Assembly (NCBI RefSeq): GCF_001902145.1
Contig: NZ_MRST01000022.1
Coordinates: 62,001 to 126,000 of the forward strand
Source: Pseudomonas fluorescens
GTDB taxonomy: Bacteria; Pseudomonadota; Gammaproteobacteria; Pseudomonadales; Pseudomonadaceae
Direction of reading: 5' to 3'
Length of the DNA stretch: 64,000 nt
This document shows, piece after piece, positions 1 to 64,000 of the stretch. The stretch's first letter is position 1. Every line of letters begins with the position of its first letter. Made by a program: the position numbers and the translations under genes. Under the pieces are notes generated by a model. The model was not told the origin of the DNA, did not search any database, and saw only the letters and a program-made list of their open reading frames with translations.

Positions 1-1580
1 TTGTCCGCTTCAGCATTGGTTTCAGCATCACGGATCATCTGTTGAATTTCTTCATCAGACAGGCCGGAGTTGGCCTTGATGGTGATCTTCTGCTCTTTGC
101 CGGTCGCCTTGTCTTTCGCGCCGACGTGCAAGATGCCGTTAGCGTCGATGTCGAAGGTCACTTCGATTTGTGGCACGCCACGTGGTGCTGGTGGAATCTC
201 AGCCAGGTCGAACTTGCCCAGGGACTTGTTCTGTGCGGCTTGCTTACGCTCGCCCTGCAGCACGTGGATAGTCACGGCGCCCTGGTTGTCATCGGCAGTC
301 GAGAACACCTGGGATTTCTTGGTAGGAATCGTAGTGTTCTTCTCGATCAGCGCAGTCATCACGCCACCCATGGTTTCGATACCCAGGGTCAGCGGGCTTA
401 CGTCCAGCAGCAGCACGTCTTTCACGTCACCAGCCAGCACAGCACCCTGGATAGCAGCACCCATGGCAACGGCTTCGTCCGGGTTCACGTCTTTACGGGC
501 TTCTTTGCCGAAGAACTCGGTGACCAGCTTCTGAACCAGTGGCATACGGGTCTGACCGCCCACCAGGATCACGTCGTTGATAGAGCCAACGTCGATACCG
601 GAGTCTTTCAGCGCGATGCGGCAAGGTTCAATGGTGCGCTGAACCAGGTCTTCAACCAGTGCTTCGAGCTTGGAACGCGAGATCTTCACGTTCAAGTGCT
701 TAGGACCGGTAGCGTCTGCAGTGATGTACGGCAGGTTCACGTCGGTCGACTGAGCGGAAGACAGTTCGATCTTGGCTTTTTCAGCGGCCTCTTTCAGGCG
801 CTGCATGGCCAGCGGGTCACCCTTGAGGTTCATGCCGCTTTCTTTCTTGAATTCGTCAACGAGGTAGTCGATCAGACGAATGTCAAAGTCTTCACCACCC
901 AGGAAGGTGTCACCGTTGGTGGCCAACACTTCGAACTGGTGCTCGCCGTCAACTTCTGCGATCTCGATCACGGAAACGTCGAACGTACCGCCACCCAGGT
1001 CGTAAACGATCACGGTGTGGTCGCCCTTGGCCTTGTCCATACCGTAAGCCAGCGCGGCTGCGGTTGGTTCGTTGATGATACGTTTTACATCCAGGCCCGC
1101 GATGCGGCCGGCGTCTTTGGTGGCCTGGCGCTGGCTGTCGTTGAAGTAGGCAGGAACGGTGATCACCGCTTCAGTCACTGCTTCACCGAGGTAGTCTTCG
1201 GCGGTCTTCTTCATCTTTTTCAAGATTTCAGCCGAGATTTGCGGCGGCGACATTTTCTGGCCGTTCACTTCAACCCAGGCGTCACCGTTGTCGGCCTTGG
1301 CGATTTTGTAAGGCACCATCTTGATGTCTTTCTGTACGACTTCTTCGTCGAACTTACGACCGATCAGACGCTTTACCGCGTACAGGGTGTTGTGCGGGTT
1401 GGTCACCGCCTGACGCTTGGCCGATTGACCGACGAGGATTTCACCGTCGTTGGCGTAAGCGATGATCGACGGAGTGGTACGTGCGCCTTCGGCGTTTTCA
1501 ATAACTTTTGCAACGCCGTTTTCCAGCACGGAGACGCAGGAGTTGGTGGTCCCCAGGTCGATACCGATAATTTTGCCCAT
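1..1580 (-). CDS. dnaK: Chaperone DnaK (Hsp70), C-terminal end cut off by window edge
   Basis: Hsp70 chaperone that folds and refolds cytoplasmic proteins in an ATP cycle driven by DnaJ and GrpE. The reverse-strand reading frame begins [18 protein letters not shown], the Hsp70 phosphate-1 motif, and stays open to base 1, giving about 526 of the usual ~638 residues. The last visible part ([13 protein letters not shown]) belongs to the substrate-binding domain, so only the helical lid and tail are missing. It lies 102 bases downstream of grpE on the same strand and has its own heat-shock promoter overlapping the grpE stop codon. Identity is certain from sequence. A long open frame on the opposite strand is a codon-bias shadow. 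Confidence 0.98.
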
Positions 1581-1659
1581 GATTTACTCTCCCGAAACTT
1601 GAATTTGGTTGCCGCAGCAGTTTTGGCTAACTGCGGTAGCACTTAAACGCTTGACTTAT

Positions 1660-1687
1660 AAATGGGGGCCTTGCGGCGAATTTCAAG
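1660..1687 (-). promoter_or_regulatory. Sigma-32 heat-shock promoter for dnaK
   Basis: On the reverse strand CTTGAA (1687-1682) is followed after exactly 14 bases by CCCCATTT (1667-1660), a near-perfect RpoH promoter. The -35 box overlaps the grpE stop codon, so dnaK can be transcribed independently of grpE. The match to the known sigma-32 consensus is seen directly; activity is inferred. Confidence 0.85.
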
Positions 1688-2243
1688 CCTGCTCATCAAT
1701 AGAAGGCGCAACGGGTGCAGGAGCCTTGCTCACCACCACCATTGCCGGACGCATCAGGCGACCGTTGAGCTGGTAGCCCTTCTGGAATACCTTGATGACG
1801 CTATTGGGTTCCAGGTCATGGCTTTCCTGCATGGCCATGGCTTGGTGATGTTCAGCATTGAACGGCTCGCCGGCTTGCGGATCGATAGCTTCCAACTGAT
1901 AACGCTTCAGGGTGTCCTGGAACATTTTCAGGGTCAGCTCGATGCCTTCGCGCATTGGGCGGATGTTTTCATCGTCCGGGTTGGACAACTCAAGGCCACG
2001 CTCCAGACTGTCGATGATCGGCAGCAGGTCACCGGCGAATTTTTCCAGCGCAAACTTGTGAGCCTTCTCTACATCCTGCTCGGCACGGCGGCGGACGTTC
2101 TGCAGATCGGCGGCAACACGCAACGATTGATCCTGCGCAGCGGCCAATTGCTCTTCGAGCACTTGCACACGAGTCGCCAGTTCATCACCGACAGCCGAAT
2201 TGGCGTCTGGAGTTTGCGTATCCTGCGTCTGTTCGTCAGCCAT
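1683..2243 (-). CDS. grpE: Nucleotide exchange factor GrpE
   Basis: GrpE releases ADP from DnaK and acts as the thermosensor of the Hsp70 cycle. The 186-residue protein starts [16 protein letters not shown], an acidic disordered N-terminus, followed by a long heptad-rich helix (about residues 25-75). It ends in the beta-domain with the family stretch [12 protein letters not shown]. The length is normal. It is the first gene of the grpE-dnaK unit and has a sigma-32 promoter 54 bases upstream of the start codon. Confidence 0.97.
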
Positions 2244-2296
2244 AGATTTCTCCTTTCAAAATCATGCGCGAACTCAACTCGCGCTTCTGCTCCGGT

Positions 2297-2324
2297 ATAT
2301 GGGGCCACAATTTTCAGGTTCAAG
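2297..2324 (-). promoter_or_regulatory. Sigma-32 heat-shock promoter for grpE-dnaK
   Basis: Reverse strand CTTGAA (2324-2319), 14-base spacer, CCCCATAT (2304-2297). This matches the RpoH consensus at essentially every conserved base and lies directly upstream of grpE. The spacer length equals that of the second promoter in front of dnaK. Confidence 0.88.
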
Positions 2325-2457
2325 GGCGCAGGCGTTACCAAAAGTCTTTCGATTGACCTGGATCATTTCCTTCGCGCTCATTCCACATCGCGCTAAAAAA
2401 AATCGCAACTCAAGCAAATCGAGCTAAGCGCCAGGATTGTCAGGCCTGAACAAAACA

Positions 2458-2473
2458 CTGTATAAATAACCAG
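2458..2473 (+). promoter_or_regulatory. LexA (SOS) box upstream of recN
   Basis: CTGTATAAATAACCAG fits the LexA consensus CTGT-N8-ACAG with one mismatch in the right half. It ends 24 bases before the recN start codon. recN is a classical SOS gene, so position and sequence agree. Confidence 0.8.
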
Positions 2474-2497
2474 ACCTAAAGCCTGGGAGCGGCCGTC

Positions 2498-4171
2498 ATG
2501 CTCGTGCACCTGTCTGTACATAACTACGCCATCGTTGAACATCTGGATCTTGAACTGGATCGCGGGATGAGCGTAATCACAGGCGAAACCGGCGCCGGCA
2601 AGTCGATCATGCTCGACGCCCTCGGCCTTACCCTCGGCGACCGCGCCGACAGTGGCGTGGTACGCCCTGGCGCCGACAAGGCCGACATCCTGGCCACCTT
2701 CGACCTGGCGGACATCCCCGAAGCCGAAGCATGGCTGGCCGAGCGCGACCTTAATAATGAAGGCCCCTGCATTCTGCGCCGGGTGATCACCGCCGAGGGG
2801 CGCTCCCGCGGCTATATCAACGGCACGCCTTGCCCACTGGGCGACTTGAAAGCCCTGGGCGAATTGCTGATCGATATCCACAGCCAGCACGAACACCAAT
2901 CCCTGCTGAAAACCGATACCCACCGTCGTCTGCTCGATGAGTACGCCGGCGCCACCGATCTTTCCCGGCAAGTTCAACTGGCAGCCCAACGCTGGCGCCA
3001 GACACGCCAGGAACTGGAACGCCTCTCCAACTCCGGCGACGAACAACGCGCCCGCCACCAGTTGCTCAGCTACCAATTGGAAGAGCTCGAAAGCCTTGGC
3101 CTGGGTGAGACAGAACTGGAGCAACTTGAGCAGGAACACAAGAACCTGACCAACGCCGAAACCCTGCTGGGGATCTGCCGCCAAGTGGTCGAGCAATGCA
3201 GCGAGAGCGACTCCGGCAATGTGCTCAACGCACTGACCGCCAGCCTGAACCGCCTGTCCAGTGTGAACAATGCTTCCGGCTCACTGAGCGAAGCGACCAC
3301 CCTGTTGACCAGCGCACAGATCCAGGTTGAAGAGGCCGTGGGCGAACTCAATCGTTTCCTGGACCATTTCGACGCCGACCCAGCTCGCCTGCAGGAAATA
3401 GAAGAGCGCCTGGACACTATTTATACCCTGGCTCGCAAGCATCGAATCCAGCCGACTGAAGTCGCAACCATGCAGCAGAAACTGCTGGATGAAATCGAAA
3501 CACTCAACGCGAACGACGAGTCCATCGAACGACTGGGCGAGGAGCTCGCTTCGTTTGCCCGTCATTATCAGGAAAAGGCCCGGGAGCTGAGCGCTCTGCG
3601 CCAGCAGGCAGCCACCAGCCTGGCAAGCGCCGTTGAGCTTGAAATCCAACGCCTGGGCATGCCAGGCGGGCGTTTCACCATCGAGTTGCATCCCAACGCC
3701 AGTCAAGAATTGCAGCCCCATGGGCTGGAGCACGTCGAACTGCTGGTGAGTGCCAACCCCGGCCAACCGCTCAAGGCCCTGGCCAAAGTGGCCTCCGGCG
3801 GCGAACTCTCGCGGATCAGCCTGGCGATCCAGGTGATTACCGCCCAGACCTCACGCGTACCCACACTGGTATTCGATGAAGTGGATGTGGGCATTGGCGG
3901 GCCGACCGCAGAAATTGTTGGCCAATTGCTGCGTCGCCTGGGCGATCGCGGCCAGGTGCTTACGGTGACCCACTTGCCGCAAGTGGCAGCCCAAGGGCAT
4001 CAGCACCTGTTTGTGCATAAGGTGCGCGGTAGCGACGCGACACACACAGCCGTCTCCAAGCTGAACAAGTCGGAACGGGTGGAAGAAGTGGCGCGGATGC
4101 TTGGTGGTATCGACTTGACCAAGGAGTCCTTGGCCCACGCGAAAAAAATGGTGGTGGCCGCGAAGGCCTGA
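2498..4171 (+). CDS. recN: DNA repair protein RecN
   Basis: SMC-like ATPase that acts early in double-strand break repair, tethering DNA and helping RecA. The 557 residues show the split ABC head: Walker A GETGAGKS at about residues 29-36, a long coiled-coil middle (about 150-380), then SGGELSRISLA (signature) and VFDEVDVGIGG (Walker B) near the C-terminus. Length is as expected for the family. ATG 2498 is preceded by GGGAG and by a LexA box. The gene is convergent with fur, with a shared hairpin terminator between them. Confidence 0.97.
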   Translation: MLVHLSVHNYAIVEHLDLELDRGMSVITGETGAGKSIMLDALGLTLGDRADSGVVRPGADKADILATFDLADIPEAEAWLAERDLNNEGPCILRRVITAEGRSRGYINGTPCPLGDLKALGELLIDIHSQHEHQSLLKTDTHRRLLDEYAGATDLSRQVQLAAQRWRQTRQELERLSNSGDEQRARHQLLSYQLEELESLGLGETELEQLEQEHKNLTNAETLLGICRQVVEQCSESDSGNVLNALTASLNRLSSVNNASGSLSEATTLLTSAQIQVEEAVGELNRFLDHFDADPARLQEIEERLDTIYTLARKHRIQPTEVATMQQKLLDEIETLNANDESIERLGEELASFARHYQEKARELSALRQQAATSLASAVELEIQRLGMPGGRFTIELHPNASQELQPHGLEHVELLVSANPGQPLKALAKVASGGELSRISLAIQVITAQTSRVPTLVFDEVDVGIGGPTAEIVGQLLRRLGDRGQVLTVTHLPQVAAQGHQHLFVHKVRGSDATHTAVSKLNKSERVEEVARMLGGIDLTKESLAHAKKMVVAAKA

Positions 4172-4201
4172 AGCGACGTTTTTCCCACCTATAGAAAGCA
4201 C

Positions 4202-4225
4202 GAAGGCGACCCGAGGGTCGCCTTC
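4202..4225. terminator. Bidirectional terminator between recN and fur
   Basis: Inverted repeat GAAGGCGACC / GGTCGCCTTC (10-bp arms, loop CGAG) between the convergent ends of recN and fur. Confidence 0.75.
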
Positions 4226-4257
4226 AATCGTTTCGCAGAGCAAAACTGCGTCGATTT

Positions 4258-4662
4258 TTACTTTTTCTTACGGATGTACAACACGAGATTGTGGTCGACC
4301 AAATCGAACCCATGCTCCTCAGCAATCTTGTGCTGCAGCGCTTCGATTTCAGGGCTGGTGAACTCGATAACCTCATTGGTATCCAGATCAACCATGTGGT
4401 CATGATGACCACCGTCAGCCAATTCAAACACCGCATGACCGCCGTCGAAATTATGACGAACCACCAGCCCTGCGGCTTCAAACTGGGTCAGTACACGGTA
4501 GACCGTGGCCAGGCCGACGTCCTCGTTAGACTCCATCAGTGCCTTGTAAACATCTTCGGCACTCATGTGGCGCTGCTCAGCAGAATCGAGCATTTGTAGA
4601 ATCTTGACTCGTGGCAGAGTCACTTTGAGACCGGCTTTGCGTAGTTCGCTATTTTCAACCAT
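4258..4662 (-). CDS. fur: Ferric uptake regulator Fur
   Basis: Fe(II)-dependent dimeric repressor of iron-uptake and siderophore genes. From the chosen ATG (4662, MVENSELRKAGLKVTLPR) the protein has 134 residues, the usual Pseudomonas Fur size. An N-terminal winged helix (YRVLTQFEAAGLV) is followed by the metal-binding stretch GGHHDHMVDL. Longer in-frame starts upstream lack family similarity. The lysine-rich tail (IRKKK) and absence of the C-terminal cysteine pairs are typical of pseudomonad Fur. Divergent from bamE with 98 bases between the starts. Confidence 0.97.
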   Translation of the reverse strand: MVENSELRKAGLKVTLPRVKILQMLDSAEQRHMSAEDVYKALMESNEDVGLATVYRVLTQFEAAGLVVRHNFDGGHAVFELADGGHHDHMVDLDTNEVIEFTSPEIEALQHKIAEEHGFDLVDHNLVLYIRKKK

Positions 4663-4760
4663 GGTTAGCTTTCTCGCGGATGCTGCTTCGCAGCTTCTCT
4701 TAATACGGGTATGATCGGCGTTTACGTTGTCCCAGCCAAGATAGTGGAAGTCGCCCACCG

Positions 4761-5288
4761 ATGCAAAACACCAAGCTCTTGCTAACCAGTTTCACCTTTG
4801 TGGGACTGCTCGCACTCGCCGGTTGTTCATTCCCCGGGGTTTACAAAATCGACATCCAGCAGGGCAATGTCGTCACGCAGGACATGATAGACCAGTTACG
4901 CCCGGGAATGACCCGACGGCAAGTACGGTTTATCATGGGCAATCCCCTGCTGACCGACACTTTCCATGCCGATCGCTGGGATTATCTCTACAGCCTGCAG
5001 CCTGGTGGCGGTGAACGCCAGCAGGAGCGCGTCAGTGTCATATTCAATGGCAATGACCAGCTCGTGAGCCTGTCCGGTGACTTCATGCCCGGCGTAAGCC
5101 GCGATGAAGCCTTGCTGGGCAAGGACAGCGGCACCAACGTGACCGCACCTGCGCAGGAAGCCGAAAAACCGAAATCCGAGGTACCGGCCAAGCCAGGTTC
5201 GTTGTTGGACACCATCCAGAAAGACATCGACAACGTGGAAACCGTGCCCGTCCCGACGCCTCAACCTCTGGACACCAGCCCGCAATAA
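4761..5288 (+). CDS. bamE: Outer membrane assembly lipoprotein BamE (OmlA)
   Basis: Small lipoprotein of the BAM complex that inserts beta-barrel proteins in the outer membrane. The 175-residue precursor has a lipoprotein signal peptide ending LLALAGC (lipid-anchored Cys about residue 22). It then shows the SmpA/OmlA domain with the family stretch [19 protein letters not shown]. The C-terminal 60 residues are Pro/Glu/Thr-rich and probably flexible, an extension common in Pseudomonas OmlA. Divergent from fur; followed by a strong terminator. Confidence 0.95.
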
Positions 5289-5301
5289 TCTTGCGCTCGA
5301 T

Positions 5302-5326
5302 AAAAAGCCCGGCATGCCGGGCTTTT
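5302..5326 (+). terminator. Intrinsic terminator after bamE
   Basis: AAAAAGCCCGGC / GCCGGGCTTTTT hairpin, GC-rich stem with flanking A and T runs; a canonical rho-independent terminator 14 bases after the stop codon. Confidence 0.9.
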
Positions 5327-5384
5327 TGTTGCCTGCTATTTGCATAGCTATATTGCCCACCGTATCAGCGCCTGGCTCAGCCCC

Positions 5385-5475
5385 CTGTGGGAGCGGGCTT
5401 GCTCGCGAAGGCGGCGTGTCAGTAAAGGATTCTTCAACTGAACCACCGCCTTCGCAGGCAAGCCAGCTCCCACAA
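5385..5475. repeat. REP-type inverted pair (REPIN-like)
   Basis: A Pseudomonas REP-like unit (TGTGGGAGCGGGCTTGCTCG) and its degenerate inverted copy (AGGCAAGCCAGCTCCCACA) flank about 30 bases. This is the usual arrangement of mobile REP doublets in fluorescent pseudomonads. It lies between the convergent bamE and rnfH. Confidence 0.75.
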
Positions 5476-5577
5476 CTGGATCGCGCGGCTTCGGGGAGAT
5501 ATGTGTCGGTTGGCAGGTCGCCACGGGTTCAGCTTTGTATCGGAGTTGTGTAGATAGCTAGCTGCCATTTGGCAAGC

Positions 5578-5880
5578 TCAAGAATTCGCTTGCCTGGCCA
5601 ATGCCGCCTTGGCCGCGCGCAGCCTGCGCACCTCTTTAGGGTCGGCCAGCAAAGGCCGATAGATCTCAATACGGTCACCCGCTTGTACGCAACGCACCTG
5701 TGCATCCACGACAACCTTGCCAAATATACCCAGCGGGCAATCAGCCAGATCAACATCAGGAAAATGCGCCGCCATTCCCGACGCCCGCACCGCCTCGCGC
5801 AAACGAGTGCCTTCAGCCACCTTTACCGCCAACAAAACCTGGCGATCCTCGGCGGCGAACACAACCTCAATCTCAACCAT
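5578..5880 (-). CDS. rnfH: RnfH family ubiquitin-like protein
   Basis: Small beta-grasp (ubiquitin/ThiS-like) protein of the RnfH/YfjF family; the molecular role is not settled. The 100-residue product starting [17 protein letters not shown] carries the family features GTRLREAVRASG and the stretch GDRIEIYRPLLADPKEVRR. The start at 5880 overlaps the last 8 bases of ratA, which argues for translational coupling. Longer starts would run far into ratA and are rejected. The ratA-rnfH pair next to smpB is the standard gammaproteobacterial arrangement. Confidence 0.92.
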   Translation of the reverse strand: MVEIEVVFAAEDRQVLLAVKVAEGTRLREAVRASGMAAHFPDVDLADCPLGIFGKVVVDAQVRCVQAGDRIEIYRPLLADPKEVRRLRAAKAALARQANS

Positions 5881-6307
5881 GCAGTTGCTTGGCGCGCTGA
5901 CAGAAGGCGTCCACCAGGGTATTGGCTGCCTGATTGAACAAAGGCCCCAAGGTCGCACGCACAATCGGCCCGGCATAATCAAACGAAAGATCCAGGCTGA
6001 TCTTGCAGGCCTTGTCCGTCAGCGCCTTGAACACCCACACACCGTGCAACTGAGTGAACGGCCCTTCCTGCAGGTTCATTTCGATGGATTTGCCCGGCAC
6101 CAGCACATTTCGTGTCACAAAATGCTGGCTGAGGCCGCCCTTGGCCACCCCCACACTGGCAACCATGTGCTCGTCACTGCTCTCCAGAACCTCGGCTGTC
6201 GAACACCAAGGCAGAAACTCCGGGTAACGCGCCACGTCGTTGACCAGGTCATAGAGCGCCTGCGCCGGATAGGGCAACAGGGCCGAACGTTGAATATGCG
6301 TCGTCAT
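5873..6307 (-). CDS. ratA: RatA family toxin / START-domain coenzyme Q-binding protein
   Basis: Polyketide cyclase/START-like protein (COQ10 family). In E. coli RatA is described as blocking 70S ribosome association; in other organisms relatives bind quinone precursors. From ATG 6307 ([19 protein letters not shown]) it is 144 residues with the family core [19 protein letters not shown] and the C-terminal helix [19 protein letters not shown]. It overlaps rnfH by 8 bases and is divergent from smpB (167 bases between starts). Confidence 0.93.
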
Positions 6308-6474
6308 GTGAGCGTTACTTCCACTGCTTAAGGCAAACATCGCGAAAGAACAGCCCAATCCGCGAGAGAAAAAAACCAAAGAACTGCCCGCATTGTCCGG
6401 GATTCGTCCAACTCGCTCAAGCACACAGGTTGACCGTAGCCGACACGCTCGCAACTCCCTATAATGCCGCCCCT

Positions 6475-6957
6475 ATGGCTAAACAAAAGAAACACCCCAC
6501 AGGGACCATCGCGCAAAATAAAAAGGCGCGACACGATTACTTCATCGAACATCGGTTCGAGGCTGGTCTGGTCCTGGCCGGCTGGGAAGTAAAAAGTCTG
6601 CGTGCCAGCAAACTGCAGCTGGTCGACAGTTATGTGCTGCTCAAGGATGGCGAGGCATGGCTGCTTGGCAGTCATATCACCCCGCTGACCACCGCGAGCA
6701 CCCACGTGATTGCCGACCCGGTGCGTACGCGCAAGTTGTTGCTCAATGCCCGCGAACTCGAAAAGCTCGCCGCAGCCGTGCAGCAAAAAGGCTACGCGTG
6801 CATCTGCTTGTCCTGGTACTGGAGCAAGCACCTGGTCAAATGCGAGATCGCATTGGGCAAGGGCAAGAAGGAATACGACAAGCGCGACACCGAACGCGAG
6901 CGCGACTCCAATCGCGAACTGCATCGCGCCGTGCGCAACAAGGGCAAGGAAGAATAA
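6475..6957 (+). CDS. smpB: SsrA-binding protein SmpB
   Basis: Binds tmRNA and brings it to stalled ribosomes for trans-translation; its partner ssrA lies about 6 kb downstream. The 160-residue protein starts [19 protein letters not shown] and has the OB-fold core ([19 protein letters not shown]) and the basic C-terminal tail ([19 protein letters not shown]). ATG 6475 was chosen over an upstream in-frame ATG because it gives the conserved N-terminus. Confidence 0.97.
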
Positions 6958-6969
6958 TCCTTGTGACGG

Positions 6970-6989
6970 TGTAGCCCACGCGGGCTACA
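6970..6989. terminator. Hairpin terminator between smpB and lldR
   Basis: TGTAGCCC / GGGCTACA stem with a 4-base loop between convergent genes; it overlaps the stop codon of lldR. The T-run is weak (CCCTTT). Confidence 0.6.
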
Positions 6990-7752
6990 TCCCTTTGCGT
7001 CGCTCCGCACGAGCCACACGCTGAACCTCCTGACGCACCTCCTCCAGCACCTCCTGCACATACAACAGATGCCGTGTCGAGACTTCGCGCGCCTGTTCGG
7101 CCCGCCCCTCGATGATGGCCAGGTACAAGTCCCGGTGCTGACTGATCAGCATGTCGCGGGTCTCAGTACGCTGCTGGTACATGCCACCAATATTCGTCAC
7201 CACGTTACGCTTGAGCAGGTCAAACAGCCCGCGAATGGTGTGCAGCAACACGGCGTTATGACTGGCTTCGGCAATCGCCAAGTGAAACCTTGCATCCGCA
7301 GCACCCTCCTCTACTCGGCTCACTTCGTCGGCGCGCGCGTAGCAATCCTGCAACGCCTCAAACGCTGCGGTCAGCCGTTCACGGTCAACCTCCGTGGCGC
7401 GTAACGCCGCGTAGTAGGCACACGAAGCCTCAAGGGTCTGGCGAAACTCCAGCAGATCGCGCTGCGCTTCGGGATTGCTTTCCAACAAGTGCAGCAGCGG
7501 ATCGCTGAAGGTCGAACCCAGGGAGTCCACCACATAGTTGCCACCGCCCTGGCGACTGACCAGCAACCCCTTGGCCGCCAGTTTCTGAATCGCCTCACGC
7601 AACGACGGGCGCGACACACCAAAGCGCTCAGCCAACGCGCGCTCGGCCGGCAAGCGCTCGCCCGACTTCAGCGTGCCCTCGAGAATCATCCCCTCAAGCT
7701 GCTCGACAATATCGTCAGACAAACGGCGCTGACGCACCTGATCAAACCCCAT
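6985..7752 (-). CDS. lldR: GntR/FadR-family lactate regulator LldR
   Basis: Predicted lactate-responsive repressor of the adjacent lldP operon. The 255-residue protein has an N-terminal winged helix-turn-helix (ERLPAERALAERFGVSRPS, about residues 32-50). A C-terminal all-helical FCD effector domain follows (LEFRQTLEASCAYYAALRA, then HLAIAEASHN with metal-binding histidines). It is divergent from lldP, and a perfect 17-base palindrome of the LldR/PdhR type lies between them. Specific assignment as LldR rests on this context and operator. Confidence 0.88.
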   Translation of the reverse strand: MGFDQVRQRRLSDDIVEQLEGMILEGTLKSGERLPAERALAERFGVSRPSLREAIQKLAAKGLLVSRQGGGNYVVDSLGSTFSDPLLHLLESNPEAQRDLLEFRQTLEASCAYYAALRATEVDRERLTAAFEALQDCYARADEVSRVEEGAADARFHLAIAEASHNAVLLHTIRGLFDLLKRNVVTNIGGMYQQRTETRDMLISQHRDLYLAIIEGRAEQAREVSTRHLLYVQEVLEEVRQEVQRVARAERRKGM

Positions 7753-7898
7753 AACTCACTCTCCACCATCCCGACCAATCGCCGGGGCCCCTATTCTGGC
7801 CTATCGACGCGCCGGCAGCACCTATCAGAACGCCTTCAATTTCGCCGATCAGAACACCCCGCCTCCCGACCTACGACCAAAGTTTCGCAGGCGGCAAA

Positions 7899-7928
7899 TT
7901 GACACACCCCTGCCCAGGCTCTTAATCT
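7899..7928 (+). promoter_or_regulatory. Candidate sigma-70 promoter of lldP
   Basis: TTGACA (7899-7904), 18-base spacer, TAATCT (7923-7928). The LldR-type operator lies just downstream (7946-7962), so a bound repressor would sit on the start of the transcript. Confidence 0.55.
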
Positions 7929-7945
7929 AGCCCACAGCGATTGTA

Positions 7946-7962
7946 AATTGGTATTACCAATT
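7946..7962. promoter_or_regulatory. LldR operator (perfect 17-bp palindrome)
   Basis: AATTGGTATTACCAATT, arms AATTGGTA/TACCAATT around one central base. It matches the known LldR/PdhR-family recognition pattern AATTGG-N5-CCAATT and lies 41 bases before the lldP start codon. Confidence 0.85.
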
Positions 7963-8003
7963 ACCCAAGCTCACCAAACAACAACAATCAGGGGCCACCC
8001 CAT

Positions 8004-9698
8004 ATGCAAACCTGGCAACAGCTTTACAGCCCACTCGGCAGCCTCGGCCTGTCCGCACTGGCCGCCGTTATTCCCATCGTATTCTTCTTTCTGGCGCTGG
8101 CCGTGTTCCGCCTCAAAGGCCATGTGGCCGGCAGCATCACCCTGGCCCTGTCGATCCTGGTCGCCATTTTCGCCTTCCAGATGCCGGTAGACATGGCGCT
8201 GGCCGCGGCCGGCTATGGTTTTGCCTACGGCCTGTGGCCCATCGCCTGGATCATTGTCGCGGCGGTATTCCTGTACAAATTGACGGTCAAGAGCGGCCAG
8301 TTCGAGATCATCCGCAGCTCCGTTTTGTCGATCACCGACGACCAGCGCTTGCAGGTGTTGTTGATCGGTTTTTGCTTTGGCGCCTTCCTGGAAGGTGCGG
8401 CCGGTTTCGGCGCGCCCGTGGCAATCACCGCCGCGTTACTGGTAGGCCTGGGCTTCAACCCGCTGTACGCCGCCGGCCTCTGCCTGATCGCCAATACCGC
8501 GCCCGTGGCTTTCGGCGCATTGGGCATTCCGATCATCGTCGCCGGCCAGGTCACCGGCATTGATGCGTTCAAGATTGGCGCCATGACCGGCCGCCAACTG
8601 CCGCTGCTGTCGCTGTTCGTGCCGTTCTGGCTGGTGTTCATGATGGATGGCCTGCGCGGCGTTCGCGAAACCTGGCCGGCGGCCTTGGTGGCCGGCTTGA
8701 GCTTTGCCGTCACCCAATATTTCACCTCGAACTTCATTGGCCCGGAACTGCCGGACATCACCTCGGCACTCGCCAGTTTGATTGCCCTGACGCTGTTCCT
8801 GAAAATCTGGCAGCCCAAACGCACCGCAGGCGCACAAATTGCCGGCGCGACATCCAGCGTGGCGGTCACCTCCAGCGCCGGCGGCTTCGGCTTGCCCCGC
8901 AACACCGTGGTTTCGCCCTACAGCCTGGGGCAAATTTTCAAGGCGTGGTCGCCGTTCCTGATCCTCACCGTACTGGTGACCATCTGGACCCTCAAACCCT
9001 TCAAGGCCCTGTTCGCCGCGGGCGGTTCGATGTACGGCTGGGTGTTCAATTTCGCGATCCCGCACCTGGATCAACTGGTGGTTAAAGTCGCGCCCATCGT
9101 GACCAACCCCACCGCCATCCCGGCCGTATTCAAGCTAGACCCGATTTCGGCCACCGGTACTGCCATTTTCTTCTCCGCACTGATCTCTATGCTGGTGTTG
9201 AAAATCGACGTAAAAACTGGTCTTACCACTTTAAAAGAAACCTTCTACGAGCTGCGCTGGCCGATCCTGTCCATCGGCATGGTGCTGGCATTCGCCTTCG
9301 TCACCAACTATTCCGGCATGTCCTCGACCATGGCCCTGGTTTTGGCCGGCACCGGTGCTGCCTTCCCGTTCTTCTCGCCTTTCCTTGGTTGGCTGGGAGT
9401 TTTCCTGACAGGCTCCGATACCTCATCCAACGCCCTGTTCAGCTCATTGCAAGCCACTACCGCTCACCAGATCGGCGTCAACGACACCTTGCTGGTAGCC
9501 GCGAACACCAGCGGTGGCGTGACCGGCAAAATGATCTCGCCGCAATCAATCGCCGTGGCCTGCGCCGCCACCGGCCTGGTGGGCAAGGAATCCGACCTGT
9601 TCCGCTTTACCCTCAAGCACAGCCTGTTTTTTGCCACCATCGTCGGGCTGATCACCTTGGCGCAGGCGTACTGGTTCACCGGCATGCTGGTGCACTGA
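8004..9698 (+). CDS. lldP: L-lactate permease LldP
   Basis: Proton-coupled lactate (and glycolate) importer of the inner membrane. The 564-residue protein is almost entirely hydrophobic with about 12-14 membrane segments. It carries family stretches such as [19 protein letters not shown] and the C-terminal block [19 protein letters not shown]. It is the first gene of an operon with the downstream D-lactate dehydrogenase and is divergent from lldR. The ATG at 8004 follows AGGGGCCACCCCAT. Confidence 0.95.
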
Positions 9699-9724
9699 GA
9701 CCTGCACGTAATAGGGTAAGAATC

Positions 9725-9749
9725 GACGCCGGGGCATCCTTCCGGCGTC
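9725..9749 (+). terminator. Intercistronic hairpin between lldP and dld
   Basis: GACGCCGG / CCGGCGTC stem, 9-base loop, followed only by TGCTATTT. It may be a partial terminator or mRNA-stability element that lowers expression of the downstream gene; full termination is unlikely. Confidence 0.45.
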
Positions 9750-9768
9750 TGCTATTTCTGGAGGACCG

Positions 9769-12579
9769 ATGAGCCTGCCTGCTGCTTTCCTGAGCGACGT
9801 CGCACAACTAATCCCGCAAGATCGCCGCTTCGACGATCCACTTTCCACCCTCGCCTTCGGCACCGACGCCAGCTTCTACAGACTGATCCCACAGCTGGTG
9901 ATCCGCGTGGAGTCAGAAGACGAAGTGGTGACACTGCTGCAACTGGCCCAGCGCGACCGCGTGCCGGTGACCTTCCGTGCCGCAGGCACCAGCCTCTCGG
10001 GCCAGGCCATCAGCGACTCGGTGCTGATCGTGCTCGGTGACAATTGGAACCACCGTGAAATTCGCGGGCAAGGTGCACAGATACGCCTGCAACCCGGCGT
10101 CATCGGCGCCCAGGCCAATGTCTGGCTCGCACCGTTCGGGCGCAAGATCGGGCCGGACCCGGCATCCATCAATGCTTGCAAGATCGGCGGTATCGTCGCC
10201 AATAATGCCAGTGGCATGTGCTGCGGCACGGCGCAAAACACCTACCACACCCTGGCGGGCATTCGCCTGGTGCTGGCCGATGGCAGCCGCCTGGACACCG
10301 AAGATGCCACCAGCGTGCAAGCCTTCCGCCAGTCACATAGCGCACTGCTTGAACGCCTGGCCCTGCTGGGTCGCGAAACACGGGCAAATACTGAGCTGGC
10401 GGCAAAGATTCGCCACAAATACCGGCTGAAAAACACCACCGGCCTGTCACTCAATGCCTTGGTGGATTTCGATGACCCGCTGGATATCCTCAGCCACCTG
10501 CTGGTCGGCTCCGAGGGCACCCTGGGGTTTATCAGTGCGGTCACCTACGACACCGTGATCGATCACCCGAACAAAGCCTCAGCGCTGATCGTCTTCCCGG
10601 ATGTCGAAACCTGCTGCAACGCGGTCACCGTGCTGAAAACCCAGCCAGTCTCAGCGGTTGAACTGCTGGACCGACGCAGCATGCGCTCGGTGCAGGACAA
10701 ACCGGGCATGCCTGCTTTCGTACAGCACTTATCGGAAAATGCCTGCGCACTGCTGATCGAATCCCGCGCCGCTTCGCCATCGCTGCTGCACGAACAACTG
10801 ACGCGGATCATGGCGTCCCTGTCGGCGTTCCCCGTGGAGAAACAGGTCGACTTCACCGAAGACCCACTGGAAAACGCGCGCCTGTGGGCCATCCGCAAAG
10901 ACACCTTTCCGGCCGTAGGCGCCGTGCGCAAAACCGGCACCACCGTGATCATCGAAGACGTCACCTTCCCGGTAGAACAGCTGGCGATTGGCGTGAACCG
11001 CTTGATCGCACTGTTCGACAAACATCACTACGACGAAGCCATCCTTTTCGGACATGCCCTGGAAGGCAATCTGCACTTTGTGTTCACCCAAGGCTTCAAC
11101 AGCAGCGAAGAAGTCGCACGCTATCAAGCGTTCATGGACGACGTCGCGCAGCTGGTGGCCGTGGAGTTCGGTGGCTCGCTGAAGGCTGAACACGGCACCG
11201 GTCGCAATATGGCCCCTTTCGTCGAACTGGAATGGGGCAGCGACGCTTATCAACTGATGTGGCAGCTCAAGCGCCTGCTCGACCCCAACGCCATCCTCAA
11301 CCCGGACGTGGTACTCAGCGAAGACCCGCAGATCCACCTCAAACACCTCAAGCCGTTGCCCGCCGCCGATGAGCTTGTGGATAAGTGCATCGAGTGTGGC
11401 TTCTGCGAGCCGGTGTGCCCGTCAAAAGGCCTGACCCTGAGCCCGCGCCAGCGCATCGTGATCTGGCGCGACATCCAGGCCAAAAAACGCGCAGGCGTGG
11501 ACACCACCGAACTGGAAGCGGCCTACCACTACCAAGGCATCGACACCTGCGCCGCCACCGGCTTATGCGCGCAACGCTGCCCTGTAGGCATCAATACCGG
11601 CGACCTGGTGAAAAAACTGCGCAGCCGCGAGGCCGACCGTACGAAAACCGCCGACTGGCTCGCCAGCCATTTCGCCACCGCGCTGCAAGGTGCGCGCTTT
11701 ACCCTGCACGTCGCCAATGGCGCACGTATGCTGCTGGGTGCCCCACGGCTGGCCAAGCTCTCGAGCACGCTGACCAAGCTGTCCAAAGGGCAAATTCCGC
11801 AGTGGACCAACGCCATGCCACAGCCCGAAAAAGCCATCCGCTTCAGCCCGGCGGTGACGGACGCGCGCCCGCGTGTGGTTTACCTGGCCGCCTGCGTCTC
11901 CCGCGCCATGGGCCCGGCAGCCGGCGATAAAGAGCAAATGTCTCTGTACGACAAAACCCGCCAGCTGCTGGAAAAAGCCGGCTACCAGGTGGTCTTCCCC
12001 GACAACCAGGACAGTCTCTGCTGCGGCCAGCCCTTCGCGTCCAAAGGCTACGCCGAACAGGCCGAACACAAGCGCCAGGAACTGATCGGCGCCCTGCTCC
12101 ACGCCAGCCGTGGCGGCCTTGACCCCATCTACTGCGACACCAGCCCCTGCACCCTGCGCCTGGTGCAAGAGTTGGGAGAAACGCGCCTGGACCTCTACGA
12201 CCCCGTGCGCTTTATCCGCACCCACCTGATGGACCGCCTCGACTTCACGCCCCAGGAAGCGCCCATCGCCGTGCACGTCACCTGCAGCACCCAACACCTG
12301 GGCGAAAGCCAGGCACTGATCGAACTGGCGCGACGCTGCGCAAAAACCGTAGTGATCCCCGAAGGCATTCATTGCTGCGGCTTTGCCGGCGACAAAGGCT
12401 TCACCACACCGGAGCTCAACGCCCACTCCCTGCGCTCACTGAAGGACGCCGTGCACTATTGCAGCGAAGGCATCTCCACCAGCCGCACCTGCGAAATCGG
12501 CCTGAGCCAGCACGGTGGCATCGACTACCACGGCCTGGTCTACCTGGTAGACCGAGTCACCAGCGCCCGCACCCATTGA
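9769..12579 (+). CDS. FAD- and Fe-S-containing D-lactate dehydrogenase (LldE/Dld-II/YdiJ-like)
   Basis: NAD-independent D-2-hydroxyacid (D-lactate) oxidase feeding electrons to the membrane. The 936-residue protein is a fusion. It has a PCMH-type FAD domain (about residues 40-260, GTSLSGQAISDSVLIVLG and CKIGGIVANNASGMCCG) and an FAD-oxidase C domain (about 260-520). Two 4Fe-4S motifs follow, CIECGFCEPVCP (about 540) and GLCAQRCPVG (about 600). Two cysteine-rich CCG domains complete it (CCGQPF about 751, CCGFAGDKGF about 869). It is the second gene after lldP, so D-lactate is the best substrate guess; D-2-hydroxyglutarate is an alternative for this family. Confidence 0.88.
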   Translation: MSLPAAFLSDVAQLIPQDRRFDDPLSTLAFGTDASFYRLIPQLVIRVESEDEVVTLLQLAQRDRVPVTFRAAGTSLSGQAISDSVLIVLGDNWNHREIRGQGAQIRLQPGVIGAQANVWLAPFGRKIGPDPASINACKIGGIVANNASGMCCGTAQNTYHTLAGIRLVLADGSRLDTEDATSVQAFRQSHSALLERLALLGRETRANTELAAKIRHKYRLKNTTGLSLNALVDFDDPLDILSHLLVGSEGTLGFISAVTYDTVIDHPNKASALIVFPDVETCCNAVTVLKTQPVSAVELLDRRSMRSVQDKPGMPAFVQHLSENACALLIESRAASPSLLHEQLTRIMASLSAFPVEKQVDFTEDPLENARLWAIRKDTFPAVGAVRKTGTTVIIEDVTFPVEQLAIGVNRLIALFDKHHYDEAILFGHALEGNLHFVFTQGFNSSEEVARYQAFMDDVAQLVAVEFGGSLKAEHGTGRNMAPFVELEWGSDAYQLMWQLKRLLDPNAILNPDVVLSEDPQIHLKHLKPLPAADELVDKCIECGFCEPVCPSKGLTLSPRQRIVIWRDIQAKKRAGVDTTELEAAYHYQGIDTCAATGLCAQRCPVGINTGDLVKKLRSREADRTKTADWLASHFATALQGARFTLHVANGARMLLGAPRLAKLSSTLTKLSKGQIPQWTNAMPQPEKAIRFSPAVTDARPRVVYLAACVSRAMGPAAGDKEQMSLYDKTRQLLEKAGYQVVFPDNQDSLCCGQPFASKGYAEQAEHKRQELIGALLHASRGGLDPIYCDTSPCTLRLVQELGETRLDLYDPVRFIRTHLMDRLDFTPQEAPIAVHVTCSTQHLGESQALIELARRCAKTVVIPEGIHCCGFAGDKGFTTPELNAHSLRSLKDAVHYCSEGISTSRTCEIGLSQHGGIDYHGLVYLVDRVTSARTH

Positions 12580-12716
12580 CCCGGCAAAAAAAACAGAACC
12601 CTGGCGCGCTGGCGTAGTCATCTGCATAGGCCTGGATCATCGAGGCCCATGAGTGATGTCGCTGGCAGCGGTTGCACGCCAGCAGCGTCGAGCCCTTTTG
12701 CGCAAGGAGACACCCT

Positions 12717-12995
12717 ATGAAGCGTTCCGCTCTTGCTGGCGTGTTCATGACCGCTGCGATGCTCGCCTCCCCCGCTTTCGCTGCCGGTGACAAAGACCTA
12801 TGCGAAATCAACCTGAACAAAATCAACAACGGCAAGGCCCTGCTCGCCACCGACACCAGCGGTAAAAGTGGCGAAATAGACACCGCCCTTGCCCAAGCCA
12901 GGGCCGCCCACGCCGCAGGTGATGAGAAGAAGTGCATCGAAATCACCTCCAAGGCCCTGCAAGACCTGCAGAACAGCGAGAAAGGCGGCGAGTAA
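12717..12995 (+). CDS. Small secreted protein of unknown function
   Basis: A 92-residue protein with a clear Sec signal peptide (MKRSALAGVFMTAAMLASPAFA, cleavage after about residue 22) and a helical mature part of about 70 residues containing two cysteines (DLCEINLNK and KKCIEITSK). It is probably periplasmic with one disulfide. ATG 12717 is preceded by AAGGAGA at ideal spacing; an upstream in-frame ATG lacks one. Followed by a terminator and then ssrA. No function recognised. Confidence 0.8.
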   Translation: MKRSALAGVFMTAAMLASPAFAAGDKDLCEINLNKINNGKALLATDTSGKSGEIDTALAQARAAHAAGDEKKCIEITSKALQDLQNSEKGGE

Positions 12996-13000
12996 GCGGC

Positions 13001-13024
13001 AAGGCCAACCTTCGGGTTGGCCTT
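13001..13024 (+). terminator. Terminator between the small secreted protein gene and ssrA
   Basis: AAGGCCAACC / GGTTGGCCTT stem with a TTCG tetraloop. There is no long T-run, but the stem is 10 bp and GC-rich. Confidence 0.7.
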
Positions 13025-13089
13025 CCGTGACGGTTTGGCGTACACTACACAGGCTTGTCACTCACTGAGAAACAACGAGTTACAAGCAC

Positions 13090-13486
13090 GGGGCCGTTTA
13101 GGATTCGACGCCGGTCGCGAAACTTTAGGTGCATGCCGAGTTGGTAACAGAACTCGTAAATCCACTGTTGCAACTTCTTATAGTTGCCAATGACGAAAAC
13201 TACGGCCAGGAATTCGCTCTCGCTGCGTAAGCAGCCTTAGCCCTGAGCTTCTGGTACCTTCGGGTCCAGCAATCACCAGGGGATGTCTGTAAACCCAAAG
13301 TGATTGTCATATAGAACAGAATCGCCGTGCAGTACGTTGTGGACGAAGCGGCTAAAACTTACACAACTCGCCCAAAGCACCCTGCCCTTCGGGTCGCTGA
13401 GGGTTAACTTAATAGAAACGGCTACGCATGTAGTACCGACAGCGGAGTACTGGCGGACGGGGGTTCAAATCCCCCCGGCTCCACCA
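13090..13486 (+). ncRNA. ssrA: tmRNA (10Sa RNA)
   Basis: Transfer-messenger RNA that rescues stalled ribosomes and tags the nascent chain for proteolysis. The 5' end (GGGGCCGTTTAGGATTCGAC) and 3' end (GGGTTCAAATCCCCCCGG...CTCCACCA) form the tRNA-Ala-like domain. The internal reading frame at 13186-13230 encodes ANDENYGQEFALAA followed by TAA, a pseudomonad-type degradation tag. The total of 397 bases is normal. The 3' end is the integration site of the genomic island that follows. Partner of smpB in this window. Confidence 0.98.
13473..13486 (+). repeat. attL core: 3' end of ssrA
   Basis: CCCCGGCTCCACCA forms the 3' end of ssrA. An imperfect copy, one base shorter, is found at 52696-52708 at the other end of the island. 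Each copy is followed after the same 11-base interval by a near-identical terminator hairpin. Confidence 0.75.
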
Positions 13487-13497
13487 AATACACATCT

Positions 13498-13523
13498 AAA
13501 GACGTCCACGGACGTCTTTTTTT
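13498..13523 (+). terminator. ssrA terminator (left copy)
   Basis: AAAGACGTCC / GGACGTCTTT stem with AC loop followed by TTTT, 11 bases after the CCA end. A second, nearly identical copy stands at 52720-52745. Confidence 0.85.
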
Positions 13524-13670
13524 GTGCCTAAAACCCAGCAAATACGGGGCTTTCAGCACAATCAAGATCCGTCAGCGTCCATAGACATCCATGCAAACGT
13601 GTATTCCAAGTGGTATTCCAAGCTCCCAACTGGTAATTTTTGGAATACACAAACAGCATTGGAATACACC

Positions 13671-14931
13671 ATGTGCGCCCAAGCCACGCGGCTTTCAGAC
13701 ATGAAAGTCAAAGCAGCCAAGCCTAAAGAAAAGGACTACACGCTCACGGATGGCAACGGCCTTCAAATGCGAGTGAGAATCAATGGATTCTAGGCTTTGG
13801 AATTTTAACTATATCCATCCCGTGACCAAAAAACGGATCAACATGGGATTGGGTACCTTTCCCGAAGTCAGCCTGGCCCAAGCGCGAAAACGGACTGTTG
13901 AGGCCAGGGAGCTTGTCGCCCAAGGACTAGATCCGAAAGAGCAGCGTGATGTTCAGCGCCTGGTAGAAAAAGCCGCGACAGAGCACACGTTTCAAAACGT
14001 GGCGAAGGCATGGTTCGATCTGAAGAAAGACTCGGTGACTGCTGCCTACGCTGAAGATATCTGGCGCTCGCTCACTCTCCACATTTTCCCGGACCTAGGC
14101 TCAACCCCAATTTCCGCAATCAGAGCCCCTAAGGTCATCAATTTGCTCAGGCCTCTTGAGACCAAAGGTAGCTTGGAAACCGTTAAAAGGCTGACCCAGC
14201 GCCTTAACGAGATCATGACTTACGGGGTAAATTACGGGCTCATCCATGCCAACCCCCTTAGCGGGATTCGCTCGGTCTTTAAGAAGCCAAAAAAGAAAAA
14301 TATGGCCACACTGCCTCCCGATGAGCTAAATGAGCTCATGGTGGCAATAGCCAATGCCAGCATCAAAAGAACAACGCGTTGCCTAATCGAATGGCAGCTC
14401 CACACTATGACCCGACCAGCAGAGGCCGCGACCACCCGCTGGGCAGACATCGACTTCGATAAGAAGATCTGGACGATCCCAGCGGAGCGCATGAAGAAGC
14501 GTCGCACACACTTTATCCCGCTTACGGAGCAGGCTCTGGCACTGCTAGAGGCTATCAAGCCTTACAGTGGAAACAGGGACTATGTGTTTCCTGCAGACCG
14601 GAACCCTCGCACCCACTGCAACAGCCAGACCGCCAACATGGCGCTGAAGCGAATGGGTTTCGAAGGGCGCCTGGTAAGTCATGGCATGCGCTCAATGGCC
14701 AGTACCATTCTCAATGAACATGGCGACTGGGATCCAGAATTGATCGAAGTAGCACTTGCCCACGTCGACAAAGACGAAGTGCGCAGCGCCTACAACCGAG
14801 CAGATTACATTGAGCGCAGACGGCCCATGATGAACTGGTGGAGCGACCACATTCAACAAGCTGCCACTGGTAGCCTGTCCGTCTCGGCATTTCAAACAAC
14901 CCGAGGTTTGAAAGTTGTATCGATACGCTAA
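13671..14931 (+). pseudogene. P4-type tyrosine integrase, disrupted by a +1 frameshift
   Basis: Site-specific recombinase of the P4/DUF4102 family that would insert the island at ssrA. The first frame (13671-13793) encodes MCAQATRLSDMKVKAAKPKEK and the DUF4102 start up to RVRINGF, then stops. The second frame (from about 13783 to 14931) continues at SRLWNFNYIHPVTKKR. Removing one T near 13789 (GGATTCTAGG read as GGA TCT AGG) restores a ~419-residue protein of normal length. Catalytic residues are present in the second frame: Arg in HTMTRPAEAATTRW, HGMRS (HxxR) and the C-terminal Tyr in EVRSAYNRADYIERRR. Either a real inactivating mutation or a sequencing error. Confidence 0.85.
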
Positions 14932-14969
14932 CCAATCAATATTTAGTATTAGCCGTAACGGGGCGTTTT

Positions 14970-14985
14970 CGACCGGTAGCGGTCG
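14970..14985. terminator. Small hairpin between integrase and kinase genes
   Basis: CGACCG / CGGTCG stem with a GTAG loop in the 105-base gap between convergent genes. It could terminate either side; there is no long T-run. Confidence 0.35.
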
Positions 14986-15036
14986 GCAGAAAATGGCAAT
15001 AAGCATTCGCTAGCCAAGTTAAGCTGAAGGTTGGGT

Positions 15037-16710
15037 CTATTTTACGCAGGCTCGTAATAAGCCAAGCCCCATAATTATAATGAACAACCAGCCAACCCAA
15101 TCTATTCCTGAAGATCGTTTTGGAGTACTTACTGGCCTCGGCGCAGGAGAGCTTTGCCATTGAGTAGACGCTTGAGGAGCGCTTGTCGTCTGACGAGCAG
15201 CCTGAGACGCCTGAGCTTGCATCTTTTCAAGTAGCTGCTGGTTCGAGCTTTTCGGGGGAGGCACATTCGGAGGCGCGGTCTGAATAGGAGTAACTGAAGC
15301 AACCCGCCCCTTCCCCATACTCGAAAGTACGTCAGCGTTTCGACTCGGGGTGGAATTGACCACGGGCGAAAGGCCAAAGCTACGAAGTCGGAATTGCGCT
15401 TCCTGCTCCGGCAACTGTTGTATCTGACCAGATGCTGTAATCGTTAGTGAAAGGTGCGTGTAACTAACCGCTTTGGCCTGTCCTTTGTAAGGAGGATCAA
15501 CCAACCCTGTTACTGACAGCCAGCGTCCCACCCAGGATTTATCGGGTACATTCGATCCGATTGCTTTCATCCCGTCAGACCAAATGGCTAGCTTGACGGC
15601 TTGCCCACGCCAGTCAGAAAAGTTCACAAAAACATACGGTTTTTTATTAGCTCCCCACCCAGTTCGAACAGAGTGAATCTGTCCAATAAGTTCGATGCGG
15701 CTGCCTACCTGGGCAAGCACCTGAACATATTTTGTTGCGTCGCAGACTAGGTAAGCACCTTGATATCCAACCGCGGATGGAGTGGCCTTTTGCTGGAATG
15801 TAATCGCCCCGCCGACGACTCCTTTGTCCTGAAGAAAATCCGCAAGCGTCGGAACGTTTTGAAATTCTCCTACGACCACTCTAGCGAGATTTTTAGCGTG
15901 ACTTGCCACGCTAGGAAGCTTTAGAACCTCACCAAAAATGATTGAAGAGCCAGGATCAAGAAAGTCATTTCGCCGAAACACTACAGCGCTAGGTTCTGAA
16001 CGAGATACACCCCACAGCGAAGGGGAAACTGCAAGGGCCTGAAGGGCAACATCCAACGTGAGGAACGAGAAGCGGTCGAGCTTCTGATTGAAATCTTTAG
16101 CCGTTCGCTTTGGATGCTGAAAGTTGACTTGCCCCAATTCGGTAGCAGCCGCCCCCTGAAACCCTTCTACGAACATTCCGTCGTAGTCAATTAGCTGCAC
16201 GGTGCCGCCGTCTGCGCTAACCATGACGTTTTCGGGCTGGATGTCACCATGAGCGATCTGGTTCTGCTCAAGAAACCCAGCCAGCTTGGCGAGAGCTTGT
16301 CGTAAACGTTGGAGTGCTTGAGTGTTTTGATGCTCGCCTTCTAGGAACTCAGCCAGAGTACGCCCTTGCGCCCATGCCATCTTGACTATGGGATACGTCG
16401 ATCCTTGTATGCGAATTCCATTCGGGATGAAATCGAAGGGCAAAAAATAAGGACTGGCCAATTGCTTGATTCGCGCGGAGATCGCTTTATAGCGCTGCTC
16501 CAGCTCTCTTGACTCCTTGTGGAAACAACGAAGTGCAAACCTCTTGCCCGCTAAATCCACGATATAAGTCAACGCAAATCCGCCGCACAAAGCCAAGGGC
16601 AGACCCAATCCGGAGGTTTTCAATCGGCCATGTTTCAACTCAGCGTCTTGCAGTACTAACTGCGGGGACTGCAAGGCCTCGTTGTATTGTTCTAAGGTTG
16701 GGTATGCCAT
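15037..16710 (-). CDS. Kinase-like protein with OB-fold-like region and C-terminal membrane anchor
   Basis: Third gene of a VWA/PP2C/kinase triad (TerY-P type). The 557 residues contain a protein-kinase-like fold with catalytic loop HGDIQPENV (154-162) and DYDG (175-178) in place of DFG, so activity is plausible. Residues about 310-430 (ELIGQIHSVRTGWG, KLAIWSDGMK, RWLSVTGLVDP) look like an OB-fold domain. A Ser/Gln/Pro-rich linker (about 450-530) follows, and a final hydrophobic helix (WVGWLFIIIMGLGLLRAC) would anchor it to the membrane. The start lies 3 bases after the phosphatase stop codon. No substrate can be named. OB-fold assignment is from pattern only. Confidence 0.8.
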   Translation of the reverse strand: MAYPTLEQYNEALQSPQLVLQDAELKHGRLKTSGLGLPLALCGGFALTYIVDLAGKRFALRCFHKESRELEQRYKAISARIKQLASPYFLPFDFIPNGIRIQGSTYPIVKMAWAQGRTLAEFLEGEHQNTQALQRLRQALAKLAGFLEQNQIAHGDIQPENVMVSADGGTVQLIDYDGMFVEGFQGAAATELGQVNFQHPKRTAKDFNQKLDRFSFLTLDVALQALAVSPSLWGVSRSEPSAVVFRRNDFLDPGSSIIFGEVLKLPSVASHAKNLARVVVGEFQNVPTLADFLQDKGVVGGAITFQQKATPSAVGYQGAYLVCDATKYVQVLAQVGSRIELIGQIHSVRTGWGANKKPYVFVNFSDWRGQAVKLAIWSDGMKAIGSNVPDKSWVGRWLSVTGLVDPPYKGQAKAVSYTHLSLTITASGQIQQLPEQEAQFRLRSFGLSPVVNSTPSRNADVLSSMGKGRVASVTPIQTAPPNVPPPKSSNQQLLEKMQAQASQAARQTTSAPQASTQWQSSPAPRPVSTPKRSSGIDWVGWLFIIIMGLGLLRACVK

Positions 16711-16713
16711 GGT

Positions 16714-17451
16714 TTACGTCAAACTGTTGAGAGTAACGATAATCAAGGTGGTGTCATCTCTGCGCATTGCACCGGAGGCTCGCTCTTCCTCTACCAGCTC
16801 AAGAAAAGCCTGTTGATCCCTGATTCCACTAAGCCGCTCAAAGGCATCCGAATAGCCCTGCTCTTGACGATGCAGTAGCCAAGCTCCCAGCGCATCGGTC
16901 ATGCAAAGAAGCAAACATGCTTCCTGCTGGTCGTAACTCCACTCCCTTTGACTCCAAGGCCCTTGGTCGCCGATAGCCACTTCTGCATTCAGTGCACTGC
17001 GAGTAGCTAAGAGAGTTGGCTTCTCTGTGAACTGATCAGCACATACGTAAGGGACGGTTTCAATTTCACCATTTTCATTGCACCAAGCGACAAGGCTATC
17101 GCCTAAGGTCGTCACTGTTACCGTTTTGCGATCATGATCATTCTGTGCAATCACCAACGTGGCGAAGCTGCCACGCTCGTAAGCAGCTGCTTTAGACCAA
17201 GATAAAGTTTGAGGATCGTGAAGCAGCCCATATGCCTGAATACACAAACCAAGCTGTTCGTCCGACGGATCAGAGCCTAGAAACTGATCCACCACCAAGT
17301 TCGCCCAGCTACTCGCATCGAAGGACTCCGAGGCGCCATCTGATAGCACCACACGCCCCCTATCCTGAGCAATACGGTAAGCGTCCTCGTTATCATCTGG
17401 CGCATCGAGGTGCTTGGCTACCGTCCCGTCAAAGAGGATTCGGAATGTCAT
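16714..17451 (-). CDS. PP2C-type Ser/Thr phosphatase
   Basis: Metal-dependent phosphatase, presumably reversing the action of the adjacent kinase. The 245 residues show the PP2C motifs in order: DDNEDAYRI, VVLSDGASESF, TTLGDSLVAW, CMTDALGAW and a C-terminal RRDDTTLIIVTL. All metal-binding aspartates are visible. Starts 2 bases after the VWA gene stop and ends 3 bases before the kinase start, so the three are almost certainly co-translated. Similar triads accompany tellurite/stress and defence loci in other bacteria. Confidence 0.88.
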   Translation of the reverse strand: MTFRILFDGTVAKHLDAPDDNEDAYRIAQDRGRVVLSDGASESFDASSWANLVVDQFLGSDPSDEQLGLCIQAYGLLHDPQTLSWSKAAAYERGSFATLVIAQNDHDRKTVTVTTLGDSLVAWCNENGEIETVPYVCADQFTEKPTLLATRSALNAEVAIGDQGPWSQREWSYDQQEACLLLCMTDALGAWLLHRQEQGYSDAFERLSGIRDQQAFLELVEEERASGAMRRDDTTLIIVTLNSLT

Positions 17452-17453
17452 GG

Positions 17454-18287
17454 TCAGCGCAACTGAGCTGCCCGAGTACCGATATCGAAGAAGTCGACAA
17501 TTTCGGCGATATCACCGTTAAAAACGAAACCCCGAGATTCCATGGTTGCGTTAATACCCTTCTCTTCTGCAACTTTATGAAGATGAATAGGCAGGGGGCT
17601 GGACATACGGAACAACAATTTTGCGTAGTTATCGCTCAAGCCCGCGTCAGAGGAAGGAAATTTAACCGGATCTCCCCCACTAGTACTCACGTGCAGGTTG
17701 AACAACAGAACGTTTCCATCGCTGGTGCTGATTTGTTGGAGTTGCTGAGCAAGCCCCTCGGGATCCCCATCAGTCGATTCACCATCCGTAACATGCAAAA
17801 CGGTTGGAGGGTAGCTGTCCGGATGGGCATCACACCATGCAACCAACTGCTCCGCTGCGGTTGTGATTGCATTGCACATAGGGGTGCCGCCTCCGGCTTT
17901 GGGCTCGAACCACACCGGAAACTTGATGGACTGGTCTACCAAACCGCCTGCTCCGTCATCAACCCGTTTGACCCGGTCTTCAACGCGCAAAGGATGAGCT
18001 TCAATCTGAGAAATCGGGTTCAAAACCGTCCCCGAAAGCGCCCCCGACAAGCCGTTCTCAGCAATAGCACCGGAGTAGCCCAAGACACCAACCTCGAAAT
18101 AATCACGAGTACCTTCGGACTTTGTGCAGCGGGTAATCAACGTGGCAAAAGTACGATTTAGAACATCCGCCACGAACTGAGCTTTCGACTTCCCATTTGT
18201 CATGGTGTCTTGCATTGACCCGGACTGGTCAACCAGGAACAGGAATGCAGTAGGACTGGTACGGCTAATCTCGGCGCTATAGCTCAT
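17454..18287 (-). CDS. VWA-domain protein (TerY-like)
   Basis: von Willebrand factor A protein, 277 residues, first gene of the triad. The MIDAS motif is intact: DQSGS (20-24), a downstream conserved threonine region and HVTDGEST. TerY-like proteins scaffold phospho-signalling complexes. A 165-base gap separates it from the end of rdrB on the same strand, so it may be read through from the RADAR operon or have its own promoter. The final stretch (NGDIAEIVDFFDIGTRAAQ) is typical of TerY relatives. Confidence 0.86.
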   Translation of the reverse strand: MSYSAEISRTSPTAFLFLVDQSGSMQDTMTNGKSKAQFVADVLNRTFATLITRCTKSEGTRDYFEVGVLGYSGAIAENGLSGALSGTVLNPISQIEAHPLRVEDRVKRVDDGAGGLVDQSIKFPVWFEPKAGGGTPMCNAITTAAEQLVAWCDAHPDSYPPTVLHVTDGESTDGDPEGLAQQLQQISTSDGNVLLFNLHVSTSGGDPVKFPSSDAGLSDNYAKLLFRMSSPLPIHLHKVAEEKGINATMESRGFVFNGDIAEIVDFFDIGTRAAQLR

Positions 18288-18452
18288 GTAACCCTCATTG
18301 GTAATCTACTCTCCAGAATACGATCATATAGCATTTTGAAATCATCCTGGAATCACGAAATTTCTGAGACTTGGATTCCAAGAGCGACTAATGAATCTTC
18401 AGAGCACAATCTGTCGCTGGTAGATTGGTGTCTGAAGCGACGATTCGCCCGC

Positions 18453-20975
18453 TCACGACAGCAAGGGATGGTGGAAGCGATAAATTCTGCCACGTTCGTT
18501 TAATACGCTCAGGCGATGTAACGACTCAGAATCGCTGAGACCGGCTCGCCGAAGTGTGGCGTACATTAGATAGAACTCGGTTTCGAGATCGCTCGCGAAG
18601 ATCCCTGGATCGTCGGAACCGAGGCACACCTTAATGTCCGGATCTCCATCCTCAACGTGGCCGGGGACCCGCATCCAGCGTAGCGAGTGATGCTCGCCGA
18701 TATGGTGGTATTGACTGATCCGGACGTTACTAGATGGCAGTGTCTCAATGAGGACTCCCCGATCGGCAATCTGTTGCATTAGCGCTTGCTGCAGTCGGAG
18801 GTAACCTTGGGCATCCATGAAGTCAGCCTCTTTCTCGGTCAGTTCGCCTGCACGTTTGTGAACCCCTGCGTCGTTCAACCACTCCCAGAGCAGTCCCACT
18901 GCCTGAGGCTGATTCTGGCACGCTGACCTAACCCGCAAAGTTTCCTCGCGCCAGAGGTCGCTCAGCGGTTCGTGCGGCGAGTTTTCGTCACCGGTTAGCT
19001 GGCGCATCAAGTCAAGGCGACTCAAACCTCGAAGCGCCATCGCGCGTTCGATGTCGAACGCTACCAGTGAACGCCCGAAAATTTGGTGAGCAACCAACTC
19101 CAGTTCGCGATGAAGGCGGTGGACGCAGGCTTGCATCTCTGGCACATCCCGCAGCAACTGCCAAGCGGCAAGCACACTCAGCAACCACTCACCTCGAGGC
19201 AGGGTGATTTTGCCTGGCATACGATCAAGCCACAGGCTTGGGCGGATCCCCATGGCTGTTCCATGTCCGATACGGTCGCCGTTGCGCAGATCCAGTAGTT
19301 CCAGTGCCTCCCACATGGTGGCTATACCCGACAGAAGGTGCCGGAAGTCTTCACCCGCGTGGTAGGTGCGCCTATCCAAACCGGCTCGACGGCAGACACG
19401 GAAGGCAGGGGCGAAAACGTCCGGGGGCGCGTGTAGCTCATTTGCGGCGGCATCGATGCCCCGTACCCACGTCCTTAGTCGAGGCCAGCGGGCGAGAACT
19501 GAGAGCAACACATTAGTAGTTCGACGTAGCTGCATGTCGAGTGGGTAGTGCCTATATGGGCCTGCCTTGCCCTTTTCATTAGGCGACCAGTCTAGCTTGA
19601 TAAAATGTGCGACCAGTGCCAGCCGATGAACGCTTCGATGAGGGAAAGTCGGTCGCTCAAAATAGCGGTCTAGCTCGCTCAACAAGGCAGAGAGAGAACG
19701 GGGTGGTTTGATGGACAATCTGCCAGCAGCAGCATCGTTTAGATAATTGAGGTAGCCGCCCAGGATTGCCTGGAACAATCGGCAAGCTTTTAGCGGGTCG
19801 ACTTTGGGGGCGAAGCGTCCCTCCAGATATCCGACAGTGCTACGTGCTAATCGAGGTCCGTGCATGGCGTGAAAGCGCGCTCGAAACTCCCGTTCCGACG
19901 GCTCACGAAGCCCCGTCAGAGTGAACTTCTGAAACTGGTCGAACCCATACTGCGCTTCACTCTGAACGAGCAATCGATAGTATTGATTCAGCAGCAGCAA
20001 GTATGTATGAAACATCCGAGAAAGTTGGACGCTCGGGTGTTGCCGAAGTCTGGCAACGAGAGCTGCCATCCACGTGAACTCTTCTTCAACATCGGGTTCG
20101 TCACGCCACGACGGAGTAGGCACGCTTAACCCTTCAGACCACTCGTCGTTCCCAGCGCTATACAAACTTTGACACGACGATGGCAGTAGTGCGTTCGGCG
20201 CGAGCTGGCCATTTGTAGAGCCGATGAGCCAAGAACGAAGCCGGCCTGCAGTCTGCAGGTGCTGGTGAAAGACCTGCGGAGTCAGTTCTGGATTCGTCTG
20301 TCCAACTAGCTCGCGAATACGGCCTCCGCTCTTCTCGCGGGTCCAGGCGTTCACGAAATCCCGAGTTTCCGCGCGTGAGTCGCGGATCGCACGCAGCCAG
20401 CAGATCTCGGCATGCGTACTGCCATTCAGATGTAGGTGTGATTCGTGCAAACCTTCCCGCTCAACATAGTCGGCGACCGGAGCCTCCTCTGGTCGAAGCA
20501 AGGGCACAACTTGGCGTCTCCACGGGGCTATCTCTCGATTGAATGAGTCGAGCCGCAAACGAAACGAACGGTCTGGGTTGCACTCCCCCGCGCGGAGAAT
20601 TACGTCAGCTGCAGCTTGGATTGGGAGCGAAGAAAGCCTGCTGGCAACGCCTTGCTGCCAGGAGCCGAATAGATCGCGATGGACACGCAACTCGCCATGC
20701 CGCAGGCTCAGGAACTCATCGACCAGGGCCTGGAGCGCATTGATTAGGACGCCATTTTCAGGCTGCCGCCCTGCCAGGAAGCGCCATGCCGAATCGAACA
20801 CATGATCCGGAAAGCGTGCAGCCCAAGGCTGGTACGCGAGATAGGCGGGCTCCCGTAACTTAGACCATTCCAACTGCTGGGTGAAGGGCGTCTCCCAAGA
20901 GAGACGCAGGACCCGGTAGTCCGACAGCAGTAGCGTCGAGAGGAGTGAGCCGATGGAGGCGGCTTGGGCACTCAT
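18453..20975 (-). CDS. rdrB: RADAR adenosine deaminase RdrB
   Basis: Adenosine deaminase subunit of the RADAR anti-phage system, which with RdrA is reported to convert adenosine (in RNA or nucleotides) to inosine on infection. The 840-residue protein carries the ADA-superfamily zinc and catalytic motifs spread over a very large protein: HLHLNGS (180-186), HAGED (539-543), IGHGTAMG (569-576) and SDDPG (787-791). Ordinary adenosine deaminases are about 340 residues, so length and the long insertions point to RdrB. The start codon overlaps the rdrA stop by 4 bases (ATGA). Confidence 0.88.
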   Translation of the reverse strand: MSAQAASIGSLLSTLLLSDYRVLRLSWETPFTQQLEWSKLREPAYLAYQPWAARFPDHVFDSAWRFLAGRQPENGVLINALQALVDEFLSLRHGELRVHRDLFGSWQQGVASRLSSLPIQAAADVILRAGECNPDRSFRLRLDSFNREIAPWRRQVVPLLRPEEAPVADYVEREGLHESHLHLNGSTHAEICWLRAIRDSRAETRDFVNAWTREKSGGRIRELVGQTNPELTPQVFHQHLQTAGRLRSWLIGSTNGQLAPNALLPSSCQSLYSAGNDEWSEGLSVPTPSWRDEPDVEEEFTWMAALVARLRQHPSVQLSRMFHTYLLLLNQYYRLLVQSEAQYGFDQFQKFTLTGLREPSEREFRARFHAMHGPRLARSTVGYLEGRFAPKVDPLKACRLFQAILGGYLNYLNDAAAGRLSIKPPRSLSALLSELDRYFERPTFPHRSVHRLALVAHFIKLDWSPNEKGKAGPYRHYPLDMQLRRTTNVLLSVLARWPRLRTWVRGIDAAANELHAPPDVFAPAFRVCRRAGLDRRTYHAGEDFRHLLSGIATMWEALELLDLRNGDRIGHGTAMGIRPSLWLDRMPGKITLPRGEWLLSVLAAWQLLRDVPEMQACVHRLHRELELVAHQIFGRSLVAFDIERAMALRGLSRLDLMRQLTGDENSPHEPLSDLWREETLRVRSACQNQPQAVGLLWEWLNDAGVHKRAGELTEKEADFMDAQGYLRLQQALMQQIADRGVLIETLPSSNVRISQYHHIGEHHSLRWMRVPGHVEDGDPDIKVCLGSDDPGIFASDLETEFYLMYATLRRAGLSDSESLHRLSVLNERGRIYRFHHPLLS

Positions 20976-23662
20976 TCGTGGGTGGCCTCACCAGCACCAC
21001 GAGATGCAGTTTGTCGGGACCGTGACTCGCCCGTTACGGAAACTTTCTGCATGAGCTCCTTAAGCTCTTTCGGGCACAACAAACCCTTGATCGCCGCTTC
21101 ATTCATGTCATCAGGAAACAACGGTTTCAACGCTTGGGCATAATCCAGTTCAGTGTCCAGAAGTCCCAGAAGCAAGGGGCATGTCGCCATGATTGCCGTA
21201 AATGGGAAATCATCTCTTTGAGGTTTCGCTGAGTTGAGCTTGTCGACAAACCAGCTAGCCGAGGTTCGAGGGTTGTTCCTGTCGATCCTCGAAATAGTCT
21301 TCGACGCATCTGACGTGTCAAGCAGGTGGTGTTCAGCCTCCTCGACCAAGAATGCGTTAATAACGCAGAGTGAAAAAATCTCCATCACCGTGTCGAATTT
21401 AGCGCTGGGTTTCAGATCCTCGGCCGCGTTCTGCAGACTGAAGAAGAGTCGTGTCCAGACCTTGCCTAGAAAAATGCCTGAAGGCATGGTCTTCTTAAAC
21501 AAATCGCGCACGCTTTCGAGCCAAGTATTAATGCTCATCCACAGGGCTTCTTGTTTAGCCCACTCATTAGACTCAGCCAGTGCGCGTTGCTTATCTTCGT
21601 CGTCCTCATCTTCCGGTGTAGCGTCGCCTTGGCGCGACCAACTGGGACCAGAAACGGTTAGAGACGGATAAGCCCGCTCATAGACCGTCCGGGCTTCCAG
21701 ATCACCCTGGTTATCTGCGGAAAGCAATTTCTCGATGAGGCCGATTAGCGTAAAGATGGACCCATAGGTACGCGGATTAGTAGCGCTCACTACGTTGACC
21801 ATGCTTAGCGCAAACACGGGCAGATGCGGAATCGCTGTATTATCAACAGCACGTTGGATCACGGCCCGAGCGATTAGCTCGCCCTTTCTCCCTCTCGTAC
21901 CTCGACGCAGCCCCACAATACCGGGCAAAACGACACGGGGCTTGTAGTTCACGCTGTAGGGCATTGCGATGACTGCTGTCGCGCGTCGAGCCCAGTCTAG
22001 GCTGTCTTCTCTGCGGCCGATACCCATGTAAGACTTGAATTGGTGCACGCGACCCAATGAAGACGTTGAGTCCTTATCGCTGAGATGAGAGTTGGCAAGG
22101 TTGTAGAGCGACACACTGCCGGGCCCACGCAAAAGATACCGAAGAGCCGTTCCCGGCTTGCCGGCGCAGAAATTTGGTACCTCCGCTGCCAGTGCAGCAA
22201 AACAAGCCTTGATGTCCTGTTCCGCCGACATTGGCCGGAGATATGGAGCAGTATCAATGTCTCCGTCCTCCAGTGAGAGGTCGAAAACGGCCAGCGTTAA
22301 AGCTGGCAACTCTTTTGCGGCAATCGCGTCGGTATCGACGGAGAACTTATAGAGGCTTGTCAGCGCTAGGGCCTGTAAGGAGCGGCTGAGTTCACTGGTC
22401 AAATCAAATGACCAAACCCCTGACTTCAAGTCGGCAGAAGACGATATCTCCAGATGCGGTGCGCAACTGGATAGCACCTGTAAAACTGATCGCAGAGGTT
22501 GCTTGAGCAGAAATTCGGTATATGTGGACACGTCAGAGCTGGCTTTAACACGCAGACCACGCTGCACTATTGCTTGGACTACATCCTCTACCGATATCTC
22601 GTTCTGGCCCCAAGCAGGATAGGTAGCGTGGCAATTATCAAGAAGCTTGATATTCCACAATGGTTTCAACTGCATGCGCCGCCGTATCGGGAAGAGTTTG
22701 AGCAAGTACTGCTCTTCCATATGATCAATCATGCGTAGATATTGGCCCGAGCGGTCTCCTTGCTTTGAACTGCGCTGAAGGTCTAGAGCTGCCTCGGGTC
22801 TGCCTGCGACCGTTGTTGCGAAGTGTTGACGCACGAGGAGCGAATAGAGCTCCATGTCCCCCGTCACCAGCACCATTAAACGGGGGGTATCTAAGTATTT
22901 TCGGATGCACTCCAGCAGGTTAATTGCATGCGTGGAGTCTGTGTCAGCATCGTCGAACCCAAGCATCAGCCCTTGCACACCGAGAATGCGACACGCAGTC
23001 TCGAATAGATGGTGCAACTTTGTTCTCAAGCTAGTGCTGTCGCTTGTGCGCTCCAGGCCCCAGTCGAGGAAAAGCTCCGGATCCAGATCGTTGAGCGGGT
23101 GGTATTCCTTTGCGAATAAGCTGAGGCCGCCGGCGACTCCCTTGAACGCTCGGCGCCATTCGTCCCGAAGCTGTTCATTATGCATTTGTCGCAGTTCCTT
23201 GAGGGCCTCCTCGACCCGCTTGTTGAGGTGCTGCAGGATGACGAGCAGGATGATCTCGCTATGCTCGATGCGACTTGGATCTATCAGAGCGATGAATGCC
23301 ATCTGACTTTTCAGGTCAACATCCGCCTTCATGGCAGCCTTTACTGAACTCAAGAAAGTTGACTTGCCTGCGCCTCGGGAACCATCAAGGAACTGCGTCC
23401 AACCACTGCCGTATGGGTAGTCCTGCTTGAGTGACTCTGCAGGCCTCAAGGTGGCGAGGTGTTCATTCACTTGATCCCGGAGAAGTTCGTAGTGCCGGCG
23501 CTGGACAAGCTCGTTGGCCGAGAGCGCCTTTGCGCTGTCTCCTTGATCCAGATGAATAAGCACATCAAAGCTTCTCGTTGCGGGCGTAGGCTGGTTCAAG
23601 CTGGTATCTCCCTTGGTTTGCATCGTAAACATCGTCGAAAGTGACTTGGAGGGAAAGCGCAC
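20972..23662 (-). CDS. rdrA: RADAR ATPase RdrA
   Basis: P-loop ATPase subunit of RADAR. The 896-residue protein has Walker A GSRGAGKST (94-102) and a Walker B-like strand LMLGFDDAD (232-240), followed by a long helical region without recognisable enzymes, as expected for RdrA. It is directly upstream of, and overlaps, rdrB. The furthest start is a GTG at 23662; ATG codons at residues 11 and 14 are alternatives, and none has a strong ribosome site. No small membrane accessory gene (rdrD-like) is visible next to it. Identification rests on the pairing with the giant deaminase. Confidence 0.85.
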   Translation of the reverse strand: MRFPSKSLSTMFTMQTKGDTSLNQPTPATRSFDVLIHLDQGDSAKALSANELVQRRHYELLRDQVNEHLATLRPAESLKQDYPYGSGWTQFLDGSRGAGKSTFLSSVKAAMKADVDLKSQMAFIALIDPSRIEHSEIILLVILQHLNKRVEEALKELRQMHNEQLRDEWRRAFKGVAGGLSLFAKEYHPLNDLDPELFLDWGLERTSDSTSLRTKLHHLFETACRILGVQGLMLGFDDADTDSTHAINLLECIRKYLDTPRLMVLVTGDMELYSLLVRQHFATTVAGRPEAALDLQRSSKQGDRSGQYLRMIDHMEEQYLLKLFPIRRRMQLKPLWNIKLLDNCHATYPAWGQNEISVEDVVQAIVQRGLRVKASSDVSTYTEFLLKQPLRSVLQVLSSCAPHLEISSSADLKSGVWSFDLTSELSRSLQALALTSLYKFSVDTDAIAAKELPALTLAVFDLSLEDGDIDTAPYLRPMSAEQDIKACFAALAAEVPNFCAGKPGTALRYLLRGPGSVSLYNLANSHLSDKDSTSSLGRVHQFKSYMGIGRREDSLDWARRATAVIAMPYSVNYKPRVVLPGIVGLRRGTRGRKGELIARAVIQRAVDNTAIPHLPVFALSMVNVVSATNPRTYGSIFTLIGLIEKLLSADNQGDLEARTVYERAYPSLTVSGPSWSRQGDATPEDEDDEDKQRALAESNEWAKQEALWMSINTWLESVRDLFKKTMPSGIFLGKVWTRLFFSLQNAAEDLKPSAKFDTVMEIFSLCVINAFLVEEAEHHLLDTSDASKTISRIDRNNPRTSASWFVDKLNSAKPQRDDFPFTAIMATCPLLLGLLDTELDYAQALKPLFPDDMNEAAIKGLLCPKELKELMQKVSVTGESRSRQTASRGAGEATHE

Positions 23663-23816
23663 TACTCAATAGTTCACATTGCAAAATTTTGCGATTATTC
23701 TGCCTCGACTATTCGTTTTAGGACCAAGTTGGGGGGAGTCTGACACTCGCCCCACACAACTACGCGACCTAATAGGATGAATGAGACAGAGTCCTATTTG
23801 TTCAAACTACCTTCAG

Positions 23817-24224
23817 CTAGCCGACGAAAACCTGCTTGATTAAAAAGGTCTCCAGGCCGTCTTCCAATACACGAACAATGCCGCCATTCGGTGTAGCCCA
23901 AATCAGAACTTTCCGTGCGTGGTTGTCGTACAGATAGTATTGACCATCACCAATCTCCAGCAGTGGCACAGTATTTTTCGGGTAGGTCGGGTCACGGCCC
24001 AGGTCCGAGAATGCGGCAAAGACATTCAGGTAATAGTCGTCAGGCACGCCTAGGCCATACGTTTCGTAGGCGTCAAAGACAATGACTCCAAAAGCCGACA
24101 GGTAGCGCTTGTATTCGTCAGACAGTGCGAATCCCAGTTTCTGCTCAAGATTCTGGATGCTGGCGGTATCTACTGGCCGGGTGTTGGCCTGATGGAGATC
24201 AACGAGTTGTTCAAGTTTTTTCAT
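23817..24224 (-). CDS. SMI1/KNR4 family immunity-type protein
   Basis: 135-residue SMI1/KNR4-superfamily protein, a fold that most often neutralises nuclease toxins. Family features: an N-terminal helix, LEQKLGFALSDEYKRYLSAFG, and an acidic, aromatic-rich middle (YYLNVFAAFSD, DGQYYLYDNH). It starts 11 bases after the LHH nuclease gene, the usual toxin-immunity order. Last gene of the dynamin/HerA run. Confidence 0.86.
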   Translation of the reverse strand: MKKLEQLVDLHQANTRPVDTASIQNLEQKLGFALSDEYKRYLSAFGVIVFDAYETYGLGVPDDYYLNVFAAFSDLGRDPTYPKNTVPLLEIGDGQYYLYDNHARKVLIWATPNGGIVRVLEDGLETFLIKQVFVG

Positions 24225-24235
24225 AAGATTCGCCC

Positions 24236-24823
24236 TCAGCGCTGATTCTCAATCTGTTCGGCTCGCGCCTTCCAGTAGTCTTTTCGCTCTTTATCGAAGT
24301 CCTCGCGATTGATCTCGGACTCCTTCTGTTTGTTGTGCAGCACGTTATCGTTTCCGTTGCCACGGTGCTCAGCGCTGGTCAATTCTGCCAATGGCGAGTC
24401 CTGTTTCTGGCCGATGTGATGTAACTCGATCGGCTTTCCGTTGGCATCCAGCGGAGCCCTTCCCGACTTCATCCGGTCCAGGTTGGTGGTACCCATATAA
24501 TCTTTTTGATCGTAATCGATGTCGGTACGAATCAGTGCATCCTTGCCATTGACCTCGGCCGGTTCAAGATTCGCGCCTTCATAGATTTTCGCTTCGGCTT
24601 CACTACCGATAGCATCCAGAACCTCTTTTGGAACGCCCAGCAGTTCAAGCCGCTCACGGGTTTCCGGCGACATTTGCGGTAGCTCCAGGCGGGTTTCCTG
24701 GGTGAGCACGATAGGTCGATCAAGCTCGACAACGATCAGGCAGCGGTCCGGCATTTCACGCGCCAGTAACGCCAGGTTGGACGGAACCTCGGTTTTTCCA
24801 GCAAAGAAATTTTCAAAGTTCAC
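24236..24823 (-). CDS. Stand-alone LHH-family nuclease toxin
   Basis: Predicted DNase of the LHH subgroup of the HNH/Endo VII superfamily. From GTG 24823 (preceded by GGGAG) it has 195 residues. The C-terminal half is the toxin domain: DIDYDQKDYMGTTNLDRM, then PIELHHIGQKQDSPLAELT (LHH at 134-136) and EHRGNGNDNVLH. Such domains normally end very large secreted toxins; here it follows a short unrelated N-terminal part of about 70 residues. The start codon overlaps the stop of the HerA-like gene (GTGA), and an SMI1-type gene follows. Translational coupling to the ATPase is the striking feature. Confidence 0.82.
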   Translation of the reverse strand: MNFENFFAGKTEVPSNLALLAREMPDRCLIVVELDRPIVLTQETRLELPQMSPETRERLELLGVPKEVLDAIGSEAEAKIYEGANLEPAEVNGKDALIRTDIDYDQKDYMGTTNLDRMKSGRAPLDANGKPIELHHIGQKQDSPLAELTSAEHRGNGNDNVLHNKQKESEINREDFDKERKDYWKARAEQIENQR

Positions 24824-27800
24824 AGAACGCTCCCTGTTTCGAGGTGCGCACGCCATGCAGAATAAATATCGATATGGCTCTCGTGCTGGAGGCTGTAATC
24901 CTTCATCAAGCATTGCTGGGTCGCCAGGGCCAGCTCAGTGCTCAAGGCTGTCGCTCGCTCGTGGAGTAGCTGGTCCAGTTGATTGCTGAGTTGCCCGTAA
25001 TCGGTCGCCGTTTGAATGATCTGCTGAACCTGCTGCCGGCAACCGAGCACATCGACCACCAATTGTGCGGCGTAGGTAAATGCCTCGGGCTTGCACAGCG
25101 CCGACGGCTTCTCTTCTTTGTGGGCATTGAGCGCCTCGAACAGCGCAATTTTGCTGCGAGCCAGCAACGGCAATTCACACAAGCCATTTTCCAGCAACGC
25201 TAAATCCAAGGCGACTGGCCTGCGGATACGGTTGCTCAGCAGCAGGTTGAGTACCTGCAGGTTGAAATCCTGGCTACGCACGGCGCGCTTGTCATTGGCG
25301 GTATACACATAAGGGGTTTCATGCCCAGCGAATTTCTTCACCTGACACAGCACCGGCTCCAGCCAGTCATTTTGATAAACGATGGCAACACCTTTGGGTA
25401 ACTTGGCGATTTCTTCAAGCTGGTCATCACGCAACGCCACCGACTTGCCGATTAAACGACGGTCCATTTCATCCGGCAGGCGCATGATTATTTTGGTGTT
25501 GGTGCTGCGAATCGCGGCGATATCCACCGCATGGGGCGACTGGTCGGCAATGATGAAACCTTCACCATAGGTGCGCATTTCGGCGATGGCATTGGTCAGC
25601 ATCTCCACTGACTTGCCGACCACATTTGCCCCTTCAGCACCGCCTTCGGACGGGCTGCGCTTGAGGATGTTGTGCGCTTCCTCAAGGACTGTGACGTGGC
25701 GCAGCGGCTGGTTCATGCCACCACAGGCCATTCGGTGCTCACTCAGGCGCATCACCAGGATCCCCATGATCAGGGCCTTGGTCTCAGACGAGCCGACGCG
25801 GCTCAGGTCCACGATTGCGCTCTGATCAAACAGCTCTGCGCTGTCGATTTCGTTAGCGGTAAAAATCTGCCCATTCAAGCCATTGGTCAGGGATTTGATC
25901 CGCGTGGACAGCGAACCGATGTAGTTACCTTTGAGCTCCTGGGAGTACGCGGAGGCCTCGATCACGCTTTGCAGGGTACTGAGCAGGTCACTGAACGTCG
26001 GAAACAATGCATCGCTGTAACGGTTGGTCGACGCGTCCAAGTCCCAACCACATTGCTGATACGCCTGCAGGATTGCCTCTTTGAGTACGGCAGGCATTGC
26101 GGCATACATCGGCCAGCAGACGTTGAAGATTTCCACGAGCCGATCAACGTGCTCCAGCACATGAATGGCCAACGGGAAGCGGAACGGGTTGATGCGCAAC
26201 AATTCACAGTGGGCCGGATGCGTGCCGAATACATTGACGTCATCGCGATGACCGAAGACGTGTTTGTACTCGCCCTTGGCCGGCTCAATCACCAGGAATG
26301 GCACGCCGGCGGCGCTGATTTGGCTGAGCATTTCATACAGCGTGTTGCTTTTACCGGCACCGGTCGAACCACTGACAAACACATGGCTGGCCAATTGATC
26401 GAGGCTCAACTCGATCTTTTGCGGCAGGTTTTCCCATAAGTGGCGGATGTTGCCCAAAGTCAGTGTCTTGCCCTTGCCTGGCTCACTGCTGTGACCATCC
26501 AGGCGCTGCACCTTGCGGCCGAACGCCTGGGTTTCCAGCACGGCCACCGTGGAGGTGGAGCGTCGGGGCAGGCTCAATTGGATCGCCATCTCCTTACCAG
26601 ACACCAGCGTGGCGGGCGTGAGGTAACTGATCGGGATCTTTTTCGAAAACCCCGGCTTCAATTGCGGATGGCTGAACGCGCTGAGCCAGTCCAGCACAGC
26701 GGACTTGTTGGCAGATTTCCAGGTGGTCAGGGCGAAGTCTTCATGGCTGGACTTGCTGCCGCGTACCAGCCCAAGAAAGATACTCGCCAACGATTCGGAC
26801 GACGCAGTGCTGTCACCGATGAAATACGCCGCCGAGTTCCAGCCACCGTATGTCTTGGCTTCGTCGATACGCTCGAGGTGGTGATCGATTTTGCTGAGCA
26901 ACTGCTCGATGGTCTTGTCCACGGTCTCAATCGAAATCTGCCGATTAGAGCCCAGGGTTTTGTTCAACGAATGAGTGTCGGTGGTGCTGGTGGTGTGTGT
27001 GGTCGAGGTGGTTTTCGACGCGGCCTCACTGAAGGACGTGCCGTGGCTTTCATTGCGGCCGGTGGACGTCGACTGGCTGGTACCGGTGGTGCGTTGTTCG
27101 TTGAGCAGCGCAGCAGCGGCCGAGCCGATCTGGCTACCGAGCATCGCGCCGAATGGCCCCAATGTCGCACCACCCACCATACCCAGCACATTGGCACCGA
27201 TAGCGACCGTTTTGGAGGTCAGGGTCTGTGCACTGAACGACTCGCTGGTACCGGTTGTGTCGGTGGTCGATGTGCCCAGCGTCGTCGACGTACCCTTGGT
27301 TTCGGTCAGCCCAAGGCTGTGTCCAAGGGAGTCACTCAAGCCCTGGCTGATGCTCAGCCCCACGGAATCGCTGTCTTGTTCGCCGAACGACAATTGCTGT
27401 TTGAGCAATGGCGAAAGTTGCGTGGCGACCTGCTCGTATCCGGCGCGGATCAAGTCAAGGTTCTGCGACGAAACCGGCTCGGCAAGAATGATCGCGTGGT
27501 ACACCCGGCGCTCAGCCGCATCGATAAAGCGCTCGAGCCCTTGCATGAAGTGTTCGCGGTTCTCCGTCGACAACGCAGGCACACCCGTGACCGCCGTGAT
27601 ACTTGCCGAAGGGTTGGCCTTTTCGGCCTGCAAAGCACCCAGCAAGGCATCGGCATGCTGTTGCGGCAGCGGCACTAATGAACTGCCCGAAAAGTGCCCC
27701 TTGAAGGTCTCCCGCAGCAGCTCGCCAGAACTGTGCCCGAGGGTTTTACCGGGCTCACCCCGGGTGCCGATGTAAAGGTCGGTTTCGATACCGTTGGAGC

Positions 27801-28089
27801 GCAATATCAGGAAAACCGAGTAACCCGCAGCACCCAATGCGGTGTAAGCGGCCGTGGTGCTCTCGAGTACCGATTGTTTGTTGTCCTGGACGATGCGCTC
27901 AATGCGAAAAATCCGCACGTCACTGGCAGCATTGAACCGCAGCCCCTTCTCGGCAAAGGCATGGACCGGATACTGCTCCAGCTCCGACAGGTAGCTGCGA
28001 TTGATCAGCGCACGCCCAGCTTCAAGGGTCAGACCGGCGTTTTCACGGATATCCTGCACGGCAGTGCGGGTCAGTATTGGAGAGGTCAT
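24820..28089 (-). CDS. HerA/FtsK-like ATPase (DUF87) with Ser/Thr-rich insert
   Basis: Large P-loop motor of the HerA/VirB4/FtsK group, 1089 residues. The C-terminal half has Walker A GSTGAGKSN (574-582), Walker B HVTVLEEAH (798-806) and later DQSPHAVD, matching DNA translocases or conjugation-type pumps. The N-terminal 570 residues are unusual. Ser/Thr/Gly-rich tracts (about 240-290 and 335-375) flank a glycine-zipper-like hydrophobic segment (about 295-330, GMVGGATLGPFGAMLGSQ). ATG 28089 is 4 bases after the preceding gene; an upstream in-frame ATG would overlap that gene. Could pump DNA or protein; substrate unknown. Confidence 0.82.
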   Translation of the reverse strand: MTSPILTRTAVQDIRENAGLTLEAGRALINRSYLSELEQYPVHAFAEKGLRFNAASDVRIFRIERIVQDNKQSVLESTTAAYTALGAAGYSVFLILRSNGIETDLYIGTRGEPGKTLGHSSGELLRETFKGHFSGSSLVPLPQQHADALLGALQAEKANPSASITAVTGVPALSTENREHFMQGLERFIDAAERRVYHAIILAEPVSSQNLDLIRAGYEQVATQLSPLLKQQLSFGEQDSDSVGLSISQGLSDSLGHSLGLTETKGTSTTLGTSTTDTTGTSESFSAQTLTSKTVAIGANVLGMVGGATLGPFGAMLGSQIGSAAAALLNEQRTTGTSQSTSTGRNESHGTSFSEAASKTTSTTHTTSTTDTHSLNKTLGSNRQISIETVDKTIEQLLSKIDHHLERIDEAKTYGGWNSAAYFIGDSTASSESLASIFLGLVRGSKSSHEDFALTTWKSANKSAVLDWLSAFSHPQLKPGFSKKIPISYLTPATLVSGKEMAIQLSLPRRSTSTVAVLETQAFGRKVQRLDGHSSEPGKGKTLTLGNIRHLWENLPQKIELSLDQLASHVFVSGSTGAGKSNTLYEMLSQISAAGVPFLVIEPAKGEYKHVFGHRDDVNVFGTHPAHCELLRINPFRFPLAIHVLEHVDRLVEIFNVCWPMYAAMPAVLKEAILQAYQQCGWDLDASTNRYSDALFPTFSDLLSTLQSVIEASAYSQELKGNYIGSLSTRIKSLTNGLNGQIFTANEIDSAELFDQSAIVDLSRVGSSETKALIMGILVMRLSEHRMACGGMNQPLRHVTVLEEAHNILKRSPSEGGAEGANVVGKSVEMLTNAIAEMRTYGEGFIIADQSPHAVDIAAIRSTNTKIIMRLPDEMDRRLIGKSVALRDDQLEEIAKLPKGVAIVYQNDWLEPVLCQVKKFAGHETPYVYTANDKRAVRSQDFNLQVLNLLLSNRIRRPVALDLALLENGLCELPLLARSKIALFEALNAHKEEKPSALCKPEAFTYAAQLVVDVLGCRQQVQQIIQTATDYGQLSNQLDQLLHERATALSTELALATQQCLMKDYSLQHESHIDIYSAWRAHLETGSVL

Positions 28090-28093
28090 CAGG

Positions 28094-28972
28094 TCACCGT
28101 ACCAGTGCAATAAGGAACACCACCACGGCCGCAATGGCGCCGCCGATCAGCAGTGCGGCCTTGAAGGCTGGATTGCGCTCTGATGCACCATCGCAAATGG
28201 GCTGGCGGGAGTGGGTGCTTGATGCTTGCGCTACAGGGGAGGCTGAATGCGCGGTGGAGGCTTTTGTCTTGGTCGAAGCAAAGCCCTCAACAGCGCTGCT
28301 GCGCAAAAGCTCGCGAACGTCGATCAGGTGCAAAAAGCGCTTTTCCGAGAAGTTGGTTTTCAGGTAAGTGACCTGTAGATCGTAATAATCTTCGGTCCAT
28401 TTGTTCTGATCTGCCACAAGCTCACGCGCAAATGCCCCTTCTGAAAAAACCTCGAATATCCCGGAAACACTATCTTTGATCCACCCCAGCGCAGCGCGCA
28501 ATTCGGCGCCATCCAGACGACGGTCGTTGAGCTCCAGGCGCAGTGCTGTGCGGGTCGTCAACAAGTCACCTTCTTCGACAAACTTCTTGAGGTTGCTGGA
28601 AGGTTGGTAATCGGAGGACGCACTGCTCATCGGATCTTTTCTCACATGTGAAGCGGCAACAGTTGGTGTAAATCCCTTTTCGTTTCGTTGACGAAACACG
28701 TCGCGGACCTGTATCAGATGCTCCAGCCGCTCCTTGGAAAAGTTGCGGGCAGCGAAAACCTTTTGCCGACTGAAATATTCCGGGTTCCAACTCACAGGGT
28801 CCACATCAATGGCGCGAGTGACAGCATCGACCTTATGAGCCTCCATCACCCCTGGGGTCTGTTGCACGGCGTCCATTATCTTCTGCAACACATCGGTGTC
28901 GCACTGTGTGTCATCGAGCGCCGTCAGAAACTGCTTACGAGCTTTTTCAATCATTATGGCGTCAGTCGTCAT
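28094..28972 (-). CDS. Tail-anchored protein with a duplicated domain, function unknown
   Basis: 292 residues from ATG 28972. Two related segments can be seen: WNPEYFSRQKVFAARNFSKE...HLIQVRDVFR (63-94) and WTEDYYDLQVTYLKTNFSEK...HLIDVRELLR (192-224), each ending in GF. A Ser/Ala/Thr-rich linker (about 233-265) follows, and a single C-terminal hydrophobic helix (ALLIGGAIAAVVVFLIALV, 273-291) gives a tail-anchored topology with the repeats in the cytoplasm. It sits 13 bases after the larger dynamin gene and 4 bases before the HerA-like gene. No known family recognised; a membrane adaptor is an inference. Confidence 0.75.
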   Translation of the reverse strand: MTTDAIMIEKARKQFLTALDDTQCDTDVLQKIMDAVQQTPGVMEAHKVDAVTRAIDVDPVSWNPEYFSRQKVFAARNFSKERLEHLIQVRDVFRQRNEKGFTPTVAASHVRKDPMSSASSDYQPSSNLKKFVEEGDLLTTRTALRLELNDRRLDGAELRAALGWIKDSVSGIFEVFSEGAFARELVADQNKWTEDYYDLQVTYLKTNFSEKRFLHLIDVRELLRSSAVEGFASTKTKASTAHSASPVAQASSTHSRQPICDGASERNPAFKAALLIGGAIAAVVVFLIALVR

Positions 28973-28985
28973 AGAAACTCCGAAG

Positions 28986-31241
28986 TCAAACGGCGAGGGT
29001 TTCGTCGAGTTTTTCTTTGAATTGATTGATCCACGCTTGCAACTCACGGGCCTCTTCAAGAGCTCGTTGACGCAGGTCGCGGTCCGTCATCTTGTCTTTG
29101 AGCGAGTCAATCAACTCATTGAACTTGGTGTCGAATTCGCGCCCCATAAACGCCACGAACTGATCAATCAGGACGGTCTTGCCTTTGTCGATTTCGGTAC
29201 GAGCAGCCACGATCAATCGACCAAACTCATCGTCAACACGCGTGCTGCGGTCGCTCCAAAGCGCTCTAAGATCGACGGTTTTTTCTTCGCCATATTTGTA
29301 AACTGTGCGAGTGGCCCCCCACGAGAAGGGGTTGTACCAAGTGCTGTCACTGACTTCGTAACGGTCAATCACGACTCGCTTGGTCTGCACCTCATCACTC
29401 TTGATAGTAAGATTGAAGGAAATATCAGCCGTAGCTTTTTGGAGGCTGTCCAGGATAGGCAACTTCAAATGTTGGCAGTCGTTGAACAGAGCCACGATGT
29501 AGCGCTGATATTCAGATTGAAGGTCTTCACTAATGACTCGCTGACTAGTGATGAACACCGCTTCATAAGCATTGATGAGCTTTCGGTACTGGAACTGGAG
29601 TTCCTCTTCAACTTCCTTGACCCGGATTTCAGCGATACGCGGCTCGACCTCTCCGTTAAAACGCTCACTGACCGACCTGAGATACTTGACCGTAGATTTT
29701 TCCAAGCTCGCAAGCTCATCCTCAGTCACCCGCGGCACCACCTTACCTTCACGCTTTATCTTGTCCTTGTAAGCCTGCGTATCGAACCCTTTCTCCTGCC
29801 GATACTCCAGCGCCTGGATCTCTTCATTGATATGCGCCAGCATCTTCTCGTCCTGATCCAGTTGCTCGATCAGTTGCGTTTCGTTGAGACCGACAGCAAT
29901 GGCTTTGGTCATCGCGTCATAGGCGCGCTTGACCCGATGCGGGAAGTTGTACTTGTCGATGTACTCGTCAATCATCGCTTCGACCGCCGGCAAGCCACTA
30001 CTCAGCACGATCTCGGGGAGTTTCTTCTCTTGCAAGCTACGTTTGACCCGCTCGGTGATCGGCATGTATTGCAGCAAGTTCATGCTCGGCTCTTCACCGA
30101 ACATGTCCATCATGGAGTTCAACTCGCCGCGTTCCTTGCGTGAGTGCAAGTGCTGGGGCTTGCGCAGCAGCCGCGTCAGGTTGGCCGACACCGGGTAGAT
30201 CAGCGGATTGAAAATCCCGTTTTCAACCAGATAGTTTTTGACGCGGGCCAGTACCGAAGGCAGGTCCTCGCCTTTCTCCGGGTCGAACACATCCATCTTG
30301 TTGATGACAAAAATGAACCGATCCTTGCTCTGCTTACCGCCCTTGCGCATGGTTTCAGCGACCAGACCCAAAAGGTTTTTGTCGTCGTTGGTTCCCAACT
30401 GGCTGGCATTGAGCACATACAGAATCAGCGGGTTGCGCTGGGAGTCCTGAATGAAGCTCATGGTTTTGAGCTGGTGTCTTTCGTCCTGGCTGTTGTTCGG
30501 CCCAGGTGTGTCGGTCAATACCAAGCGTACGCTGTCACGGTCTTGAATCGCGTGAATTTTGCCCTCGATATCGATGCGCATCGTGTCCGGCAGACTGTTC
30601 CATGCCTGCAGCACTTCCAGGCTCACGTCATCGCTGTTTTCCGCAATACGGTGATCGTTGGTTACGCGTTGGGCGGCGAAGCGCTGGCCCATCGATGCGT
30701 TGTCGGTGATCCGGGCAATGGTCGCGGTAGTGGCTTCGTTGGCGGCAGGCAGAAGGTCCTGGCCAAGCATGGCGTTGATCAGTGTCGACTTGCCCGAGGA
30801 CATGGTCGCCACCACATACACGTCGAAATCCTTGTTGAATGCGTCTTCAAAGGATTGGCTGACATCAGCATTGTCACGAATGAAATGCTCAAATTCAGGA
30901 TGAAGCTTGGCCTCTTCCATCAACTCACGAATGCGGGTCAGGCGCTCCTCCGCCGGGTCAGCCTCGATAAACTGCAGAGTGACCTGCATGCCCTTGCCCG
31001 TCGCGACTTTCGCCGCCTCAACCACGTCAAGGTAGTCCGACTCGACCCCTCTGAAAGTGACATCAAAGTTATTGTCACCATTGAACAACTGACTCAACTC
31101 ATCAAACAGCTTCTCGATCCACACTTGCAGCCGCGATTCTTTATAGCTCGACAGCTTGCAGCCTTCGGCCGGCGGTTGGCCACTGATCAGGAACTGAGTC
31201 TCGACGATGAATGGGTTATGGATGATTTCAATAGTATTCAT
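28986..31241 (-). CDS. Dynamin-like GTPase, long form
   Basis: 751-residue bacterial dynamin-family protein. GTPase motifs: P-loop ATMSSGKST (145-153), NEATTATIAR (switch I), TDTPGPNNSQDE (G3) and FVINKMD (G4). About 350 residues of mostly helical, coiled-coil-prone sequence follow, resembling a stalk, plus an N-terminal extension of about 135 residues. Members of this family bind and remodel membranes; some are in phage defence. The start overlaps the end of the short dynamin gene by 4 bases (ATGA), implying a heteromeric pair. No hydrophobic paddle is obvious. Confidence 0.85.
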   Translation of the reverse strand: MNTIEIIHNPFIVETQFLISGQPPAEGCKLSSYKESRLQVWIEKLFDELSQLFNGDNNFDVTFRGVESDYLDVVEAAKVATGKGMQVTLQFIEADPAEERLTRIRELMEEAKLHPEFEHFIRDNADVSQSFEDAFNKDFDVYVVATMSSGKSTLINAMLGQDLLPAANEATTATIARITDNASMGQRFAAQRVTNDHRIAENSDDVSLEVLQAWNSLPDTMRIDIEGKIHAIQDRDSVRLVLTDTPGPNNSQDERHQLKTMSFIQDSQRNPLILYVLNASQLGTNDDKNLLGLVAETMRKGGKQSKDRFIFVINKMDVFDPEKGEDLPSVLARVKNYLVENGIFNPLIYPVSANLTRLLRKPQHLHSRKERGELNSMMDMFGEEPSMNLLQYMPITERVKRSLQEKKLPEIVLSSGLPAVEAMIDEYIDKYNFPHRVKRAYDAMTKAIAVGLNETQLIEQLDQDEKMLAHINEEIQALEYRQEKGFDTQAYKDKIKREGKVVPRVTEDELASLEKSTVKYLRSVSERFNGEVEPRIAEIRVKEVEEELQFQYRKLINAYEAVFITSQRVISEDLQSEYQRYIVALFNDCQHLKLPILDSLQKATADISFNLTIKSDEVQTKRVVIDRYEVSDSTWYNPFSWGATRTVYKYGEEKTVDLRALWSDRSTRVDDEFGRLIVAARTEIDKGKTVLIDQFVAFMGREFDTKFNELIDSLKDKMTDRDLRQRALEEARELQAWINQFKEKLDETLAV

Positions 31242-32248
31242 GGTTGCTCATCTAATCGGCGTTGATGATGGATAAGGGCTTCAACGGTTTTGAGCCCACT
31301 GATTGTGACCAACTGTTGCAACTGGTTTTTATCGTAGGCACGGGTATCGAGTGCCTTGGTTCGCTGTCTGCGTTCCAGGTTGTTGAGTGATGTGAAGACT
31401 CGGCGCTTAACCACTTCTGGCACGATGGTGGCATTGAGCAAATCGCGCTTGTTCACTTCCAGGTCATCGAGTACCTGACGCAATTTGGAGCGTTGCGCGC
31501 GCGTCAGTGTTTCGGCACTCAGGGCCTTGCGCGCGTACAGCGCGGCACTGGCCATTGTCGGAATGATGATCGGCTGCTCAAAACCGATATCGCGCAAATA
31601 GCGCTGGGCGTTGTGCACATAGCCTTGAATGCTTTCGCCCTTCTCGGGATCGAGCAAATCCACTTTGTTGAGGATGAAATAAATCGGCTGGGCAGGCTTG
31701 GCGGCGAGTTCTTCGCGCAGCTGTTCGAGCAGCAACCGGTCGTCACAAGTCCCCAGTTGGCTGGCGTTGAGCACATAGCAAAGCGCATTGAACGACACCG
31801 TGCGGATAGCCTCCAGCATCAGTCTGGCGTGGTTTTCATCCTGGCTGTTGTTAGGCCCTGGCGTGTCGTGAAATACCAGCCCGGGCGCTGGGCGCGGCTG
31901 CACTTTGAAGGTTCCAGCCAAGCTGATGCGCTTGACCTCGGCATTGGCGTTCCAGTCCTTTAGCAAGGCTACCGACGGGGAATGCAGGGAGGCCAACTCG
32001 GTGTCGTTGTAGCAATAACAGGCGCCATTGAATCGACGGGCGCCCTGGCGATGCTCGACACGGGTCACGCAGGCAGTGGTGGCTTCATTGGCGGTATACA
32101 GCAGTTCCTGGCCAATCAGCGCGTTGATGAACGACGTTTTGCCTGCGCTCATTGTGGCCAACACCAACACATCAAACGTGGTGGTAACAGAAGGTTCCGC
32201 CCTCCTGGCCTTTCGAGGTTTTGCAGGCGTAGCGGTGGAGCCCGTCAT
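31238..32248 (-). CDS. Dynamin-like GTPase, short form
   Basis: 336-residue dynamin-family GTPase. P-loop ATMSAGKTS (31-39), NEATTACVTR (switch I), HDTPGPNNSQDE (G3) and FILNKVDLLD (G4) are all present and closely match its larger partner, pointing to an old duplication. It lacks the long stalk region, so it is little more than a GTPase domain with a short helical tail. Follows the WYL regulator by 96 bases and overlaps the long form by 4 bases. Confidence 0.85.
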   Translation of the reverse strand: MTGSTATPAKPRKARRAEPSVTTTFDVLVLATMSAGKTSFINALIGQELLYTANEATTACVTRVEHRQGARRFNGACYCYNDTELASLHSPSVALLKDWNANAEVKRISLAGTFKVQPRPAPGLVFHDTPGPNNSQDENHARLMLEAIRTVSFNALCYVLNASQLGTCDDRLLLEQLREELAAKPAQPIYFILNKVDLLDPEKGESIQGYVHNAQRYLRDIGFEQPIIIPTMASAALYARKALSAETLTRAQRSKLRQVLDDLEVNKRDLLNATIVPEVVKRRVFTSLNNLERRQRTKALDTRAYDKNQLQQLVTISGLKTVEALIHHQRRLDEQP

Positions 32249-32344
32249 CAGCTTCTGTCCCTATTGCCGGGTGCCTTGGGCACCAAACACGTGTTAATCC
32301 ATTGGAGGTTGATCAGCCGCAGTCTTGCACGGCAGTGCGACAGT

Positions 32345-33367
32345 TCATGTCGCGTAGTCAGTTGACGCATAGAGGTTTTGCATACTGTTCAATCTGGTGC
32401 TGATCTCATCGACCCAGACCTGCGGCCCATGCACGCGGATGTTGTCGTTCAGGCCGAAGATCCACCACAGCGTTTCACGATCCAGCGGCACTTGGGCGCG
32501 CAGACGCTTCCAGGTATGCGCGGGAATATCGCTCAAGGTCTGCTCGTGACTCAGCGGGGTCTCGCCGAGCAGGACGGCAATCTGCGGATGAACATCCGCG
32601 ATCAGCTCTACCTGAATATTGGTTTGGCGATGGCTGAATATTCCGCTCGCGATGTAATCGTCCACATCAAAGGTGGCGTGCAGCACGGACGGCTCATCAA
32701 GTACTTGAACGTGCTGAATACGGTGCAGGGCAAACTGGCGCAAATCACCATAGCCATCCACCGAGGCCAGCAAGTAGCTGATGGCATGCCGCGATACCAG
32801 ACCCGCCGGGTGTAGGCGAAACTGTTTGAGTTCGCCCTTGCTCCGGCTCTGATAGGTCACTTGCAATTGCCTGCGCTCCAGCAAAACGGCAGACACCAGC
32901 CCCCAGACTTGGGGATCGATCGCAGCGGGCAGCAAGGTTTTCCCATTAGGAATCGCACGAACCCGTCGCGCCCAATCGGCCAATCCGTTTTGGCCTAGAT
33001 CGCCAAGGAAATTGCGCGCCCGGCGAAACTGTGGACCGAGTTGGTCTAATACGGTCTGGGGCAGCAGGGTGTTTAAATGGCTCTCCGACAGATACAAGGC
33101 CAGTGCGGTGGAGGCATCCATATCCTCCAATCTGAGCGGCGCATCCCGCGTGAAGCTCCAACGAAACGGGATCACGCGCTCGTCGCATTGCAACGAAAAA
33201 GGTATCGATAACCGGTTCAAATCACGCTGAACCGAGCGCAGTGTCACGGAAAAACCTCTATCGCGAAGCTTTTCGAGCAGGGTCGGGGTTGCAATACGCT
33301 GCGGCTCGGTGGGAATCAGGCGCAATAATGCGAATAGCCGGAGCAGCGTATCCTTCGCTTGAGACAT
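32345..33367 (-). CDS. WYL-domain transcriptional regulator (dynamin/HerA run)
   Basis: 340-residue regulator with an N-terminal helix-turn-helix (LLEKLRDRGFSVTLRSVQRDL, about residues 28-50), a WYL ligand-binding domain (LLERRQLQVTYQSRSKGE, then FRLHPAGLVSRHAISYLLAS) and the C-terminal WCX extension (IQVELIADVHPQ). Proteins of this build control many defence islands and sense nucleic-acid or nucleotide signals. First gene of the same-strand run, so it probably governs the dynamin/HerA genes. Two small inverted repeats lie just upstream. Confidence 0.86.
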   Translation of the reverse strand: MSQAKDTLLRLFALLRLIPTEPQRIATPTLLEKLRDRGFSVTLRSVQRDLNRLSIPFSLQCDERVIPFRWSFTRDAPLRLEDMDASTALALYLSESHLNTLLPQTVLDQLGPQFRRARNFLGDLGQNGLADWARRVRAIPNGKTLLPAAIDPQVWGLVSAVLLERRQLQVTYQSRSKGELKQFRLHPAGLVSRHAISYLLASVDGYGDLRQFALHRIQHVQVLDEPSVLHATFDVDDYIASGIFSHRQTNIQVELIADVHPQIAVLLGETPLSHEQTLSDIPAHTWKRLRAQVPLDRETLWWIFGLNDNIRVHGPQVWVDEISTRLNSMQNLYASTDYAT

Positions 33368-33412
33368 GGTGACTACCTTGTTTGCAATTCGACTGATAGC
33401 CAGCAGGCTGAC

Positions 33413-33457
33413 GCCAATTTGGCATCGATGCTACTGACTAAAATGGCGTTTTGCCAT
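33413..33457. promoter_or_regulatory. Two short inverted repeats upstream of the WYL gene
   Basis: GCCAATTTGGC (33413-33423) is a perfect odd palindrome, and ATGGC-GTTTT-GCCAT (33443-33457) a second inverted repeat. Both lie 46-90 bases before the WYL start codon and share the GCCA half. Candidate operators of the adjacent regulator; not proven. Confidence 0.4.
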
Positions 33458-33514
33458 CTATTGTATTCAACATGAGACTTTAGTCTTTCGACAACGGCGC
33501 GCGGAACTTGAGGT

Positions 33515-33634
33515 TCAGGCGGGAGAAGACTGGCGCCCTTCCTTGTCGCGCTTCAGTTCGCTGTACTCGCAATACAGTTCATAGCCTTTCTTCAGCACCA
33601 CACAAAAACCGATGACGGCAAACAGATTTTTCAT
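33515..33634 (-). CDS. Small 39-residue hydrophobic protein
   Basis: Short frame starting MKNLFAVIGFCVVLKKGYEL with GGAG nine bases before the ATG, an N-terminal hydrophobic stretch (about residues 3-15) and a charged tail (YSELKRDKEGRQ). The ribosome site and composition suggest a real membrane-associated small protein. No family recognised. Confidence 0.5.
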   Translation of the reverse strand: MKNLFAVIGFCVVLKKGYELYCEYSELKRDKEGRQSSPA

Positions 33635-33706
33635 AATCGTAATCTCCTAGGTCTTTTTGGTCATTTTCCAGGGTAGAGCGACAAGGTGTGTCGCGACTTT
33701 GAAGAG

Positions 33707-33916
33707 TCAATCGTTGAGGCTAAGAAATTGCTCCAAGCGGGTTCTGAGGATTTCATGACGAGTGGCTTCTCGCCCCTCCAGCGAAGGGGTATGACACTCA
33801 GGACAAATTATGAACGCTGCTTGGCCGAGCGATGCCAAATCGTTGTGAGGTAGAACTGTTTCTTTCCAAGAACAGTGAGCGCACACAAAGGTGAACGGAC
33901 GCGGGAAGATTGGCAT
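33707..33916 (-). CDS. Small zinc-ribbon-like protein
   Basis: 69 residues with two cysteine pairs, FVCAHCSW and IICPECHTP, spaced like a zinc ribbon, followed by a helical charged end (RHEILRTRLEQFLSL). Probably nucleic-acid or protein binding. Stand-alone on the reverse strand between the WYL run and the recombination module; role unknown. Confidence 0.62.
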   Translation of the reverse strand: MPIFPRPFTFVCAHCSWKETVLPHNDLASLGQAAFIICPECHTPSLEGREATRHEILRTRLEQFLSLND

Positions 33917-34143
33917 AGCGGTGTCCTAAACTGTCGAATGGCGCCAGCTTGGGGCACAGGTACGACAATGTGTGTCGCCTCGTTTAGCAGACAAAACTCA
34001 TCATAATTCGGTCCAATAGAAGTGGATGAGTGTGTTCGCTGCCCTAGCGACCAAATCACGTGCCCATAGGCGTACTAATTCGATTCAACAAAATCTCAAC
34101 TCTACATAACAGCAATGACACCACTATCAGGAAGGTTCATCCC

Positions 34144-34473
34144 ATGTCGTTGCAGTGTCCTCGTTGTAACTCCCCTAAAGTCGCTTCATTCCATCACGCC
34201 ATGAAAGTCGGCGCGGCCATCGGCACGTTGGGTGGTGCCGCGCGCGGCGTCAGTACTGCTTTGGCTGGAGGCCAAGCGGGCGCGCTTATTGGCGCTATCG
34301 CCGGCCCTGTCGGTATCACACTCGGTTCGGTATCGGGTGCCATCCTCGGTGGGCTGGCCGGCGGTGTCGGTGGCTGTGCTCTCGGCGCCCAGTTGGGTGA
34401 GTCGCTCGATCGCTACGTCCTGGCCCACAACCTCTGCCGGCTCTGCGGTCATCGCTTCAACCTGCCGACCTAA
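34144..34473 (+). CDS. Glycine-rich membrane protein with terminal CxxC pairs
   Basis: 109 residues from ATG 34144 (AGGAAGG upstream). An N-terminal CPRCNSPK and a C-terminal CRLCGHRFN could form a split zinc ribbon. Between them a long Gly/Ala-rich hydrophobic region (about residues 20-85, glycine-zipper-like) suggests membrane insertion. First gene of the DUF932/YqaJ module. Function unknown. Confidence 0.72.
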   Translation: MSLQCPRCNSPKVASFHHAMKVGAAIGTLGGAARGVSTALAGGQAGALIGAIAGPVGITLGSVSGAILGGLAGGVGGCALGAQLGESLDRYVLAHNLCRLCGHRFNLPT

Positions 34474-34565
34474 CCAAGTCAACTTTCCTTCTATTCATTA
34501 CGTCCGGACAGTGCTGCGCTCTGCGTGGCGCTATATGCCGGTGTGCACCTAAAGGAATCGCAACC

Positions 34566-35534
34566 ATGGCTCATCTCGTCGAAACAATGGCCTACGCTTG
34601 CTCTGCCCCGTGGCATGGCCTAGGCAATCAGCTCACGCAGAAACAACCCATCGAAATCTGGCAACGCGAGGCCGGAATGGACTGGCAGATCCAAGAAAGC
34701 CCCGTTCACTTCAAAGCCGATACTGTCGGCCATCTCGGAAGCATCCACTCCTTCCCCGAGCAAAAGGTGCTCTACCGTTCGGACACCAAAGCACCGCTGT
34801 CAGTGGTTTCCCGGCGCTACCACACCGTGCAGCCTCGGGAAGTGTTGGAGTTTTATCGTGACCTCACCGAGGTCTCCGGTTACGAGCTGGAGACTGCGGG
34901 GGTACTCAAAGGCGGGCGCAAGTTTTGGGCACTGGCGCGCACCGGACAAGGCACTGCCCTGAAAGGAAACGATCAGGTCAACGGCTACCTGCTGTTGGCC
35001 ACATCCTGCGACGGCACCCTGGCCACCACGGCAACACCCACCACCGTGCGTGTGGTATGCAACAACACCCTGACGATAGCCCTGGACGGCTCATCTCGTG
35101 CAATCAAGGTGCCGCACAATACCCGCTTCGATCCGAAGGCAGTGAAGAAGCAACTCGGCATAGCCGTCTCCGGTTGGGACGAGTTCATGTATCGCATGCG
35201 CCATCTCGCTGAACGCAAGGTTCAGTGGCATGAGGCTCTTGGATATTTCATGTCAGTATTGTGTGAGGTAAATCCGAGCAATCAACTACCGGAGCAACTA
35301 CCCAACGAACGCGCCCTGCGCAAGGTGCAAGAACTGTATGAAGGCCGTGGTCGCGGCAGCCAGCTGGACTCGGCTCGCGGTACCGCCTGGGGCCTGCTCA
35401 ACGCCGTAACCGAGTACGTCGACCATGAACGTCGCGCCCGTAGCAACGAGTACCGCATGGACTCGGCCTGGTTCGGCCAAGGGGCGCAGATCAAGCAACG
35501 TGCTCTGGACACCGCCCTGCAGCTTGTCGCCTAA
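34566..35534 (+). CDS. DUF932 domain protein (phage/plasmid-like)
   Basis: 322-residue DUF932 (phage/plasmid-like TIGR03299-type) protein, with AYACSAPWHGLGNQL at the start and the family stretch TTVRVVCNNTLTIALDG in the middle. These proteins are frequent on conjugative elements and phages beside recombination exonucleases; the biochemical role is unknown. Preceded by AAAGGAA and followed by a strong terminator-like hairpin before the YqaJ gene. Confidence 0.88.
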   Translation: MAHLVETMAYACSAPWHGLGNQLTQKQPIEIWQREAGMDWQIQESPVHFKADTVGHLGSIHSFPEQKVLYRSDTKAPLSVVSRRYHTVQPREVLEFYRDLTEVSGYELETAGVLKGGRKFWALARTGQGTALKGNDQVNGYLLLATSCDGTLATTATPTTVRVVCNNTLTIALDGSSRAIKVPHNTRFDPKAVKKQLGIAVSGWDEFMYRMRHLAERKVQWHEALGYFMSVLCEVNPSNQLPEQLPNERALRKVQELYEGRGRGSQLDSARGTAWGLLNAVTEYVDHERRARSNEYRMDSAWFGQGAQIKQRALDTALQLVA

Positions 35535-35554
35535 CCGGTTACTTCCTCCCCCCA

Positions 35555-35590
35555 AAACGCCCGATCAGCAACGAGGCTGATCGGGCGTTT
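35555..35590 (+). terminator. Hairpin between DUF932 and YqaJ genes
   Basis: AAACGCCCGATCAGC / GCTGATCGGGCGTTT, 15-bp perfect arms with a 6-base loop, ending in TTT. It stands in the intergenic gap although both neighbours run in the same direction. Confidence 0.8.
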
Positions 35591-35612
35591 CTATTTCTGC
35601 AAGGTGAACGCT

Positions 35613-36614
35613 ATGAACGCTACTCCGTTGCGCAGCACTAGCAAGGCTCGTCCAGCGCTGCGCCTGATCAGCACGAAGGAACTGCCTCGTGAAGATTGGC
35701 TGGCGGTGCGCAAGCAAGGCATCGGCAGCTCGGATGCCGGCGCTGCGGTGGGTCTAAATCCCTACAAATCGCAATTGGAGCTGTGGCTGGAGAAAACCGA
35801 TCGAGACACCACACTGCCAAAAGCCGACCCACATGATGAAGAAAGTCCGATGTACTGGGGCAACGTGCTGGAGCCAATCGTGGCCTGGCACTACAGCAAG
35901 CGTACTAAGAACAAGGTGCGACGGATCAACGCCGTACTGCAGCATCCGAATCCGGATATGTCCTGGATGCTAGCCAACATTGACCGTGAGGTGATCGCCG
36001 CGGACGACGTGCAGATCCTCGAATGCAAGACCGCCGGCATAAACGGGGCACGCCTCTGGAAGGAAGGTGTACCCGAGTATGTAGAACTGCAAGTGATGCA
36101 CCAACTCGCAGTCACCGGCAAGCAGGCGGCAGATGTAGCGGTGCTACTCGGCGGTCAGCACCTGGAGATCCATCGCATCGAGCGAGATGAGCAGATGATC
36201 GCCCGCCTGATCGAACTGGAGCGTAAGTTTTGGAACTACGTGGAAACCGATACCCCGCCGCCAGCCGACGGTAGTGCATCGGCCGAGGCGGCTTTGCGCT
36301 GCTTGTACCCGGAGGACAACGGTCAGACCGTCGACTTCAGCGGCCATGCAGGATTAGCTGCGGCCTACTTAGAGCTCAAGGCCGTACGCCAGTCGATTGC
36401 CGACAAGGAAAAGCGCGAGGCTGAGCTCAAGCAAATGCTGCAGCAGGCCATGGGCGATGCCAGTCGGGCGGAGTTCTCCAGCGGCTACGTCTCCTGGCGC
36501 AAGGCCAAGGACAGCATCGGTCTCGATGTCGCTCAACTGCTCCAGAACAAGCCCTACCTGCAGGCCAAGTACCCGCTGCTGAAACCCGGTGCAAGGCGTT
36601 TCCTGGTCGGCTGA
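35613..36614 (+). CDS. YqaJ-type viral recombinase / lambda-like exonuclease
   Basis: 333-residue nuclease of the YqaJ/lambda-exonuclease (PD-(D/E)XK) family that would resect double-strand ends for single-strand annealing. Motifs: QGIGSSDAGAAVGLNPY near residues 33-50, MYWGNVLEPIVAWHY, and the catalytic core DDVQILECKTAG (Asp then Glu-x-Lys). ATG 35613 follows AAGGTGA at good spacing; a GTG nine bases upstream is the alternative. No Bet/RecT annealing partner is recognisable nearby. Confidence 0.88.
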   Translation: MNATPLRSTSKARPALRLISTKELPREDWLAVRKQGIGSSDAGAAVGLNPYKSQLELWLEKTDRDTTLPKADPHDEESPMYWGNVLEPIVAWHYSKRTKNKVRRINAVLQHPNPDMSWMLANIDREVIAADDVQILECKTAGINGARLWKEGVPEYVELQVMHQLAVTGKQAADVAVLLGGQHLEIHRIERDEQMIARLIELERKFWNYVETDTPPPADGSASAEAALRCLYPEDNGQTVDFSGHAGLAAAYLELKAVRQSIADKEKREAELKQMLQQAMGDASRAEFSSGYVSWRKAKDSIGLDVAQLLQNKPYLQAKYPLLKPGARRFLVG

Positions 36615-36646
36615 TTTCCACCTCTTTCACTCTTCCCTCCCCTTGG

Positions 36647-36684
36647 CCAGTCCATGCAGTTCGCGCTGCGTGACTGGTCTTTTT
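36647..36684 (+). terminator. Hairpin terminator after the YqaJ gene
   Basis: CCAGTC / GACTGG stem with an inner GCAG/CTGC stem, followed by TCTTTTTT. It lies between same-strand genes. Confidence 0.7.
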
Positions 36685-36704
36685 TCATTTCCAGGAGAAC
36701 CATC

Positions 36705-37598
36705 ATGTTGAAAGGCTTAGCACTGACTCCGCCCGTGCTCGGACGCATCTCCATCGGCAAAGTCGTTGAAAGAAACGGTAAACGCCTGCCGGAGAAAGAT
36801 GATCAGTTCACCATCACATCCCAGGTACAAAACAGGGATGGCTGGCTGCTACATCCACTCAACGACGAACTGCGCCAGAGTAAGGAAGACAAGCTGCGCA
36901 GTATTCCTATACGCCTATTGTTCAACGAACCGGAGCTGAATTTCCGGGCCGATTACACCTTGTTCGACCGGCAGTCCGGGCGACCGTTGTGCGTGGGCAA
37001 TGGTGAAACCTGTAAGCGCGCTGCCCAGGACGGCATACAGTCTCTGCCCTGCCCTTCGCCCGATGCCTGCCCACTGGCCAAAGATGGTGCCTGCAAGCCT
37101 TACGGCCGACTGAATGTGATTATCGGTGATGAGGATTCGTTGGGTAGCTTTGTGTTCCGCACCACCGGATTCAACAGCATCCGCACCCTGGCCGCTCGAC
37201 TGCATTACTTCCAGGCCATCTCAGGTAATCGACTGGCTTGCCTACCGCTGGAGCTGCGTCTACGCGGTAAATCCACCCGGCAAAGCCATGGCACGCCGAT
37301 CTTCTATGTCGACCTCACGATACGCGCTGGCATGGATATGAGCGAAGCGCTGCAGAAGGCGAGCGAGCTGGATACACAGCGGCAAACAGCAGGTTTCGAT
37401 CAGAGGGCTCTAGATGACGCGGCTCGCCGAGGCTTCGGCAACGGCGCCTTCGAGGACAGCGAGGAGGACAGTCACGTCGTGATCGAGGAGTTCTTCGTAA
37501 ATTCGGAGCCCGCCAGCACCTCTAGCCAGGGTGAATCGCAGCCAGCTCCCAATTCCCTCGCGGGAAAACTAGAAGCCCTCACCTCGCAGGCCCACTGA
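36705..37598 (+). CDS. Hypothetical recombination-module protein (often named hydrolase or metal-binding protein)
   Basis: 297 residues from ATG 36705 (AGGAGAA upstream). A cysteine-rich central region (GNGETCKRAA, CPSPDACPLAKDGACKPYG, about residues 99-130) could bind zinc. The C-terminal 60 residues are acidic and low in complexity (DSEEDSHVVIEEFF), like the tails of single-strand DNA-binding proteins. It always seems to accompany DUF932/YqaJ genes in mobile elements as far as I recall; an SSB- or annealing-partner role is inference. Confidence 0.72.
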   Translation: MLKGLALTPPVLGRISIGKVVERNGKRLPEKDDQFTITSQVQNRDGWLLHPLNDELRQSKEDKLRSIPIRLLFNEPELNFRADYTLFDRQSGRPLCVGNGETCKRAAQDGIQSLPCPSPDACPLAKDGACKPYGRLNVIIGDEDSLGSFVFRTTGFNSIRTLAARLHYFQAISGNRLACLPLELRLRGKSTRQSHGTPIFYVDLTIRAGMDMSEALQKASELDTQRQTAGFDQRALDDAARRGFGNGAFEDSEEDSHVVIEEFFVNSEPASTSSQGESQPAPNSLAGKLEALTSQAH

Positions 37599-37654
37599 AT
37601 CAAACCTGTCGGTACCGAGTACATCGGCCAGGCACAAGATCTTGGAGACCCGCC

Positions 37655-37843
37655 ATGTCGCTACTGCGATTTTTGCTCTGCTTGTTCATATTCGTCGGCG
37701 CGCTTGCAGCCGCCGGGGCGCTGGTGCTGAGTATTCTGCTCATGCTGCGCTTCCCACCGCTGTTACTGGCCGTGGTGCTGGCCTGCTGGATCCTGAGTCG
37801 CTTGCTCAGACTAATTTCCCCCAGTCGGGGCAATCCCACCTGA
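37655..37843 (+). CDS. Small two-helix membrane protein
   Basis: 62 residues, almost entirely hydrophobic: two membrane segments (about 3-30 and 34-52) and a short basic end (RLLRLISPSRG). ATG 37655 has GGAGA upstream. Unknown function; part of the recombination module by position. Confidence 0.62.
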   Translation: MSLLRFLLCLFIFVGALAAAGALVLSILLMLRFPPLLLAVVLACWILSRLLRLISPSRGNPT

Positions 37844-37862
37844 AATATTCCAATTAACCGTC

Positions 37863-37884
37863 AGCGGCCATACACACGGCCGCT
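37863..37884 (+). terminator. Intergenic hairpin in the recombination module
   Basis: AGCGGCC / GGCCGCT, 8-base loop, followed by TTTACC and then the AGGAG site of the next gene. Third hairpin between genes of this module. Confidence 0.5.
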
Positions 37885-37903
37885 TTTACCAGGAGAATGA
37901 ATC

Positions 37904-38224
37904 ATGCTTCGATACTGCTTGATCTGCGACTCCCAGGCCGTCCTGACTAGGGAAGCAGCCAAAGGCATCGCCCTGTTGCTCGGCCTGGCTGACAGCGCGT
38001 TGCGAGAAGTGCAGAAAGCGAATGAGAATACCCAAGCGCCAGGCAGCCATCTGCTCATCAATGGGTTGGCCGCTATCACTCCCGCGTATCCATCGGCGTT
38101 GCGGGTAGCCGAGGATGTCGCCAAATATCACTTCGCGGCGTTCAACTGCTTGTGCCTACGCTGTAGTGCTCTGTTCGACGAGACCGGGGAAAAAGAGTCC
38201 TCTGAAACAACGCAACCGCCGTGA
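37904..38224 (+). CDS. Hypothetical protein with two CxxC motifs
   Basis: 106 residues with CLICDSQ at the start and CLCLRC near residue 82, consistent with a zinc site. A helical middle (AKGIALLLGLADSALREVQ) lies between. Strong ribosome site (CCAGGAGAATGAATC before ATG 37904). Last gene of the module; no family recognised. Confidence 0.68.
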   Translation: MLRYCLICDSQAVLTREAAKGIALLLGLADSALREVQKANENTQAPGSHLLINGLAAITPAYPSALRVAEDVAKYHFAAFNCLCLRCSALFDETGEKESSETTQPP

Positions 38225-38233
38225 CTGAGCCCA

Positions 38234-38581
38234 TCAGTCGCGATCAAGCCTAGTGACAAGACGCTCCACCATGTCCATGACGAAGTCGCGGTCATGCGCC
38301 TCCAGCCTAGACAGCAAGTCATAGAGCCTCCGCGCCTGGTCCTCTGGGCGTGAACTTCCCTCGGTCAGCAGGTCAGCCGTTTCACACCCGAAAATTGCCG
38401 CAAGCTCCACCAAACGCTCGATGTTGGGCATAACGATCCCTCGCTCGATACGGGATACGGCCTCGCTTCCAATCCCAAGCTTTTCCGCAACCTGCTCCTG
38501 ACTCAGCTTGCAACGAGCACGCTGGCGAGCAATTGCTTGGCCAACAAGCTCCGCCAGCTGCTTCGATTCGGTTTTTGACAT
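38234..38581 (-). CDS. XRE-family helix-turn-helix regulator
   Basis: 115-residue protein with a lambda-repressor-like HTH (CKLSQEQVAEKLGIGSEAVS and RIERGIVMPNIERL, about residues 23-60) and a helical C-terminal part of about 45 residues. ATG 38581 has GGAGG at ideal spacing; an ATG four codons upstream does not. Convergent with the recombination module, which it may control. Confidence 0.85.
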   Translation of the reverse strand: MSKTESKQLAELVGQAIARQRARCKLSQEQVAEKLGIGSEAVSRIERGIVMPNIERLVELAAIFGCETADLLTEGSSRPEDQARRLYDLLSRLEAHDRDFVMDMVERLVTRLDRD

Positions 38582-38698
38582 GCCACCCTCCAATTCAACT
38601 TGGATGGTTGGTCATCAACCTATTGACATGAAGGACTTACCAAACCGAGACTCACCCCAAAAGGTTGATATGCGACTTTTTCTCTAAACCACTATCGC

Positions 38699-39265
38699 TT
38701 GCAGCAGAACGTCCGCTACAACAACCAGATCAGTGGGATGTGTCAACGTGGCAAGTGCCGCGTGAGCAACGCAATGGTGGGTGAGTGGAACCAGGACATC
38801 CCGTTCCTAATCTCGATGTGGTACCGGATCGGGACCAGCACGGATGACAAACCGGTCGCCTATCGTACCGACGCCTCTCGCCAAGTGTCATACGCGGAAG
38901 CAGGTAGTCTGTTGATGAAGCTCTACCTCGATGCAGGTGTCCCGGACAATGAACTGGTCTCGACCTTCGACAAACGTTACATCGGTGGTTGGGTAGCGTG
39001 GAATCAGGAGAAGGGCGGAGCTGCATCAGCAGCCGCGAAGACTCCTTCCACTCCCCAATCCGAATGGCCAGAAGTCAAAACCGCCTGGTGCAACCCACGC
39101 ATGGATGATGACTGTTACATCAACAGTAAAAAAGTACCTATTGCCGAATTGGGCAAATGGTTGCCGGACATCAGCGAATCGAATGCCGACCAGCTAGGAG
39201 GTCACTGTGAGACCATCCTCTGCTTCGATAAAGATGATCAGCCGATGGGCTATCTGTTGCAATGA
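38699..39265 (+). CDS. Hypothetical protein, possibly 5'-truncated
   Basis: 188 residues from a TTG at 38699; the frame is open from 38669 and the first ATG is at 38738. None has a good ribosome site, and the first visible residues (QQNVRYNNQISGMCQRGKC) read like the interior of a protein. Features: several cysteines (MCQRGKC, WCNPRMDDDCY, CETILC) and a Gly/Ala linker. The C-terminal part is well formed and ends before a strong palindrome. May be the remnant of a larger gene lost on island rearrangement. Confidence 0.55.
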   Translation: MQQNVRYNNQISGMCQRGKCRVSNAMVGEWNQDIPFLISMWYRIGTSTDDKPVAYRTDASRQVSYAEAGSLLMKLYLDAGVPDNELVSTFDKRYIGGWVAWNQEKGGAASAAAKTPSTPQSEWPEVKTAWCNPRMDDDCYINSKKVPIAELGKWLPDISESNADQLGGHCETILCFDKDDQPMGYLLQ

Positions 39266-39316
39266 GGACTAGCGCACCGCTGGCCAAGCTAGGCCAGTCA
39301 CCTTGCTAATCCAAGA

Positions 39317-39338
39317 AATAGGGGGCATGCCCCCTATT
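39317..39338. terminator. Perfect 22-base palindrome
   Basis: AATAGGGGGCA / TGCCCCCTATT. A self-complementary GC-rich element after the hypothetical gene, with little T-run. It may be a terminator or a protein site. Confidence 0.5.
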
Positions 39339-39361
39339 GGCTTCACTTCAGACTTTATTTT

Positions 39362-39401
39362 TTGGCCTGGTGCATAGCTGACCAGCTATGCACCAGGCCA
39401 A
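39362..39401. repeat. Long perfect hairpin, 18-bp arms
   Basis: TTGGCCTGGTGCATAGCT, loop GACC, then AGCTATGCACCAGGCCAA. It is preceded by a T-run and followed 12 bases later by TTCTTTTTTT, so it could terminate in both directions. The 18 perfect pairs are longer than usual for a terminator. Confidence 0.65.
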
Positions 39402-39470
39402 TGAGAGGGATGTTCTTTTTTTGTCACTCGGGCAGAATCTACGACCCATTTAGCTTGCATTCGAAAACCA

Positions 39471-39773
39471 ATGAAATTGCTCAACACCTACGACGATCGA
39501 GATGAAGCCGAAGCTGCAGCCGAAAAGCTCAGCGGGGAGAAACGCCTAGCCAGCGAGCGCGACGCCACCGTGGTCATCTACAACCTTTTCGGCATCCCCA
39601 ACTGGGGCAACCTCCACCGTCTGGGCATGTACAACCTAAGCGAACTGAAAAACCTGTTGGAGCGCCGCAATTCCTGGCTGCCCAGCGAGCAGACGCGGCA
39701 CGCTGAAATTCTCGCCACGCTAAAGACCACAGCCAAGAACTACGAAATCGAAATCCCCGAGCACTGGTTTTAA
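39471..39773 (+). CDS. Hypothetical 100-residue protein
   Basis: Starts MKLLNTYDDRDEAEAAAEKL and ends EIEIPEHWF; charged, mostly helical, no membrane segment or known motif. The N-terminal DDRDEAEAAAEKL resembles the start of small ferredoxin-like DUF2007 proteins (a guess only). No clear ribosome site. Convergent with the helicase gene. Confidence 0.55.
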   Translation: MKLLNTYDDRDEAEAAAEKLSGEKRLASERDATVVIYNLFGIPNWGNLHRLGMYNLSELKNLLERRNSWLPSEQTRHAEILATLKTTAKNYEIEIPEHWF

Positions 39774-39903
39774 AAGTGGGCGCCGATATAGACGCCCCAC
39801 CGCATAAATACCTACTCAAACCCGAGCATAGTCAGATCACTTCAGATAACACCTTGGCTTTCGAATAAGCCTTGGATTGAGCTATGACAGGATGACGACG
39901 AAC

Positions 39904-42489
39904 TCAAGCATAGTCGCTCGCCAACGCACTTTCGAATAGGCTCTTCGCGCTCGTTGCACTCTTTATTGCTGCCCTGACATCGGGGCGGGTTAAATCCAAC
40001 ACACGTAGCTTACCGCCGGCCTCTGCAATGGACTCGATGCGCCGGTAGGCAATTGCATGGATTTCAGCATACACAGCCAGCCCCTTAAGCTTGGGCAGCG
40101 CATCGACCAAATGCAGACCATGTGGGTCAACTAGGTCTACCACCATATTACCGTCTAACTCGACAAAGAAGACAAAATCGGGACGGACGATTTTATATTG
40201 CTCATCTTCGACATATGCGATACCCAGCGAGGCCTGTCCTGGCTGCTGCGGATTTCGATACCAAAAGCGGAAGCCGATTCGCTCGGACTCAGTTTCAACA
40301 ACTGTACGCTCCCAATCGTTGAGTTCGGCCGGGTACTTGCCGCCTTTATCACATAGCAGATGGTGCTTCCAGCTCGGGAAGGCGACCTCCTTATCGTTCT
40401 CACGCGCTTTGGTTGGCTCATAGCGAGATTCGGGCTTAGCCAAATCCACGCTCTGCGGCTCGGTGCTCATTTCAATGATTTGCCGGTAGGATTCCTTCCG
40501 ATCATCACTCAGTGCTTTTATCTGCGGCGCATAAGTCTTTAGCCACACCTTTGCTAGCTTGTCAGCCTCTGTATCAAAGTACGTCTGCACTTCCGTAACC
40601 AGCCCCAAACCTGCGACGGTGACGCGTGCCTCGACGATAGCCTCCAAGTATTCTTCCGGATCGTTGTCCAGACTTGCGACCTTCTGCGCTAAATGCTCGA
40701 CATAGGTGCGGGAAATGTCCGGACTGAAGATACGAGCCGCACGCCGGTAGGCGTCGTCGATCACCGCCATGTCAGCGTCTTCCCAGAACTGATCGAAGTT
40801 CTTTTCCTTCCCCTTCAAGTCGGCGATCACCGTCTTACCGTCCACGGTCATCACCGATCCGCGTTTCGCCTCGATTTTTTCTTTCTGGCTTTCCTGGAAC
40901 GCATCTAGCTCCTTGTGCATATGTGCATGAGCCAATCTCCCTGCGCGCGGAAGGATGTCATCTGAAGCAAGCTCGTGAGCCAATGAGGTCAATCGCCTAG
41001 AAGGTTTTGCTCCGCGCTGCGGTCGTGTTTGCGATGGCAGGGCCTCGAATATTTCCCAAACGGCTGCAGACGCATCAGGGTTAGGCGTCACCTCTACGTA
41101 GTCGATAAGGATGCGTCCAGAGGGTGGCGCTGTGTCGTCGCCCTGCATGAGGGTATCAACGACCGCTTCAACGGTCTTACGGTTGAACTTTGGCAGCAGA
41201 CAGTCCACTGCGTTCAACCGATCATTGCCGGGGATGCGACGGGCCAATGGTGAACGCATCATGCGGCCCAGCAACTGGGTGATGTGTGTCCGGTCGCTGG
41301 CGGCACGGAAGGACACCATAACCTCAGCGCGTGGGCAGTCCCAGCCGGTACTGATGGCATCTTTGGCAATTAGTACACGCACCCAACTGGATTCTTGGAC
41401 GCGCTGCGGCTCGATGTAGGGGACGTCGTGGTTGCCGAACCGCTGCGTGGTGTGATCGCCGAAGACGTGCGCCACACTGGCTGCAGGCAACTCAGGGTAG
41501 CGCTCAAAGATGGTGTCCAGAGCGCGTCCGATGTCGCTGGGGATAGGTGTGTTGGGAACCTGCAATACCATCAGAGGAACGACGACACGTGCCTCTTCTT
41601 GCTGCTTGGCATACTCAGCCCAGGCAACGGTTGATTCTTTCAGTTTGTCGGTCGCACGCCGTACCAGCACTGTATCGAAGTCACCGACTTCATTAGGAAT
41701 ATCCAGCAGGATGGTGTCCTTGATAAGGCCGGACTCCTGAACTTTGGCGGCATCCACCACCACGTTCGGCAGCTTGATGTGTTTGCCCGCAAACTCAATG
41801 GCCTTATTGAAACGCTCCACCGTCGCCGAGATCCCCCAGACCACTGAGATGCCTGGGACTCCACCGGCACCATTAATGAGCCGCTGGACTATGGTGCCCT
41901 TTTCCTTCGGCGCGGCGCTACCCATGCCCCGATGCGCCTCGTCCAGGACGAGATAAAGCGTCAGGTCAGGATCATCGATGGTGTTCTGTATCGTGTCCCA
42001 AATGGTGTAGGCGCGCAGGTCGGGGCGAGTTTCTGGAAGCAGGTCACCCGCCTTGGCCTCTAGTTCCTTTTGGTCATATGCGCGCACCAGTAGGCTGTTC
42101 TTGCTCAACTTCTGCGTGTTGAGGAAGTAGATTTTGCCTGCCTCGAACCTTGGACGGTTGAAGTTGTTTTCTACCACAACCAGGTCGGTATGATTGATTC
42201 GATCGCTAGCTTCTATCAACCGAAAGCGGGTCTGCTCGTTCAGTGATGGGTCGTCACTAAACCAAATGACCACAGCTCCTGGGTCGGCATCAAAATCAAA
42301 TTCGTCATCGCCGTGAAAAAGCGCTTCGAATGCGGCGGCGGCCATGACGGTCTTGCCCGCGCCGGTCACAGCGGTCAGCGAGAACGCGCTTTTGCGAGAC
42401 TTCCGGTGCCAGTCATCTCGCGCGTCCTTCAGATTATCCAACGCATCGCGGACAGCGTCGCGTTGGTAGTCTTTAAGAGTGAACTTCAT
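39904..42489 (-). CDS. Type III-like restriction helicase/nuclease (Res)
   Basis: 861-residue SF2 helicase that pairs with the methylase upstream. Walker A TGAGKT (42-47), DEAH (183-186) and a C-terminal helicase half with a motif VI-like HITQLLGRMMRSPLARR are visible. The C-terminal part contains RPDFVFFVELDG followed by VDLVDPHG, which resembles a PD-(D/E)XK nuclease core. It starts 3 bases after the methylase stop. Likely cleaves unmethylated invading DNA. Confidence 0.86.
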   Translation of the reverse strand: MKFTLKDYQRDAVRDALDNLKDARDDWHRKSRKSAFSLTAVTGAGKTVMAAAAFEALFHGDDEFDFDADPGAVVIWFSDDPSLNEQTRFRLIEASDRINHTDLVVVENNFNRPRFEAGKIYFLNTQKLSKNSLLVRAYDQKELEAKAGDLLPETRPDLRAYTIWDTIQNTIDDPDLTLYLVLDEAHRGMGSAAPKEKGTIVQRLINGAGGVPGISVVWGISATVERFNKAIEFAGKHIKLPNVVVDAAKVQESGLIKDTILLDIPNEVGDFDTVLVRRATDKLKESTVAWAEYAKQQEEARVVVPLMVLQVPNTPIPSDIGRALDTIFERYPELPAASVAHVFGDHTTQRFGNHDVPYIEPQRVQESSWVRVLIAKDAISTGWDCPRAEVMVSFRAASDRTHITQLLGRMMRSPLARRIPGNDRLNAVDCLLPKFNRKTVEAVVDTLMQGDDTAPPSGRILIDYVEVTPNPDASAAVWEIFEALPSQTRPQRGAKPSRRLTSLAHELASDDILPRAGRLAHAHMHKELDAFQESQKEKIEAKRGSVMTVDGKTVIADLKGKEKNFDQFWEDADMAVIDDAYRRAARIFSPDISRTYVEHLAQKVASLDNDPEEYLEAIVEARVTVAGLGLVTEVQTYFDTEADKLAKVWLKTYAPQIKALSDDRKESYRQIIEMSTEPQSVDLAKPESRYEPTKARENDKEVAFPSWKHHLLCDKGGKYPAELNDWERTVVETESERIGFRFWYRNPQQPGQASLGIAYVEDEQYKIVRPDFVFFVELDGNMVVDLVDPHGLHLVDALPKLKGLAVYAEIHAIAYRRIESIAEAGGKLRVLDLTRPDVRAAIKSATSAKSLFESALASDYA

Positions 42490-42492
42490 GCC

Positions 42493-44598
42493 TTATTCCC
42501 CGTTGGCAAAGCTGAAATTGGTCAAATAGGATTCGTACAGACGCACCGGTTCCACTCCGTCAGGCAGTCGCTTGGCTATCGCCTGGAAGCAGCGGTCGTC
42601 GTCGGTGACGATGCAAGCGATGCGCAGACCTCTTACTTTGTTGAGCGCGTTGATGAAGGGCGTGGCCTGATCCACCTCGGTAAGCAAACTGTAGCTGTCC
42701 GCTACCGCCCAACCCTCCGCAGGCAGCTGGTCGATGCGCTGGCCAATCGCGCCAGCCCGCAGCCACAATAAGGGGGAGATACGTGCGTAGGCGAGGTTGT
42801 GGTTGACCGCATTTCTGGTCTCGTAGGTCAGGGTGAAGAATTCGGCGTTTTCCTCGAAACCGTCGGCAATTGAAAATTCATCGGTGAATTTGTATTCACC
42901 CTTGATCGGACCACCGTCTGGGGTTTTTCCAGTGATCGCGGCAGCCACACGTGGCTTGGTGATGTAATCGCATATGCCGTACTTTTCCCACTGTGCATCG
43001 CCGGGGCGCAGTCCCTGCTCCCGCAGGGTTTTCTGCTCGTCTGCGGCTACCTCGTTGTTGGTGGCAGAGATGCATTGGCGGCGACCGCCATCCTGACGGT
43101 TCAGTCGCATGACGGCATGCGCGGTGGTACCGGAGCCGGAGAAGAAATCGAGGATGATGGCTTCTGGCTTATCTCGAACGGTAAGTCGAAGCACATCCTC
43201 TACGGCATACAGTGATTTCGGATATGGAAATTTTCTCCCAGGAAGCAATGTCTTCAGCAGGCCGGAACCATGTTCGCTGGCGCTATGACTTACCTTGTCC
43301 CACACGGTACGAGGTGCTGATATCCGTCCTCCATCCTCATGGAAGAAGACTTGCAGAACACCCTCTGGAGATTTGCCACGCACCTCCAGTTCTCCCGACT
43401 CGATTGCTGAAAGTTGGTTGGATGTAAGGTAGAAGATTGGGAATTGCCCCTCATCGGGTTTTACACGTCCAACTCTGACTGCCCCCATCTTGATCATTTC
43501 GCGCAATCGCTCGGGAACGACCGACCATCGTCCATCTTCACCATCGGGACGAGGTGTAGGCCACACAGCAATCAGCCCTTTTCGGGGCGGCACGGAGCTT
43601 GCTTCTTGCTCTAATAGCAGAGCGTCGCCGACATCTGCAATCTTGCCGTCCTGGCTGAAGTAAATTGGATAGAACGCGCCGGGGGACTTACTTCGGATGC
43701 CGTTTGCGCCCGTTCTCGTCAAGCCACGCCAACGAACTTCTGTGCCGCCACTTCCTTCTTTGATATCACCAACAATTTCCGATGAACCAAATTGTGCGAC
43801 GAAAATGTATTCGTCCACACGGGAAAATCCATCTCGTGGAACACCTTTGGGGTTGATAACAGAACTCACCATCTGAATCCGCGCCTCAGGAAATACCTGC
43901 TCCAACAGCAACCCAAGTCGCAGATATTCCTTTTCGTCGATGGTGGCAATCAGTACAGAATCAGCTGGATTCAACAACTCCTTCGCCAAGAGCAAGCGGC
44001 GCTCCATCATCGCCAACCATTTACTGTGACGGTATAGGTCGTCGCCCTCTACATAGTCGTTGTTATATTTCCAATCCTTTGCGCCCGTGTTGTATGGTGG
44101 GTCGATGTAGATGACGTCTACCTTGCCGCGGTGTGTGAAGGTAAGCGCCTTCAGCACGTGATAGTTCTCGCCATTGATAACAGTATGGAACGGCTTATCG
44201 CCACCGCGCTCCACCTTGCCCGTGCTGATTAAGCCGGGATAGATCGTGTCGCGGAACTCGGCCACAACTACCAGTTCATCCAGTGCCACCGATTGCGTTT
44301 CGGCCTCAGCAGCCCCCGGCAGTTCCAAGTCGGCCATCTTCTTAACCTTGTGGATGGCCTTGACCTGCCATAGGCGCTGGTCACCTTTCTTAGTCGCGCC
44401 GCGCGGGGGCAGCACGCGCACCTTGTCCCCCTTGCGGATCGGGCGCAATGGTAGTTCTACAGCTTCCGGACTGTGGCGCTCAAAGTTCAGGCCAAATGGC
44501 AAGCGCGAGGACAGAACCTTGAATTCACGCTCCAAGTCGGCGCCCATCTGGGCGTTATCGGCCTTCGCTTTGGCGATCAGATCAGTGAGTCGTGACAC
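42493..44598 (-). CDS. Type III-like adenine-specific DNA methyltransferase (Mod)
   Basis: 701-residue beta-class N6-adenine methylase: DPPYNTG (166-172) precedes the SAM motif FFSGSGTTAHAV in the second half. The long variable centre holds the target-recognition region. An N-terminal extension of about 130 residues includes an SH3/Tudor-like stretch (RKGDKVRVLPPRG). GTG 44598 was chosen because GGGAG precedes it; an ATG nine codons upstream is possible. Second gene of the WYL-mod-res unit. Confidence 0.87.
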   Translation of the reverse strand: MSRLTDLIAKAKADNAQMGADLEREFKVLSSRLPFGLNFERHSPEAVELPLRPIRKGDKVRVLPPRGATKKGDQRLWQVKAIHKVKKMADLELPGAAEAETQSVALDELVVVAEFRDTIYPGLISTGKVERGGDKPFHTVINGENYHVLKALTFTHRGKVDVIYIDPPYNTGAKDWKYNNDYVEGDDLYRHSKWLAMMERRLLLAKELLNPADSVLIATIDEKEYLRLGLLLEQVFPEARIQMVSSVINPKGVPRDGFSRVDEYIFVAQFGSSEIVGDIKEGSGGTEVRWRGLTRTGANGIRSKSPGAFYPIYFSQDGKIADVGDALLLEQEASSVPPRKGLIAVWPTPRPDGEDGRWSVVPERLREMIKMGAVRVGRVKPDEGQFPIFYLTSNQLSAIESGELEVRGKSPEGVLQVFFHEDGGRISAPRTVWDKVSHSASEHGSGLLKTLLPGRKFPYPKSLYAVEDVLRLTVRDKPEAIILDFFSGSGTTAHAVMRLNRQDGGRRQCISATNNEVAADEQKTLREQGLRPGDAQWEKYGICDYITKPRVAAAITGKTPDGGPIKGEYKFTDEFSIADGFEENAEFFTLTYETRNAVNHNLAYARISPLLWLRAGAIGQRIDQLPAEGWAVADSYSLLTEVDQATPFINALNKVRGLRIACIVTDDDRCFQAIAKRLPDGVEPVRLYESYLTNFSFANGE

Positions 44599-44656
44599 GG
44601 GAGCTCCCTGTGTTTTGCAGTACATACTGCGAGATAATGAAAGGCCGCATGAATGC

Positions 44657-45577
44657 TCACCTTGTTTGGGATTCTTCTAAAGTCTGGCTGCAATCCATCG
44701 GCATGATATAGCCCGGCGCCAGCGCCGCTGTTTCTACTCCATAGAGCAGTAGCGGGTCTTTCAGCCAAAGGTTGTATTCCGCCCCGCGCAGTCGGTGATC
44801 CGGCGAGCAGTCGATGCTCCACTTGCGTAGTACATAACCGGCAGTGGCACCACGCAGGCGTAGGCGCAGCACCCCATCGCGCATACCGTAATCCATCGCA
44901 GTGATATCCGGATGCGGTTGATCCGGATGCGCTACCAGCTCCACCTCCACAATCCGGGTCCACTGGACGTCTTGTTCGGGTCGCTCATGTTCAGCAACCT
45001 GTGAGTCCAGAAGCAATTTGGCTCGCCGGATGCGGGTGATCACAAAGTCCTGAAACGCTCCACGCTTGCGGTCGTAGGCGCGTACATGCCAGCGCAGACC
45101 TGTATCGATCAAAGCGAAAGGCACGATTTCCCGCTGGGTTTTGCCGCTGTCCAGGGAGTACTCCACCCGAAGCGGGCAGCGATGATAGATGGCTCGTGTT
45201 ACTAATCCCAGACTGTCCAGGTCAGGCTGAATCAGGCGACCAGGCGTCACACAGGGAATTCCCGGCGCACTAGTAGCAGGCTCGCCATCTCCGAAACCCT
45301 CCGCCAACCAGGCCAATACCCTTTCCGCTGAATATTCAAAGAGCGGCCGAAAACCCTTCGCCGGCGTATAAATCTTGCTGCTTCGGTCGTAGGCCATATT
45401 GCTACCGGCCAGCTCACGGTAGGTGGCCAGGTCACGAGTGGCGGCTGCAGTTTGAATGCCAAAGCGCTGTATCAGATCCTGCCGTCCCACCTCGCCCACA
45501 AACCGCAGACGCAATTCTAGGTAAGCGAGGCGGTCGCGCTGAGCTTGCGTCAATTGCGCGAGGGAATCGATAGTCAC
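44657..45577 (-). CDS. BrxR/CapW-like WYL transcriptional regulator
   Basis: 306-residue regulator with an N-terminal winged helix (RQDLIQRFGIQTAAATRDLA), a WYL domain (RCPLRVEYSLDSGKTQREIV, FALIDTGLRWHVRAYDRKR) and a C-terminal WCX-type domain. This build matches the repressors that head BREX, CBASS and similar loci (BrxR/CapW). A GTG start at 45577 is used. It precedes mod-res on the same strand and is divergent from the ATPase gene, so it may control both from the shared 321-base region. Confidence 0.84.
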   Translation of the reverse strand: MTIDSLAQLTQAQRDRLAYLELRLRFVGEVGRQDLIQRFGIQTAAATRDLATYRELAGSNMAYDRSSKIYTPAKGFRPLFEYSAERVLAWLAEGFGDGEPATSAPGIPCVTPGRLIQPDLDSLGLVTRAIYHRCPLRVEYSLDSGKTQREIVPFALIDTGLRWHVRAYDRKRGAFQDFVITRIRRAKLLLDSQVAEHERPEQDVQWTRIVEVELVAHPDQPHPDITAMDYGMRDGVLRLRLRGATAGYVLRKWSIDCSPDHRLRGAEYNLWLKDPLLLYGVETAALAPGYIMPMDCSQTLEESQTR

Positions 45578-45898
45578 GGCTTGGCCAGCATATAAAGGGG
45601 TGTAACGCAGGATAAATGACGATCACAACGCCAGCAAATAGAAATTATAAAAATTGCATATACAGATCATTTTGATCCGCTCCATCATCAGATATCCTCA
45701 CAAAACCGGAATGCGAGTGCCCTTTGGATGAACATCACAAGGCACGGACAGAGGAGAGGCGGCAAAAAATACGCACCGTGAAGTGCTAGAGGTCAAGAAT
45801 ACCCTTTTTATGGTGGCAAATTAGCATGAGGTGCTGTAATTAGAGGGGACACAACAACTAGTGGGTTTGGTAAGGCTCGCAAACAAGGAGGAAGGCTG
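45578..45898. promoter_or_regulatory. AT-rich divergent regulatory region of the WYL/mod/res and ATPase genes
   Basis: 321 bases without a gene, clearly more AT-rich than the neighbours. It contains the odd palindrome GATCATTTTGATC (45665-45677), a candidate operator for the WYL regulator, and an AAGGAGGA ribosome site just before the ATPase start. No clear -10/-35 pair could be fixed. Confidence 0.5.
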
Positions 45899-48511
45899 GT
45901 GACCATTATCCAAGAGATCCACGCGTGGTCGAAGGGGCTCTCAGCCTGGCAACAAGATGCAGTCGCCAGGCTCTATGAGGATCGGACACTTAGCGCAGTC
46001 GATCTTGAGGACTTATATGCGCTGGTCAAAGTAGAGGCCGGAATTCCTGACCCAGAAGGTCGTAAACCCAAAAAGCTTCAAGACGCTCAGGTCGCCCCAC
46101 CTGCCGATCCAGCTCGAATCGTTCAGTTGGTTGGCATCAAGGAGTTGGCACATGTCAACGCATTGGCGCATGGCGGCAGTATCCCAATTGCATTGACAGG
46201 CTTGACTGTCATCTATGGTGAGAACGGCGCCGGTAAGTCGGGCTACTCCAGGGTATTCAAGCACGCGTGCCGCGCAAGGGACCGACGCGAACCTATCCTT
46301 CCCAATGCGAACCTCGACCCCAAGACTGCCGGCGCAGCTCAAGCTGTATTCGAGACCATGATAGATGGTGTTGCCACAGACTTACCCTGGCGCTATGGAG
46401 CGGCTGCTCCCGAGCCGCTATCAGACATTTCCATCTTCGATACCCACTGCGCCCGAGCTTACATCGACAACCATGGCGACTTCGCCTACGCCCCATATGG
46501 GCTGGACATACTGGAAGGCCTGGCCAGTGCATGCAACAAACTCAAGGTTCGTGCCACACATGAAAAGACGGCAAACGCTCCGAGTGACGCGGCTTATGTG
46601 GCGCTGACGAAGGAACAAACGGCAGTTGCAATGGTGCTTATTGGTATACCGGCCAAGACCAAAGCAGATCAAATTGAAGCACTGGCTCAGGTCACCGAGG
46701 CTGAACAGGACCGGCTAACTCTTTTGACAAAGACCTTGTCGGAAGCTGACCCGAAGCAGAAGGCCCAAGCGCTGCGCCAGAAAGCCACACGACTCAATGG
46801 ATTGAGGGATCGTATCGCAGCCGCGATAGCCTTTGTTGACGACGATAAGATCGCCCAACTTCAAACACTCATTGATAAATCCAAAACGGCAAAATCCGCA
46901 GCTGAACTGGCTTCAACCGAATTCAAGCAGACCCCTGGACAACTGATCGGTACCGGCGGAGAGGAGTGGAAGGCTCTCTTCGAAGCGGCCCGAGCATTCG
47001 CCCAAACTTGTCACCCTGAGCATGAGTTCCCTGGTCTTCCAGAGGGCGCTGCCTGCCCGCTTTGCCAGAATGTCCTAGGCCCGGAAGGGACCGCGCGTCT
47101 TGTCCAATTTGATGCCTTCATCAAACAGAAAGCCGAGCAGACTGCGAAGCAAGCTCGCGAGCTCGCGGCATCTGCCTATAGGGCAATCCAGCAAGCCGCT
47201 CTAGATGTGATGTTCCGCGATGCGCTGATTGAGGAACTGACTGAGATTGATCCAATCCTTGCAACAGAATGCACGTCGATGCAGGACAGCCTGCTCCTCC
47301 GACAGAAATCCACGTTACGGGCAGCTGCATCTGATCTCCCATGGGCCGAAATTACGAAACTATCGACCAATCCACTGCATGCCTTGACCATCATCATTGA
47401 AGGTTTGCAGGAGCAGGCGAAGGCTCTGGAAGCCACAGCTGATGAGGCAGTACGCGCCGCCATGGTTGCCGAGAAACGTGAGTTCGATGCTCGGGTGCGC
47501 CTCGGAGAGGTCAAAGACGCTGTTTTGGAGGCTTTAGCCAAGCATGAGATTTGTCGCAAGCTGCAAATCTGCATCGACAGCCTCGATGCCCGTGGTATTT
47601 CGAGAAAGTCCACCGAGCTTTCTCGTACAACGGCTAGCCAGGAGTTGGCCGACGCCCTTAATGAAGAACTCAAGCGGCTAAAGGTGCATCAGCTACAGGT
47701 CGTAATGAAGCCGGAATCGCCTGGAGGCCGGACGCAATTCAAGCTTGTCTTGCAACTGCCAGGTGGTGGTGCACCTGGGGCAATTCTAAGCGAAGGGGAA
47801 CAGCGCGCGATTGCCATCGCGTCCTTCCTAGCTGAGATCAAACTTGGCAAGGGACGCGGCGGCATCGTGTTCGATGATCCGGTCTCTTCGCTCGACCACC
47901 GGCGCCGGTGGGAGGTGGCTGAGCGTTTGGCAATCGAGTCTCTGACTCGTCAAGTGATCGTCTTCACACACGACATCTACTTCCTTTGCATTCTGGAGCA
48001 AAAAATCGAGGAGCTAGCTGGCACACTAACCAAAAACTACATCCGCAGAACAGCCCAAGGCTTTGGTGTCCACTCCCAAGACTTACCCTTCGATGTTTTG
48101 GGTACCAAAGGACGCCTGGCTCGACTAAGAGATATGCTGGTGGAGGTTCGCAAAGCACAGAAAGTGGGAAATGATGACGAGCATCGCCACCTTACCGCCG
48201 CTTGCTATGGAAAGCTGCGTCTTGCATGGGAGCGGTGTATCGAGGAAGTTCTACTTAATGGTGCTGTTCAGCGGTTTGGCGAGGGGGTTTCAACTCAACG
48301 GCTCAAGTCTGTGATCGTGACCGACGACGACTATCGAGAGATTGAAACCGGAATGACTAAAAGCTCAAAATTCGAGCACGATGCCGCTATGGCGGTTGGA
48401 AGGCTGCCCATTCCAGAGCCCGATGAACTGGATCAAGATATTGCGAAGCTGGATGCGTGGCGCAAGGCTGTAGATGATCGCCTCAGAACAATCGCAAAAG
48501 CTCGAGGGTGA
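45899..48511 (+). CDS. Rad50/RloC-like AAA ATPase (AAA_13 type) with zinc-hook motif
   Basis: 870-residue ABC-type ATPase with the head split by coiled coils: Walker A GENGAGKS (107-114), signature LSEGEQ (630-635), Walker B FDDPVSSLD (658-666) and a His switch FTHD. The coiled coil is capped by CPLC (386-389), a Rad50/RloC zinc-hook signature. The C-terminal 170 residues contain RLAWE (R774, E778) and a later FEHD (H827), loosely like the R-xxx-E...H triad of the PrrC/RloC anticodon nucleases; spacing differs from PrrC, so this is tentative. GTG start with AAGGAGGA. Lies next to a restriction system, as PrrC does. Confidence 0.78.
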   Translation: MTIIQEIHAWSKGLSAWQQDAVARLYEDRTLSAVDLEDLYALVKVEAGIPDPEGRKPKKLQDAQVAPPADPARIVQLVGIKELAHVNALAHGGSIPIALTGLTVIYGENGAGKSGYSRVFKHACRARDRREPILPNANLDPKTAGAAQAVFETMIDGVATDLPWRYGAAAPEPLSDISIFDTHCARAYIDNHGDFAYAPYGLDILEGLASACNKLKVRATHEKTANAPSDAAYVALTKEQTAVAMVLIGIPAKTKADQIEALAQVTEAEQDRLTLLTKTLSEADPKQKAQALRQKATRLNGLRDRIAAAIAFVDDDKIAQLQTLIDKSKTAKSAAELASTEFKQTPGQLIGTGGEEWKALFEAARAFAQTCHPEHEFPGLPEGAACPLCQNVLGPEGTARLVQFDAFIKQKAEQTAKQARELAASAYRAIQQAALDVMFRDALIEELTEIDPILATECTSMQDSLLLRQKSTLRAAASDLPWAEITKLSTNPLHALTIIIEGLQEQAKALEATADEAVRAAMVAEKREFDARVRLGEVKDAVLEALAKHEICRKLQICIDSLDARGISRKSTELSRTTASQELADALNEELKRLKVHQLQVVMKPESPGGRTQFKLVLQLPGGGAPGAILSEGEQRAIAIASFLAEIKLGKGRGGIVFDDPVSSLDHRRRWEVAERLAIESLTRQVIVFTHDIYFLCILEQKIEELAGTLTKNYIRRTAQGFGVHSQDLPFDVLGTKGRLARLRDMLVEVRKAQKVGNDDEHRHLTAACYGKLRLAWERCIEEVLLNGAVQRFGEGVSTQRLKSVIVTDDDYREIETGMTKSSKFEHDAAMAVGRLPIPEPDELDQDIAKLDAWRKAVDDRLRTIAKARG

Positions 48512-48589
48512 TCGCGAGGGGCCTCGGAGCCAGCGTTTGCTGATCAAGCTGGCAAGTTAAGGAAGTCTAGTGGCGCAACGCCAAGAAGC

Positions 48590-48610
48590 AGGGCGGTCAA
48601 GTGCCGCCCT
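48590..48610. terminator. Hairpin between convergent ATPase and Gp2-like genes
   Basis: AGGGCGG / CCGCCCT stem with a 7-base loop, in the 112-base gap between convergent genes. Short T-run only. Confidence 0.5.
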
Positions 48611-48623
48611 GCCCTTTACAGTA

Positions 48624-49616
48624 TTATGGTTGTGCAGAATCAGGGTGTGTAGTGCGGTCATATCGCATTGGACACCGAAGCTGTCCTTTACGCAGGCACT
48701 TACCTCGCAACGGTTTCATACCCAACTGGTGATTTTTGACCAGATAGCGCATCGCATAGTGGACATGCCTCCGGATATCCAGATCGTCTCGTCGTACAAC
48801 ACCGAGAATGCACCGTTCACCGTACTGATCCTTGTCGTGATTGCAACTGTTGAAGCATCCCTGCCCCCTTGTGATACGGTCCCAAAGCTCACCAATCTGT
48901 TGGGCTTTGTAGATGTCTCCACGTACCTCGTTGCCATTGAAGAAGTAGGCAGCATGGATGTGGTAGCCACGATCCTCACCCTGCTCAACCGCATAGATGT
49001 AACCAGTGAGGTGGTCGAAGATAGGGTTACGCTCATGCTTAGTAAGCATCGAGTCCAAATCATCGAACACTTGTTCGACACGTAATCTGGCTTGAGCTTC
49101 AGAACGGTAGTAGAGATCAATCCGGATGATGTTCGTTCGCGAGTAGCGATCAAGCAAAGCATCAACGTAACCGGTGACATTGCCCTCCTGCTGCCTGACC
49201 TGATAGCGCCTGTCATCTTTCCGCCGGCGATACCACGGTTCACGAGTCAACTGCCGAATACGATCGACCAAGACGTTCATGCTGCGATGATGGTCCAAGT
49301 AAGCTGTACTCTCTTTGTTCAAGCACACAGGACCGGAAGGGTTAGGTTCTAGTCCGATGTCCTGACAAGCCTCCCTGAACGCTTGCAGGTGTTCGCTGTA
49401 GCGGTATTCAACTCGGTCATCGAACAGGTCCATCATCTGGCGGATGTGAGTGAAGTACCTGGAGAGCCGGGTCTCCTCTACTCGCTCATAACCTGCACGG
49501 GTTTGCCTGAACCGAAAGGCTGGGCTGTCATGCTGCTCAATGGCCTGGACGAGTCGTTCAATCTGAATGGCGATGTCGGACTGGGAAAGGTAGGTGTAGG
49601 TGTTGCGCTTGGTCAT
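48624..49616 (-). CDS. Inovirus Gp2 / YagK-YfjJ family protein
   Basis: 330 residues from ATG 49616 (MTKRNTYTYLSQSD). The second half shows the YagK/YfjJ (replication-initiator-like, inovirus Gp2) pattern: IIRIDLYYRSEAQAR, then GYIYAVEQGEDRGYHIHAA with the His-x-His rolling-circle-like metal site (HIHAAYFF), then HVHYAMRYLVK. Common on P4-like satellites and cryptic prophages. May initiate replication of the excised element; a Tyr nucleophile in YAMRYLVK is an inference. Confidence 0.82.
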   Translation of the reverse strand: MTKRNTYTYLSQSDIAIQIERLVQAIEQHDSPAFRFRQTRAGYERVEETRLSRYFTHIRQMMDLFDDRVEYRYSEHLQAFREACQDIGLEPNPSGPVCLNKESTAYLDHHRSMNVLVDRIRQLTREPWYRRRKDDRRYQVRQQEGNVTGYVDALLDRYSRTNIIRIDLYYRSEAQARLRVEQVFDDLDSMLTKHERNPIFDHLTGYIYAVEQGEDRGYHIHAAYFFNGNEVRGDIYKAQQIGELWDRITRGQGCFNSCNHDKDQYGERCILGVVRRDDLDIRRHVHYAMRYLVKNHQLGMKPLRGKCLRKGQLRCPMRYDRTTHPDSAQP

Positions 49617-49802
49617 GGTGACGTACCTGATTGGTGGTTTGCATATCAGGTAGGTGCGCTTTGTACTTTTTAACTGATGACCTATCGCTAGCTTGAGGAG
49701 GTGGTGTGTAGCTGAGTTAGACAACCTATTGGATCGTTACTGACTGATAGTTAATAGCTATATAACTAGAAGCACCTCACGCCACGGTGGACGATCCCGA
49801 TC

Positions 49803-49836
49803 AGGCTTGGCAATGGGGAGCAACATTGCCAAGCCT
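49803..49836. terminator. Strong 13-bp hairpin in the gap downstream of alpA
   Basis: AGGCTTGGCAATG / CATTGCCAAGCCT, loop of 8. The rest of the 335-base gap (49617-49951) holds a second, weaker dyad around 49861-49899 (CTAGGGGA...TCCCCCTAG) and no gene that I can support. Confidence 0.6.
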
Positions 49837-49951
49837 GCCTAGAGATTGACCCATTTGGATCCTAGGGGAGTTAGCTGAGAACAAAGGATTCCCCCTAGCG
49901 GCATAAGCGCCATGACCAGCTATCAACCGGTCATGGCGCAAATGGTGGTTT

Positions 49952-50179
49952 CTAGCTGGCCATACTCAGGCGGCCGGGGCGGGCTGCAGCGCTCTCAGCC
50001 AAGTCGCGCTCTTCGATTCTTCCCAAAATCCAGTCGTGCACCTCGCTTTCAACCCAACCGACACAACGGTCCCCCAATGAGACCGGCTTCGGGAAGGTGC
50101 CCTCCCCGATGTACTTGTAAATAGTCGACCTTGCCAGGCCGGTCGAATCGATGACTTCTTTCAGGCGGATGATCCTCAT
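49952..50179 (-). CDS. AlpA-family phage regulator
   Basis: 75-residue MerR-like winged-helix regulator: LKEVIDSTGLARSTIYKYI, then GTFPKPVSLGDRCVGWVESEV, the classical AlpA pattern. AlpA proteins activate excision/integrase functions of P4-like and CP4-57-like elements. Sits between the double winged-helix gene and the Gp2-like gene on the same strand. Confidence 0.92.
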   Translation of the reverse strand: MRIIRLKEVIDSTGLARSTIYKYIGEGTFPKPVSLGDRCVGWVESEVHDWILGRIEERDLAESAAARPGRLSMAS

Positions 50180-50231
50180 GAGCAGGCTCCTCTATTGGCT
50201 CAGAGGATCTGAAGAGGCGGTTAAAAATGAC

Positions 50232-51551
50232 CTAACCAGCCCAACCCGGCTTGGGATTAGTCTGCAAGCCAAACTGGTAGCGCTCTTCCTCAGTTAGCTG
50301 CGTCTCTCCATTGAATGGCTCACAGAAGCCTGACCGCGCATCCCTAATGACCAGGCAACTGGCCACAGGTACCGGCCCCCGTCTCAGCAACAGCGTAGTG
50401 ATCCGACTACCGTCGTCTCGATCAGGGGAAGGTATCACCTCCATTCGCGAATCCTTAAGGTCGCCCAATACCGTGCCCTCAAGTCGAGACTTGATCTTGG
50501 CGGCCCGCGCTACCACAAACCAATGAAAATGGTCGATGACCTCCAACCAATCAATCTCCCCTATCGCCAAGCCTGTCGTGAAATCTCCTTGCGGTCGATT
50601 GAAGTCGGCCGAGATCATATTCTTCAGCGGCGCGAACTCCCACGAGCGTTCTGGCAAACGCAGCTCATTCCAATGGTGGCTCAGCAGGTGCGACACATAT
50701 CGAGCCAACTTTAGATAGAGCACTTCAAAAACAGGCTCCCTAAGCGCCTGGAAGAAACGCAGTGCAACAGCCGGAGCTGCGGCAGAGACAGTCTCCCGAC
50801 GACCGACTCCATACTCGTGAAGCACGATGGACGCACAGCAGTCTTCCTCTAGCCTCAGCTGCGGGTGGTTCAAATTGAGAAAATAAGTTGTGCTGACCTT
50901 GACCTCCGCAAAAATCGAACTGGTCACCCCCGCAACCGAACTACGAATGAACCCCAGCTGAACCAGTCGTCGCAGCCTGGGTTTCAGCTTGACCTCATCC
51001 AGGCCGGTGAGCTGCTTGAGCATGGGCATCCCAACCCTGCGAACAACTCCGAGGTCATCCGCATGACACATCAACACAGCCAGAAGCAATCGATTACTGA
51101 CGCTGAGTCGGTTCGATTTTTTCCTGGCAGGTAGCTGCTTGTAACCAACTGCCTGCTCCGGCTCTCCTACAGCAACCTCCACAATGCTGTCCGACTCCTG
51201 GATATCTGGGCAGGACAGCAAGTGCCTGATGAGAGGCCCATGAGTTAGCGAGGCGATGGACTCTGGCCTGCTTCGCTCAACCTCTTGAAGCGCAGGTGCA
51301 ATTTCATAGCTACGTGTGGGCCGCCCCCGCCCAACTGACACCTCTTTGACCACTAGGAACGCTTCGTCCCTCGCCAACTCAGGCACTACCTCTGTCACCA
51401 GCCGCGACGAGATCATCAGACGCCTCGCCAATTCCTTCACCGTAAGCAAAACAGCGCCTTCCCCACCAAAGCGCATCGCGAAAGCCGCCAGGAAAAACCT
51501 CGCATTCGGCCCAAGACCTGACACCGGCTTTAGCAACAAATCAACAAACAC
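50232..51551 (-). CDS. Hypothetical protein with two winged-helix regions
   Basis: 439 residues. An N-terminal winged helix (LLTVKELARRLMISSRLVTE, then VGRGRPTRSYEIA, about residues 20-88) and a second one (SVSNRLLLAVLMCHADDLGV...MLKQLTGLDEVKLKPRLRRL, about 150-200) are visible. The remaining 230 residues have no known motif. Probably a DNA-binding replication or regulatory protein of the island. Divergent from the RHH-like gene, with a perfect 10-bp dyad between them. Confidence 0.7.
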   Translation of the reverse strand: MFVDLLLKPVSGLGPNARFFLAAFAMRFGGEGAVLLTVKELARRLMISSRLVTEVVPELARDEAFLVVKEVSVGRGRPTRSYEIAPALQEVERSRPESIASLTHGPLIRHLLSCPDIQESDSIVEVAVGEPEQAVGYKQLPARKKSNRLSVSNRLLLAVLMCHADDLGVVRRVGMPMLKQLTGLDEVKLKPRLRRLVQLGFIRSSVAGVTSSIFAEVKVSTTYFLNLNHPQLRLEEDCCASIVLHEYGVGRRETVSAAAPAVALRFFQALREPVFEVLYLKLARYVSHLLSHHWNELRLPERSWEFAPLKNMISADFNRPQGDFTTGLAIGEIDWLEVIDHFHWFVVARAAKIKSRLEGTVLGDLKDSRMEVIPSPDRDDGSRITTLLLRRGPVPVASCLVIRDARSGFCEPFNGETQLTEEERYQFGLQTNPKPGWAG

Positions 51552-51610
51552 AGCGTCAATCTCATTTAAATTTATATCGATAAATATACCCTGTTTTTAT
51601 AAAAAAAGAT

Positions 51611-51666
51611 TTTTAACGTGACTGCATAACGGTATTCGTACTTAATTGAATAAACCCACGTTAAAA
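51611..51666. promoter_or_regulatory. Spaced 10-bp dyad between divergent genes (candidate operator)
   Basis: TTTTAACGTG (51611-51620) and its exact complement CACGTTAAAA (51657-51666) lie 36 bases apart in the AT-rich 157-base gap. The spacing suits two operators bound cooperatively, by either the winged-helix or the RHH-like neighbour. Confidence 0.5.
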
Positions 51667-51708
51667 GGCTATGATTGAGCGAACCTCACAATCCTCAGAA
51701 GGCTAACA

Positions 51709-52581
51709 ATGGGGCGTAAACGGAAACCGGGCTTAGAGTGGCTTGACCCAGAGAATGGGACCCAGCGGCAATGGGCCCTGGATTACTTATGGGCGAAGGG
51801 CTTCAAGGTTTTCGATAAAGAGAATCGCGCCGGCTCCCCGATGCATTTTGCGAGACATGGAGAAATGCTGGAGCTCGGTGCAAAGATTGAGCGTCGGAAC
51901 GATGGACGCGAAATATTCCAAGACATGAAAGCTGCCTGGCGGCAAAAGGACCGGCGGGATTCCGCGAAAGGCAAGAAGGTGTGCGCCTTCACTCTGAACA
52001 CGTCAGCCAAAACAAACTTGAGTGAAATGGCCGAGGACCAGGGAAGGAGCGCCACAGCATTGCTAGAAAGCCTTATCACAAAGGCCTACAAAGCCCATAT
52101 CCGCAAGCGACAAACGCAACAATCGAAGCAAGTCCCGCGAGCAGCTCGTAATTACTCATTCCAGGGACCGAACAATACTGGTGAAAGGGATAACGGAGAG
52201 TTCCCAAACTCAGCCCGCCACCCTGAGACAACTGTGGAAGACGACGTAAACACTGTGCACGAAGTGACCGAAGTGTACTCAGGTGCACCGAGGCCGTTAC
52301 CGATTGCGGAAGCCTCCCAGGAACAGCAACGAACAAATACTCCTCTCCCCGAATCACTCCATGGCAGCCAAGTGCCGGCCACAACCACAATTGCGGACGA
52401 GCTCCAACCTGAGCAATCAGCTGCGGTGAATTTAAGCCCGCAGACGAATGACAACGTACCTACCTGCGCTCAAGTCGACGCCCAACTGACCACGATGAAA
52501 ATGGGGGCTCAAAAGAAAAGGCGGTTCACTATGCCCAGCGATCTTTTGCCGAAACCGTGGGAAGCAGATCAAAGCGATTGA
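51709..52581 (+). CDS. Hypothetical protein with RHH-like segment
   Basis: 290 residues, ATG 51709 preceded by AGAAGG. N-terminal 90 residues basic (MGRKRKPGLEWLDPENGTQ). Then KVCAFTLNTSAKTNLSEMAE followed by GRSATALLESLITKAYKAH (about 91-130) resembles a ribbon-helix-helix DNA-binding unit. Residues 140-270 are polar and low in complexity, ending with KKRRFTMPSDLLPKPWE. Last gene before attR. Possibly a partition or regulatory protein. Confidence 0.68.
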   Translation: MGRKRKPGLEWLDPENGTQRQWALDYLWAKGFKVFDKENRAGSPMHFARHGEMLELGAKIERRNDGREIFQDMKAAWRQKDRRDSAKGKKVCAFTLNTSAKTNLSEMAEDQGRSATALLESLITKAYKAHIRKRQTQQSKQVPRAARNYSFQGPNNTGERDNGEFPNSARHPETTVEDDVNTVHEVTEVYSGAPRPLPIAEASQEQQRTNTPLPESLHGSQVPATTTIADELQPEQSAAVNLSPQTNDNVPTCAQVDAQLTTMKMGAQKKRRFTMPSDLLPKPWEADQSD

Positions 52582-52695
52582 CGCGCTCGGTTTGACTCAG
52601 CGCATAGATCTTAGTATTCCAAAAAGTATTCCAACGAAAAAACAAACCGATATTAATCATTTAAAATCAATCACATACATAATCAATTCAGATTA

Positions 52696-52708
52696 CCCCG
52701 GCCCACCA
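52696..52708 (+). repeat. attR: imperfect copy of the ssrA 3' end
   Basis: CCCCGGCCCACCA, identical to the end of ssrA except for one missing T. The interval to the following terminator is 11 bases, as at the left end. Marks the right boundary of the island. Confidence 0.72.
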
Positions 52709-52719
52709 CTTCAGCAAAG

Positions 52720-52745
52720 AAAGACGTCCAAGGACGTCTTTCTTT
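52720..52745 (+). terminator. ssrA-type terminator (right copy)
   Basis: AAAGACGTCC / GGACGTCTTT with AA loop, followed by CTTTGTGCCT as at the left end. Probably the original chromosomal ssrA terminator displaced by the insertion, or the copy carried by the element. Confidence 0.8.
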
Positions 52746-52879
52746 GTGCCTGGCATTCCAGCAACCGCAATGTTAGTGTCAACCCATGACTACCTATTGC
52801 CTCACCCCGACAACCACCACCACGACCGCTTCAAGCGGAGCGTGCGAGGTGTCGTGAGCCAATAACCAACGAACACTTC

Positions 52880-52912
52880 AAAGGCCCGCCAGCGATGGAC
52901 AGGGCCTTTTTT
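52880..52912 (+). terminator. Terminator in the gap after attR
   Basis: AAAGGCCC / GGGCCTTT arms with a 14-base loop followed by TTTT. Upstream of the hydrolase gene; the rest of 52746-52953 shows no gene. Confidence 0.6.
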
Positions 52913-52953
52913 ATGCCCTTGTGTCGCTGGTTCATACGCAAGGAGATGCACCT

Positions 52954-53472
52954 ATGTACGCCCTGTTGATACTCGATATCCAAGTCGGACTCATCCACAG
53001 CCCGGAGAAACCCTGGCGCTGCGACGCGCTGTTGAAAACGCTCAATACCCTGATGGACAAGGCCCGCAGCGCAGGTGCGCCGATTTTTCTCGCTCGCCAC
53101 ATCGGCCCCGCTGGCTCGCCAATCGAGTCGGGCAGCCCGCTTACGCTGGTTGCACCGGAACTGAAGTTGCTGGGTGGGGAAGTGGTGTTCGAAAAGCGTC
53201 GGCCTAACGCTTTTGCAATGACTGACCTAGCGGACAATCTGCGCTCCAGCGGCGCCACCGGCGTGGTAGTCACTGGGATGAAAACGCAGTACTGCGTCGA
53301 CAGCACCTGCCGTGCCGCGCGTGATCTTGGCTTCGATGCAGTACTTATCGCCGACGGTCATACCTGTTCTGACACGCCCTTGATGAAAGCCGAGGCCATC
53401 GTGGCTCATCACAATGCCACGCTCAACGGGCCATTCTGCCAGTTGGTTCAGGCTGTGGACTGGAGCTTTTAA
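52954..53472 (+). CDS. Isochorismatase-family cysteine hydrolase
   Basis: 172-residue amidase-type hydrolase. The catalytic triad is visible: Asp in YALLILDIQ (about residue 8), Lys in VVFEKRRPNAF (about 78) and Cys in KTQYCVDSTCR (about 112), with the cis-peptide region VVVTGMKTQ. ATG 52954 follows AAGGAGA; an earlier ATG lacks one. Relatives cleave nicotinamide, isochorismate or similar amides/esters; the substrate cannot be told. First core gene right of the island. Confidence 0.88.
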   Translation: MYALLILDIQVGLIHSPEKPWRCDALLKTLNTLMDKARSAGAPIFLARHIGPAGSPIESGSPLTLVAPELKLLGGEVVFEKRRPNAFAMTDLADNLRSSGATGVVVTGMKTQYCVDSTCRAARDLGFDAVLIADGHTCSDTPLMKAEAIVAHHNATLNGPFCQLVQAVDWSF

Positions 53473-53583
53473 CAGAGCCTGACGACGGGGGCGGTCAACA
53501 GGGCTGGGCTTCGGAATTTTCCTGCAAGACGCCGCGCTATTGATGAACTAGCGCACCCCAACCAACAAGCCTAGCCTTCCCCT

Positions 53584-53782
53584 GTCGCTGCAAAATCAGC
53601 GACCGGGTTTAGCAGCTCGGTTAATATCAAGGCTTGCAAAGCCACCATCCGTTCGAGTGATGCTTTCTGCATCCGCTGGTTCGTGTCATGGCGGCTGTGC
53701 GTGGGGCACTTTCGGGTGCGCCGGGTTCCTTGATTCCTGGTCTGCTAACCCGCGTACGGTCGCCACCCTTTTCGTTTAGCAG
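53584..53782 (+). ncRNA. Candidate structured leader RNA upstream of the DUF6124 gene
   Basis: The 348-base gap 53473-53820 is rich in pairing. It has hairpin GTCGCTG/CAGCGAC (53584-53603) and an outer stem TGGCGGC (53689-53695) with GTCGCCA (53759-53765). The outer stem encloses hairpins GCAC/GTGC (53706-53719) and CGGGTT/AACCCG (53722-53752). CTGCTAA (53742-53748) can instead pair with TTAGCAG (53776-53782), an alternative fold near the ribosome site. TTTAGCAG also occurs at 53608-53615. Structure is read by eye; function as riboregulator is inference. Confidence 0.5.
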
Positions 53783-53820
53783 CGATGTCTGGCGACTCCA
53801 TCAATCAAGGAGTTTCAGCC

Positions 53821-54075
53821 ATGAAAAAAATCACCCCCAATCCCCCAACCACCCTCTTCACCCTCGCCGAAAACATCCACCCCGAAACCCTGCTAATCCA
53901 AGCCAGCGAAACCCTCGCCTCCCTCAACGCGATGACCACCGACCTGGCTTTCGAGCTTGAAGGCGCGCACCGCCACAAGTTGCTGGCCGCTCAGCAATTG
54001 ATCGTTCTAGGCGAGTTACTCGTAGAACGAGTCCTGAACACCCAGCCATTCACTACCCAAACGCCACAGCCCTAA
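53821..54075 (+). CDS. DUF6124 family small protein
   Basis: 84 residues from ATG 53821 (AAGGAG upstream). A proline-rich start (MKKITPNPPTTLFTLAEN) is followed by two amphipathic helices (ETLLIQASETLASLNAMTTD and HKLLAAQQLIVLGELLVERV). The family (DUF6124/DUF3077-like) is frequent, often in several copies, in fluorescent pseudomonads; function unknown. Preceded by a structured leader. Confidence 0.82.
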   Translation: MKKITPNPPTTLFTLAENIHPETLLIQASETLASLNAMTTDLAFELEGAHRHKLLAAQQLIVLGELLVERVLNTQPFTTQTPQP

Positions 54076-54181
54076 AACACGAAAACGGGCGAGCTGCCTC
54101 ACCGCATCTCGCCCGCTGGCATCCCTTCACACTTCCCATTACCCTGACGGCCTTTATCAGACAACCGGAAGTCAGATACCC

Positions 54182-55207
54182 GTGTTCAAGCCCTTCGCCG
54201 TCATCGCCCTCGCCTTCATCCCTTCATTCGCCACCGCTGCCGAGCTGGCCGGGGTTTGGCAAGGCACTTTGGGCAAGTCCGCTATCACCGTGTGTTTCAA
54301 CGGCGCCGACGGGGAGCATGGCAGTTATTACTACCAGCGCATCCGTACCCCTATCCAACTGACCCAGGCCAACGACAACGCCCCCTGGGTGGAGGAAGGA
54401 AACACCGGTTTCTGGGCTCTGCAAAAACCTCAGGGCGATACCCTTTCTGGTGCTTGGAGCAAAACCGATGGCGGTGCGCCGCTGCCACTGGCCCTGCGCC
54501 GCATTGGCACGGACGGCTGCGGCAGCGATGCCTATAACGCGCCCATGGAAGCCGCGCCGCTGCCGATCAAGACCGAGAAGAAGGCTTTCAAAAACCACGC
54601 CTACCAGCTCAAGACCCAAGGCCCCCGCGTCACGCTCAAGCTGGAGGGAGACAGCCCGGCGGTGCAGAAGATCAACCAGCAGCTCGCTGCCCTGGCCGTC
54701 AATGACGAAGATCTAACCGACTATTTTTATGAACGGCGTGAATACCTGGGTCGAAACGGCTCGGTCTATACCAGTGAAATCGAGGTGGAGCCCGCCTATT
54801 GGTCATCGCAATTTCTCACCGTGCGGTTCTACCGCTGGGCCGCAGGCCAAGGCGCCATGGGCATCAGTTGGGGGCTGCACTCCTGGAACCTGCAAACCGG
54901 TGACAGTGTGGACCCATGGGCCTGGCTCGGCGGTCATCAGCAGTGGTATGACGCCTATTCCGGCCACTTGAAGCTGCCGGCCGCTTTCAGCACTTGGCTG
55001 GCCAAGCAAACCACTACCGACGAGGGCTGCCCCGCGATTACCGATTACTCCAATTTTCACCTCAGCTTCAACACCCAGGGCCTGCAACTCTCGACACCGG
55101 CCAATGGCGACGGTTGCGACAACGACTTGGCCTTCACCTGGGAGCAATTGGAGCCGGTGCTGACCGAACAAGGCAAAGCGGCAGTGCCCAGCTTGAAACT
55201 GCCTTGA
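54182..55207 (+). CDS. Exported protein of unknown function
   Basis: 341 residues from a GTG at 54182, with a Sec signal peptide (MFKPFAVIALAFIPSFATAA). The mature part starts ELAGVWQGTLGKSAITVCF, a lipocalin-like beta-strand opening, and has aromatic-rich beta segments (SSQFLTVRFYRWAAGQGAMG, DPWAWLGGHQQWYD). Probably periplasmic. Conserved cysteines: CF, DGCGSD, EGCP, DGCDND (likely two disulfides). No function recognised. Confidence 0.8.
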   Translation: MFKPFAVIALAFIPSFATAAELAGVWQGTLGKSAITVCFNGADGEHGSYYYQRIRTPIQLTQANDNAPWVEEGNTGFWALQKPQGDTLSGAWSKTDGGAPLPLALRRIGTDGCGSDAYNAPMEAAPLPIKTEKKAFKNHAYQLKTQGPRVTLKLEGDSPAVQKINQQLAALAVNDEDLTDYFYERREYLGRNGSVYTSEIEVEPAYWSSQFLTVRFYRWAAGQGAMGISWGLHSWNLQTGDSVDPWAWLGGHQQWYDAYSGHLKLPAAFSTWLAKQTTTDEGCPAITDYSNFHLSFNTQGLQLSTPANGDGCDNDLAFTWEQLEPVLTEQGKAAVPSLKLP

Positions 55208-55323
55208 CGCGCCAGAGAAAAACCCCACGGCCGTTCACCAAAGGTTAAGAATCGCGCTCGTATACTCCCTGACTACCCATGACCGGTCGCCCGATCGGTC
55301 TCATGCCTCGGTAGCCAGACTCC

Positions 55324-56757
55324 ATGACGCGCCCCGCTCCCCTGCTGCTTTTGCTTGCTGGTCTGTTGTTCTTCTTCGCCCTTGGCAACCACGAGCTGCA
55401 AGGCTCTACCGAAGCCCGGGTGTCCGGGATCGCCATGGCGATGCACCTGGACGATGACTGGGTGGTGCCGCGTCTGTTTCGCGAACCCTTCCTGGAAAAA
55501 CCGCCCCTGAGCCTGTGGCTGGACGCCGGGGCGATTCGCCTGTTTGGCGCCAGCACCGGGGCGGTGCGATTGGCCTCAGCGTTTGCCGGGTTGTTCAGTG
55601 TGATGCTGTTGTACGGGATGCTGCGGCGGTTCGGGCGGCCGCAGACGCTGGCGTTCAGTGCCGCGTTGATCCTGGCGACCATGGCCAGTTACTGGGGCAA
55701 TGTGCGGGGTGTGGGTGAGGATTCGTTGCTCAGCCTCGGTGTCACCACTGCCTTGCTGGGGTTTTACCAGGCGGTACGGCCCGAGCGTGAAGGTTCGAGT
55801 ACCTGGGCCTGGGCGTTGTTTACCGCTGGGATGGTCATCGCCACGTTGAGCAAGGGCGTGTTGGGACTGGCGATGCCGGGCATTGTGATTTTTGTGTACT
55901 TGCTCAGCACCAGCCTGATGGATAAGCGCCTGCGCATCGGCGACTGGCTCAAGCCGGCGCTGTTCACGCTGTTGGCGTTGGTGCCGCTGCTGATCTGGCT
56001 TGGGTTTCTGTTTCAGCGCGGCGGGATGCAGGCGGTGGGTGAGGTGTTATGGACCAATAGCGTCGGGCGCTTCAGTGGTTCGTTTGTCGAAGCCGGGCAT
56101 TACGAACCTTTCTACTATTACCTCGCCAAACTGCCCGAGGCCTTCTTGCCCTGGAACATCCTGGTGTACCTGGGCCTGTGGCACTTCCGTAAAAGCCTGG
56201 TGCACAACCGCTATCGCCTGTTTTTCAGTGTGTGGCTGGTGGCGCAGTTCACCTTGCTGACCCTGGCTTCCAGCAAACGCACCGTGTACTTGATGGCGCT
56301 GACGCCAGCCGCTGCGGTACTGGCCGCCGAATATGCGCGAGTGTTGCTGGAGTGGGCCAAGGACCATAAGCCGGGGCTGTACCGTTATCATCGGCGCATT
56401 ATTGGCGGGGTTTTCAGCCTGGCGATCGCCTGCTACCTGAGCGCAGCGTTCTGGTTTGCACCCAAAGCCGATGTGCGCCATTCATTCGTACCGGTGATGA
56501 GTCAGATCCAGGCCCTGCAAGACGAAGGCAGGACGGTGGCGATGTACCAACCCAACGAGCGCATCGACGGCGCCAGCGTGTTCTACCTACAGGCCTACTT
56601 GCCGATCCTGAACACCGAAGCCGAACTGCGCGCCTTCCTCAGCGCCAAGCCCGGCAACGTTGCATTGACAGACCACACCGACCGGCTGAAAGAGCCAGTT
56701 ACGGTGATCAAGCAAATGGCGATCAACCGCCAGCCTTATTACTTCGTGGAGCAGTAA
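55324..56757 (+). CDS. ArnT-like glycosyltransferase (GT39/PMT family)
   Basis: 477-residue inner-membrane glycosyltransferase with about 10-12 membrane segments. The catalytic N-terminal loop is present: GNHELQGSTEARVSGIAMAM (Glu of the ARVS region) and PRLFREPFLEKPPLSLWLDA with EKPPL, as in ArnT/PMT enzymes. It transfers a lipid-linked sugar to lipid A or an exported substrate; donor and acceptor are not evident. No arn operon genes are adjacent. Confidence 0.88.
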   Translation: MTRPAPLLLLLAGLLFFFALGNHELQGSTEARVSGIAMAMHLDDDWVVPRLFREPFLEKPPLSLWLDAGAIRLFGASTGAVRLASAFAGLFSVMLLYGMLRRFGRPQTLAFSAALILATMASYWGNVRGVGEDSLLSLGVTTALLGFYQAVRPEREGSSTWAWALFTAGMVIATLSKGVLGLAMPGIVIFVYLLSTSLMDKRLRIGDWLKPALFTLLALVPLLIWLGFLFQRGGMQAVGEVLWTNSVGRFSGSFVEAGHYEPFYYYLAKLPEAFLPWNILVYLGLWHFRKSLVHNRYRLFFSVWLVAQFTLLTLASSKRTVYLMALTPAAAVLAAEYARVLLEWAKDHKPGLYRYHRRIIGGVFSLAIACYLSAAFWFAPKADVRHSFVPVMSQIQALQDEGRTVAMYQPNERIDGASVFYLQAYLPILNTEAELRAFLSAKPGNVALTDHTDRLKEPVTVIKQMAINRQPYYFVEQ

Positions 56758-56772
56758 GGCCGGCGCGGGGCA

Positions 56773-57261
56773 TCAGTGCTTGGTGAGCTTGTCCAGGTAG
56801 CCCATGGCAAAAGCCGAGACCACGAACGTCATGTGGATGATCACGTACCACATCAGGTGCTGTGGATCGACGTTCTTGGCGTCCATGAAGATGCGCAGCA
56901 GGTGGATGGACGAAATCGCCACGATGGAGGCCGCCACTTTCATCTTCAGCGACGAGGAGTCCATGGTGCCCAGCCAGTTGAGCTTTTCCTTGTTCTCGTC
57001 GATATCCAGCTGCGAGACGAAGTTCTCGTAGCCGGAAATCATCACCATGACCAGCAAGCCGCCGACCAGGGCCATGTCGATCAACGACAGCAGCAGCAGG
57101 ATCACTTCCGCTTCCAACATGGTGAAGATGTTGGGAATCACGTGAATGATTTCCTGGAAGAATTTCAGCGCCAGGATCAGCAAGCCCAGGGACAGCCCCA
57201 GGTAGATCGGCGCCAGCAGCCAACGCGAGGCGTACATCGTATTTTCGATAAAGCGTTCCAT
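56773..57261 (-). CDS. YqhA/UPF0114 family membrane protein (TIGR00645)
   Basis: 162-residue inner-membrane protein with four hydrophobic segments (about 10-35, 50-78, 105-125, 135-155) and the family stretches [20 protein letters not shown] and [20 protein letters not shown]. Function unknown. Convergent with the glycosyltransferase gene. Confidence 0.92.
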
Positions 57262-57423
57262 TGAATCTCACACAGCTTGGCTAAAAATGGTGCCGAGTAT
57301 ACCAGCCGCCACCCGGCACCTGTCACCGCGAGAAAACTGACCCAAGTGGCATCTGTAAGAGAATTTTTCTGCTAGTGTCGAGGCCATTCACTCGGCTCGA
57401 TGATGTCGGACAGGAAAACTCAG

Positions 57424-59247
57424 ATGATGGATGTGCGATCCCCTTTGGCCACTTTCGGCCTGTGCGCGGCGTTGCTGATGGCCAGCGGCTGTTCCCCCAA
57501 AGAAGAGCAGAAGCAGGCGACCCTCGAAGAGAAAACCACGAAGTTCGAACAGTCCCTGGACACCATCCAGGACCCCAAGCTGCGCGATGCCATTGCGGAC
57601 CTGGGCGGCTCGCTGCTGTTGCTGGAGCGCGCGCGCGTCAAGCTCGCCAGCAAGCCCATCGAAGCCGAATACGGCGAAGACAGCCTGGCCCTGCTCAAGC
57701 ACTACCCTACGCCCCAAGCGCTGGTGGACACCTACATCAATGGCCTTTTCGTACTGCGCAAAACCTCTCATTCCGACTACCTGACGGATTTGCAGCCGGT
57801 CTTCCCGTTCAATTTCAACGCCCCGGACCAGTTCCCCTTCCCCCATGGCCTGGAATGGCAGTCGGTCACCCTGAGCAACAATAAAGTCATTCCCTTCCAG
57901 CCGGAATGGTCAGAAACCGACCCCGGCATCCAACTGAGCCCCAGCAGCTCCAACCTGACCAACCCCGACGACCTGACGGTGACCTACCCGTTTATCGAAG
58001 GCATCGAGACGGAAAACAAGAGCCAGCCACAACCCATCAGCCTCAAGGGCGCGGTGGAGGTGATCACCCCGGGCAAGGTGCTGACGTTCGACCTGAGCAA
58101 ACAAGACGTGGGCCATAAACGCACCGACGGCAACATCACCCTCAACCTGCTGACGCTGGAAAAGAACTACGCCGAGATCGAGCTGACCAACAGCGAACCC
58201 CTGGCCGCAGACGTGGGCGACGAATCACCGAACCCTCTGCTGGTGCAGGCACGGGACAGCACCGGGCAATTTCTGACCCGCTCGGGCTCGATCAACGAGA
58301 GTGCCGCGCAAGTGGCGTTCTACGAGAAACAATTGGCGCAAATGCAGAAACAAAAAGCCTGGTCCGACGCCTTCGAGAAACAACTCACCGATGAGCAAAA
58401 AGCCTTCGAACACAAGCAGACCAGCCATTACGCCAAGGTGTATTTCAACGGGCTGATCGATAACCTGCAGGTCAATGTGCTGGATTTTTCCAAGGCCACG
58501 GTCACCCATAAAGACCTGGACCTGCCGGTGATGCGCTTTGACAGGAACAGCTTGCAACAAACCGTGCAGGCCCTGCCGATGCCGGTCACGGTGTATGACG
58601 ACGGCGCCGCCAGCTGGCTCAAAGATGCGTCGATGACGGAGGAGCAACTGAAAAACAGCGTCACCATCAGCCAATCGACCGAAGACGCCAGTGCCGCAAA
58701 AATCCTGTTCGACCACCCGTTCACCTTCAATGACGACCTGGTCGGTGCCGAACGCAACAACAGTGACGCGCCTATCACCTTTTTCACCGCCGATGACAAG
58801 GGCGAACGGGGCGAGCCCATCGAGTTGCCGAGCGAAGCGTTCGAGCTGAATGCCGCCAGCGGCACGCTCACGTACGACCTCAACCTGTTCCCGGAAACCC
58901 CGGCGTATGTGGTGGGCTCGGTACCGTTGTTTTTGGCCAGCATCGAGAAAGCCACGATTGACGCCGCCAAGCTGCCCAAGGGCCTGTCGCTCAAGGACAA
59001 CGCGCTGATCGTCGACCAGAAGGACTTCCCCGCCGACAGCTGGCGCTTCTACGCCAAGGATGCCAGCGGCAATTACCTCAAGGAAATTCTGAATGTCAGC
59101 CACCGCGCCGAGGAATACGGCACGGCGATGTTTGACGTGCATTACTTCTACGGCCAGCCGACCACGCTGGAAAGTTACCAGCGCACCGACCTCAGCACCG
59201 TGCAGTACGGCTTTGAGGTCAAGCTGGACAAGCCTGAGAGCAAATAA
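57424..59247 (+). CDS. Large predicted lipoprotein of unknown function
   Basis: About 607 residues. Lipoprotein signal MMDVRSPLATFGLCAALLMASGC with lipobox MASGC. A charged helical stretch follows (KEEQKQATLEEKTTKFEQSL), then long beta-rich regions without recognised domain. The start at 57424 follows AGGAAA at good spacing; an ATG eight codons earlier would give an awkward N-region. Anchored to the outer or inner membrane facing the periplasm; no operon partner. Confidence 0.82.
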   Translation: MMDVRSPLATFGLCAALLMASGCSPKEEQKQATLEEKTTKFEQSLDTIQDPKLRDAIADLGGSLLLLERARVKLASKPIEAEYGEDSLALLKHYPTPQALVDTYINGLFVLRKTSHSDYLTDLQPVFPFNFNAPDQFPFPHGLEWQSVTLSNNKVIPFQPEWSETDPGIQLSPSSSNLTNPDDLTVTYPFIEGIETENKSQPQPISLKGAVEVITPGKVLTFDLSKQDVGHKRTDGNITLNLLTLEKNYAEIELTNSEPLAADVGDESPNPLLVQARDSTGQFLTRSGSINESAAQVAFYEKQLAQMQKQKAWSDAFEKQLTDEQKAFEHKQTSHYAKVYFNGLIDNLQVNVLDFSKATVTHKDLDLPVMRFDRNSLQQTVQALPMPVTVYDDGAASWLKDASMTEEQLKNSVTISQSTEDASAAKILFDHPFTFNDDLVGAERNNSDAPITFFTADDKGERGEPIELPSEAFELNAASGTLTYDLNLFPETPAYVVGSVPLFLASIEKATIDAAKLPKGLSLKDNALIVDQKDFPADSWRFYAKDASGNYLKEILNVSHRAEEYGTAMFDVHYFYGQPTTLESYQRTDLSTVQYGFEVKLDKPESK

Positions 59248-59253
59248 CCGGCG

Positions 59254-59571
59254 CTATAGGGCCAGCCGCTCCTGGCCGCCATTGAGTTGGCGCAGATGGG
59301 CCTGCAGGTGCAGGCACCAGATCTGCGGCTCGTCCATTTGCTCGTAGCCGTGCAAGGTCAGGCTATCAACGATGGTGCCCAGCATGCGTTCTGCCACGAA
59401 GGGCCCATGGAACGGGCCCTGGGATTTGACGGTGGAAGGCTGTTCGCCCGACATCCCGGCGGCAAATAGCAACGTCCACATCCCGTTATCCCCGGCAAGA
59501 GGGCGAATGGAGCATTCGATACGGGTGACCAGGCCCAGGCACTGGCGGGTAAGGCAAAGGTTGCGCGACAT
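59254..59571 (-). CDS. Hypothetical 105-residue protein
   Basis: Starts MSRNLCLTRQCLGLVTRIEC and has a core of alternating strands (GMWTLLFAAG, FVAERMLGTIVDSLTLHGY). Cytoplasmic, no membrane segment. Convergent with the lipoprotein gene, 6 bases apart. Looks like a conserved Pseudomonas protein; function unknown. Confidence 0.68.
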   Translation of the reverse strand: MSRNLCLTRQCLGLVTRIECSIRPLAGDNGMWTLLFAAGMSGEQPSTVKSQGPFHGPFVAERMLGTIVDSLTLHGYEQMDEPQIWCLHLQAHLRQLNGGQERLAL

Positions 59572-59750
59572 GGCGGCGACCCTCGGTAGATCGGTGTTCA
59601 GCCCCAGCGCAAGGCGAGGCTGTTTCTATCCTGCGACTCCTGTGGATATCCCTGACTCTGAGAATAGAATAAAAACGCGACAAACCAAGGTTGTAGGGAC
59701 CAACGGGCGTTGGTCCCTGAGGGTGGAGTCAATTTTGTGGCAGATAACTA

Positions 59751-59850
59751 TGTAGGAGCGAGCTTGCTCGCGAAGAACGCAAGGACACCGAGTTAAACCA
59801 GGATGCCCGCGTTATCGTTGACGTTCTTCGCGAGCAAGCTCGCTCCTACA
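59751..59850. repeat. REP inverted pair (REPIN)
   Basis: Two perfect 29-base inverted copies: TGTAGGAGCGAGCTTGCTCG... at 59751-59779 and its complement at 59822-59850, with a 42-base centre. The element ends 9 bases before the Lon-type gene stop codon, so it may also act as its terminator. Confidence 0.85.
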
Positions 59851-59859
59851 AGGGAAGCA

Positions 59860-62298
59860 TCAGGTCGGCTTGGCTTCGGCCAACGCCTGCTGCGCCAGCT
59901 CTTTTTCCGCCTCCTTCAGATCCTCCTCGCTGATCATCTCGGCAATCGCCCGCAAGCGCTCCACCACCCGCGCATTCACGGTGCCTTCCGGGAATTGCCC
60001 CTCGGCGTCCGGCTCGCCGGCATCCTCGCCCACCAGCAGGCTCAAGGCCTCATCCGCCTGGCGCACCGCATAGATGTGGAACTGCCCGGCACGCACGGCC
60101 TGCAACACCTTCTCGTCGAGCATCAGCGTGGCCACGTTGGCCTGAGGGATGATCGCACCCTGCTCACCGGTCAGCCCGCGGGCTTCGCAGAGGCGGAAGA
60201 AGCCTTCGATCTTCTCGTTGACCCCGCCCACCGCCTGCACTTCACCAAACTGGTTGATCGAGCCGGTGATGGCAAAACATTGCTTGAGCGGCGTCTTCGA
60301 CAGGGCCGAGATCAAGGTGCACGCCTCACCCAGGGAAGCGCTGTCGCCATCCACATAACCGTAGGACTGCTCCAGGGCGATACTGGCTGAGATGGCCAGC
60401 GGGAATTCCTGGGCATAACGGCTGCCCAGGTAACCGGTTAGGATCATCACGCCCTTGGAGTGAATCGGCTGGCCGAGGTTAACTTCGCGCTCGATGTCGA
60501 CAATACCGCTGCCGCCTGGGTACACCGTGGCGGAAATCCGCGCCGGCACGCCGAATGCCGAGTCGCCGACCTCCAGCACCGTCAAGCCGTTGCACTTGCC
60601 CACAGCGGCGCCGGCGGTGTCGATCAGGATGACGCCGGCGAGCATGTCGTCGAGAATCCGCGCCGATACACGACCGGTGCGTGTGGCCTTGGCCTTGAGG
60701 GCGCGCTCGATATGCCCGGCATCGGTCATTTCGTCGCCCGCCAGGTGACGAATAAAGTCCGCCTCGCTGACCAACTGGAACAGATCGCCAATACGCGCCG
60801 ACAAGCGCCCCTGATGTTCGGCCAGGCGTGCGCTGTAGGTTGCCAGGCGCGCCACCGCGTCCGAGGTGAGCGGCGCCATGCCCTCTTCCGAGGTACGGGT
60901 TTTGAGCAACTGGGCGAACTGCTCCAGGCTCTCGTCAACCATGGGGATGTCTTCGTCGAAATCCACCAGTACCCGGAACATCTCCTGGAAGTCCGGGTCG
61001 GCGTCTTGCAGCGCGTAATACAACTGGCGCGAACCGATGATGATCACCTTGACCTGCAAGGGGATCATCTGTGGGTTGAGGGTCACGGTGGCCAGGCGGC
61101 CCAGTTCGCCCAGGGGCGATTCCATCTTCAGCTTGCGCGATTGCAGGGAACGCTTGAGCGCATCCCACACAAACGGCTCGCTGAGCATTTTTTCGGCTTC
61201 CAGGATCAGGAAACCGCCATTGGCGCGGTGCAACGCACCGGGACGCAACTGGCGATAGGTAGTGTAGAGCGCGCCCTGGTCGGTGCTGTATTCGATACGG
61301 CCGAACAGGTTGTCGTAGGTCGGGTGCGGTTCAAACACCACCGGTGCGCCACCGTTGACCGAGTGGCCCACTACCAGGCTCGGGCAGTATTGTTCCTCAA
61401 GCAGCTTGCGCGCCTGGGCGTCGGTCTTGGCGTCGTCCACCAATTGCTCCACCACGGTTTTGAGCAGGTACACCTGCATGGCCTGCAGGTAACCACAGAC
61501 GCCCGCATTTTCTGCGTATTTTTCCGACAGCGGCGCCAGCAAAGGCTGCAGGGCCAGGGTGATGGTTTCTTCGTTGAACTGGCGCAGCTGGTTGTTGGAC
61601 TCGCGCTTCCACTGCGGCAGGCTGGCCAGTTCCTCGTTGAGGCGTTCTTCCAGCTCGGAGATATCGGTGTGGAAGCGCTCGCGATCGGCTTCGGGCAGTT
61701 GCGAAAACTCCGCTTCGTCCAGCGCCTTGCCGTCAAGCATCGGCGTAAAGGCGATGTTGGAGCTGTCGCGGTACAGCGCCACGTCTTTTTCCAGGGCCAG
61801 GCGCTCGATCACGTCCAGCGCCTTGTCGTAGCGCTGGTTGAACGCACGGTCGATGGCGCTTTTACGCTGTTGATAAGTCGGGTGTTCGAACACCGCCGGG
61901 AAGGTGGCGACCAGGTTATCGACCAGGCCGTTGATATCGGCGATAAACGCCGCGGCGGCGCCACCCGGTAATTCCAGGGCGCGAGGCTCGCGGGGCTCAT
62001 CGAAATTATTCACATAAACCCAGTCCGCCGGGGTTTGCAGGCGCTTGCCTTCGGCTTTCAGGTAGCGTTTGACGAACGAAAAGCGGCCGGTGCCCGGCTC
62101 GCCCATGACAAACACGTTGTAACCGGGGCGTGGCATGGCCACGCCGAACTGCAAGGCTTCAACCGCACGTTCCTGGCCAAGCACACCGCGAAAGGGCTCC
62201 AAATCATTGGTGGTCGAGAAGCTGAACTGTTCAGCGGAGAAAGGGCGAGTCAGCGCTTCAGGCGCTAGACGCAAGCTGGCAGCAACAGGATCAGGCAT
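59860..62298 (-). CDS. Lon-type ATP-dependent protease (LonB/YcbZ-like)
   Basis: 812-residue AAA+ protease with the Lon Ser-Lys dyad: Ser653 in YVDGDSASLGEA and Lys696 in GGVNEKIEGFF. The P-loop is degenerate (GEPGTGR, 66-72, Arg instead of Lys), as in the YcbZ-like branch, while HRANGGFLILEAEKML keeps a Walker B-like strand. An inserted helical region (about 120-330) is typical of this group. Function in E. coli relatives concerns ribosome assembly or stress, not fully known. ATG 62298 follows GGAAG. Confidence 0.92.
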   Translation of the reverse strand: MPDPVAASLRLAPEALTRPFSAEQFSFSTTNDLEPFRGVLGQERAVEALQFGVAMPRPGYNVFVMGEPGTGRFSFVKRYLKAEGKRLQTPADWVYVNNFDEPREPRALELPGGAAAAFIADINGLVDNLVATFPAVFEHPTYQQRKSAIDRAFNQRYDKALDVIERLALEKDVALYRDSSNIAFTPMLDGKALDEAEFSQLPEADRERFHTDISELEERLNEELASLPQWKRESNNQLRQFNEETITLALQPLLAPLSEKYAENAGVCGYLQAMQVYLLKTVVEQLVDDAKTDAQARKLLEEQYCPSLVVGHSVNGGAPVVFEPHPTYDNLFGRIEYSTDQGALYTTYRQLRPGALHRANGGFLILEAEKMLSEPFVWDALKRSLQSRKLKMESPLGELGRLATVTLNPQMIPLQVKVIIIGSRQLYYALQDADPDFQEMFRVLVDFDEDIPMVDESLEQFAQLLKTRTSEEGMAPLTSDAVARLATYSARLAEHQGRLSARIGDLFQLVSEADFIRHLAGDEMTDAGHIERALKAKATRTGRVSARILDDMLAGVILIDTAGAAVGKCNGLTVLEVGDSAFGVPARISATVYPGGSGIVDIEREVNLGQPIHSKGVMILTGYLGSRYAQEFPLAISASIALEQSYGYVDGDSASLGEACTLISALSKTPLKQCFAITGSINQFGEVQAVGGVNEKIEGFFRLCEARGLTGEQGAIIPQANVATLMLDEKVLQAVRAGQFHIYAVRQADEALSLLVGEDAGEPDAEGQFPEGTVNARVVERLRAIAEMISEEDLKEAEKELAQQALAEAKPT

Positions 62299-62561
62299 CG
62301 GGCTTCCTTACATCAGGCGGGGCAGATGGGGCATTCTGGCTCCGGGTTGAGCGCTCTGGCAAGGCGCGCTTTCGGGAAAGCATAGACACGGCACGCCTCC
62401 TACAAAAAAATCGCCCGAGACTGAATGTTTATAAAAAAACACGGAACCCTGGGAACGTGCCTAAACTCCAAACTGCGCGGGTTGGACTAATAACTGGCCC
62501 CTAGGGTGCGTTGAGCACCTGAACCCTTGTCCATTGGTTTGCACACAAAGAGAACAAAGCT

Positions 62562-63050
62562 ATGAAACGGATCCTTCTTGGTACTCTCTTCACCGTCGTC
62601 TCCCTCAATGCAATGGCAGAAGCACCAGGTGGCCCGAACTGCGGTTGGGGCAACATGTTGTTCGAAGGCCAGCGCGGTACTCCGGCCCACTTCCTCGCCT
62701 CCACCACCAACGGTACTTCGGGTAACGCCACCTTTGGCATGACCTCGGGCACCAACGGTTGCAGCACCAACAGCGCCCTGTCCTACGGCGGCAAGTCCTG
62801 GATTGCCATGAATGGCATGATGAACGAGCTGTCCGAAGACATGGCCAAAGGCAACGGCGAAGCGCTGACCACCTACGCTGTGGTACTGGGTGTTGCGCCG
62901 GAAGATCGCGATCATTTCGCGGCCGTGACCCACGAGCACTTCCAGCAGATCTTCAGCAAGGCTGACGTGACCGCTGACGACGTGCACAACAACACCATTG
63001 CTGTACTGAAAAGCGATGCCCGTCTGGCGAAATACGCAACCCAGGCTTAA
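62562..63050 (+). CDS. DUF3015 family exported protein
   Basis: 162-residue protein with signal peptide (MKRILLGTLFTVVSLNAMA) and the family opening GPNCGWGNMLFEGQRG, followed by TFGMTSGTNGCSTNSAL; two cysteines likely form a disulfide. Periplasmic or secreted; function unknown. Followed by a strong terminator. Confidence 0.92.
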   Translation: MKRILLGTLFTVVSLNAMAEAPGGPNCGWGNMLFEGQRGTPAHFLASTTNGTSGNATFGMTSGTNGCSTNSALSYGGKSWIAMNGMMNELSEDMAKGNGEALTTYAVVLGVAPEDRDHFAAVTHEHFQQIFSKADVTADDVHNNTIAVLKSDARLAKYATQA

Positions 63051-63060
63051 GCTCGACCTG

Positions 63061-63093
63061 CCCGCGCCTTTCGAGGCGCGGGTTTTATTTTTT
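63061..63093 (+). terminator. Terminator after the DUF3015 gene
   Basis: CCCGCGCCT / AGGCGCGGG stem with TTCG loop followed by TTTTATTTTTT; canonical. Confidence 0.92.
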
Positions 63094-63142
63094 CGACCCG
63101 CCCACCTTGGGTCTTTTTTTCCGTCCGACTTAAGTAGCCTCC

Positions 63143-64000
63143 ATGCTCAAACGCCTCGCTTGCCTGGCTCTCTTCGCCTGCGCCCCGCTGCATGCGGCAC
63201 CGCACCTCGACGATCAACGTTTGCAGCAACTGGCCAATGATCCGTTCTGGCTGTCGCTGGGGCACTACGAAGCCGGCAAGGTCAGTGGCTGGCGCAGCTA
63301 TGTCAGCGACAAGAAGTTCTTCCTCGCCGCCGATGGCGCTCATCACCCGGACGCAGAACTCAAGGCCACTGTGGAGGCGCTGTATGCGCCGGCCAGCCTG
63401 GGTGAAAAGCACGCCCAATGCGTCTACCCCGCACGCACCCGCTGGCTCAAGGCCCAGTTGCAACTCAACGACCTGCCCGCCCTGGAGTGCAAAGAGTTCA
63501 CCCAGTGGTTCAAGGATGTCGCGCCCCATAGCGCAGTGATGATCTTCCCGGCGGCCTACCTCAACAGCCCGTCGTCGATGTTCGGCCATACGCTGCTGCG
63601 CATCGACCAGGCTGACGTGCAAAGCAACAACACCGCCCTGCTCAGCTATGCGATCAACTTCGGCGCCTATATCGAAGGCTCCGACAACAGCATCCTCTAT
63701 GCCTGGAAGGGCCTGATGGGCGGCTACCCCGGCCTGTTCGCCCTGGTGCCCTATCAGGAGAAACTTTCCGAATACCGCAGCCTCGAAAACCGCGATTTGT
63801 GGGAATACCGCCTGAACCTCACCGAGGTCGAGACCAAGCGTATGGTCGAGCACGTGTGGGAGCTCAAGCAGATCCAGTTCGACTACTTCTTCTTCGACGA
63901 AAACTGCTCCTACCGCCTGCTCGAACTGCTGCAAGTGGCCCGCCCCGGCCTGCGCCTGACTGAGCAATTCCCACTCACCGCGATCCCTACCGATACCGTC
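63143..64000 (+). CDS. DUF4105 family protein, 3' end beyond window
   Basis: Open from ATG 63143 to the window end (286 codons). Starts with a signal peptide (MLKRLACLALFACAPLHA). Family stretches: FPAAYLNSPSSMFGHTLLRI and DENCSYRLLELLQVA, with conserved His and Cys that resemble a papain-like (LapG-type) fold. Periplasmic or outer-membrane associated; function unknown. It follows the DUF3015 gene, an arrangement usual in Pseudomonas. Confidence 0.9.
   Translation, partial: MLKRLACLALFACAPLHAAPHLDDQRLQQLANDPFWLSLGHYEAGKVSGWRSYVSDKKFFLAADGAHHPDAELKATVEALYAPASLGEKHAQCVYPARTRWLKAQLQLNDLPALECKEFTQWFKDVAPHSAVMIFPAAYLNSPSSMFGHTLLRIDQADVQSNNTALLSYAINFGAYIEGSDNSILYAWKGLMGGYPGLFALVPYQEKLSEYRSLENRDLWEYRLNLTEVETKRMVEHVWELKQIQFDYFFFDENCSYRLLELLQVARPGLRLTEQFPLTAIPTDTV

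Follow-up and report, generated by a model that had tools for sequence, protein, structure and literature searches.

The leader of a DUF6124 gene contains a C4 antisense RNA, preceded by a mimic of the C4 target and followed by two target sites, the second of which overlaps the Shine-Dalgarno sequence of the gene. C4 was first described as a phage immunity RNA. By analogy with the phage systems, the leader very probably encodes a C4-type antisense RNA that, once processed, keeps its own DUF6124 gene from being translated. Similarly built leaders precede most DUF6124 genes of the same genome and recur in other Pseudomonas chromosomes, where the C4 loops covary with their target sites.

Identity and anatomy of the leader

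The window (the whole 64,000-nt stretch of DNA analysed) was searched with Rfam covariance models. RF01695 (C4 antisense RNA) matched at 81.1 bits (gathering score 45) and RF03163 (c4-a1b1) at 63.7 bits (gathering score 46.7), with E-values over the entire window of 2.5e-14 and 8.7e-14, respectively; the leader is thus a member of the C4 family and carries an a1/b1 copy 5' of C4 (Table 1). At E up to 1, isrK alone was matched besides these two, below its own cut-off. The 237-nt stretch of the preliminary description folded at −99.2 kcal/mol, against a dinucleotide-shuffle mean of −79.2 (z −4.67), and none of 200 shuffles was as stable.

Anatomy was read against the annotated phage P1 record (AF234172) by comparison of letters. 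The elements follow in the order a1, b1, C4, a2, b2 on the Shine-Dalgarno sequence and ATG, which is the order of the P1 c4-icd leader; b2 is separated from the start codon by 10 nt in the window and in P1 alike, and the GG of the P1-like mature 5' end is present at 53690. The loops of C4 are complementary to a2 and b2 downstream, with b2 at the ribosome-binding site.

The outer stem around two hairpins proposed in the preliminary description was borne out by the C4 consensus, and the additional upstream copy of TTTAGCAG is present; the element had been started too far downstream, as c4-a1b1 begins at 53571. The description had also let CTGCTAA pair either within the second hairpin region or with TTAGCAG just before the ribosome site. 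Complementarity to TTAGCAG within TTTAGCAG stood, but the hairpin pairing did not, CTGCTAA (loop a') being an unpaired 7-nt junction both in the minimum-energy fold and in the C4 consensus; nor does TTAGCAG lie directly at the ribosome site, since the 3' end of a2 is 38 nt 5' of ATG. Overlooked was the pairing of the other loop, CCTTGAT (b'), with ATCAAGG on the Shine-Dalgarno sequence and in b1. From the Shine-Dalgarno overlap, C4 would be expected to repress translation of the downstream gene.

Table 1. Features of the window relevant to the C4-DUF6124 leader and its surroundings.
Feature	Position	Strand	Basis or remark
tmRNA gene ssrA	13090-13486		
Phage-type integrase gene	13783-14931		3' of ssrA
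ssrA terminator copy	~52720-52751		94% over 32 nt
Conserved-promoter place	53549-53577	+	-10-like TAGCCT 53572-53577; TAGCGC at -35 position 53549-53554 instead of TTGNNN
c4-a1b1 (RF03163), upstream mimic of C4 target	53571-53623	+	Rfam, 63.7 bits
a1 TTTAGCAG	53608-53615	+	complementary to loop a'
b1 ATCAAGG	53626-53632	+	complementary to loop b'
C4 antisense RNA (RF01695)	53684-53770	+	Rfam, 81.1 bits
P1-like mature C4 form	53690-53767 (GG to CCACC)	+	putative ends, from P1
Loop b' CCTTGAT, apical loop	53728-53734	+	C4 consensus and P1 comparison
Loop a' CTGCTAA, junction	53742-53748	+	C4 consensus, P1 comparison, covariation
a2 TTTAGCAG, target of a'	53775-53782	+	letter comparison, covariation
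b2 core ATCAAGG, target of b'	53804-53810	+	overlaps Shine-Dalgarno
Shine-Dalgarno AAGGAG	53807-53812	+	overlapped by b2
DUF6124 gene, 84 aa	53821-54075	+	PF19619, 88.2 bits

The DUF6124 protein and its operon

Assignment of the protein to DUF6124 was confirmed (PF19619, E 3.3e-25). Its predicted fold is a two-helix hairpin (mean pLDDT 84.9); no structural neighbours were found at E≤0.001 among solved structures and viral models, nor did a sequence comparison with solved structures give a credible match. The literature searched gave no function for DUF6124 or DUF3077. The P1 gene in the position of DUF6124, icd, is annotated as a cell-division inhibitor (AF234172), which suggests by analogy that production of DUF6124 might harm the cell, as the toxic small protein of a type I toxin-antitoxin pair would. 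The window RNA is a C4 RNA and its operon is not an immI operon: the genes 3' of C4 are DUF6124 and then a gene without a named family, and the icd and antirepressor genes of P1 immI were absent from that position.

Copies within the same genome

In the assembly (G000; 27 contigs, 5.97 Mb) 13 C4s scored over the cut-off, as did five of the 15 a1b1 matches. DUF6124 domains over the cut-off numbered 16, in agreement with the multi-copy family reported in the preliminary description. All 13 C4s were followed on the same strand by a DUF6124 domain 57–175 nt downstream. The leaders of other family members, whose comparison had been proposed, proved to be related: 13 of the 16 DUF6124 genes have a C4 leader, with three-way covariation. 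The DUF6124 gene at C25:179881 has an a1b1-like leader and no C4, and no C4 in this genome has an a' that matches it; the one at C11:233662 is without a recognised leader, and the third, at C11:367609, is degraded.

Across the 13 paralogs, 97.2% of C4 stem cells were paired, with eight pairs changed on both sides (0/500 shuffles as high; slid controls 33–45%), and the long stem with two hairpins that defines the RF01695 fold was recovered with covariation. Loop and target sequences vary between these loci and agree within each.

At G000:C22:74869-74918 (−; locus L040), an a1b1-like site without C4 lies directly 5' of a 90-aa protein that looks DUF3077-like, possibly as a target-only leader.

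Distribution in the genus and beyond

Among 40 same-genus genomes, the one under study included, C4 was present at E≤0.001 in 36 and over the cut-off in 35; copies ranged from 0 to 42 per genome and totalled 661, with 36 to 42 in six of the 40. In a survey of the phylum C4 was found in 42 of 299 genomes, the copy numbers there being lower bounds from 14 scored candidates per genome. Three complete relatives held 42, 42 and 41 C4s, and a1b1 was nearly as frequent (41, 41 and 37). In these three genomes, 105 of the 125 C4s had DUF6124 (93) or DUF3077 (12) on the same strand 74–504 nt downstream, whereas random placement (200 trials) gave 0.42 on average and never more than 3. The 20 C4s without such a match were read individually. 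Five preceded Bro-N, antirepressor-like genes, one of which was tested and gave Pfam Bro-N at 3.3e-12 together with PHROG anti-repressor matches; 13 preceded small proteins that are DUF3077-like by eye, with no Pfam match over the cut-off in the six tested; and of the last two, one C4 was cut short into a DUF3077-like gene and one was without such a gene. The Bro-N protein behind the C4 of L151 starts with MIKVTPNPP, as do several DUF6124 proteins of the genome under study, as if leader and first codons had been swapped.

In named Pseudomonas records, C4 lay just 5' of DUF6124 at 43 of 59 loci, and one of the 16 loci lacking it was cut by a contig end. Rfam detected a1b1 alone 5' of the gene in two of these 16 (L095 and L100), and six of nine C4-less leaders viewed by eye had an a1-like hairpin and then a Shine-Dalgarno sequence. 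Loci L094, L095, L100, L101, L104, L106 and L112 keep the a1-like hairpin and Shine-Dalgarno sequence with no C4, and could be trans targets or escaped genes. Of three C4-less leaders in P. fluorescens FW300-N2E3, two had a C4 with a matching a' loop, with a poor b' fit.

The nearest named relatives by DUF6124 gene were P. paracarnis, P. lactis and P. paralactis. As to possible empty sites, three (G006, G007 and G017) of 29 genomes, the own one apart, have the module's downstream gene with no C4 within ~1.4 kb upstream. Tandem neighbouring C4-DUF6124 modules were seen at L071, L073, L084, G005:C1:3628473-3630617 and G019:C1:1820530-1827285. Between the isochorismatase gene and the module, L071 and L073 have ~1.1–1.5 kb more than the window, and L073 has a second module there.

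Covariation of loops and targets

A pool of 121 C4 loci was assembled from 13 own loci, 46 from named records, 42 search-derived (31 from 29 same-genus loci and 11 from the phylum search, some outside the genus) and 20 without a DUF6124/DUF3077 match; nine antisense-strand matches were removed, and 118 loci were distinct. In the 13 own loci, permuted loci were as good as cognate ones in 0, 0, 0 and 1 of 10,000 permutations for a'-a2, b'-b2, a'-a1 and b'-b1, respectively; in the pooled 118, none of 10,000 matched the cognate pairing for any of the four pairs, although these loci are related and the statistics ignore kinship.

Leaders were aligned with MAFFT (117 of 118; one with a short flank was left out). 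Loop a' was paired with a1 in 773 of 816 cells (95%; 171 changed on both sides) and with a2 in 755 of 816 (93%; 164 changed on both sides), in related loci and with no correction for kinship; sliding the partner by 1–3 columns lowered pairing to 13–48%. There were 41 distinct a1/a'/a2 triplets, a few of them alignment misses; examples are TTTGACAG (the P1 code), TTTAGCAG, TTTGGCGA, TTTCGCAG and TGTGGAAG. Loop b' formed a mean of 8.5 pairs with its own leader versus 5.2 with others. Its duplex overlapped the Shine-Dalgarno zone in 98 of the 101 loci with an assigned start codon and missed it in three, a start codon not being assignable by the rule used in 17 of 118.

Target specificity

Combined a2 and b2 energies were used to rank targets. 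In the own genome the cognate target ranked first for 12 of 13 C4s (mean −24.1 versus −14.6), the exception being a568, which favours another target. The margin of the window C4 was thin (own target −21.8, next best −21.0 and −20.9). In FW300-N2E3, with 27 C4s, the cognate sum was −619.9 versus a permuted mean of −418 and minimum of −493 (10,000 permutations); 18 of the 27 preferred their own target and nine paired better elsewhere. By this measure the loop/target code is mostly self-specific, with room for cross-talk, and because it is locus-specific the majority of modules should chiefly silence themselves.

Promoter, terminator and alternative readings

A promoter-like pattern, TTGNNN-N17-TANNNT, stands just 5' of a1b1 in 12 of 13 own leaders, the window copy being the exception; in the pool, the pattern with spacers of 16–18 was present in 65 of 117 leaders versus 3% of shuffles. 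The −35 element of the window copy would therefore be weak or lost, and with no −35 TTG the copy could be weakly transcribed. The missing TTG and the thin specificity margin would both fit a decaying relic of a formerly active C4 module, as would degraded copies elsewhere: C11:367609, which lies near another DUF6124 copy, L092, where C4 overlaps the gene start after a deletion, L158 and L159. We regard a relic as unlikely, since C4, a1b1, both target pairs, the Shine-Dalgarno sequence and the open frame are intact in the window and the module is retained in the nearest named relatives (L071-L073).

A second alternative is that the leader acts mainly in cis, a1b1 and a2b2 competing for the C4 loops as a folding or attenuation switch, with no free antisense RNA. 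Every partner lies on one leader and pairs one-to-one, as such a switch would have it, and 18 of 118 loci, versus 14 of 590 shuffles, have a terminator-like hairpin that separates a1b1 from C4; isrK, to which the a1b1 region shows a weak match (41.8 bits), is reported to have alternative mRNA structures as well as a short trans form (PMC4825925). The hairpin, however, occurred in just one of the 13 own loci and was not detected in the window copy, and the fold is that of C4, which is reported to be processed and mRNA-acting in P1/P7 and processed in Acinetobacter baumannii (PMC5320573). An action mainly in cis is accordingly improbable. Of the cis-acting switch of the preliminary description, what survives is a regulatory RNA, conserved and able to form mutually exclusive pairings, in front of DUF6124; it belongs to a named antisense family, C4, and is no riboswitch. 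A metabolite riboswitch, for which alternative pairings near the Shine-Dalgarno sequence might speak, can be set aside almost entirely, because the loops are variable and covary with their targets where a ligand pocket would be conserved and Rfam 15 yielded no riboswitch family, either at gathering level or with the E-value limit relaxed to 1.

Chromosomal setting

Flanking genes with a Pfam name, one or more per locus, were present at 10 of the 13 own loci, and these were chiefly ordinary genes of the chromosome (isochorismatase, cysteinyl-tRNA synthetase, thioredoxin, MFS and EamA transporters, GNAT, GST, DJ-1 and a purine-synthesis enzyme); the exceptions were a phage integrase fragment at one locus and a ParA-like gene at another. 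The integrase gene after ssrA, together with the terminator copy at ~52.72 kb, delimits a putative ssrA island of ~39 kb (13090-52751) in the window. The C4 module sits outside it, and in L089 and L093 a C4-DUF6124 module lies within ~250 nt after ssrA, from which we take the window module to be probably chromosomal and not island cargo.

Phage and plasmid sequences

Among phage records DUF6124 was found in one, EU982300, at the record edge beside the repressor gene prtR and with C4 upstream. In IMG/VR, 50 loci carried DUF6124 and 47 of them C4; these may be phage genes or host flanks of prophages. Phage cargo and plasmid cargo were both considered and rejected, with that single phage record on the one hand and no DUF6124 match in the plasmid collection on the other.

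A degenerate C4 pattern was matched in IMG/VR at at least 81 places in at least 80 loci. Among the matches listed (81 places), 50 lay before DUF6124, five before DUF3077-like and four before Bro-N-like genes, three were cut off and 19 had none of these. Of the cut-off or unassigned places listed, 18 were read, and 10 lay before a protein of 52–63 aa (...IPSKIRA.AHR...), with a2 and b2 arranged as in the other leaders (L242, L246, L255, L256, L257, L260, L273, L277, L278 and L289). Two tested members of this kind gave no PHROG match; in Pseudomonas phages the protein may take the place of P1 icd. Phage or prophage contigs thus appear to circulate C4 leaders joined to small genes of other kinds. 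Bro-N relatives gave no match by pattern in viral contigs, and 470 weak matches in phage records, chiefly to antirepressors of other phages. When C4 loci of phage contigs (17) were cross-matched, pairing with the best C4 of the chromosome averaged −25.8, about equal to the −24.1 of chromosomal targets with their best non-identical C4, a result that lends cross-immunity no support.

Proposed mechanism and implications

We infer the following course for C4 silencing of DUF6124, from transcription start through processing and repression to the decoy role. A transcript starting just 5' of 53571 would span a1, b1, C4, a2, b2 and the DUF6124 gene. C4 (~78 nt, close to the ~77 nt of typical processed C4) would be excised, as by RNase P in P1/P7, and its a' and b' would pair with a2 and b2 of the mRNA, masking the Shine-Dalgarno sequence; DUF6124 protein would then be made only while little C4 is present or its loops are taken up. 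The a1b1 copy 5' of C4 would vie for these loops, either in cis or acting as a decoy, and a short decoy RNA, as with IsrK in Gifsy-1 (PMC4825925), would be one option for relieving repression.

C4-DUF6124 is a large antisense family in Pseudomonas and would provide a natural collection of RNA repressors, most of them specific to their own locus. The likely target of a C4 can be read from the sequence, as the Shine-Dalgarno sequence of the next gene, through a code that is particular to each locus and shows covariation at three places; removal of C4 would give a direct experimental handle on DUF6124 and DUF3077. C4 itself is already known, as is a multi-copy C4 family in Acinetobacter (PMC5320573). 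Within the literature searched, no published link of C4 to DUF6124 or DUF3077 was found; to that extent the association with these gene families in Pseudomonas is new, as are the covariation at three sites, the targeting of the Shine-Dalgarno sequence and the scale of the family.

A wider and quite doubtful reading is that Pseudomonas chromosomes hold a diversified set of alarm genes, locked by RNA and assembled out of components of phage immunity. Every DUF6124/DUF3077 protein would be silenced by its own C4, and the matching a1b1/a2b2 RNA of an incoming phage would soak up C4 and free the protein, or the chromosomal C4 would silence a small gene of the phage. The loop codes would then diversify through an arms race with phages. 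The same-build C4 leaders before other small genes in phage and prophage contigs are in line with such alarm genes; the cross-matching described above spoke neither for nor against them.

Comparison with known systems

In P1/P7, C4 is released from the leader by RNase P, and through its loops it pairs with the target both 5' of the ribosome site and across that site (PMC5320573). The Pseudomonas leaders share with P1/P7 the fold, the a1-b1-C4-a2-b2 order and a b2 that sits immediately 5' of a small gene's start codon, and the P1 code TTGACAG recurs at other Pseudomonas loci. They differ in that C4 precedes DUF6124 and not icd-ant, in a copy number that reaches 42 per genome, in the many loop codes, and in being flanked, where flanks are named, mostly by ordinary chromosomal genes. 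The Bro-N genes under C4 in Pseudomonas have the same leader type and a different downstream protein.

IsrK of Gifsy-1 (RF01394) combines a short leader RNA, acting in trans, and a read-through mRNA with alternative structures (PMC4825925); its match in the window is below the cut-off of 50, and the window copy is without a detected terminator between a1b1 and C4. For A. baumannii, 21 group 1 C4-like sRNAs are reported in one genome, processed and with a variable a' loop (PMC5320573), a multiplicity and variability like those seen in Pseudomonas. The part of that report consulted names no target for them, whereas in Pseudomonas the next gene and its Shine-Dalgarno sequence are the evident target.
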